Below, piece by piece: positions 1 to 36,840 of a stretch of DNA of 36,840 nt. The stretch's first letter is position 1. Each line of letters opens with the position of its first letter. Below the pieces are notes generated by a model, which was given only the letters and a program-made list of their open reading frames with translations, did no database searches and was not told where the DNA came from. Source of the stretch: Phascolarctobacterium sp. (GTDB taxonomy: Bacteria; Bacillota; Negativicutes; Acidaminococcales; Acidaminococcaceae); contig JAUNOC010000008.1 in NCBI GenBank assembly GCA_030531205.1, forward strand, positions 1-36,840, in the 5' to 3' direction. Made by a program: the position numbers and the translations under genes.

Positions 1-4
1 TAGC

Positions 5-46
5 AAAATAAAAGTAGGCACTTTTTTGAGTGTCTACTTTTATTTT
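5..46. terminator. Bidirectional intrinsic terminator
   Basis: A 17-bp stem (5-21 with 30-46, one G·U pair) encloses an 8-nt loop. It is A-rich on one side and T-rich on the other, so it can act on both strands. On the minus strand it lies about 30 nt past the stop of the PHP gene and probably ends that transcript; the gene on the left side is outside the window. Confidence 0.8.
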
Positions 47-75
47 ACCAGTTCACCTAAGCGGACTTTTTTATT

Positions 76-888
76 TCAGAATTTTGGTAAATAGATTTGA
101 CTTTCGTCAACTTTGGGAACGCCAATGTGGCGGGTTTTAACAAAATCTCCATGGCAGTCACTGCCTGCGGAAATATATAACCCATGTTTATGACAATGTT
201 CCAGCAGAATTTCTGTTCCTTCCGCACTGTGTCCGCTGTGATAACATTCAAATCCGTCTAATTTTTCATCTGCCAGAATGTTTAAATTGTCATGCACTCC
301 CGGCCCGTGAAAGCCGCTGGCGGCATGGGCGCAAATGGCAATGCCTCCTGCTTCGTGAATAACATCTATTACATTGCTGACACTGGTAAAAATCGGGTAT
401 TCCCAGGGAACAGTTTTACGGAAAATTCTGCTGAAAAAGTCGTCCACATCCCGACAGAGTCCCAAATCAATGAGATAGTTCAAAGCGGGGAATCCCCCTC
501 TGCGGCGGTTATATACATATCTTTCAAACTCTTTCAAACTTACGGGCCAACCGGCATCTTCCAATAGCTTAATGCCGTACTCGTCCTGTTTTAAGAAAAT
601 CAGTTCGTTATAGTGAATCAAATCCCACAGGTGTTTATTACTTAAATCAATACCATAACCTAAAATGTGAAACTGGGCTTCACCTTTGGTGGCACAGATT
701 TCTACACCGGGAATAAATTTTAGTCCGGCTTCTTTAGCAAGTTTTTGTGTAGGCGCTACATTATCAATATTATCGTGGTCCGTAACTGCCACCATGCCCA
801 CATTGGCTTTCAGGGCAGCGGCTACAAGTTCCTCCGGCCCCCAAGTTCCGTCCGATGCAAAGGTGTGTAAATGTAAATCAACTAACAT
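76..888 (-). CDS. PHP-domain metal-dependent phosphoesterase
   Basis: A 270-residue soluble protein of the PHP (polymerase and histidinol phosphatase) family. The N-terminus has the metal-binding motif DLHLHTFASDGTW (residues 4-16), then TDHDN near residue 37, and later HAASG and a C-terminal SDCHGD; these His/Asp clusters form the trinuclear metal site of the family. Related stand-alone proteins include 3',5'-nucleoside bisphosphate phosphatases and 5'-3' RNA exonucleases (RNase AM/YciV type), which is the most likely role, though the substrate cannot be read from sequence. The start is set by AAGGAG seven bases upstream of the ATG. A repeat array (903-937) lies directly upstream of the Shine-Dalgarno, so it is probably transcribed apart from, or by read-through of, znuB. 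Confidence 0.85.
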   Translation of the reverse strand: MLVDLHLHTFASDGTWGPEELVAAALKANVGMVAVTDHDNIDNVAPTQKLAKEAGLKFIPGVEICATKGEAQFHILGYGIDLSNKHLWDLIHYNELIFLKQDEYGIKLLEDAGWPVSLKEFERYVYNRRRGGFPALNYLIDLGLCRDVDDFFSRIFRKTVPWEYPIFTSVSNVIDVIHEAGGIAICAHAASGFHGPGVHDNLNILADEKLDGFECYHSGHSAEGTEILLEHCHKHGLYISAGSDCHGDFVKTRHIGVPKVDESQIYLPKF

Positions 889-901
889 GGATGCTCCTTT
901 T

Positions 902-1026
902 TTAATTAGTAATTAGCAATTAATAATGAGTAATTATGGACAATTTTGCTTCGCAAAATTACCGATCATATAATCACAGGAACATTCTACCGTCATTCTT
1001 GATTCTTAATTTCTAATTCCTAATTT
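902..1026. repeat. Intergenic element with inverted heptamer arrays
   Basis: Between the PHP gene and znuB. The left side (903-937, plus) is five 7-bp units of TAATTAG type followed by GG. The right side (992-1026, minus) is five units of GAATTAG/AAATTAA type, the outermost overlapping the znuB stop codon, followed inward by the core GGTAGAATGTTCCTGTGATT (minus strand, within 969-991). Between them is a small hairpin (942-949 with 953-960, loop TTC). The two ends are therefore inverted relative to each other, as in a miniature inverted-repeat element. No coding capacity. Confidence 0.7.
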
Positions 1027-1927
1027 ATCTCTGGTATGTTTCGTGTTCGTGATGGATATGTCCACACTCGTCAACTTGACCTTGATGTGCACATTCATCG
1101 CAATCCTCGTGCTGTTCGTTGTGAATATGCATGGGTTGGGTTTTGAAGAAAAGTGAGATAATAAACACAAGAGTTGCCACCAAAACAATGGTACCTCCGG
1201 GGGCTAAATTACCATAGAAGGAGATGATTAAGCCGATTGCCACACTAAGAATGCTGTAACCGATGGCAAGAATGATGGTTTGGGAAAAACTTTTGGCGGT
1301 CTGCAAAGCCGCTGCCACAGGAATAACCATCATAGCGCTTACCAGGAGTAAGCCCACAATCCGCATGGAAAGGGCAACGGTCAAAGCGGTTAAAAATGCC
1401 AAAAGAAAATTTAATGTAGTTACAGGCAGGCCTGCCACCGCTGCCCCTGCTTCATCATAGGTTATGAACTGTAAAGGACGATAATATATAACAACAAAGG
1501 CACAGGCCGCAAGCCCAAGGCAACCTACAATCCATAAATCCATAGTGCTTACGGTAACAAGGGAGCCGAAGAGAATACTGCTGAAATTAAAATTGCCGCT
1601 GTGGTTCATGCTTGCCAAGACCACTGCAATACCCATGCCGGCATAAAAGAAAATAGCCAGAACCATATCGGCGGTTTCCTTCAAAAATCCCCGTACTTTT
1701 TCAATAGCCAAAGCACCCAGCACACAGGTAGCCATAGCACTCAGCACGGGACTGAAATCCCATAAAGCACCTGCTGCCACGCCGGCAAAGGCAATATGCC
1801 CCAAGCCATCACCAATCAGGGACTGGCGGCGGAGAACCAAAAAAGCACCTATTAAAGGACAGACGACTGCCATCATGAGGGCGGCTAACCAGGCCCGTTG
1901 CATGAAGGCCATTGCAAACATTTCCAA
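1025..1927 (-). CDS. znuB: Zinc ABC transporter, permease ZnuB
   Basis: A 300-residue membrane permease of the ABC-3 (ZnuB/TroC/MntB) family with repeated hydrophobic segments, including the GDGLGHIAFAGVA stretch near residues 38-50 typical of the family. It forms the membrane channel for Zn2+ uptake with ZnuC and ZnuA. The start chosen is TTG at 1927 because GAGGT lies about 6-7 bases before it; the next ATG (1921) would be too far. The Shine-Dalgarno overlaps the znuC stop, giving coupled translation. Unusual: the last ~35 residues are a hydrophilic tail with eight His and three Cys (for example HIHNEQHEDCDEC), a probable metal-binding extension. Mn2+ specificity is possible, but the His-type ligands in the binding protein favour Zn2+. 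Confidence 0.9.
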   Translation of the reverse strand: MEMFAMAFMQRAWLAALMMAVVCPLIGAFLVLRRQSLIGDGLGHIAFAGVAAGALWDFSPVLSAMATCVLGALAIEKVRGFLKETADMVLAIFFYAGMGIAVVLASMNHSGNFNFSSILFGSLVTVSTMDLWIVGCLGLAACAFVVIYYRPLQFITYDEAGAAVAGLPVTTLNFLLAFLTALTVALSMRIVGLLLVSAMMVIPVAAALQTAKSFSQTIILAIGYSILSVAIGLIISFYGNLAPGGTIVLVATLVFIISLFFKTQPMHIHNEQHEDCDECAHQGQVDECGHIHHEHETYQR

Positions 1928-1936
1928 AATTTTACC

Positions 1937-2653
1937 TCACCGATATAGATAACCATGGTGGTGATGATGCTTTAACGCCATGTGTACATCACCCCAGAAA
2001 CATACGCCGTGGTCAAGACAGAGAGCGGATTTGGCGGAGTGGGAGGCTAATTCCAAATCATGACTTACCATAATAATAGTAGTGCCCTGCTGCTGATTTA
2101 TTTGTTGTAAATATGTGTAAAGCGCTTCCTTAGTTTTGGTATCCATGGCAGTACTGGGTTCGTCCAGCAAAAGTATTTCCGGCCTTTTTACCATAGCTCT
2201 TGCCAAAAATACTTTCTGCTGCTGACCGCCACTTAGTTCATTCATGCGTTTTTTTCGCATATTCTGTAGGTCAAAAAAATTAAGCACCACTTGGATGCGC
2301 TCTTTATCTTCATTGTTTAGCCGTTGCAGAAAGCGGTTAGTTTTCAACAACCCCATACTGACAACTTCTTCCACACTAATGGGAAAATCTTGAGCATTTT
2401 TGCCAGGATTTTGAGGCACATAGCCGATTTTGTCCCATTGGTTGAAAGTAGAAATATCTTCGCCATAATATTCAATAGTGCCACAGGTGGGCTCCACAAT
2501 TTTGGCGAGCATTTTTAAAAGGGTGGACTTGCCGGCACCGTTGGCCCCAATGACTGCAACAAAGTCTCCCGTTTCAATTTCAATATTCAGTTTGTGAAAA
2601 ATCCAGCCATCACCATAGTCAAAGCTGAGATTTTTTAGTTCAATAATTTTCAT
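1937..2653 (-). CDS. znuC: Zinc ABC transporter, ATPase ZnuC
   Basis: A 238-residue ABC ATPase that powers ZnuB. Visible motifs in order: Walker A GANGAGKST (about residues 36-44), Q-loop in GYVPQNPG, signature LSGGQQQK, Walker B ILLLDEP, and the switch His in MVSHD. The C-terminus ends KHHHHHGYLYR, a run of five His that is not part of the ATPase fold and echoes the His-rich tail of ZnuB. The gene overlaps znuA by 4 nt (ATGA), so the three genes form one operon in the order znuA-znuC-znuB. I saw no convincing Zur operator upstream. Confidence 0.92.
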   Translation of the reverse strand: MKIIELKNLSFDYGDGWIFHKLNIEIETGDFVAVIGANGAGKSTLLKMLAKIVEPTCGTIEYYGEDISTFNQWDKIGYVPQNPGKNAQDFPISVEEVVSMGLLKTNRFLQRLNNEDKERIQVVLNFFDLQNMRKKRMNELSGGQQQKVFLARAMVKRPEILLLDEPSTAMDTKTKEALYTYLQQINQQQGTTIIMVSHDLELASHSAKSALCLDHGVCFWGDVHMALKHHHHHGYLYR

Positions 2654-3495
2654 TGGGCAAATTCTTTTTGCAACGCTGCAAGATTTTGTTTTTGCAAATC
2701 TAAATAACTTGCTTTGCGTTCTGCGGTTACACCTTCAATGGGGTCAAGTACTGCTGCCTGTGCTCCGGTTTCTTGTGCCACCAATTCTGCTAATTTTGGA
2801 CTGGCCAGGGTTTCAAAGAAGATATAACGCAGATTATTTTTTTGAATTGTTTGGATAACTTTTTGTAAGTCGCCGGGAGTTGGCTCTGCCTCCGGGCTCA
2901 ACCCCATTACAGCCAACATGGTGAGGTTGTAGTCCTTTGCCAAATGAGCGAAGGCGGAATGATTAGTAGCAAAAAAATGTCGGTTACTCAAATGTTGCAG
3001 TTGGGCAAATTCTTTGTCCAGTTGCGCCAAATCGGCTAAATATTTTTGAGTGTTAGCGGTGTATTCTTGTTTATGAGCCGGGTCTGCTTTAATGAAGGCC
3101 TTACTGATTTTTGTCACCTGTTGCATAGCCAGTTTGGGACTGATCCATACATGGGGGTCGGTTTTGCCATCAATAAGAAATAAACTTTTTCCTGCTTCCA
3201 CGCTATAAAGATTGGGGGAAGTTTGTAGAACAGATTGTACCCAAGTTTCAATTAAGCCATTATAGACAAGAATTTGTGCCTGGTTGATTTCCGCCAAATC
3301 CTTAGGGCTAGGTTCATAGTCATGGGGTTCTGTACCATCCGGTACCATTTGTTTAACTTGAACTAAGTCTCCGCCAACTGTACGGCAAAACTCTGCCATA
3401 GGAAAAATGGAAGCCACAACTTTTAGTTGTGCCTGCACGTTTGTCCCCCAGCAAAGAAAACATATTGTTGCCAATAAACACAAAAATTTTTGCAT
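2650..3495 (-). CDS. znuA: Zinc ABC transporter, substrate-binding protein ZnuA
   Basis: A 281-residue cluster A-I (TroA/ZnuA) binding protein. The first ~22 residues are a signal peptide ending near VQAQ; the lone Cys residues inside it do not make an obvious lipobox. Candidate metal ligands are His in GTEPHDYEPSP, His in DPHVWISP, His in TNHSAF, and a late Asp in LDPIEG. A His at the third position, where Mn-binding relatives have Glu, points to Zn2+. The long His-rich loop of Gram-negative ZnuA is absent. Only 30 nt separate it from the upstream cyclophilin, and no good Shine-Dalgarno is visible; that gap is filled by a heptamer repeat (3503-3528). Confidence 0.9.
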   Translation of the reverse strand: MQKFLCLLATICFLCWGTNVQAQLKVVASIFPMAEFCRTVGGDLVQVKQMVPDGTEPHDYEPSPKDLAEINQAQILVYNGLIETWVQSVLQTSPNLYSVEAGKSLFLIDGKTDPHVWISPKLAMQQVTKISKAFIKADPAHKQEYTANTQKYLADLAQLDKEFAQLQHLSNRHFFATNHSAFAHLAKDYNLTMLAVMGLSPEAEPTPGDLQKVIQTIQKNNLRYIFFETLASPKLAELVAQETGAQAAVLDPIEGVTAERKASYLDLQKQNLAALQKEFAQ

Positions 3496-3502
3496 AAACT
3501 TT

Positions 3503-3528
3503 ATCTGTAACCTGATACCTGAAACCTA
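3503..3528 (-). repeat. Heptamer array (AGGTTTC type) at cyclophilin stop
   Basis: On the minus strand three 7-bp units (AGGTTTC, AGGTATC and AGGTTAC) follow directly from the TAG stop of the cyclophilin gene, which is itself part of the first unit. It is the same class as the arrays at 12425-12438 and 29951-29985, but without the core sequence. Confidence 0.6.
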
Positions 3529-3987
3529 AATTACTTCCACCTTTTCCATAATAACAGCATCTTTGGGTCTGTCCATAGCATCTGTGGGGACAGCACCGAT
3601 AAGGCGGACTCTGTCCATGCCTTCAACAATTTTGCCAAAGATGGCATGATGGCCATCCAACCAAGGGGTAGGAGCCAAAGTAATAAAGAATTGGCTGCCG
3701 CCGGTGTTTGGACCTGCGTTAGCCATGCTGAGAATCCCCTCATCATCGTGACGTAAACCTTCGCCAAATTCATCTTTGATTTTGTAGCCGGGACCACCCA
3801 TACCTGTACCTGTTGGGTCTCCGCCCTGAATCATAAAGCCGTCAATTACCCGGTGGAAGATAATGCCGTCATAAAATTTCTTTTCTACCAAATCAATGAA
3901 ATTTTTGGTAGTATTGGGCGCTTTGTCTTCAAACATTTCAGCCACAAATTCTCCCATATTGGTTGTGAATTTAATTTTCCTGTTCAT
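3526..3987 (-). CDS. Peptidyl-prolyl cis-trans isomerase (cyclophilin)
   Basis: A 153-residue single-domain cyclophilin, the usual size for the bacterial cytoplasmic form. It catalyses cis-trans isomerisation of X-Pro bonds. Conserved active-site stretches are present: [19 protein letters not shown], then [20 protein letters not shown], and the late Trp/His region [13 protein letters not shown]. The reading frame is open further upstream to 4047, but the start is placed at 3987 because TAAGGAGG lies seven bases before this ATG and homology begins here (MNRKIKF). No signal peptide. It lies 31 nt downstream of a membrane protein gene in the same direction and upstream of znuA. Confidence 0.93.
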
Positions 3988-4004
3988 AATTTTCCTCCTT
4001 AAAA

Positions 4005-4024
4005 TCAATTCATAATTCTTAATT
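4005..4024 (-). repeat. Short heptamer remnant at a stop codon
   Basis: On the minus strand the TAA stop of the upstream membrane-protein gene is followed without gap by two 7-bp units (GAATTAT, GAATTGA). This is a truncated array with no core sequence. Confidence 0.45.
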
Positions 4025-4900
4025 TTTTCTCTTTCTCCCCAAATCATACACTAAATATATTCCCACTCCGGCTGCCGTGAAAATGGCCGGAGCAAGATTT
4101 TGTCCTTGAGCATTGCCTTGAAAGAAGGTAATGAAAAATATGCTGACAATGAAAAATAAATTACTGGCACGAAGCCGTTGACCATCCAAACGGCGGATAC
4201 TCCTGTCGCCTTTGGTTTCTACCAATAAACTCATACGCAACATGGGTAAAAATAAAATAATGCTGGCCGCCAAAATGATGATGTAGTGCATGGAAAGCAA
4301 AGCCGGTTCTTTGGTTATGCCGTTGCTGAACCACAGGGCACCAAGGGCAAAAGCGGCAAGATAGAGGGAATAGAATGCTCCGTTATGCAGTTGGCTTTCA
4401 ATAATATAAGCCGCAGCCAACATCATGGGGTAGAGCCAGCCCCCGTCCTGACCTAACCACCAGGCACAGAGTAACATTAAAACATTATCAAAAAGTTTAT
4501 GCTTGTCCCCACTGCTTCTGTTCAACATACGCAGAACGAAAATCAGAAGCAACATAACGATGAAGTTCGGTTCACCTTGCCAAAATGCCCAGCCGGTTGC
4601 TAAAATACCGCCGATAATACCGCCAATCTTTCTGTCAGGATCCAGTTCCATACCTAACATAAAACTCAAAAGCAAACTGAAACCTACGCTGATACCCGCT
4701 AAACAAGCATCATAAACGGGAACGTTTTGGGTAAGTTTCCAACATGCTTCGGCACAGAAAGCCAGCACTGTGGACAAAAGCGTATAGCGTGTAATTTTGT
4801 CGTCTAAATTAAAAGGACGGGCCAGGCCAAAGTATTGTCCAATACCCGTAACATCCTCCGGGCCTAAATATCCTTTGTATTTGTTTTGCTGTTTGCTCAT
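4019..4900 (-). CDS. Polytopic membrane protein of unknown function
   Basis: A 293-residue protein I do not recognise. The first ~35 residues are hydrophilic. About nine to ten hydrophobic segments follow, for example near residues 38-55, 62-82, 92-107, 112-126, 135-150, 175-193, 199-220, 248-263 and 268-288. There is no signal peptide and no catalytic motif I can name. The Arg-rich loop [15 protein letters not shown] (about 230-245) is probably cytoplasmic. The start is supported by GAGGAG seven to eight bases upstream. It begins 3 nt after the ispD stop, so it is co-expressed with ispD, and it is followed by the cyclophilin. A transport or envelope role is possible but unsupported. Confidence 0.8.
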
Positions 4901-4903
4901 GTT

Positions 4904-5599
4904 TTATCTCCTCTTAAAGAAATATTCAAACACCGGTAAGTCCTCCGGAGTGGTGAGTTTTTGGTTTTTCTCGTCCCCTTCGGTCACAAAGATTTTTACA
5001 TCCGGCAACATTTTGGCTATGACACCGCAATCATCGGTGGCGGCGAAGTCCGCCTGTTGCATAGCCATTTCGTAGGCCTTGCTGACAACTCCCAAACGGA
5101 AACCTTGGGGAGTTTGACATTCAATAAGTTTTGCCCTGTCCGGGGTACTGATAATCTCGTTCTTATCATTGATACCTACGATGGTGTTGGAGGGTTTAAT
5201 TCCCACATTCACTGCATCGTATTTATCCAAAGCATTTAGTACCCGGGTAATCAATTCGTTGTTTACCAATGGTCTGGCTGCATCGTGAATCAGAATTTTG
5301 TCCGCCGGTGAATTACCCAAGAAATAATCAATGGCGGCGGCACTGCTGTCATAACGGTTGTTGCCGCCAATAATGACACCGCAGACCTTGGGCCAGTTGT
5401 TCCGTTGGATAATGGCTTTGGCCTCGTCAACATAATCGCTGTTCATAACGATGAGGATTTTGTTGACGGAGGGATGATTTTCAAAGGCCTGTACTGAGTG
5501 TTCTAACACGGTACGTCCTGCAAATTCTAAAAATTGTTTGGGAATGGTAATACCCATACGGGCACCTACACCCCCTGCCAAAATGGCAACTAAATTCAT
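4904..5599 (-). CDS. ispD: 2-C-methyl-D-erythritol 4-phosphate cytidylyltransferase
   Basis: A 231-residue enzyme of the MEP isoprenoid pathway that joins CTP to 2-C-methyl-D-erythritol 4-phosphate. The N-terminal nucleotide-binding signature LAGGVGARMG (residues 7-16) with IPKQFL is typical, and IHDAARPLV (near residue 103) and the late DD of FAATDDCGV (about 195) match IspD. Length equals the family norm. Fused IspDF forms exist, but no IspF domain is present. The next MEP gene in the window, ispE, is 16 kb away. A GGGAG Shine-Dalgarno precedes the ATG. Confidence 0.93.
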   Translation of the reverse strand: MNLVAILAGGVGARMGITIPKQFLEFAGRTVLEHSVQAFENHPSVNKILIVMNSDYVDEAKAIIQRNNWPKVCGVIIGGNNRYDSSAAAIDYFLGNSPADKILIHDAARPLVNNELITRVLNALDKYDAVNVGIKPSNTIVGINDKNEIISTPDRAKLIECQTPQGFRLGVVSKAYEMAMQQADFAATDDCGVIAKMLPDVKIFVTEGDEKNQKLTTPEDLPVFEYFFKRR

Positions 5600-5611
5600 T
5601 TGCCTGTCTCC

Positions 5612-6223
5612 CTATCTGATTTTTTCTGTGAATTCTTTCACTTCTGGAGAAGGGAAGAGTTCAATAAATTTATTACACATTTTTTCCCAATGACGTTTAA
5701 TTCTATTCAGCCGCACATTGCGGAACCAATAGTCCGTCGGCAAGAAAAAACTGCTGCCCAAGTCACTCAAAAGGCGGATTCTTTTGCCATTCGTTGTAGT
5801 TTGCACGGCAATATTTTCTTCCGTGATGTTCATGGTGATGATTTCGTTTTTCAGCATATCCTGTTTCAGTTGCCACATTAGTTTTATCAACAGCTCTTCT
5901 TCTTTTTTGAGCAATTCAGTATTCTGAAAATAGTCACGAAAAGTTGGGCAGGGGCTGCCATCAGGTTGGGCAATCAGTTCATAAACATAGCCCTTGCCTA
6001 AATTGGTTTCAGTTTCCCCGTAATACCCAGGCAACATACTGTAATCAAAATTTGGATGCTCTGTCATATAGTGACGGTAACGCAATTCCCGGGAAATGTC
6101 TTTCAATCCTTCTTTATTATAAATAATCTCTACACATTTTTGAGAATCAAGAGGATGGCGATAACATTTTTTATGACATCCAACACCTATTAAGTTCTTT
6201 TCGTCTAAAACGATTTTCTCCAT
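5612..6223 (-). CDS. YrbL-like (PhoP regulatory network YrbL family) protein
   Basis: A 203-residue protein resembling the YrbL family, which has a degenerate protein-kinase-like fold. Supporting stretches are LIGVGCHKKCYRHP (glycine-rich N-terminal loop), the CVEIIY strand with a possible lysine equivalent just before it, YVYELIAQPDGS (hinge), and LLSDLGSSFF in place of the kinase DFG region. Biochemical function of the family is not established. No Shine-Dalgarno precedes the ATG; instead an extended -10 box ends 9 nt upstream, so the mRNA leader should be only two or three bases. It is separated from ispD by 12 nt and may be the first gene of the transcript running through ispD and beyond. 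Confidence 0.7.
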   Translation of the reverse strand: MEKIVLDEKNLIGVGCHKKCYRHPLDSQKCVEIIYNKEGLKDISRELRYRHYMTEHPNFDYSMLPGYYGETETNLGKGYVYELIAQPDGSPCPTFRDYFQNTELLKKEEELLIKLMWQLKQDMLKNEIITMNITEENIAVQTTTNGKRIRLLSDLGSSFFLPTDYWFRNVRLNRIKRHWEKMCNKFIELFPSPEVKEFTEKIR

Positions 6224-6232
6224 AACCCATTT

Positions 6233-6241
6233 ATTATATCA
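6233..6241 (-). promoter_or_regulatory. Extended -10 promoter of the yrbL-like gene
   Basis: On the minus strand TGATATAAT (TGn plus TATAAT) ends 9 nt before the ATG at 6223. The expected start of transcription, about 7 nt beyond the hexamer, falls two or three bases before the ATG. No good -35 is visible. Confidence 0.55.
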
Positions 6242-6269
6242 AATATTCATCATTCTATCATGTCTATTT

Positions 6270-6965
6270 TCAAATTTCTTGAATAAACACAGGTGTAAAA
6301 TTTTGCGTATTGGATGAACAAAGCTTGAAATTTATTTCATTACGCGTTCCTTCAAAAATCGTAATGCTATTTTCGCTGTGAATATGTCCGAAAAGCACAT
6401 GTTTGATGGGATATTGCCTAAATAATTCTGTAAAATCGTTTTCATCCTCTGCTTTAAAAATGGGCGGGAAATGCAATACCATAATGATTTCTTCCGCTCC
6501 TTGTTTGATGGCAGTATCCAAACTTAATTTCATACGAATTGCCTCGCGCTTGTAGATTTTTTCATCCTCTGTGGAAAAATCTTCATTACTTGGCACCTTC
6601 CAACCTCTGCAACCGCAGATACCTAATTTAGCAAAAAGTACACAATCATTTTGCAAAAATTCTAATTTTGGATAGGCACTGCGCATCTTGCTTACAGAAG
6701 TCCACCAGTAATCATGGTTTCCCCGCACTAAAATTTTTCTGCCGGGGAGCGTCATAATCCATTGTAAATCTTCGTCTGCCTCTTGCAAGTTCATGCCCCA
6801 ACTGGTGTCACCGGCCAAAAGTACCAAATCATTTTCCGTCACAGTTGCCAGCCAATTTTCTTTTATTCTTTCCGGGTGATTAGTCCATTGTTCGCCAAAA
6901 ATATCCATGGGCTTTTTCATGGGCTCACCGCTCAAATGTAAATCACCGATGCAAAATATTTTCAT
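6270..6965 (-). CDS. Calcineurin-like metallophosphoesterase
   Basis: A 231-residue cytoplasmic phosphohydrolase. The family's metal-binding motifs appear in order: GDLHLSG (residues 7-13), GDTSWG (about 52-57), GNHDYWW (about 81-87), LHFPP (about 164-168) and GHIHSEN (about 196-202). It resembles the small bacterial phosphohydrolases of COG1768 (from memory); the substrate is not known. The start codon overlaps the ttcA-like stop by 4 nt (ATGA), so the two are translationally coupled, though a functional link is not implied. Confidence 0.87.
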   Translation of the reverse strand: MKIFCIGDLHLSGEPMKKPMDIFGEQWTNHPERIKENWLATVTENDLVLLAGDTSWGMNLQEADEDLQWIMTLPGRKILVRGNHDYWWTSVSKMRSAYPKLEFLQNDCVLFAKLGICGCRGWKVPSNEDFSTEDEKIYKREAIRMKLSLDTAIKQGAEEIIMVLHFPPIFKAEDENDFTELFRQYPIKHVLFGHIHSENSITIFEGTRNEINFKLCSSNTQNFTPVFIQEI

Positions 6966-7729
6966 TTTTTATCCTTCCAAAATGAGTGAAATTTATCAAT
7001 AATTTTTTGTTTCTCAATTTTTGCCGGCCATAGTTCCATACCATCCTGTTGTCGCATGGCTGCCGCCAAATGTTCATATAATTCCGGGTACTTTATGCTT
7101 AGGTCTGAAATTTGTTTTTTTATCTCCTGCCGGGTGGTATTGCCGTCATAGGGGCAGGGATTTTTAATCGGTTGAAAATGTAATTTATCCGTCTGCTCAA
7201 TAATTTCCTTTTCCCGGTAATAGATTAAAGGACGTAGCACAGTGATACTGCTACGGCTCAATTCCGTAACAGGCCGAAAAGTTTTTAACTGGCCGCTGGT
7301 GAGAATATTCATAAAAAAAGTTTCCACAGCATCGTCGTGATGGTGTGCCAATGCCACTTTGTTGAAACCAAGTTCTTTCGCCCGTCTGTTGATGACCGCC
7401 CTGCGGAAATAGGCACAGGAATAGCAGGGGGAATTGTCTTTTTGCAATTTGGGAACATTGATGTCTTCGCTGTACCATTCTAAACCATATTGCTGGCAAA
7501 AACTTTGGTAGCGTTCTGTTGGGAACTCTGATACAAACATGGTGTTCACAGTGATACAGGCTAAATCAAAATGAAAGGGGGCATGCTTTTGTAATTCTGC
7601 TAATTGCGCTACTAAAAACATACTGTCCTTGCCACCGCTGAAGCCGATTAAAATTCTGTCTTCAGGTTGTAACATATCAAATTCAATAATGGCCCGCCAA
7701 AGTTTGGCTAAATTATCATTTGTATTCAT
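6962..7729 (-). CDS. ttcA: TtcA-like tRNA 2-thiocytidine biosynthesis protein
   Basis: A 255-residue PP-loop ATPase. SGGKDS (residues 31-36) is the ATP pyrophosphatase loop. The Cys pair PCYSCAYFRR and the later Cys in NPCPYDGNTTR match the three cysteines that hold the [4Fe-4S] cluster in TtcA, which thiolates C32 of tRNA. It is shorter than E. coli TtcA (311 residues). TilS-type lysidine synthetases lack these cysteines, so TtcA is preferred, but other TtcA/TtuA relatives cannot be ruled out. AAGGAA lies 7-8 bases upstream of the ATG and an extended -10 lies farther upstream, giving a normal ~28-nt leader. It is divergent from pcrA. Confidence 0.82.
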   Translation of the reverse strand: MNTNDNLAKLWRAIIEFDMLQPEDRILIGFSGGKDSMFLVAQLAELQKHAPFHFDLACITVNTMFVSEFPTERYQSFCQQYGLEWYSEDINVPKLQKDNSPCYSCAYFRRAVINRRAKELGFNKVALAHHHDDAVETFFMNILTSGQLKTFRPVTELSRSSITVLRPLIYYREKEIIEQTDKLHFQPIKNPCPYDGNTTRQEIKKQISDLSIKYPELYEHLAAAMRQQDGMELWPAKIEKQKIIDKFHSFWKDKK

Positions 7730-7757
7730 TTGCTATTCCTTAACAAATCTAACAAAT

Positions 7758-7766
7758 ATTATATCA
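7758..7766 (-). promoter_or_regulatory. Extended -10 promoter of ttcA
   Basis: Minus-strand TGATATAAT. The distance to the ATG (28 nt) leaves room for the AAGGAA Shine-Dalgarno. The -35 is weak. It contrasts with the leaderless arrangement of the divergent pcrA promoter 45 bp away. Confidence 0.55.
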
Positions 7767-7785
7767 TAAAATTAGCTATCCTACA

Positions 7786-7815
7786 TAGGCAATGTGGAGC
7801 AAGATGTGGTATAAT
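7786..7815 (+). promoter_or_regulatory. pcrA promoter placed at the start codon
   Basis: TAGGCA (7786-7791), an 18-bp spacer, and TATAAT (7810-7815) preceded by TGG (extended -10). The predicted transcription start is 7822-7823, exactly at the ATG (7823). No Shine-Dalgarno is present between the -10 and the ATG, so a leaderless mRNA is expected. Confidence 0.6.
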
Positions 7816-7822
7816 ACTTAAT

Positions 7823-12140
<4,318 letters not shown>

Positions 12141-12142
12141 TC

Positions 12143-12198
12143 TAATTAAGAATTATGAATTAGGAATTAAGAATGATGGTAAAGAGTTCCTGTGATTA
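12143..12198 (+). repeat. Heptamer array (GAATTAN type) plus core after ligA
   Basis: Two bases after the ligA stop come five 7-bp units (12143-12177) of the form GAATTAN, then the core GGTAAAGAGTTCCTGTGATT (12178-12197). It continues into AGGAAAGTTCGC (about 12203-12214), which matches the second core found at 15259 and 19876. Confidence 0.75.
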
Positions 12199-12326
12199 GA
12201 GCAGGAAAGTTCGCTTTAAGATTTTATCTCTTAATTAAAACTCCTATATATACAAGATGAAAAAAATCGTCAAATCGCAGGTTGTTTTTCAAAAATATTT
12301 TTAGAATTTGTCACTGATTGCTAAGG

Positions 12327-12348
12327 TGGAAAATTATCTAATTTTCCA
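12327..12348. repeat. Hairpin complementary to the neighbouring terminator
   Basis: An 8-bp stem (12327-12334 with 12341-12348) encloses the loop TATCTA. The 20-nt stretch 12328-12347 is the exact reverse complement of 12361-12380 in the terminator stem that follows, so the two hairpins can either form separately or pair with each other. Confidence 0.6.
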
Positions 12349-12350
12349 TT

Positions 12351-12390
12351 AAAAAAAGCAGGAAAATTAGATAATTTTCCTGCTTTTTTT
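12351..12390. terminator. Bidirectional terminator between ligA and the copZ-like gene
   Basis: A perfect 19-bp inverted repeat (12351-12369 with 12372-12390), flanked by seven A on one side and seven T on the other, fits a rho-independent terminator for both converging genes. The rest of the 296-nt gap holds only the repeats listed separately. Confidence 0.9.
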
Positions 12391-12438
12391 AATCATAGGC
12401 ACATTCTACCATATTTGTTCTCTTGAAACCTGAAACCT
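12391..12438 (-). repeat. Core plus heptamer array at the copZ-like stop
   Basis: Reading the minus strand from the TAG stop of the copZ-like gene: two AGGTTTC units, AAGAGAA and CAAATAT (12438-12411, all in 7-bp phase, the first overlapping the stop), then the core GGTAGAATGTGCCTATGATT (12410-12391). It faces the ligA-side copy across the terminator. Confidence 0.7.
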
Positions 12439-12637
12439 ACTCAATTCCTACCACATCAAATCCTAAGTCCTCAATGGCAGTTTTAATTGCGGTTGTGTCA
12501 ACTTTGTCATCCCCAATCACCGCATTGTTTTTCTCCAAATTGACTTCCACTTTTTGCAAGCCCAGTTTCTCCAATGCTCCTTTAACTGCTGCCACACAAT
12601 GTTGGCAATGCATTCCTTTAATTTCCACTGTTTTCAT
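12437..12637 (-). CDS. Heavy-metal-associated domain protein (CopZ-like copper chaperone)
   Basis: A 66-residue single HMA domain. GMHCQHC (residues 8-14) is the CxxC metal-binding loop, here with His between the cysteines; the rest fits the ferredoxin-like fold (KVEVNLEKNNAVI, AIEDLGFDV). Such proteins carry Cu(I) to P-type ATPases or repressors, but no copper ATPase is in the window, so the partner is unknown. An AAGGGG Shine-Dalgarno lies inside the 3' end of trmN6, which it overlaps by 20 nt, so it is translated from the end of that transcript. Confidence 0.85.
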   Translation of the reverse strand: MKTVEIKGMHCQHCVAAVKGALEKLGLQKVEVNLEKNNAVIGDDKVDTTAIKTAIEDLGFDVVGIE

Positions 12638-13301
12638 AACTTACACCCCTTCCTATGTGTGGCGGCAATACTTCCAAACCATAACTGCCACCTTTTTGCA
12701 TTTCTAATAAAAATATCCAAGCCGGTTTATCTGCTGCGCTGTGTACCCATTGCAGGCGTTTTGGTTGCAAACCATATTTTGCTGCTAAATTCATGGCTTC
12801 CACAAATCTGTCCGGCAGTTGTACCAACGCAAATCTGCCACGATATTTTACGGCATAGGCCGCTGCCTTAAAAAAAGCTTCTAAATTAGCAGTTTCTTCG
12901 TGACAGGCATTTTTGCCGATAATCCTTGTGGCACCGCTGTTTCTGTAAGGCGGATTTGCCACCACTAAATCAAAACTTTCATTGGCAAAATAATCTTTGT
13001 AGTTTCGTACATCGCCTTGCAGAACCGTAAATTTGTCTTGCAGATTGTTGTCTTTGACGCTCTCTTGTAAAAGTGTCAAAACTTCAGCGTTGATATCCAA
13101 AGCGGTTACTTGTGCTGCTCCACGATATTGACAAAGCATACCGATGGCACCCGTGCCACATCCCAAGTCCAATACTTTGGCATTGTTGACAATGTGAGGA
13201 AAATTACCCAAAAGCACCGCATCTGTAGTGAAGGAAAATTCTTCGGCATTCTGCCAAATTTTATACAAACAACCGGGAATGTAGTCCAGCCGTTTAGGCA
13301 T
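12618..13301 (-). CDS. trmN6: tRNA1(Val) (adenine-N6)-methyltransferase-like protein (YabB/TrmN6)
   Basis: A 227-residue Rossmann-fold methyltransferase. LDLGCGTGAIG (about residues 45-55) binds S-adenosylmethionine and VVANPPYR (about 112-119) is the NPPY motif of enzymes that methylate exocyclic amines of adenine. The N-terminal FSFTTDAVLLGNF matches the TrmN6/YabB group. Its place next to ricT and holB is the same as yabB in Bacillus. The start has GGAGG upstream and overlaps the ricT stop by 8 nt. Substrate specificity (A37 of tRNA-Val) is inferred from family only. Confidence 0.85.
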   Translation of the reverse strand: MPKRLDYIPGCLYKIWQNAEEFSFTTDAVLLGNFPHIVNNAKVLDLGCGTGAIGMLCQYRGAAQVTALDINAEVLTLLQESVKDNNLQDKFTVLQGDVRNYKDYFANESFDLVVANPPYRNSGATRIIGKNACHEETANLEAFFKAAAYAVKYRGRFALVQLPDRFVEAMNLAAKYGLQPKRLQWVHSAADKPAWIFLLEMQKGGSYGLEVLPPHIGRGVSYENSGN

Positions 13302-14127
13302 TGCCTAAATCCTCCGGCTCAAATACTTCGTTCCAGGCCACATTGACTACATTATTAGGGGCTAACTGTACCTGTACAGTTTTGTCCTGGCGGTTAATGC
13401 CCATAACCCTGCCCTCTCCTAAACTGGTGGCAACAATGGAACCGATTTTGGGTAATATAATTTGGTCTTTTTGATTGTCGCCAGTATCTGTATAGTTCTG
13501 GTCTTCGTAATCCAAACAGCACATTAATCTGCCGCAGATGCCGGAAATTTTGGTGGGGTTCAAACTGAGTCCTTGATTCTTCGCCATACGAATAGACACA
13601 GGAGCAAAATCTCCCAAGAAAGTGGCACAGCAAATAGGTCTGCCGCAATAGCCGATACCGCCCAACATTTTTGCTTCATCCCTAACGCCAATCTGCCGCA
13701 GTTCAATGCGGGTGCGGAATACGCTGGCAAGGTCTTTTACCAGTTCACGGAAATCCACCCTGCCGTCAGCGGTAAAATAGAAAATTATTTTACCCACATC
13801 AAAGGTGAATTCTACATCTACCAAATTCATTGGCAGACCATGATTTTGAATTTTCCGTTCACAGATATGAAAGGCCTCTTTTTCACGAACTTCATTTTCT
13901 TTGACTTGCAAAGTGTCGGCTTCTGTGGCTTTGCGGAGAATGGGTTTCAAAGGACTGACTAATTTATCCTCAGAAATTTCCCTGGGGCCGATGACTACGG
14001 TGCCATATTCCATTCCCCTTATAGTTTCCACAATTACCCCTTCGCCCTTGGTAACAGCGGTGTCCAAGGGGTCAAAATTGTAAATCTTACAGTTTTTCTT
14101 AAATCTTACTCCTACAACAATTGGCAT
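13294..14127 (-). CDS. ricT: PSP1-domain regulator RicT (YaaT)
   Basis: A 277-residue PSP1 protein of the YaaT/RicT type. Characteristic parts are GMEYGTVVIGPREI near residue 39, FYFTADGRVDFRELVKDLA, RIELRQIGVRDEAKMLGG, and the Cys cluster GYCGRPICCATFLGD with GRLMCCLDYE, the cysteines linked to Fe-S binding in the Bacillus RicAFT complex. In Bacillus that complex affects mRNA processing by RNase Y and sporulation phosphorelay. No ricA or ricF is in the window. GAGGAG precedes the ATG; the gene starts 2 nt after holB. Confidence 0.9.
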   Translation of the reverse strand: MPIVVGVRFKKNCKIYNFDPLDTAVTKGEGVIVETIRGMEYGTVVIGPREISEDKLVSPLKPILRKATEADTLQVKENEVREKEAFHICERKIQNHGLPMNLVDVEFTFDVGKIIFYFTADGRVDFRELVKDLASVFRTRIELRQIGVRDEAKMLGGIGYCGRPICCATFLGDFAPVSIRMAKNQGLSLNPTKISGICGRLMCCLDYEDQNYTDTGDNQKDQIILPKIGSIVATSLGEGRVMGINRQDKTVQVQLAPNNVVNVAWNEVFEPEDLGNA

Positions 14128-14129
14128 TT

Positions 14130-15122
14130 TTATCTCCTCTTCATACTGGTATTGATATCTAAAAGCAATTCTTCAACTGCCCGTTTGATGCCAAGATTAC
14201 CGGTCAAATCTTGATTGACTCTTTCCGTTGCCAGCAGGGCATCTTCCAGTCCTTGCTGGGTGGTGTTGGCACCAATTTTGTTCAGTTCAAATTGCAAATC
14301 TTCGTTATATAAATCTTTATTCCCCATTTTTAACATGAGGGCATCCCGTAAGAGATTTTGTAAAAGTGCAAGCCACATAAAAAATCCGGGCCGGTCTTTT
14401 TTATACCGCTCATGTACATCAAGGGATGTCATATAGGCCAAGTTCAAGGGAAACTTGGTGGGGAACATCATTAGCAAATTCAGCAGTTCCTTGCGGATAT
14501 CCAGAGCATCATTTTCAAACAGGGCAAGAGCTGCACCGATACTGCCGTCTGCCAGATGGGCATAGATTTTGGCATGTTCCTCGTCTTTAATTTCTTTCAA
14601 GAAAGCGGTTTCAATTTCCTCGTTGTTAATGGGTTTGAACCGCAGGGTTACCACCCGGGAAAGAATGGTAGGTAAAAGTTTTTCTTCCTGGCTGGCAATG
14701 AGAATAATTGTCCAGGAGAGGGGTGGTTCTTCCAATAGTTTCAAAATGGCGTTTTGCGCCGGAATACCCATCAAATCCGCGTCCTCAATGAGAATAACTT
14801 TGTTTTTACCAAGAGTGGGGGCAAAGGCACCCCCTGCAATCAAATCCCGTATTTGTTCAATCAGGATTTGTTTTTTATCTTCCAAAAGTCCGATTTTAAC
14901 AAAATCAGGATGGGCACCGACATTAAATTGTTTGCAACTTTGACAGTTGTCATGTCCTTTTAGATTATGGCAGAGCAGAGATTGGGCAAATTCCATTGCC
15001 AAAAGTTGTTTGCCCAGACCGGAACTTCCCACAAAAAGCAATGCATGGGGATGATTATCGCTAGTTAAGTAGCGTTCCAAAAATTTTTTATGTTGTTGAT
15101 TACCCAAGATGTTTTCCCACAT
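14130..15122 (-). CDS. holB: DNA polymerase III subunit delta'
   Basis: A 330-residue clamp-loader subunit. AAA+ features are GSSGLGKQ (32-39, P-loop), VILIEDADLM (Walker B region), and SRVVTLRF with sensor-1-like residues. The zinc module has only three cysteines, C51, C60 and C63, instead of the usual four, so zinc binding may be altered or use a His (H52 or H57). Order tmk–holB–ricT–trmN6 is classical, but the small yaaQ/yaaR genes found between tmk and holB in Bacillus are missing and a 222-bp repeat element sits there instead. No Shine-Dalgarno is visible before the ATG. Confidence 0.9.
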   Translation of the reverse strand: MWENILGNQQHKKFLERYLTSDNHPHALLFVGSSGLGKQLLAMEFAQSLLCHNLKGHDNCQSCKQFNVGAHPDFVKIGLLEDKKQILIEQIRDLIAGGAFAPTLGKNKVILIEDADLMGIPAQNAILKLLEEPPLSWTIILIASQEEKLLPTILSRVVTLRFKPINNEEIETAFLKEIKDEEHAKIYAHLADGSIGAALALFENDALDIRKELLNLLMMFPTKFPLNLAYMTSLDVHERYKKDRPGFFMWLALLQNLLRDALMLKMGNKDLYNEDLQFELNKIGANTTQQGLEDALLATERVNQDLTGNLGIKRAVEELLLDINTSMKRR

Positions 15123-15130
15123 AGTTTCAG

Positions 15131-15342
15131 AAATTAAAAGTTATAAGTTAAAAATTAAAAATTACGGAAAGATGTTCCAGTGATTAAAATAAAAAATCAC
15201 CCGTCTTGCCCATCTATATTCCTTTAGGCAAGCCACCCTCTTTGCAAAGAGGGCAAGAGTTCGCACTATACCAACTTTCCTAAAATCTAAATATAATCAC
15301 AGGAACATTTCACATTCATTCTTAATTCTGCATTCTTAATTA
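15131..15342. repeat. Composite intergenic element between tmk and holB
   Basis: Left end (plus): five in-phase 7-bp units of AAATTAA type (15131-15165), then GGAAAGATGTTCCAGTGATT. Right end (minus): four units of GAATTAA type (15342-15315) starting 2 nt after the tmk stop, then the core TGTTCCTGTGATTATA. The ends are inverted relative to each other and enclose a two-hairpin module (15198-15277) and the second core GTTCGCACTATACCAACTTT. It has no coding capacity and looks like a miniature inverted-repeat element. Confidence 0.7.
15198..15277 (+). repeat. Two-hairpin element, copy 1
   Basis: Hairpin 1 pairs CTTGCC (15205-15210) with GGCAAG (15227-15232) around a 16-nt loop containing ATTCCTTTA. 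Three bases later hairpin 2 is the palindrome 15236-15253 (CCCTCTTTG with CAAAGAGGG). It is followed by GTTCGCACTATACC. Four other copies in the window keep this architecture with different stem bases. Confidence 0.65.
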
Positions 15343-15344
15343 GG

Positions 15345-15968
15345 TTACACATTACGAATTATAATTGACAGAATCTTCTCGCTTACTTCCTCAACGCTTC
15401 CCAGGGCATTTACAACTTTAATCCGCTCCGGTTCGGCGGCGGCTAAGGCCAAAAATCCTTGCCGTAAATTTTCTTGAAATGCCAAGCCCTTATTCTCAAA
15501 TCTGTCAGCAATGCCACGTTCATTACGGCGTTGCAATAATTGTTCGGGGTCAGCATCCAAGACAATGGTTAAATCTGGCAGAATCCCGCCGGTTGCTTGC
15601 AAATTCAATGCTTTTAAGTCAGCCAAATCTTCCACTTTTAATCCATGCGTCAGCCCTTGATAAACAAAGGTGGAATCGCAGAACCGGTCGCAAAGTACAG
15701 TTTTGCCGGCAAGTAGAGCGGGCTTAATGATTTGCTCCACATGTTCTGAGCGGCTTGCCATAAAGAGCAATGCTTCCGTACGGACAGAAAGTTGCAAAGT
15801 GGGGTCAAGCACAATGCTCCGCACTTTTTCCGCAATGGCAGTACCGCCTGGCTCTCTGGTAATAACAACTTGTTGTCCTGATTCGGTCAGGTGTTGCGCC
15901 ACTAATTTTATTTGGGTGGTTTTGCCCACACCATCTATACCTTCAAAAGTAATAAATTTTCCTGTCAT
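15345..15968 (-). CDS. tmk: Thymidylate kinase
   Basis: A 207-residue kinase that phosphorylates dTMP to dTDP. P-loop GIDGVGKTTQ (about 10-19), TREPGGT (37-43), DRFCDSTFVYQG (DR(Y/F) motif, about 91-102), and the lid RRNERGIADRFE (about 144-155) are all present. Length is normal. The start overlaps the decarboxylase stop by 4 nt (ATGA), matching the yaaO–tmk order of Bacillus. There is no clear Shine-Dalgarno, so translation is probably coupled. Confidence 0.96.
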   Translation of the reverse strand: MTGKFITFEGIDGVGKTTQIKLVAQHLTESGQQVVITREPGGTAIAEKVRSIVLDPTLQLSVRTEALLFMASRSEHVEQIIKPALLAGKTVLCDRFCDSTFVYQGLTHGLKVEDLADLKALNLQATGGILPDLTIVLDADPEQLLQRRNERGIADRFENKGLAFQENLRQGFLALAAAEPERIKVVNALGSVEEVSEKILSIIIRNV

Positions 15969-17392
15969 TGTTTAACTACCCAAATTTTTTCTAAATTATT
16001 ATCTTTCTGGCCCTTAATAATTCTGCCCAACTGCATTTCTTTTTGAATATAGTTCAATATTTCTTGGGAAATAATTTCTCCGGGCAAGAGTACAGGAACC
16101 CCGTGCGAAGAAAAAATAATAGGTTCTGTTGCAATACGCCCTTCACTCTTTTGCAAAGGAACCTGCTCTTGTTGGGTATCAAATGCTTCAAAATAATCCA
16201 TCGCTTTTTTTGCTTTTGGCGGTTTGCCGTTTGTTTGTTCTTTTGGCTCAAAAATTTTGCTTTGTACCTTGACACTGGTCAGAACTTTGCGTAAACGCAT
16301 TAACATATCATAAAAGTCAGTGTCGTTATCGCCGCCAGTGGCAAGGAGCAAAATATTATTAGTATCCGCCATTTCTACGGCAATACGGTTTTTGCGTAGT
16401 TCTGCCGCTAATTCTATGCCGTTAAGTTTGCTTTTTGTTGTGTTAATTAAAATTTTGGTTTTGTCCAGCTGGAAACCAGGTATATCTTCGGAAGTTAAAA
16501 TCCGCAAGCCGGAAATTTTTACGGCTTCCCGTAATTTAGCAGCCAAATCACAGGCAGTATTTATTAGTCGCTCGCCCTGCGTTTCCATTTGAGCACGAGC
16601 ATGGTCCAATGATGCCAAAAGCAAGTAATTGGGTTCAGCGGTTGCCAAAACATTAAGAGCATCGCTGATGCGTTTGGCATCTAAAAGTTTGCCTTTGATA
16701 TGCAACATACTGCATTGGGTTAAAGCATTTAAAGTTTTATGTGTGCCAAGCACTACTCCGTCAGCGCCACAACGCAATGCGGATTTCGGCAATTGTTCGC
16801 TGAAACCGAAGTGAGCACCATGGGTGCTGTCAACTAAAAGCGGTACATGGTGTTTGTGACACACAGTTGCGATTTCCGATGTATCAGCGGTGATTCCGTA
16901 GCAATTTGGGGAAGTAATCAGCACTGCCTTAATTTCTTTGTCCTGGGTCAATGCTTGGTCAATGACTTCCGGTTTTAATTGGGTACAAATGCCGAAATCT
17001 TTGTTAAACTCAGGTGTGAGGTAGGTCATTTCTACCCTTGCTAAAAATGCACCATTGAACACGCTAATATGACTGTTCCGTTGTATCAAAAGTTTTTCGC
17101 CGGGACGTAATGTACCTAAAATCAAGGTCTGAACTGCTTGGGTGGATCCATTCACACACCAAAAACAAGCGTCGCTACCATAAAGTTTTGACGCTAATTT
17201 TTGTGCTTCCACAAGACAGGGTTGAGGGTTGCCGGCGCCGTTCAAATCTTTTATATCAATGGCGGCACTATTGTTTAATAAAAACAATAAATCCTCGTCA
17301 AAACCCCTACCACCCTTATGACCGGGACTGTGCAGGGGATAAACCTCTTGCTGCAAATATTTTTTTAATGCCTCAAGAAGGGGCTTTTTCAT
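15965..17392 (-). CDS. Orn/Lys/Arg decarboxylase family PLP enzyme (YaaO-like)
   Basis: A 475-residue fold-type I PLP enzyme of the short Firmicutes arginine/lysine/ornithine decarboxylase group. Family marks: HSPGHKGGRGFD near the N-terminus, DSTHGAHFGF (PLP Asp region), and GTHKTLNALTQ, whose Lys should form the Schiff base; the C-terminal domain contains SSHGVPVLLPGE. The substrate cannot be fixed from sequence; arginine or lysine is usual. It overlaps prs by 4 nt and tmk by 4 nt and has no clear Shine-Dalgarno, so it is translated by coupling within the prs operon. Confidence 0.85.
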   Translation of the reverse strand: MKKPLLEALKKYLQQEVYPLHSPGHKGGRGFDEDLLFLLNNSAAIDIKDLNGAGNPQPCLVEAQKLASKLYGSDACFWCVNGSTQAVQTLILGTLRPGEKLLIQRNSHISVFNGAFLARVEMTYLTPEFNKDFGICTQLKPEVIDQALTQDKEIKAVLITSPNCYGITADTSEIATVCHKHHVPLLVDSTHGAHFGFSEQLPKSALRCGADGVVLGTHKTLNALTQCSMLHIKGKLLDAKRISDALNVLATAEPNYLLLASLDHARAQMETQGERLINTACDLAAKLREAVKISGLRILTSEDIPGFQLDKTKILINTTKSKLNGIELAAELRKNRIAVEMADTNNILLLATGGDNDTDFYDMLMRLRKVLTSVKVQSKIFEPKEQTNGKPPKAKKAMDYFEAFDTQQEQVPLQKSEGRIATEPIIFSSHGVPVLLPGEIISQEILNYIQKEMQLGRIIKGQKDNNLEKIWVVKQ

Positions 17393-18354
17393 TTTTTTGT
17401 AATAGAACGGAAAAGAGCACTGACGCTGCCGTCATTGTAAATTGCCCTAATGGTTTCTGCCAAAACTGGGGCAATGGTCAATACTTTAATCTTATCGCAC
17501 ATCTTGTGGGAAGGAATGGGAATGGTATTGGTGACAACCAATTCCTCAATTTCACTTTCTTTAATACGGCTTACAGCGGGGTCAGTAAGCACAGGGTGGG
17601 TGCAGCAGGCATAAACTGCTTTAGAACCCAATTCTTTCAACACCCGTGCTGCTTCACACAAGGAACCGGCTGTATCTACCATATCATCAATTAAGACGGT
17701 GGTTTTGCCTTTAATATCACCGATAATATTCATAACTTCAGCCACGCCTGGTTGAGGACGGCGTTTATCAATAATTGCTAAGGGAGCATCCAAACGTTCT
17801 GCAAAAACTCTGGCTCTGCCCACACCGCCCAAGTCGGGGGAAACAACTACCATATTAGGTAACTTTTTGGTTTTGATATAGTTTGCCAAAGTGGGACTGC
17901 CGGGCATATGGTCAAAGGGAACATCAAAAAATCCTTGAATTTGTGCTGCGTGTAAGTCCACGGTTACTACACGGGTAATGCCGCTGATACTTAACAAGTC
18001 AGCCATTAGTTTTGCAGTAATTGGTTCACGACCACGAGATTTGCGGTCTTGACGGGCATAACCGTAAAAAGGCACAATGGCAACAATCTTGTTGGCGCTG
18101 GAACGTTTGAAAGCATCCGCCATAATCAAAAGTTCCATTACATTGTCATTAACGGATGGTCCACAGGTTGGTTGCACTACGAAGACATCCTTGCCACGCA
18201 CAGATTCATTAATCATAACCTGAATTTCCCCGTTGTTAAAACGGTTCACTGTGGCATCTCCCAATTTGCATCCCAAATAGGAAGCAATTTCTTCAGCCAA
18301 AGGTCTGTTGGCATTGCCAGAAAAGAGTGCAAATCTTTCTTTGTCGTTTAACAT
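17389..18354 (-). CDS. prs: Ribose-phosphate pyrophosphokinase
   Basis: A 321-residue PRPP synthetase that makes PRPP from ribose 5-phosphate and ATP. Seen: FSGNANRPLAEEIA (N-terminal), the flexible ATP loop RQDRKSRGREPI, DLHAAQIQGFFD, and the PRPP-binding loop VLIDDMVDTAGS. Length is that of the class I enzyme. GGAGGGAAC is a strong Shine-Dalgarno and a promoter lies 40-65 nt upstream. Downstream of glmU as in Bacillus. PRPP made here is also the effector sensed by the nearby PurR. Confidence 0.97.
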   Translation of the reverse strand: MLNDKERFALFSGNANRPLAEEIASYLGCKLGDATVNRFNNGEIQVMINESVRGKDVFVVQPTCGPSVNDNVMELLIMADAFKRSSANKIVAIVPFYGYARQDRKSRGREPITAKLMADLLSISGITRVVTVDLHAAQIQGFFDVPFDHMPGSPTLANYIKTKKLPNMVVVSPDLGGVGRARVFAERLDAPLAIIDKRRPQPGVAEVMNIIGDIKGKTTVLIDDMVDTAGSLCEAARVLKELGSKAVYACCTHPVLTDPAVSRIKESEIEELVVTNTIPIPSHKMCDKIKVLTIAPVLAETIRAIYNDGSVSALFRSITKK

Positions 18355-18390
18355 TTTTTGTTCCCTCCAAAAAATTTATTTTATTTTTAT

Positions 18391-18419
18391 ATTATATAAC
18401 AACTTATAATATTTATCTA
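18391..18419 (-). promoter_or_regulatory. Promoter for prs
   Basis: On the minus strand TAGATA (18419-18414), a 17-bp spacer and TATAAT (18396-18391) lie between the glmU stop and the prs Shine-Dalgarno. The hexamers fit sigma-A consensus at four and six of six bases. Confidence 0.55.
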
Positions 18420-18427
18420 CATTAATT

Positions 18428-19795
18428 TCAATCTTGAAAATATTTTTTTGCCCAATTATCAATTATTTTTTGTTTTTCCCGTGTGATTGCCAATGCTCCT
18501 TCCGGAACATCCTTCGTAATGGTGGAACCGGCGGCAATAAAGGATTCATCCCCAAGTGTTACCGGTGCTACCAGATTGCTGTTGCAACCGATAAAGACCT
18601 TGTTGCCAATCTTGGTGCGGTGTTTTTTCTTGCCGTCATAGTTCACCATAATGGAACCGCAACCCACATTTACATTGCAACCCATATCGGTATCGCCAAT
18701 ATAACTTAAATGGGGCAATTTGCTGCCCTCGTCAATTGTACTGTTTTTCACTTCAATAAAGTTACCAATTTTTACTTTATTTTTGATCACCGTATCAGGT
18801 CGCAAATGTACGAAAGGGCCTGCGGTAACTTCATCACCAACTTGGCAATCATGGGCATAGATAAATTGCAAATGGGTGCTTTCTCCAACCTTTACATTGG
18901 TAAGGCGGGCGTTGGGACCAATTTCGCAATTTTTAGCAATTTTGGTTTTGCCTTCCAACCAAGTGAAAGGACGGATTACCGTATCGGATGCTATTTCTAC
19001 ATCCGCTTCAATAAAGGTGCTTGCCGGGTCCATAATGGTTACGCCCTCGTCCATCCATTTATTGAGAATACGCTGACGCAAGACATTTTCTGCTTCTGCC
19101 AATTGGCGGCGGCTGTTGATACCGATTACCATATCGTGGTCTTCTGTAACTATGGCGCCAACCTTTTTGCCCATTTCCTTCAGTTTGGCAATAACATCTG
19201 TAAGGTAGTATTCACCTTGAGCATTGTTGTTGCTCAAGCGTTTCAAAATCAAAAATAAATCCGGACATTCCAAGCAATAAATGCCGGTGTTGATTTCGTG
19301 AAGATTTTTCTGCACTTCTGTAGCATCTTTTTCTTCCACGATACCCAGCACATCTCCCTTGCCGTCCCGAATAATTCTGCCATAACCAAAGGGATTATCC
19401 AAGATTGTGGTCAATACGCTGGCACTGGCTCCTGACTGCTTGTGCCTTTCGTAAAATTTCTTTAATTCGTTACTGTCCAAAAGCGGTGTGTCGCCACATA
19501 AAATCATGGCAGTACCATGAAAATTGGCAAGAGCGTTCTCTGCCTGCATTACAGCATGTCCTGTGCCTAATTGCGGTTCTTGAACTGCAAATTCCACACT
19601 CTCACCAATCTCTTGGCGGACTGCTTCCGCTCCGTGTCCAATAATAACAATCTGCCGTTCCATGCCAGCAGTTTTAGCAGCACGTACTACATGCTCAACC
19701 ATTGGTTTTCCACCAACTTTGTGCAGAACTTTTGGCAGGGTTGATTTCATTCTTGTACCCTTGCCCGCTGCAAGGATAATGGCTATTGTGTCCAT
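18428..19795 (-). CDS. glmU: Bifunctional GlmU (GlcNAc-1-P uridyltransferase / GlcN-1-P acetyltransferase)
   Basis: A 455-residue enzyme that makes UDP-GlcNAc for cell wall. The N-terminal uridyltransferase has LAAGKGTRMKS (about 8-18) and LCGDTPLL; the C-terminal half is a left-handed beta helix of hexapeptide repeats (for example IGPNARL, VGCGSIMVNYDG) with the acetyltransferase site. A TTG two codons upstream (19801) keeps the frame, but AAAGG is 9-10 bases from the ATG at 19795 and only about 3-4 from the TTG, so the ATG is chosen. The next upstream gene, purR, ends 118 nt away across a repeat element. Confidence 0.96.
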   Translation of the reverse strand: MDTIAIILAAGKGTRMKSTLPKVLHKVGGKPMVEHVVRAAKTAGMERQIVIIGHGAEAVRQEIGESVEFAVQEPQLGTGHAVMQAENALANFHGTAMILCGDTPLLDSNELKKFYERHKQSGASASVLTTILDNPFGYGRIIRDGKGDVLGIVEEKDATEVQKNLHEINTGIYCLECPDLFLILKRLSNNNAQGEYYLTDVIAKLKEMGKKVGAIVTEDHDMVIGINSRRQLAEAENVLRQRILNKWMDEGVTIMDPASTFIEADVEIASDTVIRPFTWLEGKTKIAKNCEIGPNARLTNVKVGESTHLQFIYAHDCQVGDEVTAGPFVHLRPDTVIKNKVKIGNFIEVKNSTIDEGSKLPHLSYIGDTDMGCNVNVGCGSIMVNYDGKKKHRTKIGNKVFIGCNSNLVAPVTLGDESFIAAGSTITKDVPEGALAITREKQKIIDNWAKKYFQD

Positions 19796-19811
19796 ATTCA
19801 ACGACCTTTCT

Positions 19812-19913
19812 GAATTAAAAATTAAAAATGAAAAACGAAAAATTGTGGTAAAAAGTTCCTGTGACTATATTTGGAAAGTTCGCACTATGCTGACTTCCCT
19901 GCAACCCGACACC
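19812..19913 (+). repeat. Minimal complete heptamer element between glmU and purR
   Basis: Five in-phase 7-bp units (19812-19846: GAATTAA first, then AAATTAA-like), core 1 GGTAAAAAGTTCCTGTGACT (19847-19866), core 2 GGAAAGTTCGCACTATGC (19873-19890), and three inverted units (19893-19913) ending directly at the purR stop codon. It is the shortest copy with arrays at both ends and may define the unit of the family. Confidence 0.7.
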
Positions 19914-20720
19914 TTAAATCGGTCTAATATCAATCTTGTTATTTATTTCATCAATTTTATAGAGCCGCAATAAGGCGGTGTAATTGGAGATTATTTTTTT
20001 TGTCGGTTCCACTGCTTCAATTAAGAAGGCCTTGCCAACGACATTTGCTCCCAATTCTTCTGCTAATTTTACCAAGCCGTGAGCCGTGCCACCGCCCTTC
20101 ATCAAATCGTCAATAATGAGTACATTCTCTTTGGGATGTAAAGCCCGTTTGGGCATTGCCATAGTTTGAATGGTCTTGGCAGAACCGCTGACATAGTTGA
20201 TACTTACAGAACTGCCTTCGGTAACGAAAGAGCCGTGCCTTGCCATTACCAAGGGAACATTAAAAGCCCGTGCTACCAAAAGGGCAAGAGGAATACCCCT
20301 GGTTTCTACAGTCATAATGCAGTCCGGCTTTAAGTAATGAAGTTTCTTCATAAAGATTTCGCCCAAGCGGGATACTATCTGCGGGTCGCAGAGTAAGTCC
20401 GTCATATAGATTAAGTTGCCGGGTAAAATTCTATCGGGGTTGCTTAATTGTTTTGCCACATCCAAGAGAAAATCTTGGTCTTCCTGGTCTGTGCTGTCAG
20501 GCACAAACCACACGCCGCCATTAGCACCGGGCATGGTTTCCAAATGCCCCATACCAAAATTTTCCATACTGAACTTAATGGCACTAACATCCTCGCTGAG
20601 AGTGGATTTTGCCACATTAAAACGGTCACAAAAATATTTATAAGGAAAAAGATGATGGGGATGGTCTATGAAAATTTTAGTCATAGCAATCACCCGTTCA
20701 ATTCTTTTCATTTTCTCCAT
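19914..20720 (-). CDS. purR: Purine operon repressor PurR (Bacillus type)
   Basis: A 268-residue repressor with an N-terminal winged helix (about 1-75; RFNVAKSTLSEDVS is the recognition helix region) and a C-terminal phosphoribosyltransferase-like domain whose PRPP loop is VLIIDDLMKGGGTAHG. In Bacillus it binds PurBoxes in pur promoters and is released by PRPP. Context ispE–(gntR)–purR–glmU–prs supports the call. Start at 20720 has GAGGT 5-6 bases upstream; an in-frame ATG at 20711 is an alternative. No PurBox was recognised in the window. Confidence 0.93.
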   Translation of the reverse strand: MEKMKRIERVIAMTKIFIDHPHHLFPYKYFCDRFNVAKSTLSEDVSAIKFSMENFGMGHLETMPGANGGVWFVPDSTDQEDQDFLLDVAKQLSNPDRILPGNLIYMTDLLCDPQIVSRLGEIFMKKLHYLKPDCIMTVETRGIPLALLVARAFNVPLVMARHGSFVTEGSSVSINYVSGSAKTIQTMAMPKRALHPKENVLIIDDLMKGGGTAHGLVKLAEELGANVVGKAFLIEAVEPTKKIISNYTALLRLYKIDEINNKIDIRPI

Positions 20721-20732
20721 AACAGACCTCGC

Positions 20733-21407
20733 TTATTTTTTGTTCAAACTTTCCATCAAAGTTTTTTCTGCATTTTCAATATGAATACGGGCAGCATTGG
20801 CGGCCGCTTCAGGGTCACGGCTGGCAATGGCATCTAACAAAGCCCGGTGTTCTTTCAGCATATCTTGCAAACGCCCCGGCTGGGACATGGAGCGGCCACG
20901 GATATTAGTCAGTTGGTCACGCAAATTGTTGATGATGCTGACCAATCTTTCATTGCGGGCGGCACGGTAAAGCACATCGTGGAATACGGAGTCGCAGGCA
21001 ACCACTTTTGGCATATCCATCTTCTTGCTATATTCACCCGTGAGCAAAAGTTGTCTATCCATTTCCTCCAATTCCGCAGCATCAATTCGTTCTGCGGCTA
21101 AACTGGCGGCCAGCATATCCAGAGAAAGGCGGATTTCATAAATTTCCGTAATATCTTTTAAGGAAATATCTGCCACATAAGTACCACGGCGGGGAATCAT
21201 TACCACAAAGCCCTCCATTTCCAACTTGCGGATGGCTTCACGGACAGGTGTACGGCTGATGCCCAAATCCTCTGCCAGTTGAATTTCCATAAGCCGTTCG
21301 CCGGACCTCATTCTGCCGGAAGCGATGGCGTTGCGGATAGCATTGCACACTGCTTCCCGCAAAGGTTCTTTGGTGTTCAAATCAATGGGTTCTAATCTTC
21401 CTTCCAT
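20733..21407 (-). CDS. GntR-family (FadR/FCD) transcriptional regulator
   Basis: A 224-residue regulator: N-terminal winged helix-turn-helix (about 10-75, with LAEDLGISRTPVREAIRKLE as the HTH) and a helical C-terminal FCD ligand domain (about 85-215; Asp and His residues such as DSVFHDVLY could hold a metal). FCD members usually sense carboxylic acids; the ligand and targets here are unknown. It starts within the last 16 nt of ispE with AAAGGA upstream, and ends 12 nt before purR. Bacillus lacks this gene at this position. Confidence 0.9.
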   Translation of the reverse strand: MEGRLEPIDLNTKEPLREAVCNAIRNAIASGRMRSGERLMEIQLAEDLGISRTPVREAIRKLEMEGFVVMIPRRGTYVADISLKDITEIYEIRLSLDMLAASLAAERIDAAELEEMDRQLLLTGEYSKKMDMPKVVACDSVFHDVLYRAARNERLVSIINNLRDQLTNIRGRSMSQPGRLQDMLKEHRALLDAIASRDPEAAANAARIHIENAEKTLMESLNKK

Positions 21408-22213
21408 GACCTAATCCTTTCTGTAAAACGAGTTATGCGTAATTCCGTTTCAAATTTCTGCCAAACATCATAGATTTTTGTTGCTTCAGCCATGTTATCA
21501 CAAAGAGCGTACATGGTGGGGCCGGAGCCGCTCATCAAGACAATTTCTGCCCCTGCATTTTGGGCGGCTTCTTTCATATTTGCCAAAACAGGATAAGCAG
21601 GGAATATTGCCAATTCCAATGTGTTTCCCAAATCTTCTTGCTCAATATCTTTGGGCAGTTTGTCAAATTCTGCATAAGCCCATTTGGTACTGATGGAAAT
21701 GTTTTTGGGCTTTGCCAAAACCACAATAGTATTTTCGGCATTATTGTAGTGGGTCAAAATTTCGCCCCTGCCTTTGGCTCTGGCAGTACCGCCTTGTATC
21801 AGGAAAGGAATGTCACTGCCAAGTTCCGCTCCGATTTCTTCTAATTTTTCAAAACTGTAATTTAAATTCCACAAGCGGTTGCACCCACGGAGGGTGGCGC
21901 CGGCATCACTGCTGCCACCTGCCAGGCCGGCGGCGGCAAAGATTTCCTTTTGCAGAATGATTTTCACACCTTGAGTAATTCCGGATTTGCGGCGTAAAAG
22001 GTCTGCTGCCCGCCAGACCAAATTGTCATGGTTGTTTAATTCCGAACAATCACAGTCCAATTCAATCTGATTGTGCGTGGTTTTGTAAAAGTGAAGGGTG
22101 TCATGCCAGTCCAAAGTTTGCATGAGCATATCAACTTCGTGATAGCCGTCTTTGCGTAATCCTAAAATATGTAATTGCAAATTTATTTTTGCGTAAGCGT
22201 TTTCTGTAATCAT
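21392..22213 (-). CDS. ispE: 4-diphosphocytidyl-2-C-methyl-D-erythritol kinase
   Basis: A 273-residue GHMP kinase of the MEP pathway. N-terminal AYAKINLQLHILG (6-18), ATP loop AAGLAGGSSDAGATLRG (about 92-108) and the late GSGPTMYALC are the three GHMP motifs. It phosphorylates CDP-methylerythritol. There is no Shine-Dalgarno: an extended -10 ends six bases before the ATG, so the first transcribed base should be the A of ATG. It heads the transcript ispE–gntR–purR and is divergent from yitT. Confidence 0.94.
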   Translation of the reverse strand: MITENAYAKINLQLHILGLRKDGYHEVDMLMQTLDWHDTLHFYKTTHNQIELDCDCSELNNHDNLVWRAADLLRRKSGITQGVKIILQKEIFAAAGLAGGSSDAGATLRGCNRLWNLNYSFEKLEEIGAELGSDIPFLIQGGTARAKGRGEILTHYNNAENTIVVLAKPKNISISTKWAYAEFDKLPKDIEQEDLGNTLELAIFPAYPVLANMKEAAQNAGAEIVLMSGSGPTMYALCDNMAEATKIYDVWQKFETELRITRFTERIRSWKED

Positions 22214-22219
22214 GGTATA

Positions 22220-22248
22220 ATTTTAACACATTACCGAACATTCGGCAA
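22220..22248 (-). promoter_or_regulatory. ispE promoter placed at the start codon
   Basis: Minus strand TTGCCG (22248-22243), 17-bp spacer, TAAAAT (22225-22220) preceded by TGT (extended -10). Six bases separate the -10 from the ATG at 22213, so position +1 equals the A of the ATG. Confidence 0.6.
22231..22248. promoter_or_regulatory. Palindrome overlapping the ispE -35 box
   Basis: TTACCGAACATTCGGCAA has 5-bp arms CCGAA/TTCGG around a 2-bp centre plus outer TT/AA matches. It overlaps the ispE -35 and lies about 30 bp upstream of the yitT -35, a good place for an operator serving either gene. It does not fit the Bacillus LexA box. Confidence 0.4.
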
Positions 22249-22275
22249 TTTTACTTTCAAAATGTTCTTTTTTAG

Positions 22276-22303
22276 TTGATTTTTATTAAAAAAATGATAC
22301 AAT
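22276..22303 (+). promoter_or_regulatory. yitT promoter close to the start codon
   Basis: TTGATT (22276-22281), 16-bp spacer, TACAAT (22298-22303) preceded by TGA (extended -10). Predicted start is near 22310, about three bases before the ATG at 22313. No Shine-Dalgarno is present. Confidence 0.55.
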
Positions 22304-22312
22304 TAATTGACT

Positions 22313-23218
22313 ATGAATAAGTTTACAAAATCCTGCATTTACAAGTTAATAGTTTTGACCATTGGTGCTTTGCTGATGGCTGTTTCTACGGACATGTTCT
22401 ATGTGCCGAGCAATTTGCTTAATGGCGGCATGAGTGGTTTTGGTATGTTAATCTATTATACAGCCGGGGTACCCATCGGTATTGCCACCCTTGCCTGCAA
22501 CATACCTATCTTCATTTATGCATTTTTCAAGATGAGCCGCCAATATGTGGCCTATACGGCCTATACCATAGTCACATTCTCCTTTTTGACGGATTATTTG
22601 CATAATCTGCCTCCTTCAGGCCTGCATGACATTCTTCTGAACTGTATTGTGGGCGGGGTGCTCGGAGGTATTGGCAATGCCTTAATTTTCCGCATGGGTT
22701 CTTCCAGCGGTGGCGGGGATATTATTTGTACCATGGTGAACCGCAAATTCGCCATTCCTATGGCTACCACAGGTTTCCTGATTAATTTGGTAGTTTTGAT
22801 TTTAGGCAGTTTTGTTACCGGTCTTGAACCTGTAATTTATACAGCCATTGCGTTCTTTGTGTCTGCCAAGGTTTGCAATGCTTTTGTTACTGGTTTTGAT
22901 TTTAAGAAAAACATTATGATTATCAGTGACCATGCGGACGAGATTGCGGATGCCATTATTAAAATTGTGGGCAGGGGTGTGACCTTCTTCTACGCAGAGG
23001 GGGCCTATACACATCAGCACCGCAAGGTAATTATGGTTATTGCCCGTCTGACCCAGACAGCGGAAATACGCAACATTGTCAAGGATATTGACCCACAGGC
23101 CTTCATGACCATGAGCGATATTAATGATGCCTACGGCAAAGGATTCACTTTGAAAGCGGACTTGAAGCCGAAGGCAGAAACTGAGAGTGAAATTGAACCG
23201 GGGAATAATAATGAGTGA
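22313..23218 (+). CDS. YitT-family membrane protein
   Basis: A 301-residue protein of the YitT family (DUF161 repeats plus a C-terminal DUF2179 domain). The N-terminal ~200 residues have about five to six membrane segments with the family motif FYVPSNLLNGGMSGFGML and GSSSGGGDII. The soluble end has GRGVTFFYAEGAYTHQHRKVIM, typical of DUF2179. Transport function is assumed but not proven for the family. The start is the ATG at 22313 (a TTG two codons earlier has no support). The stop overlaps the next gene by 8 nt. Confidence 0.9.
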   Translation: MNKFTKSCIYKLIVLTIGALLMAVSTDMFYVPSNLLNGGMSGFGMLIYYTAGVPIGIATLACNIPIFIYAFFKMSRQYVAYTAYTIVTFSFLTDYLHNLPPSGLHDILLNCIVGGVLGGIGNALIFRMGSSSGGGDIICTMVNRKFAIPMATTGFLINLVVLILGSFVTGLEPVIYTAIAFFVSAKVCNAFVTGFDFKKNIMIISDHADEIADAIIKIVGRGVTFFYAEGAYTHQHRKVIMVIARLTQTAEIRNIVKDIDPQAFMTMSDINDAYGKGFTLKADLKPKAETESEIEPGNNNE

Positions 23219-24179
23219 TGTTTTAGTTTGTCCCATCTGTCCCAGGGCCTGTGCCCTGGCAGAGGGTGAAATTGGAAATTGCAGGGCCCGTGCCAATCTT
23301 AACCATAAGATTGTGCCATTATCTTACAATGCGCCCTGCTCTATTGCGCTGGACCCTATGGAAAAGAAACCTATGTTTCATTTCTTCCCAGGTACGCCGG
23401 TGCTGTCTTTAGGTATGGCAGGTTGCAATTTGCATTGCAAAAATTGTCAGAATGCTTCCATTTCTCAAGTGAGTCCAAGGGATGTGCCTTCCCAGCAGGC
23501 CACGCCGGAAATGTTGGTGAACTGGATGAAGGAGCATAATGTTAAATCCATTGCCTACACCTACACAGAGCCATTGGTATGTTTTGAATATGTGTATGAT
23601 TGTGCTAAAGCCATGCACGAAGCAGGTTTTTATAATGTGTTGGTGAGTGCCGGTTATATCAACCCCGGCCCTTTGGCGAAACTCTTGCCCTATTTGGATG
23701 GTGCCAACATTGATTTGAAAACTATGAACCCGGAAGGGTATCGTTCCAACTGTGGTGTGGAACGGGATGTGGTGTTGAACACCCTCCGCACTTTGGCAAA
23801 GTCCGACTGTGTTTTGGAAGTAACAGATTTGGTTATTCCCAATTTCAATGACAGCGAAGAAGATTTACATGCCTGGTGTGACTTTGTGAAGAATGATTTA
23901 GGAGAAAATACACCGGTGCATTTCAGCCGTTTCTTCCCCCTTTATCAAATGACGGACAGGGAAGCAACGCCTATTCCTACCTTACAAAAGGCACGGGAGA
24001 TTGCCCAAAACACGGGTTTGAAGTATGTTTATTGCGGTAATACACCGGGTGCGGAAACCACCTTCTGTTCTCATTGTGGTGAAGGGTTGATTGTCCGCAA
24101 CGGTTTTAACATTATGGTGAATAAATTAGAAAATGGTTGCTGCCCCAAGTGCGGCACCAAACAACATGGGAGGTTTTGA
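23211..24179 (+). CDS. amrS: AmmeMemoRadiSam system radical SAM enzyme
   Basis: A 322-residue radical SAM protein. The [4Fe-4S] motif is CNLHCKNCQN (CxxxCxxC). The N-terminal cysteines CPICPRACAL and the C-terminal CSHCGEGL…CCPKCG are typical accessory cysteines of the PflA-like AmrS group. It is followed by the Memo–AMMECR1 fusion, which together make the widespread but functionally unassigned AmmeMemoRadiSam set. The start at 23211 has GGGG seven bases upstream; the frame runs further upstream inside yitT. Confidence 0.92.
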   Translation: MSDVLVCPICPRACALAEGEIGNCRARANLNHKIVPLSYNAPCSIALDPMEKKPMFHFFPGTPVLSLGMAGCNLHCKNCQNASISQVSPRDVPSQQATPEMLVNWMKEHNVKSIAYTYTEPLVCFEYVYDCAKAMHEAGFYNVLVSAGYINPGPLAKLLPYLDGANIDLKTMNPEGYRSNCGVERDVVLNTLRTLAKSDCVLEVTDLVIPNFNDSEEDLHAWCDFVKNDLGENTPVHFSRFFPLYQMTDREATPIPTLQKAREIAQNTGLKYVYCGNTPGAETTFCSHCGEGLIVRNGFNIMVNKLENGCCPKCGTKQHGRF

Positions 24180-24181
24180 AA

Positions 24182-25639
24182 ATGCGTACACCAGCGATTG
24201 CCGGCGGTTGGTATCCCAACACTGCCGAAGAAATTTTACAAATTATTGGCAACACGGAAGTGAAAGAAAAATCTCATCCTGCCGTCATTATGGTACCTCA
24301 TGCAGGTTATGTTTTCAGCGGTGCGGTGGCTGCCCGTGCTTTCGCCAGAGTGAAAGCGGAAGAATATAAAAAAGTTATTATTTTGGCACCCAGCCATCAT
24401 GTGGCTATGTTCCGCACTTTCAGCGTGGAACCGGCGGTTGATGTGGCAACACCTTTTGGCGAGGTACATTTCAGCAAGGAATTACATGATGCTTTGGAAA
24501 AATTACCCGGGGCCAAGTTCACACCCAATGCTCACCCCGTGGAACATGCCATTGATATTCAGTTGCCCTTGGTAAAACATTTTCTGCCTGATTGTGAAGT
24601 GGGAGCTGTGATTGTGGGGCAGTATGATTTTGCTACGGAAAGTGATGTGGCGCTGTTCCGTGATTTTGCCAAAGAGTTCAGAAAACTTTTGGACAAGGAA
24701 ACTTTGGTGGTCATTAGTACGGACTTTACCCATTTTGGCAGTAACTACGGTTACACACCCTTTGTGGAGAATGTACCCCAACGCTTACCCCAGTTGGATG
24801 CAGAGTTGTATGATGCTTTCAGCACCAATGACAATAATAATTGGGCAAAAATTTTACACAATACTCGTGCTACGGTTTGCGGACAGGCATGTATGCACCT
24901 TGTGTTGGCGACTTTGCCTGCCAATGCCAAGTTCACGAAACTGGAATATTACAATTCTGCCATTAAGTTAAATGACTGGAATAATGCGGTGGGTTATGTT
25001 ACCGCTTTAATTGATGCGGACTGGCAGGAACTATTGAAAGAATTAAAATTGGCTCAGGAACCGCCCAAGGCCATCAGTGACGAGGCGGGAAACACCTTAG
25101 TAAAAATTGCGGAATACAGTTTGCGGGTTGCCCTTTTCGGCAAGTCCCAGGCAGGGGATTTTCAAATTCAAAAAAGTATTTATGAAGAATTACAGAAACC
25201 CTGCGGAGCGTTTGTTACCTTGACCAAGCACGGACAACTGCGTGGCTGTATTGGCGAGATTATCGCCAACCGACCCGTGCTGAATGTAGTATTTGACCGT
25301 GCCAAAAGTGCGGCTTTGGAAGACCACCGCTTTTATCCCGTAGTGCCGGAGGAGTTTGGCAGTTTGGCTATTGAAGTATCCGTCCTTTCCCAGCCCTCCC
25401 CCATTAACGGGCCTGAGGATATTGTAATTGGCAGGGACGGAGTAATTTTACAAAAGAATGGCCGCAGTGCAGTATTTCTGCCTCAAGTGGCACCGGAACA
25501 AGGTTGGGACGTACCCACCATGCTAACACAACTTTCCTTAAAAGCAGGTTTACCTGCTGATGCTTGGAAAGAAGGGGCAAGTTTCCAGGCATTCCAGGCA
25601 CAAATATTCCATCAAAAGAAAGATTACTATTCCGTATGA
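24182..25639 (+). CDS. AmmeMemoRadiSam fusion: Memo (AmrB) plus AMMECR1 (AmrA)
   Basis: A 485-residue two-domain protein. Residues ~1-265 are Memo-like: RTPAIAGGWYP at the start, HAGYVFSGAVAARAF, and SHHVAMFRT, relatives of extradiol dioxygenases that keep the His residues. Residues ~310-485 are AMMECR1, with the family signature LRGCIGE (HGQLRGCIGEI). GGGAGG eight bases upstream fixes the ATG at 24182, 2 nt after amrS. The reaction is unknown; the family link to radical SAM chemistry suggests a shared modification pathway. The fusion guarantees equal amounts of both parts. Confidence 0.92.
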   Translation: MRTPAIAGGWYPNTAEEILQIIGNTEVKEKSHPAVIMVPHAGYVFSGAVAARAFARVKAEEYKKVIILAPSHHVAMFRTFSVEPAVDVATPFGEVHFSKELHDALEKLPGAKFTPNAHPVEHAIDIQLPLVKHFLPDCEVGAVIVGQYDFATESDVALFRDFAKEFRKLLDKETLVVISTDFTHFGSNYGYTPFVENVPQRLPQLDAELYDAFSTNDNNNWAKILHNTRATVCGQACMHLVLATLPANAKFTKLEYYNSAIKLNDWNNAVGYVTALIDADWQELLKELKLAQEPPKAISDEAGNTLVKIAEYSLRVALFGKSQAGDFQIQKSIYEELQKPCGAFVTLTKHGQLRGCIGEIIANRPVLNVVFDRAKSAALEDHRFYPVVPEEFGSLAIEVSVLSQPSPINGPEDIVIGRDGVILQKNGRSAVFLPQVAPEQGWDVPTMLTQLSLKAGLPADAWKEGASFQAFQAQIFHQKKDYYSV

Positions 25640-26499
25640 CCGGCAAACATCTTTACATTCTGCTGGCTGCCTGCTTGTGGGGCAGCATCGGCGTTTGGGT
25701 AAGGTTAATGACGGGCAGCGGACTGACTGCGGAGGATGTTGTTACCTGCCGTGCCTTAGGTGCCGGACTGGTTTTCACCGTGGCAATTCTCTTGGCGGAC
25801 AAAAAATATCTGAAAGTAAAACTTGAACATCTGTGGATATTCTTTGCCGCCGGATTTATCTGTTTTCCTGGTTTTAGCGGATGTAATTTTATCTGTATCG
25901 GCTTGAGCAGTTTAGGTGTGGCGTCCCTTTTGGAATACACGGCTCCCATCTTCATTCTTTTGCTCAGCATTTGTTTCTTACACGAAAAACTGACCAAATA
26001 TAAATTGTTGGCACTGGTGGCATCCTTTGTGGGATGTGTTTTTATCACAGGAGCGTTGGAAGAAAACACCCCCTTGAATTTACCCGTAATCGGTTTCGGT
26101 CTGGCCAGCGGCATCGGTTATGCCCTCTATTGTTTTCTTAACAAATTAGCTTTGAACAGAGGTTATCACCCTTTGACGGTTACGGCATATAACTTTTATT
26201 TTTGTGCCATTGCTGCCTTGCTTTATACGGGCAGGGTGCCTGTGACCCAATTAAATTGGCAAGGTTGGTTTGGTTTCGCCGGATTGGTAATCTTCTGTTC
26301 CTTTATGGCAAATCTATTTTATAACAAGGGATTGTCCAGCATAGACGCAGGGCAGGCAGGAATTATAGCCACCTTGGAACCATTTGCAGCAACCATAATC
26401 GGCCTCGTGCTTTACAACGAAACTATTTCCCCCAGCAAAATGCTGGGTATGGGATTGATTTTAGGAAGTATCATCTTATTAAATTTGAAAGGAGAATAA
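25636..26499 (+). CDS. EamA/DMT-family transporter
   Basis: A 287-residue inner-membrane protein with ten predicted hydrophobic segments arranged as two EamA repeats of five (repeat 1 about 5-135, repeat 2 about 150-285). Marks of the family: LLAACLWGSIGVWVR at the N-terminus, LLEYTAPIFILLLS before the middle, and IIATLEPFAATIIGLVLYNE at the end. The substrate is unknown. The ATG overlaps the previous stop by 4 nt (ATGA); homology does not extend further upstream. Confidence 0.9.
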   Translation: MTGKHLYILLAACLWGSIGVWVRLMTGSGLTAEDVVTCRALGAGLVFTVAILLADKKYLKVKLEHLWIFFAAGFICFPGFSGCNFICIGLSSLGVASLLEYTAPIFILLLSICFLHEKLTKYKLLALVASFVGCVFITGALEENTPLNLPVIGFGLASGIGYALYCFLNKLALNRGYHPLTVTAYNFYFCAIAALLYTGRVPVTQLNWQGWFGFAGLVIFCSFMANLFYNKGLSSIDAGQAGIIATLEPFAATIIGLVLYNETISPSKMLGMGLILGSIILLNLKGE

Positions 26500-26503
26500 A
26501 AAA

Positions 26504-29500
26504 GTGAAAAAAATCACATCTGTTTTAGTTGCCAACCGTGGAGAAATTGCCATCAGAATTTTTCGTGCCTGTAACGAATTAGGTATTCGTACGGTGGCAA
26601 TTTATTCTAATGAAGATACCCTGTCCTTGCACAGGAGCAAGGCGGACGAAGCATATTTGGTCGGAGACGGCAAGAACCCTGTGGAGGCCTATCTAGATAT
26701 TGAAGATATTATCCGGATTGCCCATGAACATAATGTGGATGCTATTCATCCTGGCTATGGTTTTTTAAGCGAGAACTCTCTTTTGGCAAAACGTTGCAAG
26801 GAAGAAGGAATAATCTTTATCGGGCCGAATATTGAACACCTGGAAATGTTCGGCGACAAGATAAATGCCAGAAAACAGGCAGAAGCAGTAGGCATCCCCA
26901 TGGTGCCAGGTACAAAGGAAATGCCGGATGTGGAAACTGCCCTTGAAGCGGCGGAAAAAATTGGCTATCCCGTAATTGTAAAAGCCGTCAGCGGTGGTGG
27001 CGGACGTGGTATGCGGGTGGTGGAAAACGCAGATGAATTAGCCCAAAACTTTTCTTTGGCAAAGGAAGAAGCATTGAAATGTTTTGGTAATGCAGAAGTA
27101 TATTTGGAAAAATATCTTGCCAACCCCAAACATGTAGAAGTGCAAATTTTAGGCGATACTTATGGACATGTAGTACATCTGTTTGACCGTGATTGCAGTA
27201 TTCAACGGCGACATCAAAAATTGATAGAAATTGCCCCCGCTTTTGCCCTGCCAGATGAACAGCGGCAGAAAATCATGGAAGCGGCAGTCCGCTTAATGAA
27301 AAATGTTCATTATGTTTCCGCCGGCACAGTGGAGTTTTTGGCGTGCAATGACGGTTCTTTCTATTTCATTGAAGTTAATCCCCGTATTCAAGTGGAACAC
27401 ACGATTACAGAGGAAATTACCAATATTGATATTGTATCCGCTCAAATTCATATTGCAGAAGGTTTGGATATGCATCAGGGTGAGAATGCAGTTCCGGTAC
27501 AGGAAAAGATTCATACACATGGACACGCTATCCAATGTCGTATCACTACGGAAGACCCTGCCAATGATTTTATGCCGGATACAGGAAAATTAATCGCTTA
27601 TCGTAGCGGTGGTGGTTTTGGTATTCGCCTTGACGGTGGCAATGCTTTCACAGGTTCTGTTATTACACCTTATTACGATTCTTTGTTGGTTAAAGCTACA
27701 ACTTTTGGACTTACACATAAGGGTGCTGCCACCACTATGTTGCGTTGTTTAAGGGAGTTCCGTATTCGTGGGGTAAAAACTAATATCCAGTTTTTAATTA
27801 ATGTAATGCTTAACCCCGATTTCTTGAGCGGACACTATTCCACTAATTTTATAGATACCACTCCTGCCCTTTTCCAATTTGAAAAACAACGGGACAGGGG
27901 CAACAAACTTTTGAATTACATTGCTGATGTTACAGTGAACGGCTATGCCGGTGGCGGAGCAAAACCCAAACCAATCTATCGTGAATTGGAATTGCCTGTT
28001 CCTTTTAGTGGTGAGTTGCGTGCCAATGCCAAAGGCATCTTGGACAAAAAAGGGGCGGAAGCAGTATCAAAATGGGTAATGGAACAAAAGAAAGTTCTGC
28101 TCAGTGACCTTACTTTGCGTGATGCCCATCAAAGCTTGTTTGCTACCCGGTTGCGTACAAAAGATATGTTAAGGGTAATGCGTGACAGTGCCGGAAAATT
28201 ACCGGAACTTTTCAGTTTTGAGTGTTGGGGCGGAGCAACATTTGATGTTGCCTATCGTTTTCTTGACGAAAGCCCTTGGGATAGATTGGCACAAATGCGT
28301 GAAGCGGCTCCTAATGTGCTCTTACAAATGCTCCTCAGAGGTGCCAATGCGGTTGGATATACCTCTTATGCTGACAATGTGGTAAAAGAATTCATTAAAC
28401 TTTCTGCCAAAAACGGTATTGATGTTTTCCGTATTTTTGACAGTTTGAATGGTCTGGATAATATGCGACTTTCTATTGATACGGTGCGTGAATGTGGGAA
28501 GATTGCGGAACCGTCCTTGTGCTATACTGGCGATATTTTAGACCCCAAGCGGGACAAATATAATCTAAAATATTATGTAATGATGGCGAAGGAATTGGAA
28601 AAAGCCGGTGCCAATATTATTGCCATTAAGGATATGGCAGGACTTTTGAAACCACAGGCGGCTTATGAACTCATCAAAGCGTTGAAAGAAAATGTGGGTG
28701 TGCCAATTCATTTACATTCCCACGAAGGCACAGGCAATGCCATTTATACAATGGCACGTGCCATTGATGCAGGGGTGGACATTGTGGATACAGCCCTTGC
28801 TAGCATGGCGGGCGGCACCAGCCATCCCAGCAGTGCAAGTTTGTATTATGCGTTGAGCGGACATCCCCGCCAGCCGGACATTGATGTGGATGCCCTACAT
28901 GAATTAAGCCGTTATTGGGAAACTGTACGCCCGTATTATGCCGCAACGGACAACACGGACAAATATCCAAGTCCGGAAGTATATATTCACGAAATGCCCG
29001 GTGGCCAATTTACCAACCTCAGAAATCAGGCAACTGCACTCGGTCTGGGGCATCGCTGGGTAGAGGTAAAAGATATGTATCACAGGGTCAGCATGATGTT
29101 TGGTGACATAGTGAAAGTTACACCATCCAGCAAGGTAGTTGGAGATATGGCAATGTACATGGTCATGAATGACCTGAATGAAGAAAACATTTATGAAAAA
29201 GCAGCAACCCTCAGTTTTCCTGCTAGTGTAGTGGAATTTTTTGAAGGCCGCATCGGCGTACCCTATGGCGGATTTCCGGAAAAACTTCAAAAATTGGTAT
29301 TAAAGGGTAGAAAACAAATTATCCAACGTCCGGGCGGCATTCTTCCCCCTGTGGATTTTGAAGCAGTCCGCAACCAGTTAAAGGACATGGATGCTCCTGT
29401 TACGGATGAAGCAGTTTCCAGTTTTTGTTTGTATCCCGATGTTTTCAAAAAATGGGTGCAAAGACAGAATGAATTTGGTGATGTATCTGTTTTGGACAGC

Positions 29501-29944
29501 CCCACCTTCTTCTTTGGAATGAACATCGGAGAAGTAATCAAAGTGAAGATTAATGAAGGCAAAACCCTTGTCATCAAACTCAATTCTATCAGCATTCCAG
29601 ACGACAGGGGCATCCGCACAGTGAACTTTGAATTTAACGGCTTGCCTAGGGATATAGAAGTACAGGACAAAAACATCAGTGCCCATGTGTTCACCCGCAA
29701 AAAAGCGGACAAAGCAGAACCGGGAGAAATTGCCGCCCAGTTAAGCGGTTCATTGGTTAAACTCTTTGTCAAGGAAGGCCAAAGCATTAAGAAAGGCCAG
29801 GCCCTTTGCGTAACTGAAGCGATGAAAATGGAAACAACCATATCAGCACCCTTTGACGGCATTATCTCCACCATCCATGTAAAAGCAGGGGAACATATTG
29901 ATGTGGGCGATTGCATTTTGGAAATATCCACAAAAATGGCGTAA
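26504..29944 (+). CDS. pyc: Pyruvate carboxylase
   Basis: A 1146-residue single-chain biotin enzyme that makes oxaloacetate from pyruvate and bicarbonate. Order: biotin carboxylase (~1-455; LVANRGEIAIRIFRA at the start and ATP-grasp loop SGGGGRGMRVV), carboxyltransferase (~530-810; DLTLRDAHQSLFATR, Asp535 onward), allosteric linker, and C-terminal biotinyl domain with the attachment Lys near 1108 in EAMKMET. The start is GTG, ten bases after AAGGAG. Length is normal for the PycA type. It is the last gene before a 2.1-kb non-coding stretch; the stop is followed by a heptamer repeat. Confidence 0.96.
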   Translation: MKKITSVLVANRGEIAIRIFRACNELGIRTVAIYSNEDTLSLHRSKADEAYLVGDGKNPVEAYLDIEDIIRIAHEHNVDAIHPGYGFLSENSLLAKRCKEEGIIFIGPNIEHLEMFGDKINARKQAEAVGIPMVPGTKEMPDVETALEAAEKIGYPVIVKAVSGGGGRGMRVVENADELAQNFSLAKEEALKCFGNAEVYLEKYLANPKHVEVQILGDTYGHVVHLFDRDCSIQRRHQKLIEIAPAFALPDEQRQKIMEAAVRLMKNVHYVSAGTVEFLACNDGSFYFIEVNPRIQVEHTITEEITNIDIVSAQIHIAEGLDMHQGENAVPVQEKIHTHGHAIQCRITTEDPANDFMPDTGKLIAYRSGGGFGIRLDGGNAFTGSVITPYYDSLLVKATTFGLTHKGAATTMLRCLREFRIRGVKTNIQFLINVMLNPDFLSGHYSTNFIDTTPALFQFEKQRDRGNKLLNYIADVTVNGYAGGGAKPKPIYRELELPVPFSGELRANAKGILDKKGAEAVSKWVMEQKKVLLSDLTLRDAHQSLFATRLRTKDMLRVMRDSAGKLPELFSFECWGGATFDVAYRFLDESPWDRLAQMREAAPNVLLQMLLRGANAVGYTSYADNVVKEFIKLSAKNGIDVFRIFDSLNGLDNMRLSIDTVRECGKIAEPSLCYTGDILDPKRDKYNLKYYVMMAKELEKAGANIIAIKDMAGLLKPQAAYELIKALKENVGVPIHLHSHEGTGNAIYTMARAIDAGVDIVDTALASMAGGTSHPSSASLYYALSGHPRQPDIDVDALHELSRYWETVRPYYAATDNTDKYPSPEVYIHEMPGGQFTNLRNQATALGLGHRWVEVKDMYHRVSMMFGDIVKVTPSSKVVGDMAMYMVMNDLNEENIYEKAATLSFPASVVEFFEGRIGVPYGGFPEKLQKLVLKGRKQIIQRPGGILPPVDFEAVRNQLKDMDAPVTDEAVSSFCLYPDVFKKWVQRQNEFGDVSVLDSPTFFFGMNIGEVIKVKINEGKTLVIKLNSISIPDDRGIRTVNFEFNGLPRDIEVQDKNISAHVFTRKKADKAEPGEIAAQLSGSLVKLFVKEGQSIKKGQALCVTEAMKMETTISAPFDGIISTIHVKAGEHIDVGDCILEISTKMA

Positions 29945-30235
29945 GATTTGGGTTTCAGGTTTGAGGTGTCAGGTTTCAGGGAAGTTGGCATAGCGTGAAA
30001 GTTTTCCCTCTTCTTGAAGAGGGGGAACCGTTTTTAGGAACATAGAAGAACGGTGGGTGTTTTTGTCTACACGGAGTGTTCATACAGAAGGCAAACCAAT
30101 GACAGAGAAGTGATTAGCAATTTATGAATGCTTCGCATAAACCAAAACACCCGTCTGCCCCTGTGTTCCTGTGGGCAGCCACCCTCTTCAAGAAGAGGGA
30201 AAGAAAGGTTCGCATTCAGCGGACTTTTTTATTTT
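29944..30235. repeat. Inverted composite element after pyc, two-hairpin copies 2 and 3
   Basis: It starts at the pyc stop with six in-phase 7-bp units (AGATTTG at 29944-29950, then GGTTTCA-type units to 29985) and TGGCATAGCG. Two-hairpin copy 2 (minus orientation) follows: 30006-30013 with 30016-30023, and 30027-30032 with 30049-30054. Copy 3 (plus) has 30155-30160 with 30173-30178 and 30182-30189 with 30192-30199, then GTTCGCATTCAGCGGAC. The two copies face each other across ~90 bp, making a large imperfect inverted repeat. No gene is seen. Confidence 0.65.
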
Positions 30236-30266
30236 AATTTTTGCTTTTCACTCATCAATAAAAAGC

Positions 30267-30804
30267 ATTCAAAACAGCAAAATCTTATTTTCAAAATCTC
30301 GCGACTTTGATATAAAATCTCGCGATTTTGAAATTCACTTTCCACGCTTTTAATTGTGTTTTGTTGACGAGTGATTTCATTGATGAAAATACTTTCAGTG
30401 TGAAAAGAATTTTTATTTTCGTTCAAAATTGTAAAAGTAAAAATTTTTAATCACGTGATTTTTACAAAAAATCACGTGATTAAAAAAACATTGTTTCACG
30501 ATTTTTTTAGTTTTGGATGAGAGAATTTTTTTGAAAGTAAAATGCTTGTGATAATTCACAATTCATAATTCACAATGCACAATTTAATTAAGAATTATGA
30601 ATGAAGAATTAAGAATGATGGTTGGGAGTTCCGGTGATTATATAACAGGTTACAGGAGTATAAGTAGCCCCCGCCTTTGCGGGGGCTGTCGCTTTTAGGA
30701 ACGCGGTTGCGACTGGGGGTGCAGATTACGCAGATACTTTATCAAGAATAAATGTCAAAGAACAAAGAGCAAAGACCAAATATGGTAAAAACTTCCTGTG
30801 ATTG
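30267..30804 (+). repeat. 538-bp tandem element, copy A
   Basis: First of two direct copies about 561 bp apart. From left: a hairpin of TCGCGA-containing arms (30288-30334), a second hairpin whose arms each contain CACGTGA (30444-30487, ~20-bp stem), two abutting heptamer arrays (30552-30586 CAATTCA type; 30592-30619 GAATTAA type), a core variant GAGTTCCGGTGATTA, a GC-rich hairpin pair (two-hairpin copy 4), and a terminal CAAAGAN array (30756-30783) with core. There is no open frame with coding character. Confidence 0.8.
30666..30713 (-). repeat. Two-hairpin element, copy 4
   Basis: In plus coordinates: AGCCCCCGC (30666-30674) pairs with GCGGGGGCT (30679-30687), and directly after it GTCGC (30688-30692) pairs with GCGAC (30709-30713) around a 16-nt loop containing TTTTAGGAAC. 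Read on the minus strand it has the same order, loop and spacing as copy 1. Confidence 0.6.
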
Positions 30805-30827
30805 GAAACAGTCACAGGATTTTTTTT

Positions 30828-31365
30828 ATTCAAAATAGCAGAATCTTAATTTCAAAATCGCGCGACTTTGATATAAAATCTCGCGATTTTGAAATTAACT
30901 TTCCACGCTTTTAACTGCGTTTTGTTGAAGAGTAATTTTAGTAATGAAAACGCTTTTAGTGTGAAAAGGACTTTTATTTTCGTTAAAAATCATAAAATTA
31001 AAAAGTTTTAATCTCGCGATTTCTTAGAAAAATCTCGCGATTAAAAAAAGATTGTTTCACGATTTTTTCAGTTTTGAATGAGAGAATTTTTTTGAAAGTA
31101 AAGTGTTTGTGATAATTCACAATTCATAATTCACAATGCACAATTTAATTAAGAATTATGAATGAAGAATTAAGAATGATGGTTGGGAGTTCCGGTGATT
31201 ATATAACAGGTTACAGGAGTATAAGTAGCCCCCGCCTTTGCGGGGGCTGTCGCTTTTAGGAACGTGGTTGCGACTGGGGGTGCAGATTACGCAGACACTT
31301 TATCAAGGAATAAATGTCAAAGAATAAAGAGCAAAGACCAAATATGGTAAAATGTTCCTGTGATT
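30828..31365 (+). repeat. 538-bp tandem element, copy B
   Basis: Second copy. The right ~250 bp is nearly identical to copy A; the left half is clearly more diverged. Hairpins are at 30850-30894 and 31006-31049; in the second, both arms carry CTCGCGA where copy A has CACGTGA in both arms. The terminal array (CAAAGAA, TAAAGAG, CAAAGAC and CAAATAT) and core TGTTCCTGTGATT end it. Confidence 0.8.
31227..31274 (-). repeat. Two-hairpin element, copy 5
   Basis: Same sequence as copy 4 apart from one loop base (ACGTGG for ACGCGG), carried within tandem element copy B. Confidence 0.6.
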
Positions 31366-31390
31366 AAAATGATGTATTTAGAAATAGAAA

Positions 31391-31440
31391 AGCGTCAGAA
31401 TTATATACACTTGACCCTAAATGTATATAATTTTGACGCT
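31391..31440. repeat. Long isolated hairpin
   Basis: A 19-bp stem with one G·U pair (31391-31409 with 31422-31440) around a 12-nt loop. The stem is AT-rich inside and GC-capped (AGCGTCA). There is no T-run after it on the plus strand, so it is not a standard terminator. It does not match the other repeats in the window. Confidence 0.6.
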
Positions 31441-31478
31441 AAAGCAAAAAAGCAAAACGAAAATTTATTTCATGAGGT

Positions 31479-31524
31479 GTCAATCTGATAGTGAGATTAG
31501 GTCAATCTGAGTATCAGATTGGAC
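31479..31524. repeat. GTCAATCTGA direct repeats with inverted copy
   Basis: GTCAATCTGA occurs at 31479-31488 and 31501-31510 (22 bp, two helical turns apart), and an inverted near-copy TCAGATTGGAC follows at 31514-31524, giving a short hairpin. The spacing suits binding by a dimeric regulator on one DNA face. Confidence 0.4.
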
Positions 31525-31717
31525 ATTAAAAAAATTAAATCAGGAAAAATCCTGCAAAATAATTTTTTGTTTTCTCTTCACTATATATAATAGACATGAG
31601 ATTTGATTTTACAACCCAAAAGGGAAAGAAAATCTTTAATTGCACGATTAAAATATGCTTTTTGTTTCATTTGGTGTGGTTTTTATGATATAATATTTTT
31701 AATTATTCCTATTCTTG

Positions 31718-31759
31718 CCTCCCTGTTAGGGGAGGTGCCATAAACGCAAAGCGTTTATG
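31718..31759 (+). repeat. CCTCCC/GGGAGG double-hairpin repeat
   Basis: CCTCCC (31718-31723) pairs with GGGAGG (31730-31735); then CATAAACGC (31739-31747) pairs with GCGTTTATG (31751-31759) around AAA; ACGGAGGGGG follows. From memory, sequences of this design (GGGAGGTG..GACGGAGGG) are common intergenic repeats in Clostridia and relatives. Confidence 0.5.
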
Positions 31760-31901
31760 ACGGAGGGGGAGTTTGCGGTAACGAGTTGGGGGATAGTAAA
31801 AAAAATAAAATATTTTTAACTTGTACCAAATTTGACCAACTTAATGTAATAGAGTATAGATAAACCAATATAGGTTGAGGCAAAAAAGCAATAAAAAGTT
31901 A

Positions 31902-31930
31902 TTGCAAAAATAATGTTAGGGTGATATACT
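31902..31930 (+). promoter_or_regulatory. tracrRNA promoter
   Basis: TTGCAA (31902-31907), 17-bp spacer, TATACT (31925-31930) preceded by TGA (extended -10). Predicted start is near 31937, just before the anti-repeat. A 7-bp hairpin (GCAATAA 31888-31894 with TTATTGC 31899-31905) overlaps the -35. Confidence 0.7.
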
Positions 31931-31936
31931 AACAAT

Positions 31937-32030
31937 AGTTCTTGTACCATACCAAGAGCTAACAGGTTATTACAATAAGGTCATTGGACCGAAAAGATAT
32001 CGCCCTACATTTGTAGGGCGATATCTTTTT
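31937..32030 (+). ncRNA. tracrRNA of the type II-C CRISPR-Cas system
   Basis: About 94 nt. The anti-repeat (31941-31976) aligns without gaps to the 36-nt CRISPR repeat complement at 36805-36840: 29 of 36 identical and four of the seven differences allow G·U pairing, with a 2-nt internal mismatch near the 3' end as in other dual guides. Then follow AATAAGG, a short nexus hairpin (GGTC 31979-31982 with GACC 31987-31990), GAAAAGAT as in the Neisseria tracrRNA, and the terminator hairpin. It pairs with pre-crRNA, is cut by RNase III, and loads Cas9. Its 5' end is inferred from the promoter. Confidence 0.9.
31992..32030 (+). terminator. tracrRNA terminator
   Basis: A very stable hairpin (31992-32009 with 32012-32029; GATATCGCCCTAC arm) ends in five T. 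It is also the last structured part of the tracrRNA. cas9 starts only 37 nt later. Confidence 0.9.
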
Positions 32031-32067
32031 ATGCGGACAAGAATTGAATTAAAAAAGGAGGCACAAT

Positions 32068-35000
32068 ATGGCTTATGGAATTGGATTGGACATTGGTATT
32101 GCTTCGGTAGGATGGGCGGTTGTTGACTTGGATTATGATGAAAACCCTATGGGAATAATTGATTTAGGTGTGGAAATTTTTGATAAAGCAGAAAATGCTG
32201 ATGGTTCGCCTTTGGCTTTGCCACGTAGGGAAGCCCGTTCTGCCCGTCGTCGCTTACGCCGGCATCGCCATCGCTTGGAACGGATTAAAAAATTGTTTGT
32301 TCAAGAAAAATTAATTAGTGAAAATGGATTAAACAATTTATTTGGCGGTAAATTAAAGGATATTTATCAATTACGCACAGAAGCACTTGACACCTTGCTG
32401 ACTGATGAAGAAATGGTCAGGGTACTTATTCATATTGCTCAAAGGCGTGGATTTAAGTCAAATAGAAAATCGGAGAAAAATGAAAAGGATAATGGTAAGT
32501 TATTGACAGCAGTTGATGAGAACAAGAAAAGAATGCAAGAAAAAGGTTATCGCACAGTTGGGGAAATGTTCTATAAAGATGCTCTTTTTGCGGAACATAA
32601 ACGGAATAAGGATGGCGAATATTTGGCAACCGTAGGCAGAGCAGATATTGAGAATGAGATTAAAAAGATTTTTGCCAAACAATACGATTTGGGTAATAAG
32701 AAATTTAATGAAACTTTAATGAATAAATATTTGGACATTGTCTTAAGCCAGCGTAATTTTGACGAAGGCCCTGGTGATGACAGTCCGTATGGTGGAAATC
32801 AAATTGAAAAAATGATAGGTATTTGTACTTTTCTTAATAAAAAGAATGGCAATAAAACGAATGAACCAAGAGCACCTAAAGCATCTTTTTCAGTTGAATA
32901 TTTTACTTTGTTACAAAAAGTAAATAATTTACGTTTATTTGATGATGGGGAAAAACTCCCTTTGGATGATGAACAGCGAGGAAAAGTTATTGAACTGGCA
33001 AAATCTAAGGCAGACATAAATTATGCTATGATCCGTAAGGAATTAGGTTTAAGTAATGATATATTATTTGACACGTTAAATTATTCAGAAAATAATTTTG
33101 ACAGTTTTGAAAAAAAGCAAAAATATAATGATTCTCAATTAGGCGATTTATGTTTTCTTATAAATGGGCAAATGGTGGCTTTTAATGCAGAACAGAAAGA
33201 GAAAGTTATTGCATTGATGAATTCCAAGAAAAGGGTAAATTATGCCCAAATTCGCAAAGTATTGGGGTTAAATAAAAACACATTATTTGGTAATTTGGAT
33301 TACCCAAATTGGACCATTGAAGAATTTGAGAAAAAACAAAAATTTAACTATTTGAAAGTTTATCATCAAATGAGAATAGCATTGGATAAAATTGCAAAAA
33401 ATCATATTAAATCTTATGATATTGCCACATTAGATGAGATAGGCAGAATTTTGAGTATTTACAAGGGTGATGATAGGAGAAAAGAAGAATTATCTAAAAT
33501 TGGCATAACTTCTAATGAAGAGATTGAAGCATTATTGGAAATTAGTGGTGTTACGAAATTTTCACATTTGTCTTTGAAAGCAATTTATGCAATCACACCA
33601 TCTTTAGAAAAAGGATTAAAGTATAATGAAGCGTGCAGTGTTGCTGGTTTTGATTTTAAAGGACATGGTAATGGGAAAAAATCTAAATTCCTTCCCAAAT
33701 ATAATGATGATATGAAACAAATTACCAGTCCTGTAGTACGTAGAGCTATTTCTCATACCATTCGTGTTGTTAATGCTATTATCAATAAACAGGGGATAAG
33801 TCCGACTTATATTAATGTTGAATTGGCAAGAGAAATGGCAAAAGATTTTGAAGAACGTCAGAAAATAAAAAATCAGTATGACAAGAACAGGGAAGACAAT
33901 GAAAGGATGATGCAAGAAATAAAAGAAGGAAAATTCGGTATCAATGATCCAAAAGGGCAGGATTTGGTAAAGTATAAACTATTTAAAGAACAAGATGGAC
34001 GCAGCCCTTATTCTCAAAAAGCATTTAATGTGCAACGACTTTTTGAACCAGGATATGTTGAGGTTGACCACATTATACCTTATTCGCTTTGCTTTGATGA
34101 TAGTTATAAAAATAAAGTATTAGTCCTTAAAGAAGAAAATCAAAAAAAGAAAAACAGAACTCCTATACAATATTTAGCACAAGAATTTGGTCAAAGTGCT
34201 GTGGAAAAATTTACTATCTGGATTAAAAACAGCAATTTGAATTCTAAGAAAAAAATGAATTTGTTGACTAAAGAAACAGAATTTAGCGGTTTCAAGGAAC
34301 GCAATCTTACAGACACAAAGTTTGCATCAATATTTATCCTAAATTATATTCGGGATTATTTGGAATTTGCAGAAAGTAGTACAGGAAGAAAAGAAAGGGT
34401 AACTGCAGTTAATGGGGTAATTACATCTTATTTGCGTAAATGCTGGGGAATTGAAAAGATTAGAGCAAATGGAGATACACATCATGCCAAGGATGCTGTT
34501 GTTATTGCTTGTGTAACAAATAAGATGGAACAAGAAGTTACACATTATAATATGATTAAAGAAACAACAGGATTTTTAACGGCAAAGGATAAAAAATTAC
34601 CTTTGCCTTATCAAGATTTCCGTCGGGAGGTAATTTGCAGAACTTGTGATGATCCTGTCAGAATGTTGGAAGAGGAACATATACCTTATTATGCTGATAA
34701 AGATTTACATAGTTTTAAACCTATTTTTGTTTCAAGAATGCGGCGTAAAAAAGTGACAGGTGCGGCACATGAAGCAACTATTCGTGGCGTGAGTATAGTA
34801 GACGGAAAATATTATTCGGTTTCAAAGGTATCGTTAACTGAATTAAATTTAGGTAAGGACGGAGAAATAGAAGATTATTACAATCTCAAAGATGATTTGC
34901 TTCTATATAATGCATTGAAGGTGCGTTTGCAAGAGCATAACGGAAAGGGTAAAGAAGCATTTTCGGAGTCAGAGCCGTTTTACAAACCAAAATCAGATGG

Positions 35001-35538
35001 TACGCCAGGAAATTTAGTGAAAAAGGTGAAAAAAATTAACAACATGACTGTTATTCCAGTAGGCACTAGAGGTTATGCTAAAAATGGAGATATGATACGT
35101 ATAGATGTATTTCTTACTGAGGAAGATGGTTATTACTTTGTACCAATTTATGTGGCAGATACTGTAAATAAGACATTGCCTAACCGTGCATGTATTGATG
35201 GGAAATTACGATCTGAATGGAAAGAAATGAAAGAAGAAGATTTTTTGTTTTCTTTGTATCATAACGACCTTATATATATCAAGCGAAAAGAACCAATACC
35301 AATGAGTAAGATTAATAAGAAAAGTAATATGGAGGATAAGATATATGTGAACGATGCTTTTTTGTATTTTCAAGACGCTAACGCTTTTCATGCATCCATA
35401 AATGTTATAAATGACGATAATACTTATGGGCAAGATACTTTGCGTATAAAGAATGTAGAAGTATTTGAAAAATATCAGGTGGATGTTTTAGGTAATATTA
35501 CTAAGGTCGGCAAGGAAACTCGGCAGAAATTCAAATAA
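32068..35538 (+). CDS. cas9: CRISPR-associated endonuclease Cas9, type II-C (Nme-like)
   Basis: An 1156-residue RNA-guided DNA nuclease. RuvC-I Asp8 in GLDIGIASVGWA, Arg-rich bridge helix (~53-77), recognition lobe, RuvC-II Glu585 in INVELAREMA, HNH with Asp667-His668, Asn682 and Asn691 (VEVDHIIPYS), RuvC-III His806 and Asp809 in HHAKDAVV, then the PAM-interacting end (FVPIYVADTVNKTLPNRA; KYQVDVLG), all close to NmeCas9. All catalytic residues are intact. Odd: residues ~287-357 and ~360-430 are tandem copies of one 73-residue unit (about 40% identical), present once in NmeCas9; this explains the length over 1082. AAGGAGG precedes the ATG. The gene is more AT-rich than the flanking housekeeping genes. 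Confidence 0.97.
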   Translation: MAYGIGLDIGIASVGWAVVDLDYDENPMGIIDLGVEIFDKAENADGSPLALPRREARSARRRLRRHRHRLERIKKLFVQEKLISENGLNNLFGGKLKDIYQLRTEALDTLLTDEEMVRVLIHIAQRRGFKSNRKSEKNEKDNGKLLTAVDENKKRMQEKGYRTVGEMFYKDALFAEHKRNKDGEYLATVGRADIENEIKKIFAKQYDLGNKKFNETLMNKYLDIVLSQRNFDEGPGDDSPYGGNQIEKMIGICTFLNKKNGNKTNEPRAPKASFSVEYFTLLQKVNNLRLFDDGEKLPLDDEQRGKVIELAKSKADINYAMIRKELGLSNDILFDTLNYSENNFDSFEKKQKYNDSQLGDLCFLINGQMVAFNAEQKEKVIALMNSKKRVNYAQIRKVLGLNKNTLFGNLDYPNWTIEEFEKKQKFNYLKVYHQMRIALDKIAKNHIKSYDIATLDEIGRILSIYKGDDRRKEELSKIGITSNEEIEALLEISGVTKFSHLSLKAIYAITPSLEKGLKYNEACSVAGFDFKGHGNGKKSKFLPKYNDDMKQITSPVVRRAISHTIRVVNAIINKQGISPTYINVELAREMAKDFEERQKIKNQYDKNREDNERMMQEIKEGKFGINDPKGQDLVKYKLFKEQDGRSPYSQKAFNVQRLFEPGYVEVDHIIPYSLCFDDSYKNKVLVLKEENQKKKNRTPIQYLAQEFGQSAVEKFTIWIKNSNLNSKKKMNLLTKETEFSGFKERNLTDTKFASIFILNYIRDYLEFAESSTGRKERVTAVNGVITSYLRKCWGIEKIRANGDTHHAKDAVVIACVTNKMEQEVTHYNMIKETTGFLTAKDKKLPLPYQDFRREVICRTCDDPVRMLEEEHIPYYADKDLHSFKPIFVSRMRRKKVTGAAHEATIRGVSIVDGKYYSVSKVSLTELNLGKDGEIEDYYNLKDDLLLYNALKVRLQEHNGKGKEAFSESEPFYKPKSDGTPGNLVKKVKKINNMTVIPVGTRGYAKNGDMIRIDVFLTEEDGYYFVPIYVADTVNKTLPNRACIDGKLRSEWKEMKEEDFLFSLYHNDLIYIKRKEPIPMSKINKKSNMEDKIYVNDAFLYFQDANAFHASINVINDDNTYGQDTLRIKNVEVFEKYQVDVLGNITKVGKETRQKFK

Positions 35539-35541
35539 ATT

Positions 35542-36441
35542 ATGGCATACCGTAATTTGTTAATTGAAAATGCAACGGAGATAAGTGCCAAAAACGGACA
35601 GTTGATTGTTATGCGGGATGACAGGTATGCCCTGCCTATTGAGGACATTAATTCCATCTTGTTGGAAAATCGTTTTACCAAAATTACTACTCATGCCCTC
35701 AGCGAATTGGCAAAAGGGAATGTTACGGTATATGTATGTGACGAAAAACATTTGCCCTGTGCCGTTATGACACCGTTTATGCAAAATGTCCGTTCTACAG
35801 CGGTAGTGAGATGCCAAAACGATTTAACTTTACCCGCCAAAAAACGCTTATGGCAGCAAGTTGCCAAAGCAAAAATAATAAATCAGTCACTATGTTTGGC
35901 TTTATTGGGATATGTCAGTGATTCCCATTATTTGCGGAATTTGGTAAATGATGTGAACAGCGGCGATACCTTGAATGTGGAGGCAACAGCGGCAAATTAT
36001 TATTTTAAAACATTATTTGGCAAAAGTTTTACCCGTGAGGACGATAATATCTATAATGCTGCTTTGAATTATGGCTATGCCATTATGCGTGGGAATATGG
36101 CAAAACTTGTGGCGGTTTATGGCTTAATTCCTTTATTGGGTATTCATCATAACAGTACCGTGAACAGTTTTAATTTGGTGGATGATTTAATGGAACCATT
36201 CAGACCTGTTGTAGATTTGTTTGTGGCAAAGAATGTGCAAGACAATATGTTTATGAATGGTGAACTGAAACGGTGCTTATATAACTTGCTCAATGTTGAT
36301 ATGGAAATGGGGAACTTGCATTATACTGTTGCTTATGCTGAAGAAAGGATGGTTCAAAGTTTTTTAAGATGTGTTGAGGGGAAAAGCAAAGAAATGCTTA
36401 TTCCCAAGTTAATGGAATTGCGTCAGCACAGTTATGAATAA
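35542..36441 (+). CDS. cas1: CRISPR-associated integrase Cas1, type II
   Basis: A 299-residue Cas1 that with Cas2 inserts new spacers. Metal-site residues: Glu147 in NVEATAANYYF, His202/His203 in GIHHNSTVNSFN, and Glu218 in DDLMEPFRP. Starts 3 nt after the cas9 stop without a clear Shine-Dalgarno, so translation is likely coupled; overlaps cas2 by 8 nt. The absence of csn2 and cas4 next to it supports subtype II-C. Confidence 0.96.
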   Translation: MAYRNLLIENATEISAKNGQLIVMRDDRYALPIEDINSILLENRFTKITTHALSELAKGNVTVYVCDEKHLPCAVMTPFMQNVRSTAVVRCQNDLTLPAKKRLWQQVAKAKIINQSLCLALLGYVSDSHYLRNLVNDVNSGDTLNVEATAANYYFKTLFGKSFTREDDNIYNAALNYGYAIMRGNMAKLVAVYGLIPLLGIHHNSTVNSFNLVDDLMEPFRPVVDLFVAKNVQDNMFMNGELKRCLYNLLNVDMEMGNLHYTVAYAEERMVQSFLRCVEGKSKEMLIPKLMELRQHSYE

Positions 36442-36754
36442 ATTTATGAGAATGTTAGTTATGTTTGATTTGCCGGTTATGACCAAACAGGAACGGAGGG
36501 TGGCAACGCAGTTTCGTAATTTTTTATTAAAAGATGGATATTATATGGTGCAATATTCTGTTTATGCCCGTGTGTGTAATGGCAGTGATGCGGTGGAAAA
36601 ACATCGGCAAAGATTAAAACAGAATTTGCCGGATAATGGTTCAATAAGATTGTTGGTTATAACAGAAAAGCAGTATGAATCTGTGGAGATATTGGTTGGC
36701 AAATTAAAAGAGCAGGACAAGCCGTTTATTTGCGAACAGCTGACTATTTTTTAA
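36434..36754 (+). CDS. cas2: CRISPR-associated protein Cas2
   Basis: A 106-residue ferredoxin-like protein; Asp12 in VMFDLPV is the conserved Asp of the family, and SVYARVCNGSDAVEKH and RLLVITEKQYESV fit type II Cas2. It bridges two Cas1 dimers in the spacer integration complex. The ATG lies inside the end of cas1 (ATGAATAA). An alternative ATG at 36446 cannot be excluded. Confidence 0.95.
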   Translation: MNKFMRMLVMFDLPVMTKQERRVATQFRNFLLKDGYYMVQYSVYARVCNGSDAVEKHRQRLKQNLPDNGSIRLLVITEKQYESVEILVGKLKEQDKPFICEQLTIF

Positions 36755-36760
36755 GCAAGA

Positions 36761-36794
36761 AAAAGCCCCGTGTGTAAGAACACACGGGGCTTTT
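36761..36794. terminator. Bidirectional terminator between cas2 and the CRISPR array
   Basis: A perfect 15-bp stem (36761-36775 with 36780-36794; AAAAGCCCCGTGTGT arm) with a 4-nt loop and A/T runs on both sides. It ends the cas operon on the plus strand and CRISPR transcription on the minus strand. Confidence 0.92.
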
Positions 36795-36804
36795 CAGGTT
36801 CTCC

Positions 36805-36813
36805 ATTATACCA
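36805..36813 (-). promoter_or_regulatory. Extended -10 promoter inside the CRISPR repeat
   Basis: The repeat ends (minus strand) in TGGTATAAT, an extended -10. Each repeat can thus start transcription within the next spacer. For this terminal repeat the transcript would run straight into the terminator at 36794-36761. Confidence 0.6.
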
Positions 36814-36840
36814 TACCAAGAACCAACAGGGAATTACAAC
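36805..36840 (-). CRISPR. Terminal type II-C CRISPR repeat (array continues past the window)
   Basis: One 36-nt unit is visible, cut at the window end. In crRNA sense (minus) it begins GTTGTAATTCCC and ends ATGGTATAAT, the same layout as the Neisseria repeat (GTTGTAGCTCCC…CTACAAT). Its complement matches the tracrRNA anti-repeat at 31941-31976. Borders are set by that match and by analogy, since no second repeat can be seen. The array lies to the right and is read toward cas2. Confidence 0.82.

Follow-up and report, generated by a model that had tools for sequence, protein, structure and literature searches.

Tandem duplication of a REC2 module in a type II-C Cas9 from Phascolarctobacterium sp.

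A type II-C Cas9 of Phascolarctobacterium sp. almost certainly carries a tandem duplication of a 73-residue module of its REC2 domain, the additional residues being 355-427. The gene lies in a stretch of 36,840 nucleotides (contig JAUNOC010000008.1, positions 1 to 36,840), here called the window, to which all coordinates refer. Our full reading is that an active-looking II-C enzyme had its REC2 module duplicated within its own lineage, kept both copies in frame, and thereby has an altered REC2 docking and HNH threshold; taken as a whole, this reading has about an even chance of being correct.

The cas9 gene and its CRISPR locus

The cas9 gene (32068-35538, plus strand) encodes 1156 amino acids and matches the whole-protein model TIGR01865 with an E-value of 6e-234 and 780 bits, against a cut-off of 100. 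The Pfam families PF13395 (HNH_4), PF18541 (RuvC_III) and PF22702 also score over their cut-offs, and the catalytic residues of RuvC and HNH (D8, E585, H668, N691, H806 and D809) are invariant in an alignment with four relatives. The three parts of RuvC and the HNH domain that mark a Cas9 are thus present. A phmmer search of solved structures returned 21dz first, and the II-C enzymes ThermoCas9, GeoCas9 and Nme1Cas9, ranked after 21dz, place the protein next to type II-C.

Directly after cas9 follow cas1 (35542-36441, plus strand; PADLOC Cas1_II, E 2e-99) and cas2 (36434-36754, plus strand; Cas2_II, E 2e-45), and then a CRISPR array, giving the order cas9-cas1-cas2-array. The window ends with the first repeat of the array (36806-36840, minus strand), which continues on the contig to about 37972 and holds 17 exact copies of a 30-base pattern, mostly 66 bases apart, within a 36-nt repeat. 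Neither csn2 nor cas4 was found between pyc and the array, as no ORF of at least 80 amino acids lies between pyc and cas9, and the coding strand has no additional one this long from cas9 up to the array; over this span the gene content is that of type II-C. A predicted tracrRNA adjoins cas9 on the plus strand, as also expected of a II-C system with an array of 36-nt repeats. It consists of an anti-repeat (31942-31975) that forms a direct repeat with 36806-36839 at 85% identity, a nexus-like hairpin GGUC-AUUG-GACC (31979-31990) and a 3' hairpin or intrinsic terminator of 18 bp (31991-32030), the hairpins being obtained by folding. The folded layout is the same overall as that of the relatives, with a nexus-like stem of 4 bp and a 4-nt loop here versus 3 bp and a 5-nt loop in two relatives, and 18 unbroken pairs in the 3' hairpin versus 12-13 followed by a bulge and outer pairs in those two. 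The idea that the tracrRNA had been reshaped to fit the doubled REC2 was rejected, the differences being small and no link to REC2 being shown.

The locus as read from its sequence looks like an intact type II-C system. Given the presence of the catalytic residues, cas1, cas2, the tracrRNA-like sequence and the CRISPR array, the enzyme is probably active. Upstream of the locus, at 30267-31365, lie two tandem copies of a non-coding segment of about 560 bp, 88-95% identical where matched. Both copies contain a terminator-like hairpin rich in GC, as well as inverted repeats rich in AT.

A REC2 unit present twice

The best ungapped match of the protein to itself pairs residues 283-354 (copy 1, U1; 32914-33129, plus strand) with residues 356-427 (copy 2, U2; 33133-33348, plus strand) at an offset of 73. 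Identical residues occupy 30 of the 72 positions and the BLOSUM62 score is 144, whereas the next-best self-match scored 42 and the maximum among 100 shuffled proteins was 55. An HMM of the unit, built from other Cas9s and U1 with U2 left out, found two domains in the protein, at residues 272-354 (iE 1e-34) and 359-427 (iE 1.9e-15); the first is the full family unit including the N-terminal helix of U1 (32881-33129, plus strand). In the phmmer alignment with ThermoCas9 (9ar4), query residues 1-342 and 387-1152 were matched to the overlapping target stretches 1-322 and 294-1064. Each copy searched alone led to the same REC2 stretch of solved II-C Cas9s: U1 with its preceding helix matched residues 265-344 of Nme REC2, and U2 matched HpaCas9 274-354 and GeoCas9 REC2 with weak E-values (0.0016 and 0.012).

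The original prediction of a tandemly duplicated recognition-lobe unit with an offset of 73 is borne out by the self-match, the unit HMM, phmmer and the single unit of the relatives. It had placed the repeat at 32926-33360, right to within a few residues, and had correctly given the length of 1156 and the motifs INYAMIRKELGL / VNYAQIRKVLGL and FEKKQKYN / FEKKQKFN. It had also suggested that the enlarged lobe could affect guide contacts, specificity or the dependence on tracrRNA shape. Finally, it had equated the extra length of the protein with the duplication; the gain of 73 residues is real, but the protein is only 58 residues longer than its closest relative (1098 aa), because other parts of it are shorter, chiefly near residues 836-845, and partly offset the 73 gained. 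That site is the loop after RuvC-III (window ~34573-34602), which the nearest relatives have in a form longer by about 15 residues.

By its sequence, the 1156-residue protein is a type II-C Cas9 that departs from its kind in a single structural respect, the doubling of the REC2 unit. It shares domain order, catalytic residues, the cas1-cas2-array neighbourhood and tracrRNA layout with the group of Nme1Cas9, GeoCas9 and ThermoCas9; these, however, carry the single REC2 unit of the Nme/Geo-type II-C REC lobe, and the present protein carries two.

The genome is a draft of 15 contigs, and the extra unit might be thought an artefact of assembly or annotation. An assembly error would leave near-identical copies, whereas U1 and U2 share only 134 of 216 bases (82 differ, 38%) and the frame is open throughout; an assembly artefact was therefore rejected, and the probability of an artefact of either kind is negligible.

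Occurrence in other Cas9s

The closest sampled relatives, by whole-protein identity, are the Cas9s of G027 (L006, 56%), G007 (L005, 55%), G008 (L007, 53%) and FC7 (L004, 48%). In all four the extra stretch is a gap in the whole-protein alignment, about 73 residues being absent there. The unit profile strongly matched about 20 distinct Cas9s, with one domain in each of 19 and two in the query only. The duplication could have been contradicted by finding both segments in single-length II-C Cas9s, but these have one segment.

Overlapping searches of a phylum sample (398 genomes), the 399 nearest relatives and two further classes, about 1,400 genomes in total, gave no second Cas9 with a doubled unit, two units being found only in the window's own genome. 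None was found among the best tblastn matches in phage and plasmid collections either, the records L070 and L071 having one unit each, and scans of viral contigs for additional Cas9s returned nothing. The genus mates G001 and G002 had no match to the query Cas9. Searches of openly licensed literature found no description of a Cas9 with such a repeat.

Several other loci came to light in these searches. L070 (MT837457.1), an unverified 'Bacteriophage sp.' scaffold of 6.8 kb obtained from human faeces, has a gene for a type II-C-like Cas9 with 44% identity to the query; this record may be a bacterial contig that was filed under phage by mistake. In Pasteurella multocida (L073, NZ_CP113523.1) a Cas9 match adjoins cas1; the lack of an annotated cas9 and a longest matching ORF of 937 aa suggest that the gene is broken. 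In the same family, two species from a different genus, G027 and G025, have three and two Cas9-like ORFs, respectively, each 751-812 aa long (L079 on G027 C14, L080 on C30 and L081 on C36; L082 on G025 C63 and L083 on C96), which resemble Cas9 at the N-terminus and have no HHA motif. The four of these five that were scanned gave no Pfam HNH or RuvC_III match, and no CRISPR-like repeats were found in 6-8 kb around L079-L083, nor cas1 or cas2 by eye. Their neighbours are housekeeping genes (by eye rpsB-tsf, priA and tmk), and two pairs occupy corresponding positions in the two species; these ORFs may be orphan Cas9 derivatives that have been domesticated.

Age and origin of the duplication

Identical residues of U1 and U2 use the same codon in 17 of 30 cases, against 15.5 expected from codon usage. 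Between the copies dN was about 0.4, and two methods put dS at more than 1 and at 0.55, giving a dN/dS below 1 which is uncertain at such length. Since synonymous sites are saturated, the duplication is old, and a recent event was rejected for the same reason. The copies had been proposed to result from an old event and to have been kept; the saturation and a dN lower than dS agree with this, but 'old' has to be qualified, as the tree puts the event within the query lineage.

The tree of units joins U1 and U2 as a sister pair (83/49, not decisive) inside a group with the unit of G027 (90/93), and an alternative tree in which U1 was held with the G027 unit was not rejected (p 0.218). The end branch of U2 is long, 1.65 versus 0.43 for U1. 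The residues S313/386, F347/420 and Q351/424 are common to both copies and occur in no other aligned unit, while A371 and Q394 of U2 match the unit of G027, the only one so linked, and not U1. These last two matches, together with the low identity of U2 to U1 (42%), would suit an import of U2 from another Cas9 by recombination, with no duplication of the neighbouring unit. We regard such an import as very unlikely, as the tree sets U2 beside U1 inside the G027 clade, the best identity match of U2 is U1, and no unit among the sampled Cas9s is closer to it. Given the sister placement of the copies beside the unit of the nearest relative, the duplication most likely arose in the query lineage, at about the time when it split from that of G027 or later, and copy 2 would then have changed fast.

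What each copy kept

The family has 26 conserved positions, of which 21 are matched in U1 and 14 in U2. Almost every loss in U2 lies within the first third of that copy (355-372), in which the consensus residues Q, K, N, H, R, R and L are replaced. From 376 on it retains L383, Y392, I395, R396, K397, L399, L401, F407, Y412, E421, K422, K423, K425 and F426. The net charge is +2 to +5 in the units of relatives, +4 in U2 and -2 in U1. Apparently this looks like a division of labour, with copy 1 keeping the N-terminal part and copy 2 the family-typical charge.

The same data bear on the main rival to a functional effect, in which the added module would be a near-neutral bulge on the surface, tolerated in the peripheral, helical REC2 and of no specific effect on targeting. 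The fast evolution of U2, the erosion of nearly all family-conserved positions in its first third and the restriction of the doubled unit to one genome among those searched are consistent with a bulge of this kind. However, most of the conserved positions from 376 on have been kept despite saturated synonymous sites, which is unexpected for a free bulge, and we consider this explanation possible but doubtful.

Structure of the repeated unit

A full-length model predicted from a two-row alignment had a mean pLDDT of only 32.5. The model of a fragment comprising residues 264-447 reached 52.6 on average, with values of about 70-76 in the U1 core, so it is usable for secondary structure and for U1 only. 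In this low-confidence model both copies consist of a beta hairpin, a helix, a short helix and a strand, in the same order, and the secondary structure of U1 and U2 agrees at 65 of 72 positions at an offset of 73 and less at every other offset. A difference in fold between the segments, which would have told against the original prediction, was thus not seen, and the model suggests that U1 and U2 share one fold. The modelled U1 superposes on residues ~272-346 of Nme1Cas9 REC2 (7xvo; Z 9.6, rmsd 2.1 A over 71 residues) and on SpCas9 513-587 (Z 7.5). The structural matches listed cover residues 1-81 of the fragment, that is U1, and the fold of U2 is without an independent match. In terms of SpCas9, the duplicated module is the N-terminal part of REC3, a fidelity hotspot.

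The structural matches to the unit also include complexes of NmeCas9 and HpaCas9 with AcrIIC4, an anti-CRISPR that acts on REC2 of II-C enzymes, in the crevice between REC1 and REC2 (PMC13131331). A second module could therefore have been selected as an escape from a REC2-binding inhibitor such as AcrIIC4, whose binding would be disturbed by a duplicated and diverged surface. Against this, the doubled unit is found in one genome only, and we judge an escape of this sort to be quite improbable and a lesser rival than the neutral bulge.

Discussion

The effect that we rank as most likely, with somewhat less than an even chance, is a changed docking of REC2. Copy 1 would still provide the contact that the N-terminal part of REC2 canonically makes with the guide-target hybrid, and copy 2 would lead into the next canonical REC2 helix and present a second C-terminal basic motif (EKKxK). 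With the contact of copy 1 retained and the second EKKxK motif of copy 2 added, the domain that senses the PAM-distal heteroduplex would be longer and richer in contacts. The way in which REC2 docks on the PAM-distal R-loop, and with it the threshold for activation of HNH, may then be altered by a logic like that of the REC3 clamp of FnCas9.

Contacts of this kind have been addressed in GeoCas9, where K267 and R332 of REC2 lie near the RNA:DNA hybrid and both were mutated (PMC12088677). In the alignment, the counterparts of K267 are N287 (U1) and D360 (U2), and those of R332 are K352 (U1) and K425 (U2). With D360 and K425 at these places, copy 2 would repeat the second contact and not the first. 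K267 is the equivalent of SpCas9 K526, a fidelity site of evoCas9 (PMC12088677). The single substitutions K267E and R332A nevertheless left the specificity of GeoCas9 unaltered (PMC12088677), so changes in REC2 need not change fidelity.

In FnCas9 the extended REC3 serves as a PAM-distal checkpoint (PMC12231574). FnCas9 and other II-B Cas9s with a REC3 clamp are described there as also having an enlarged domain that reads the PAM-distal heteroduplex. FnCas9, however, is a much larger II-B enzyme in which the clamp is described as an extended REC3 (PMC12231574), whereas the present protein is II-C by its cas genes and its extra part is a second copy of a module, so that the likeness is an analogy only. 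It is unlikely that the duplicated REC2 amounts to an extra proofreading checkpoint convergent with the II-B REC3 clamp, in which HNH would fire only after fuller PAM-distal pairing. Engineered SpCas9 variants such as evoCas9 and related REC3 variants carry changes in the same module (SpCas9 513-587, including K526, the counterpart of GeoCas9 K267), but these are point substitutions made in the laboratory, and the change described here is a natural duplication.

The Cas9 with the doubled REC2 is a natural experiment on target proofreading. Together with its single-unit relatives it forms a clean pair for asking how far the size of this domain sets the proofreading of Cas9, and the same pair bears on whether REC lobes can lengthen by duplication of a module.
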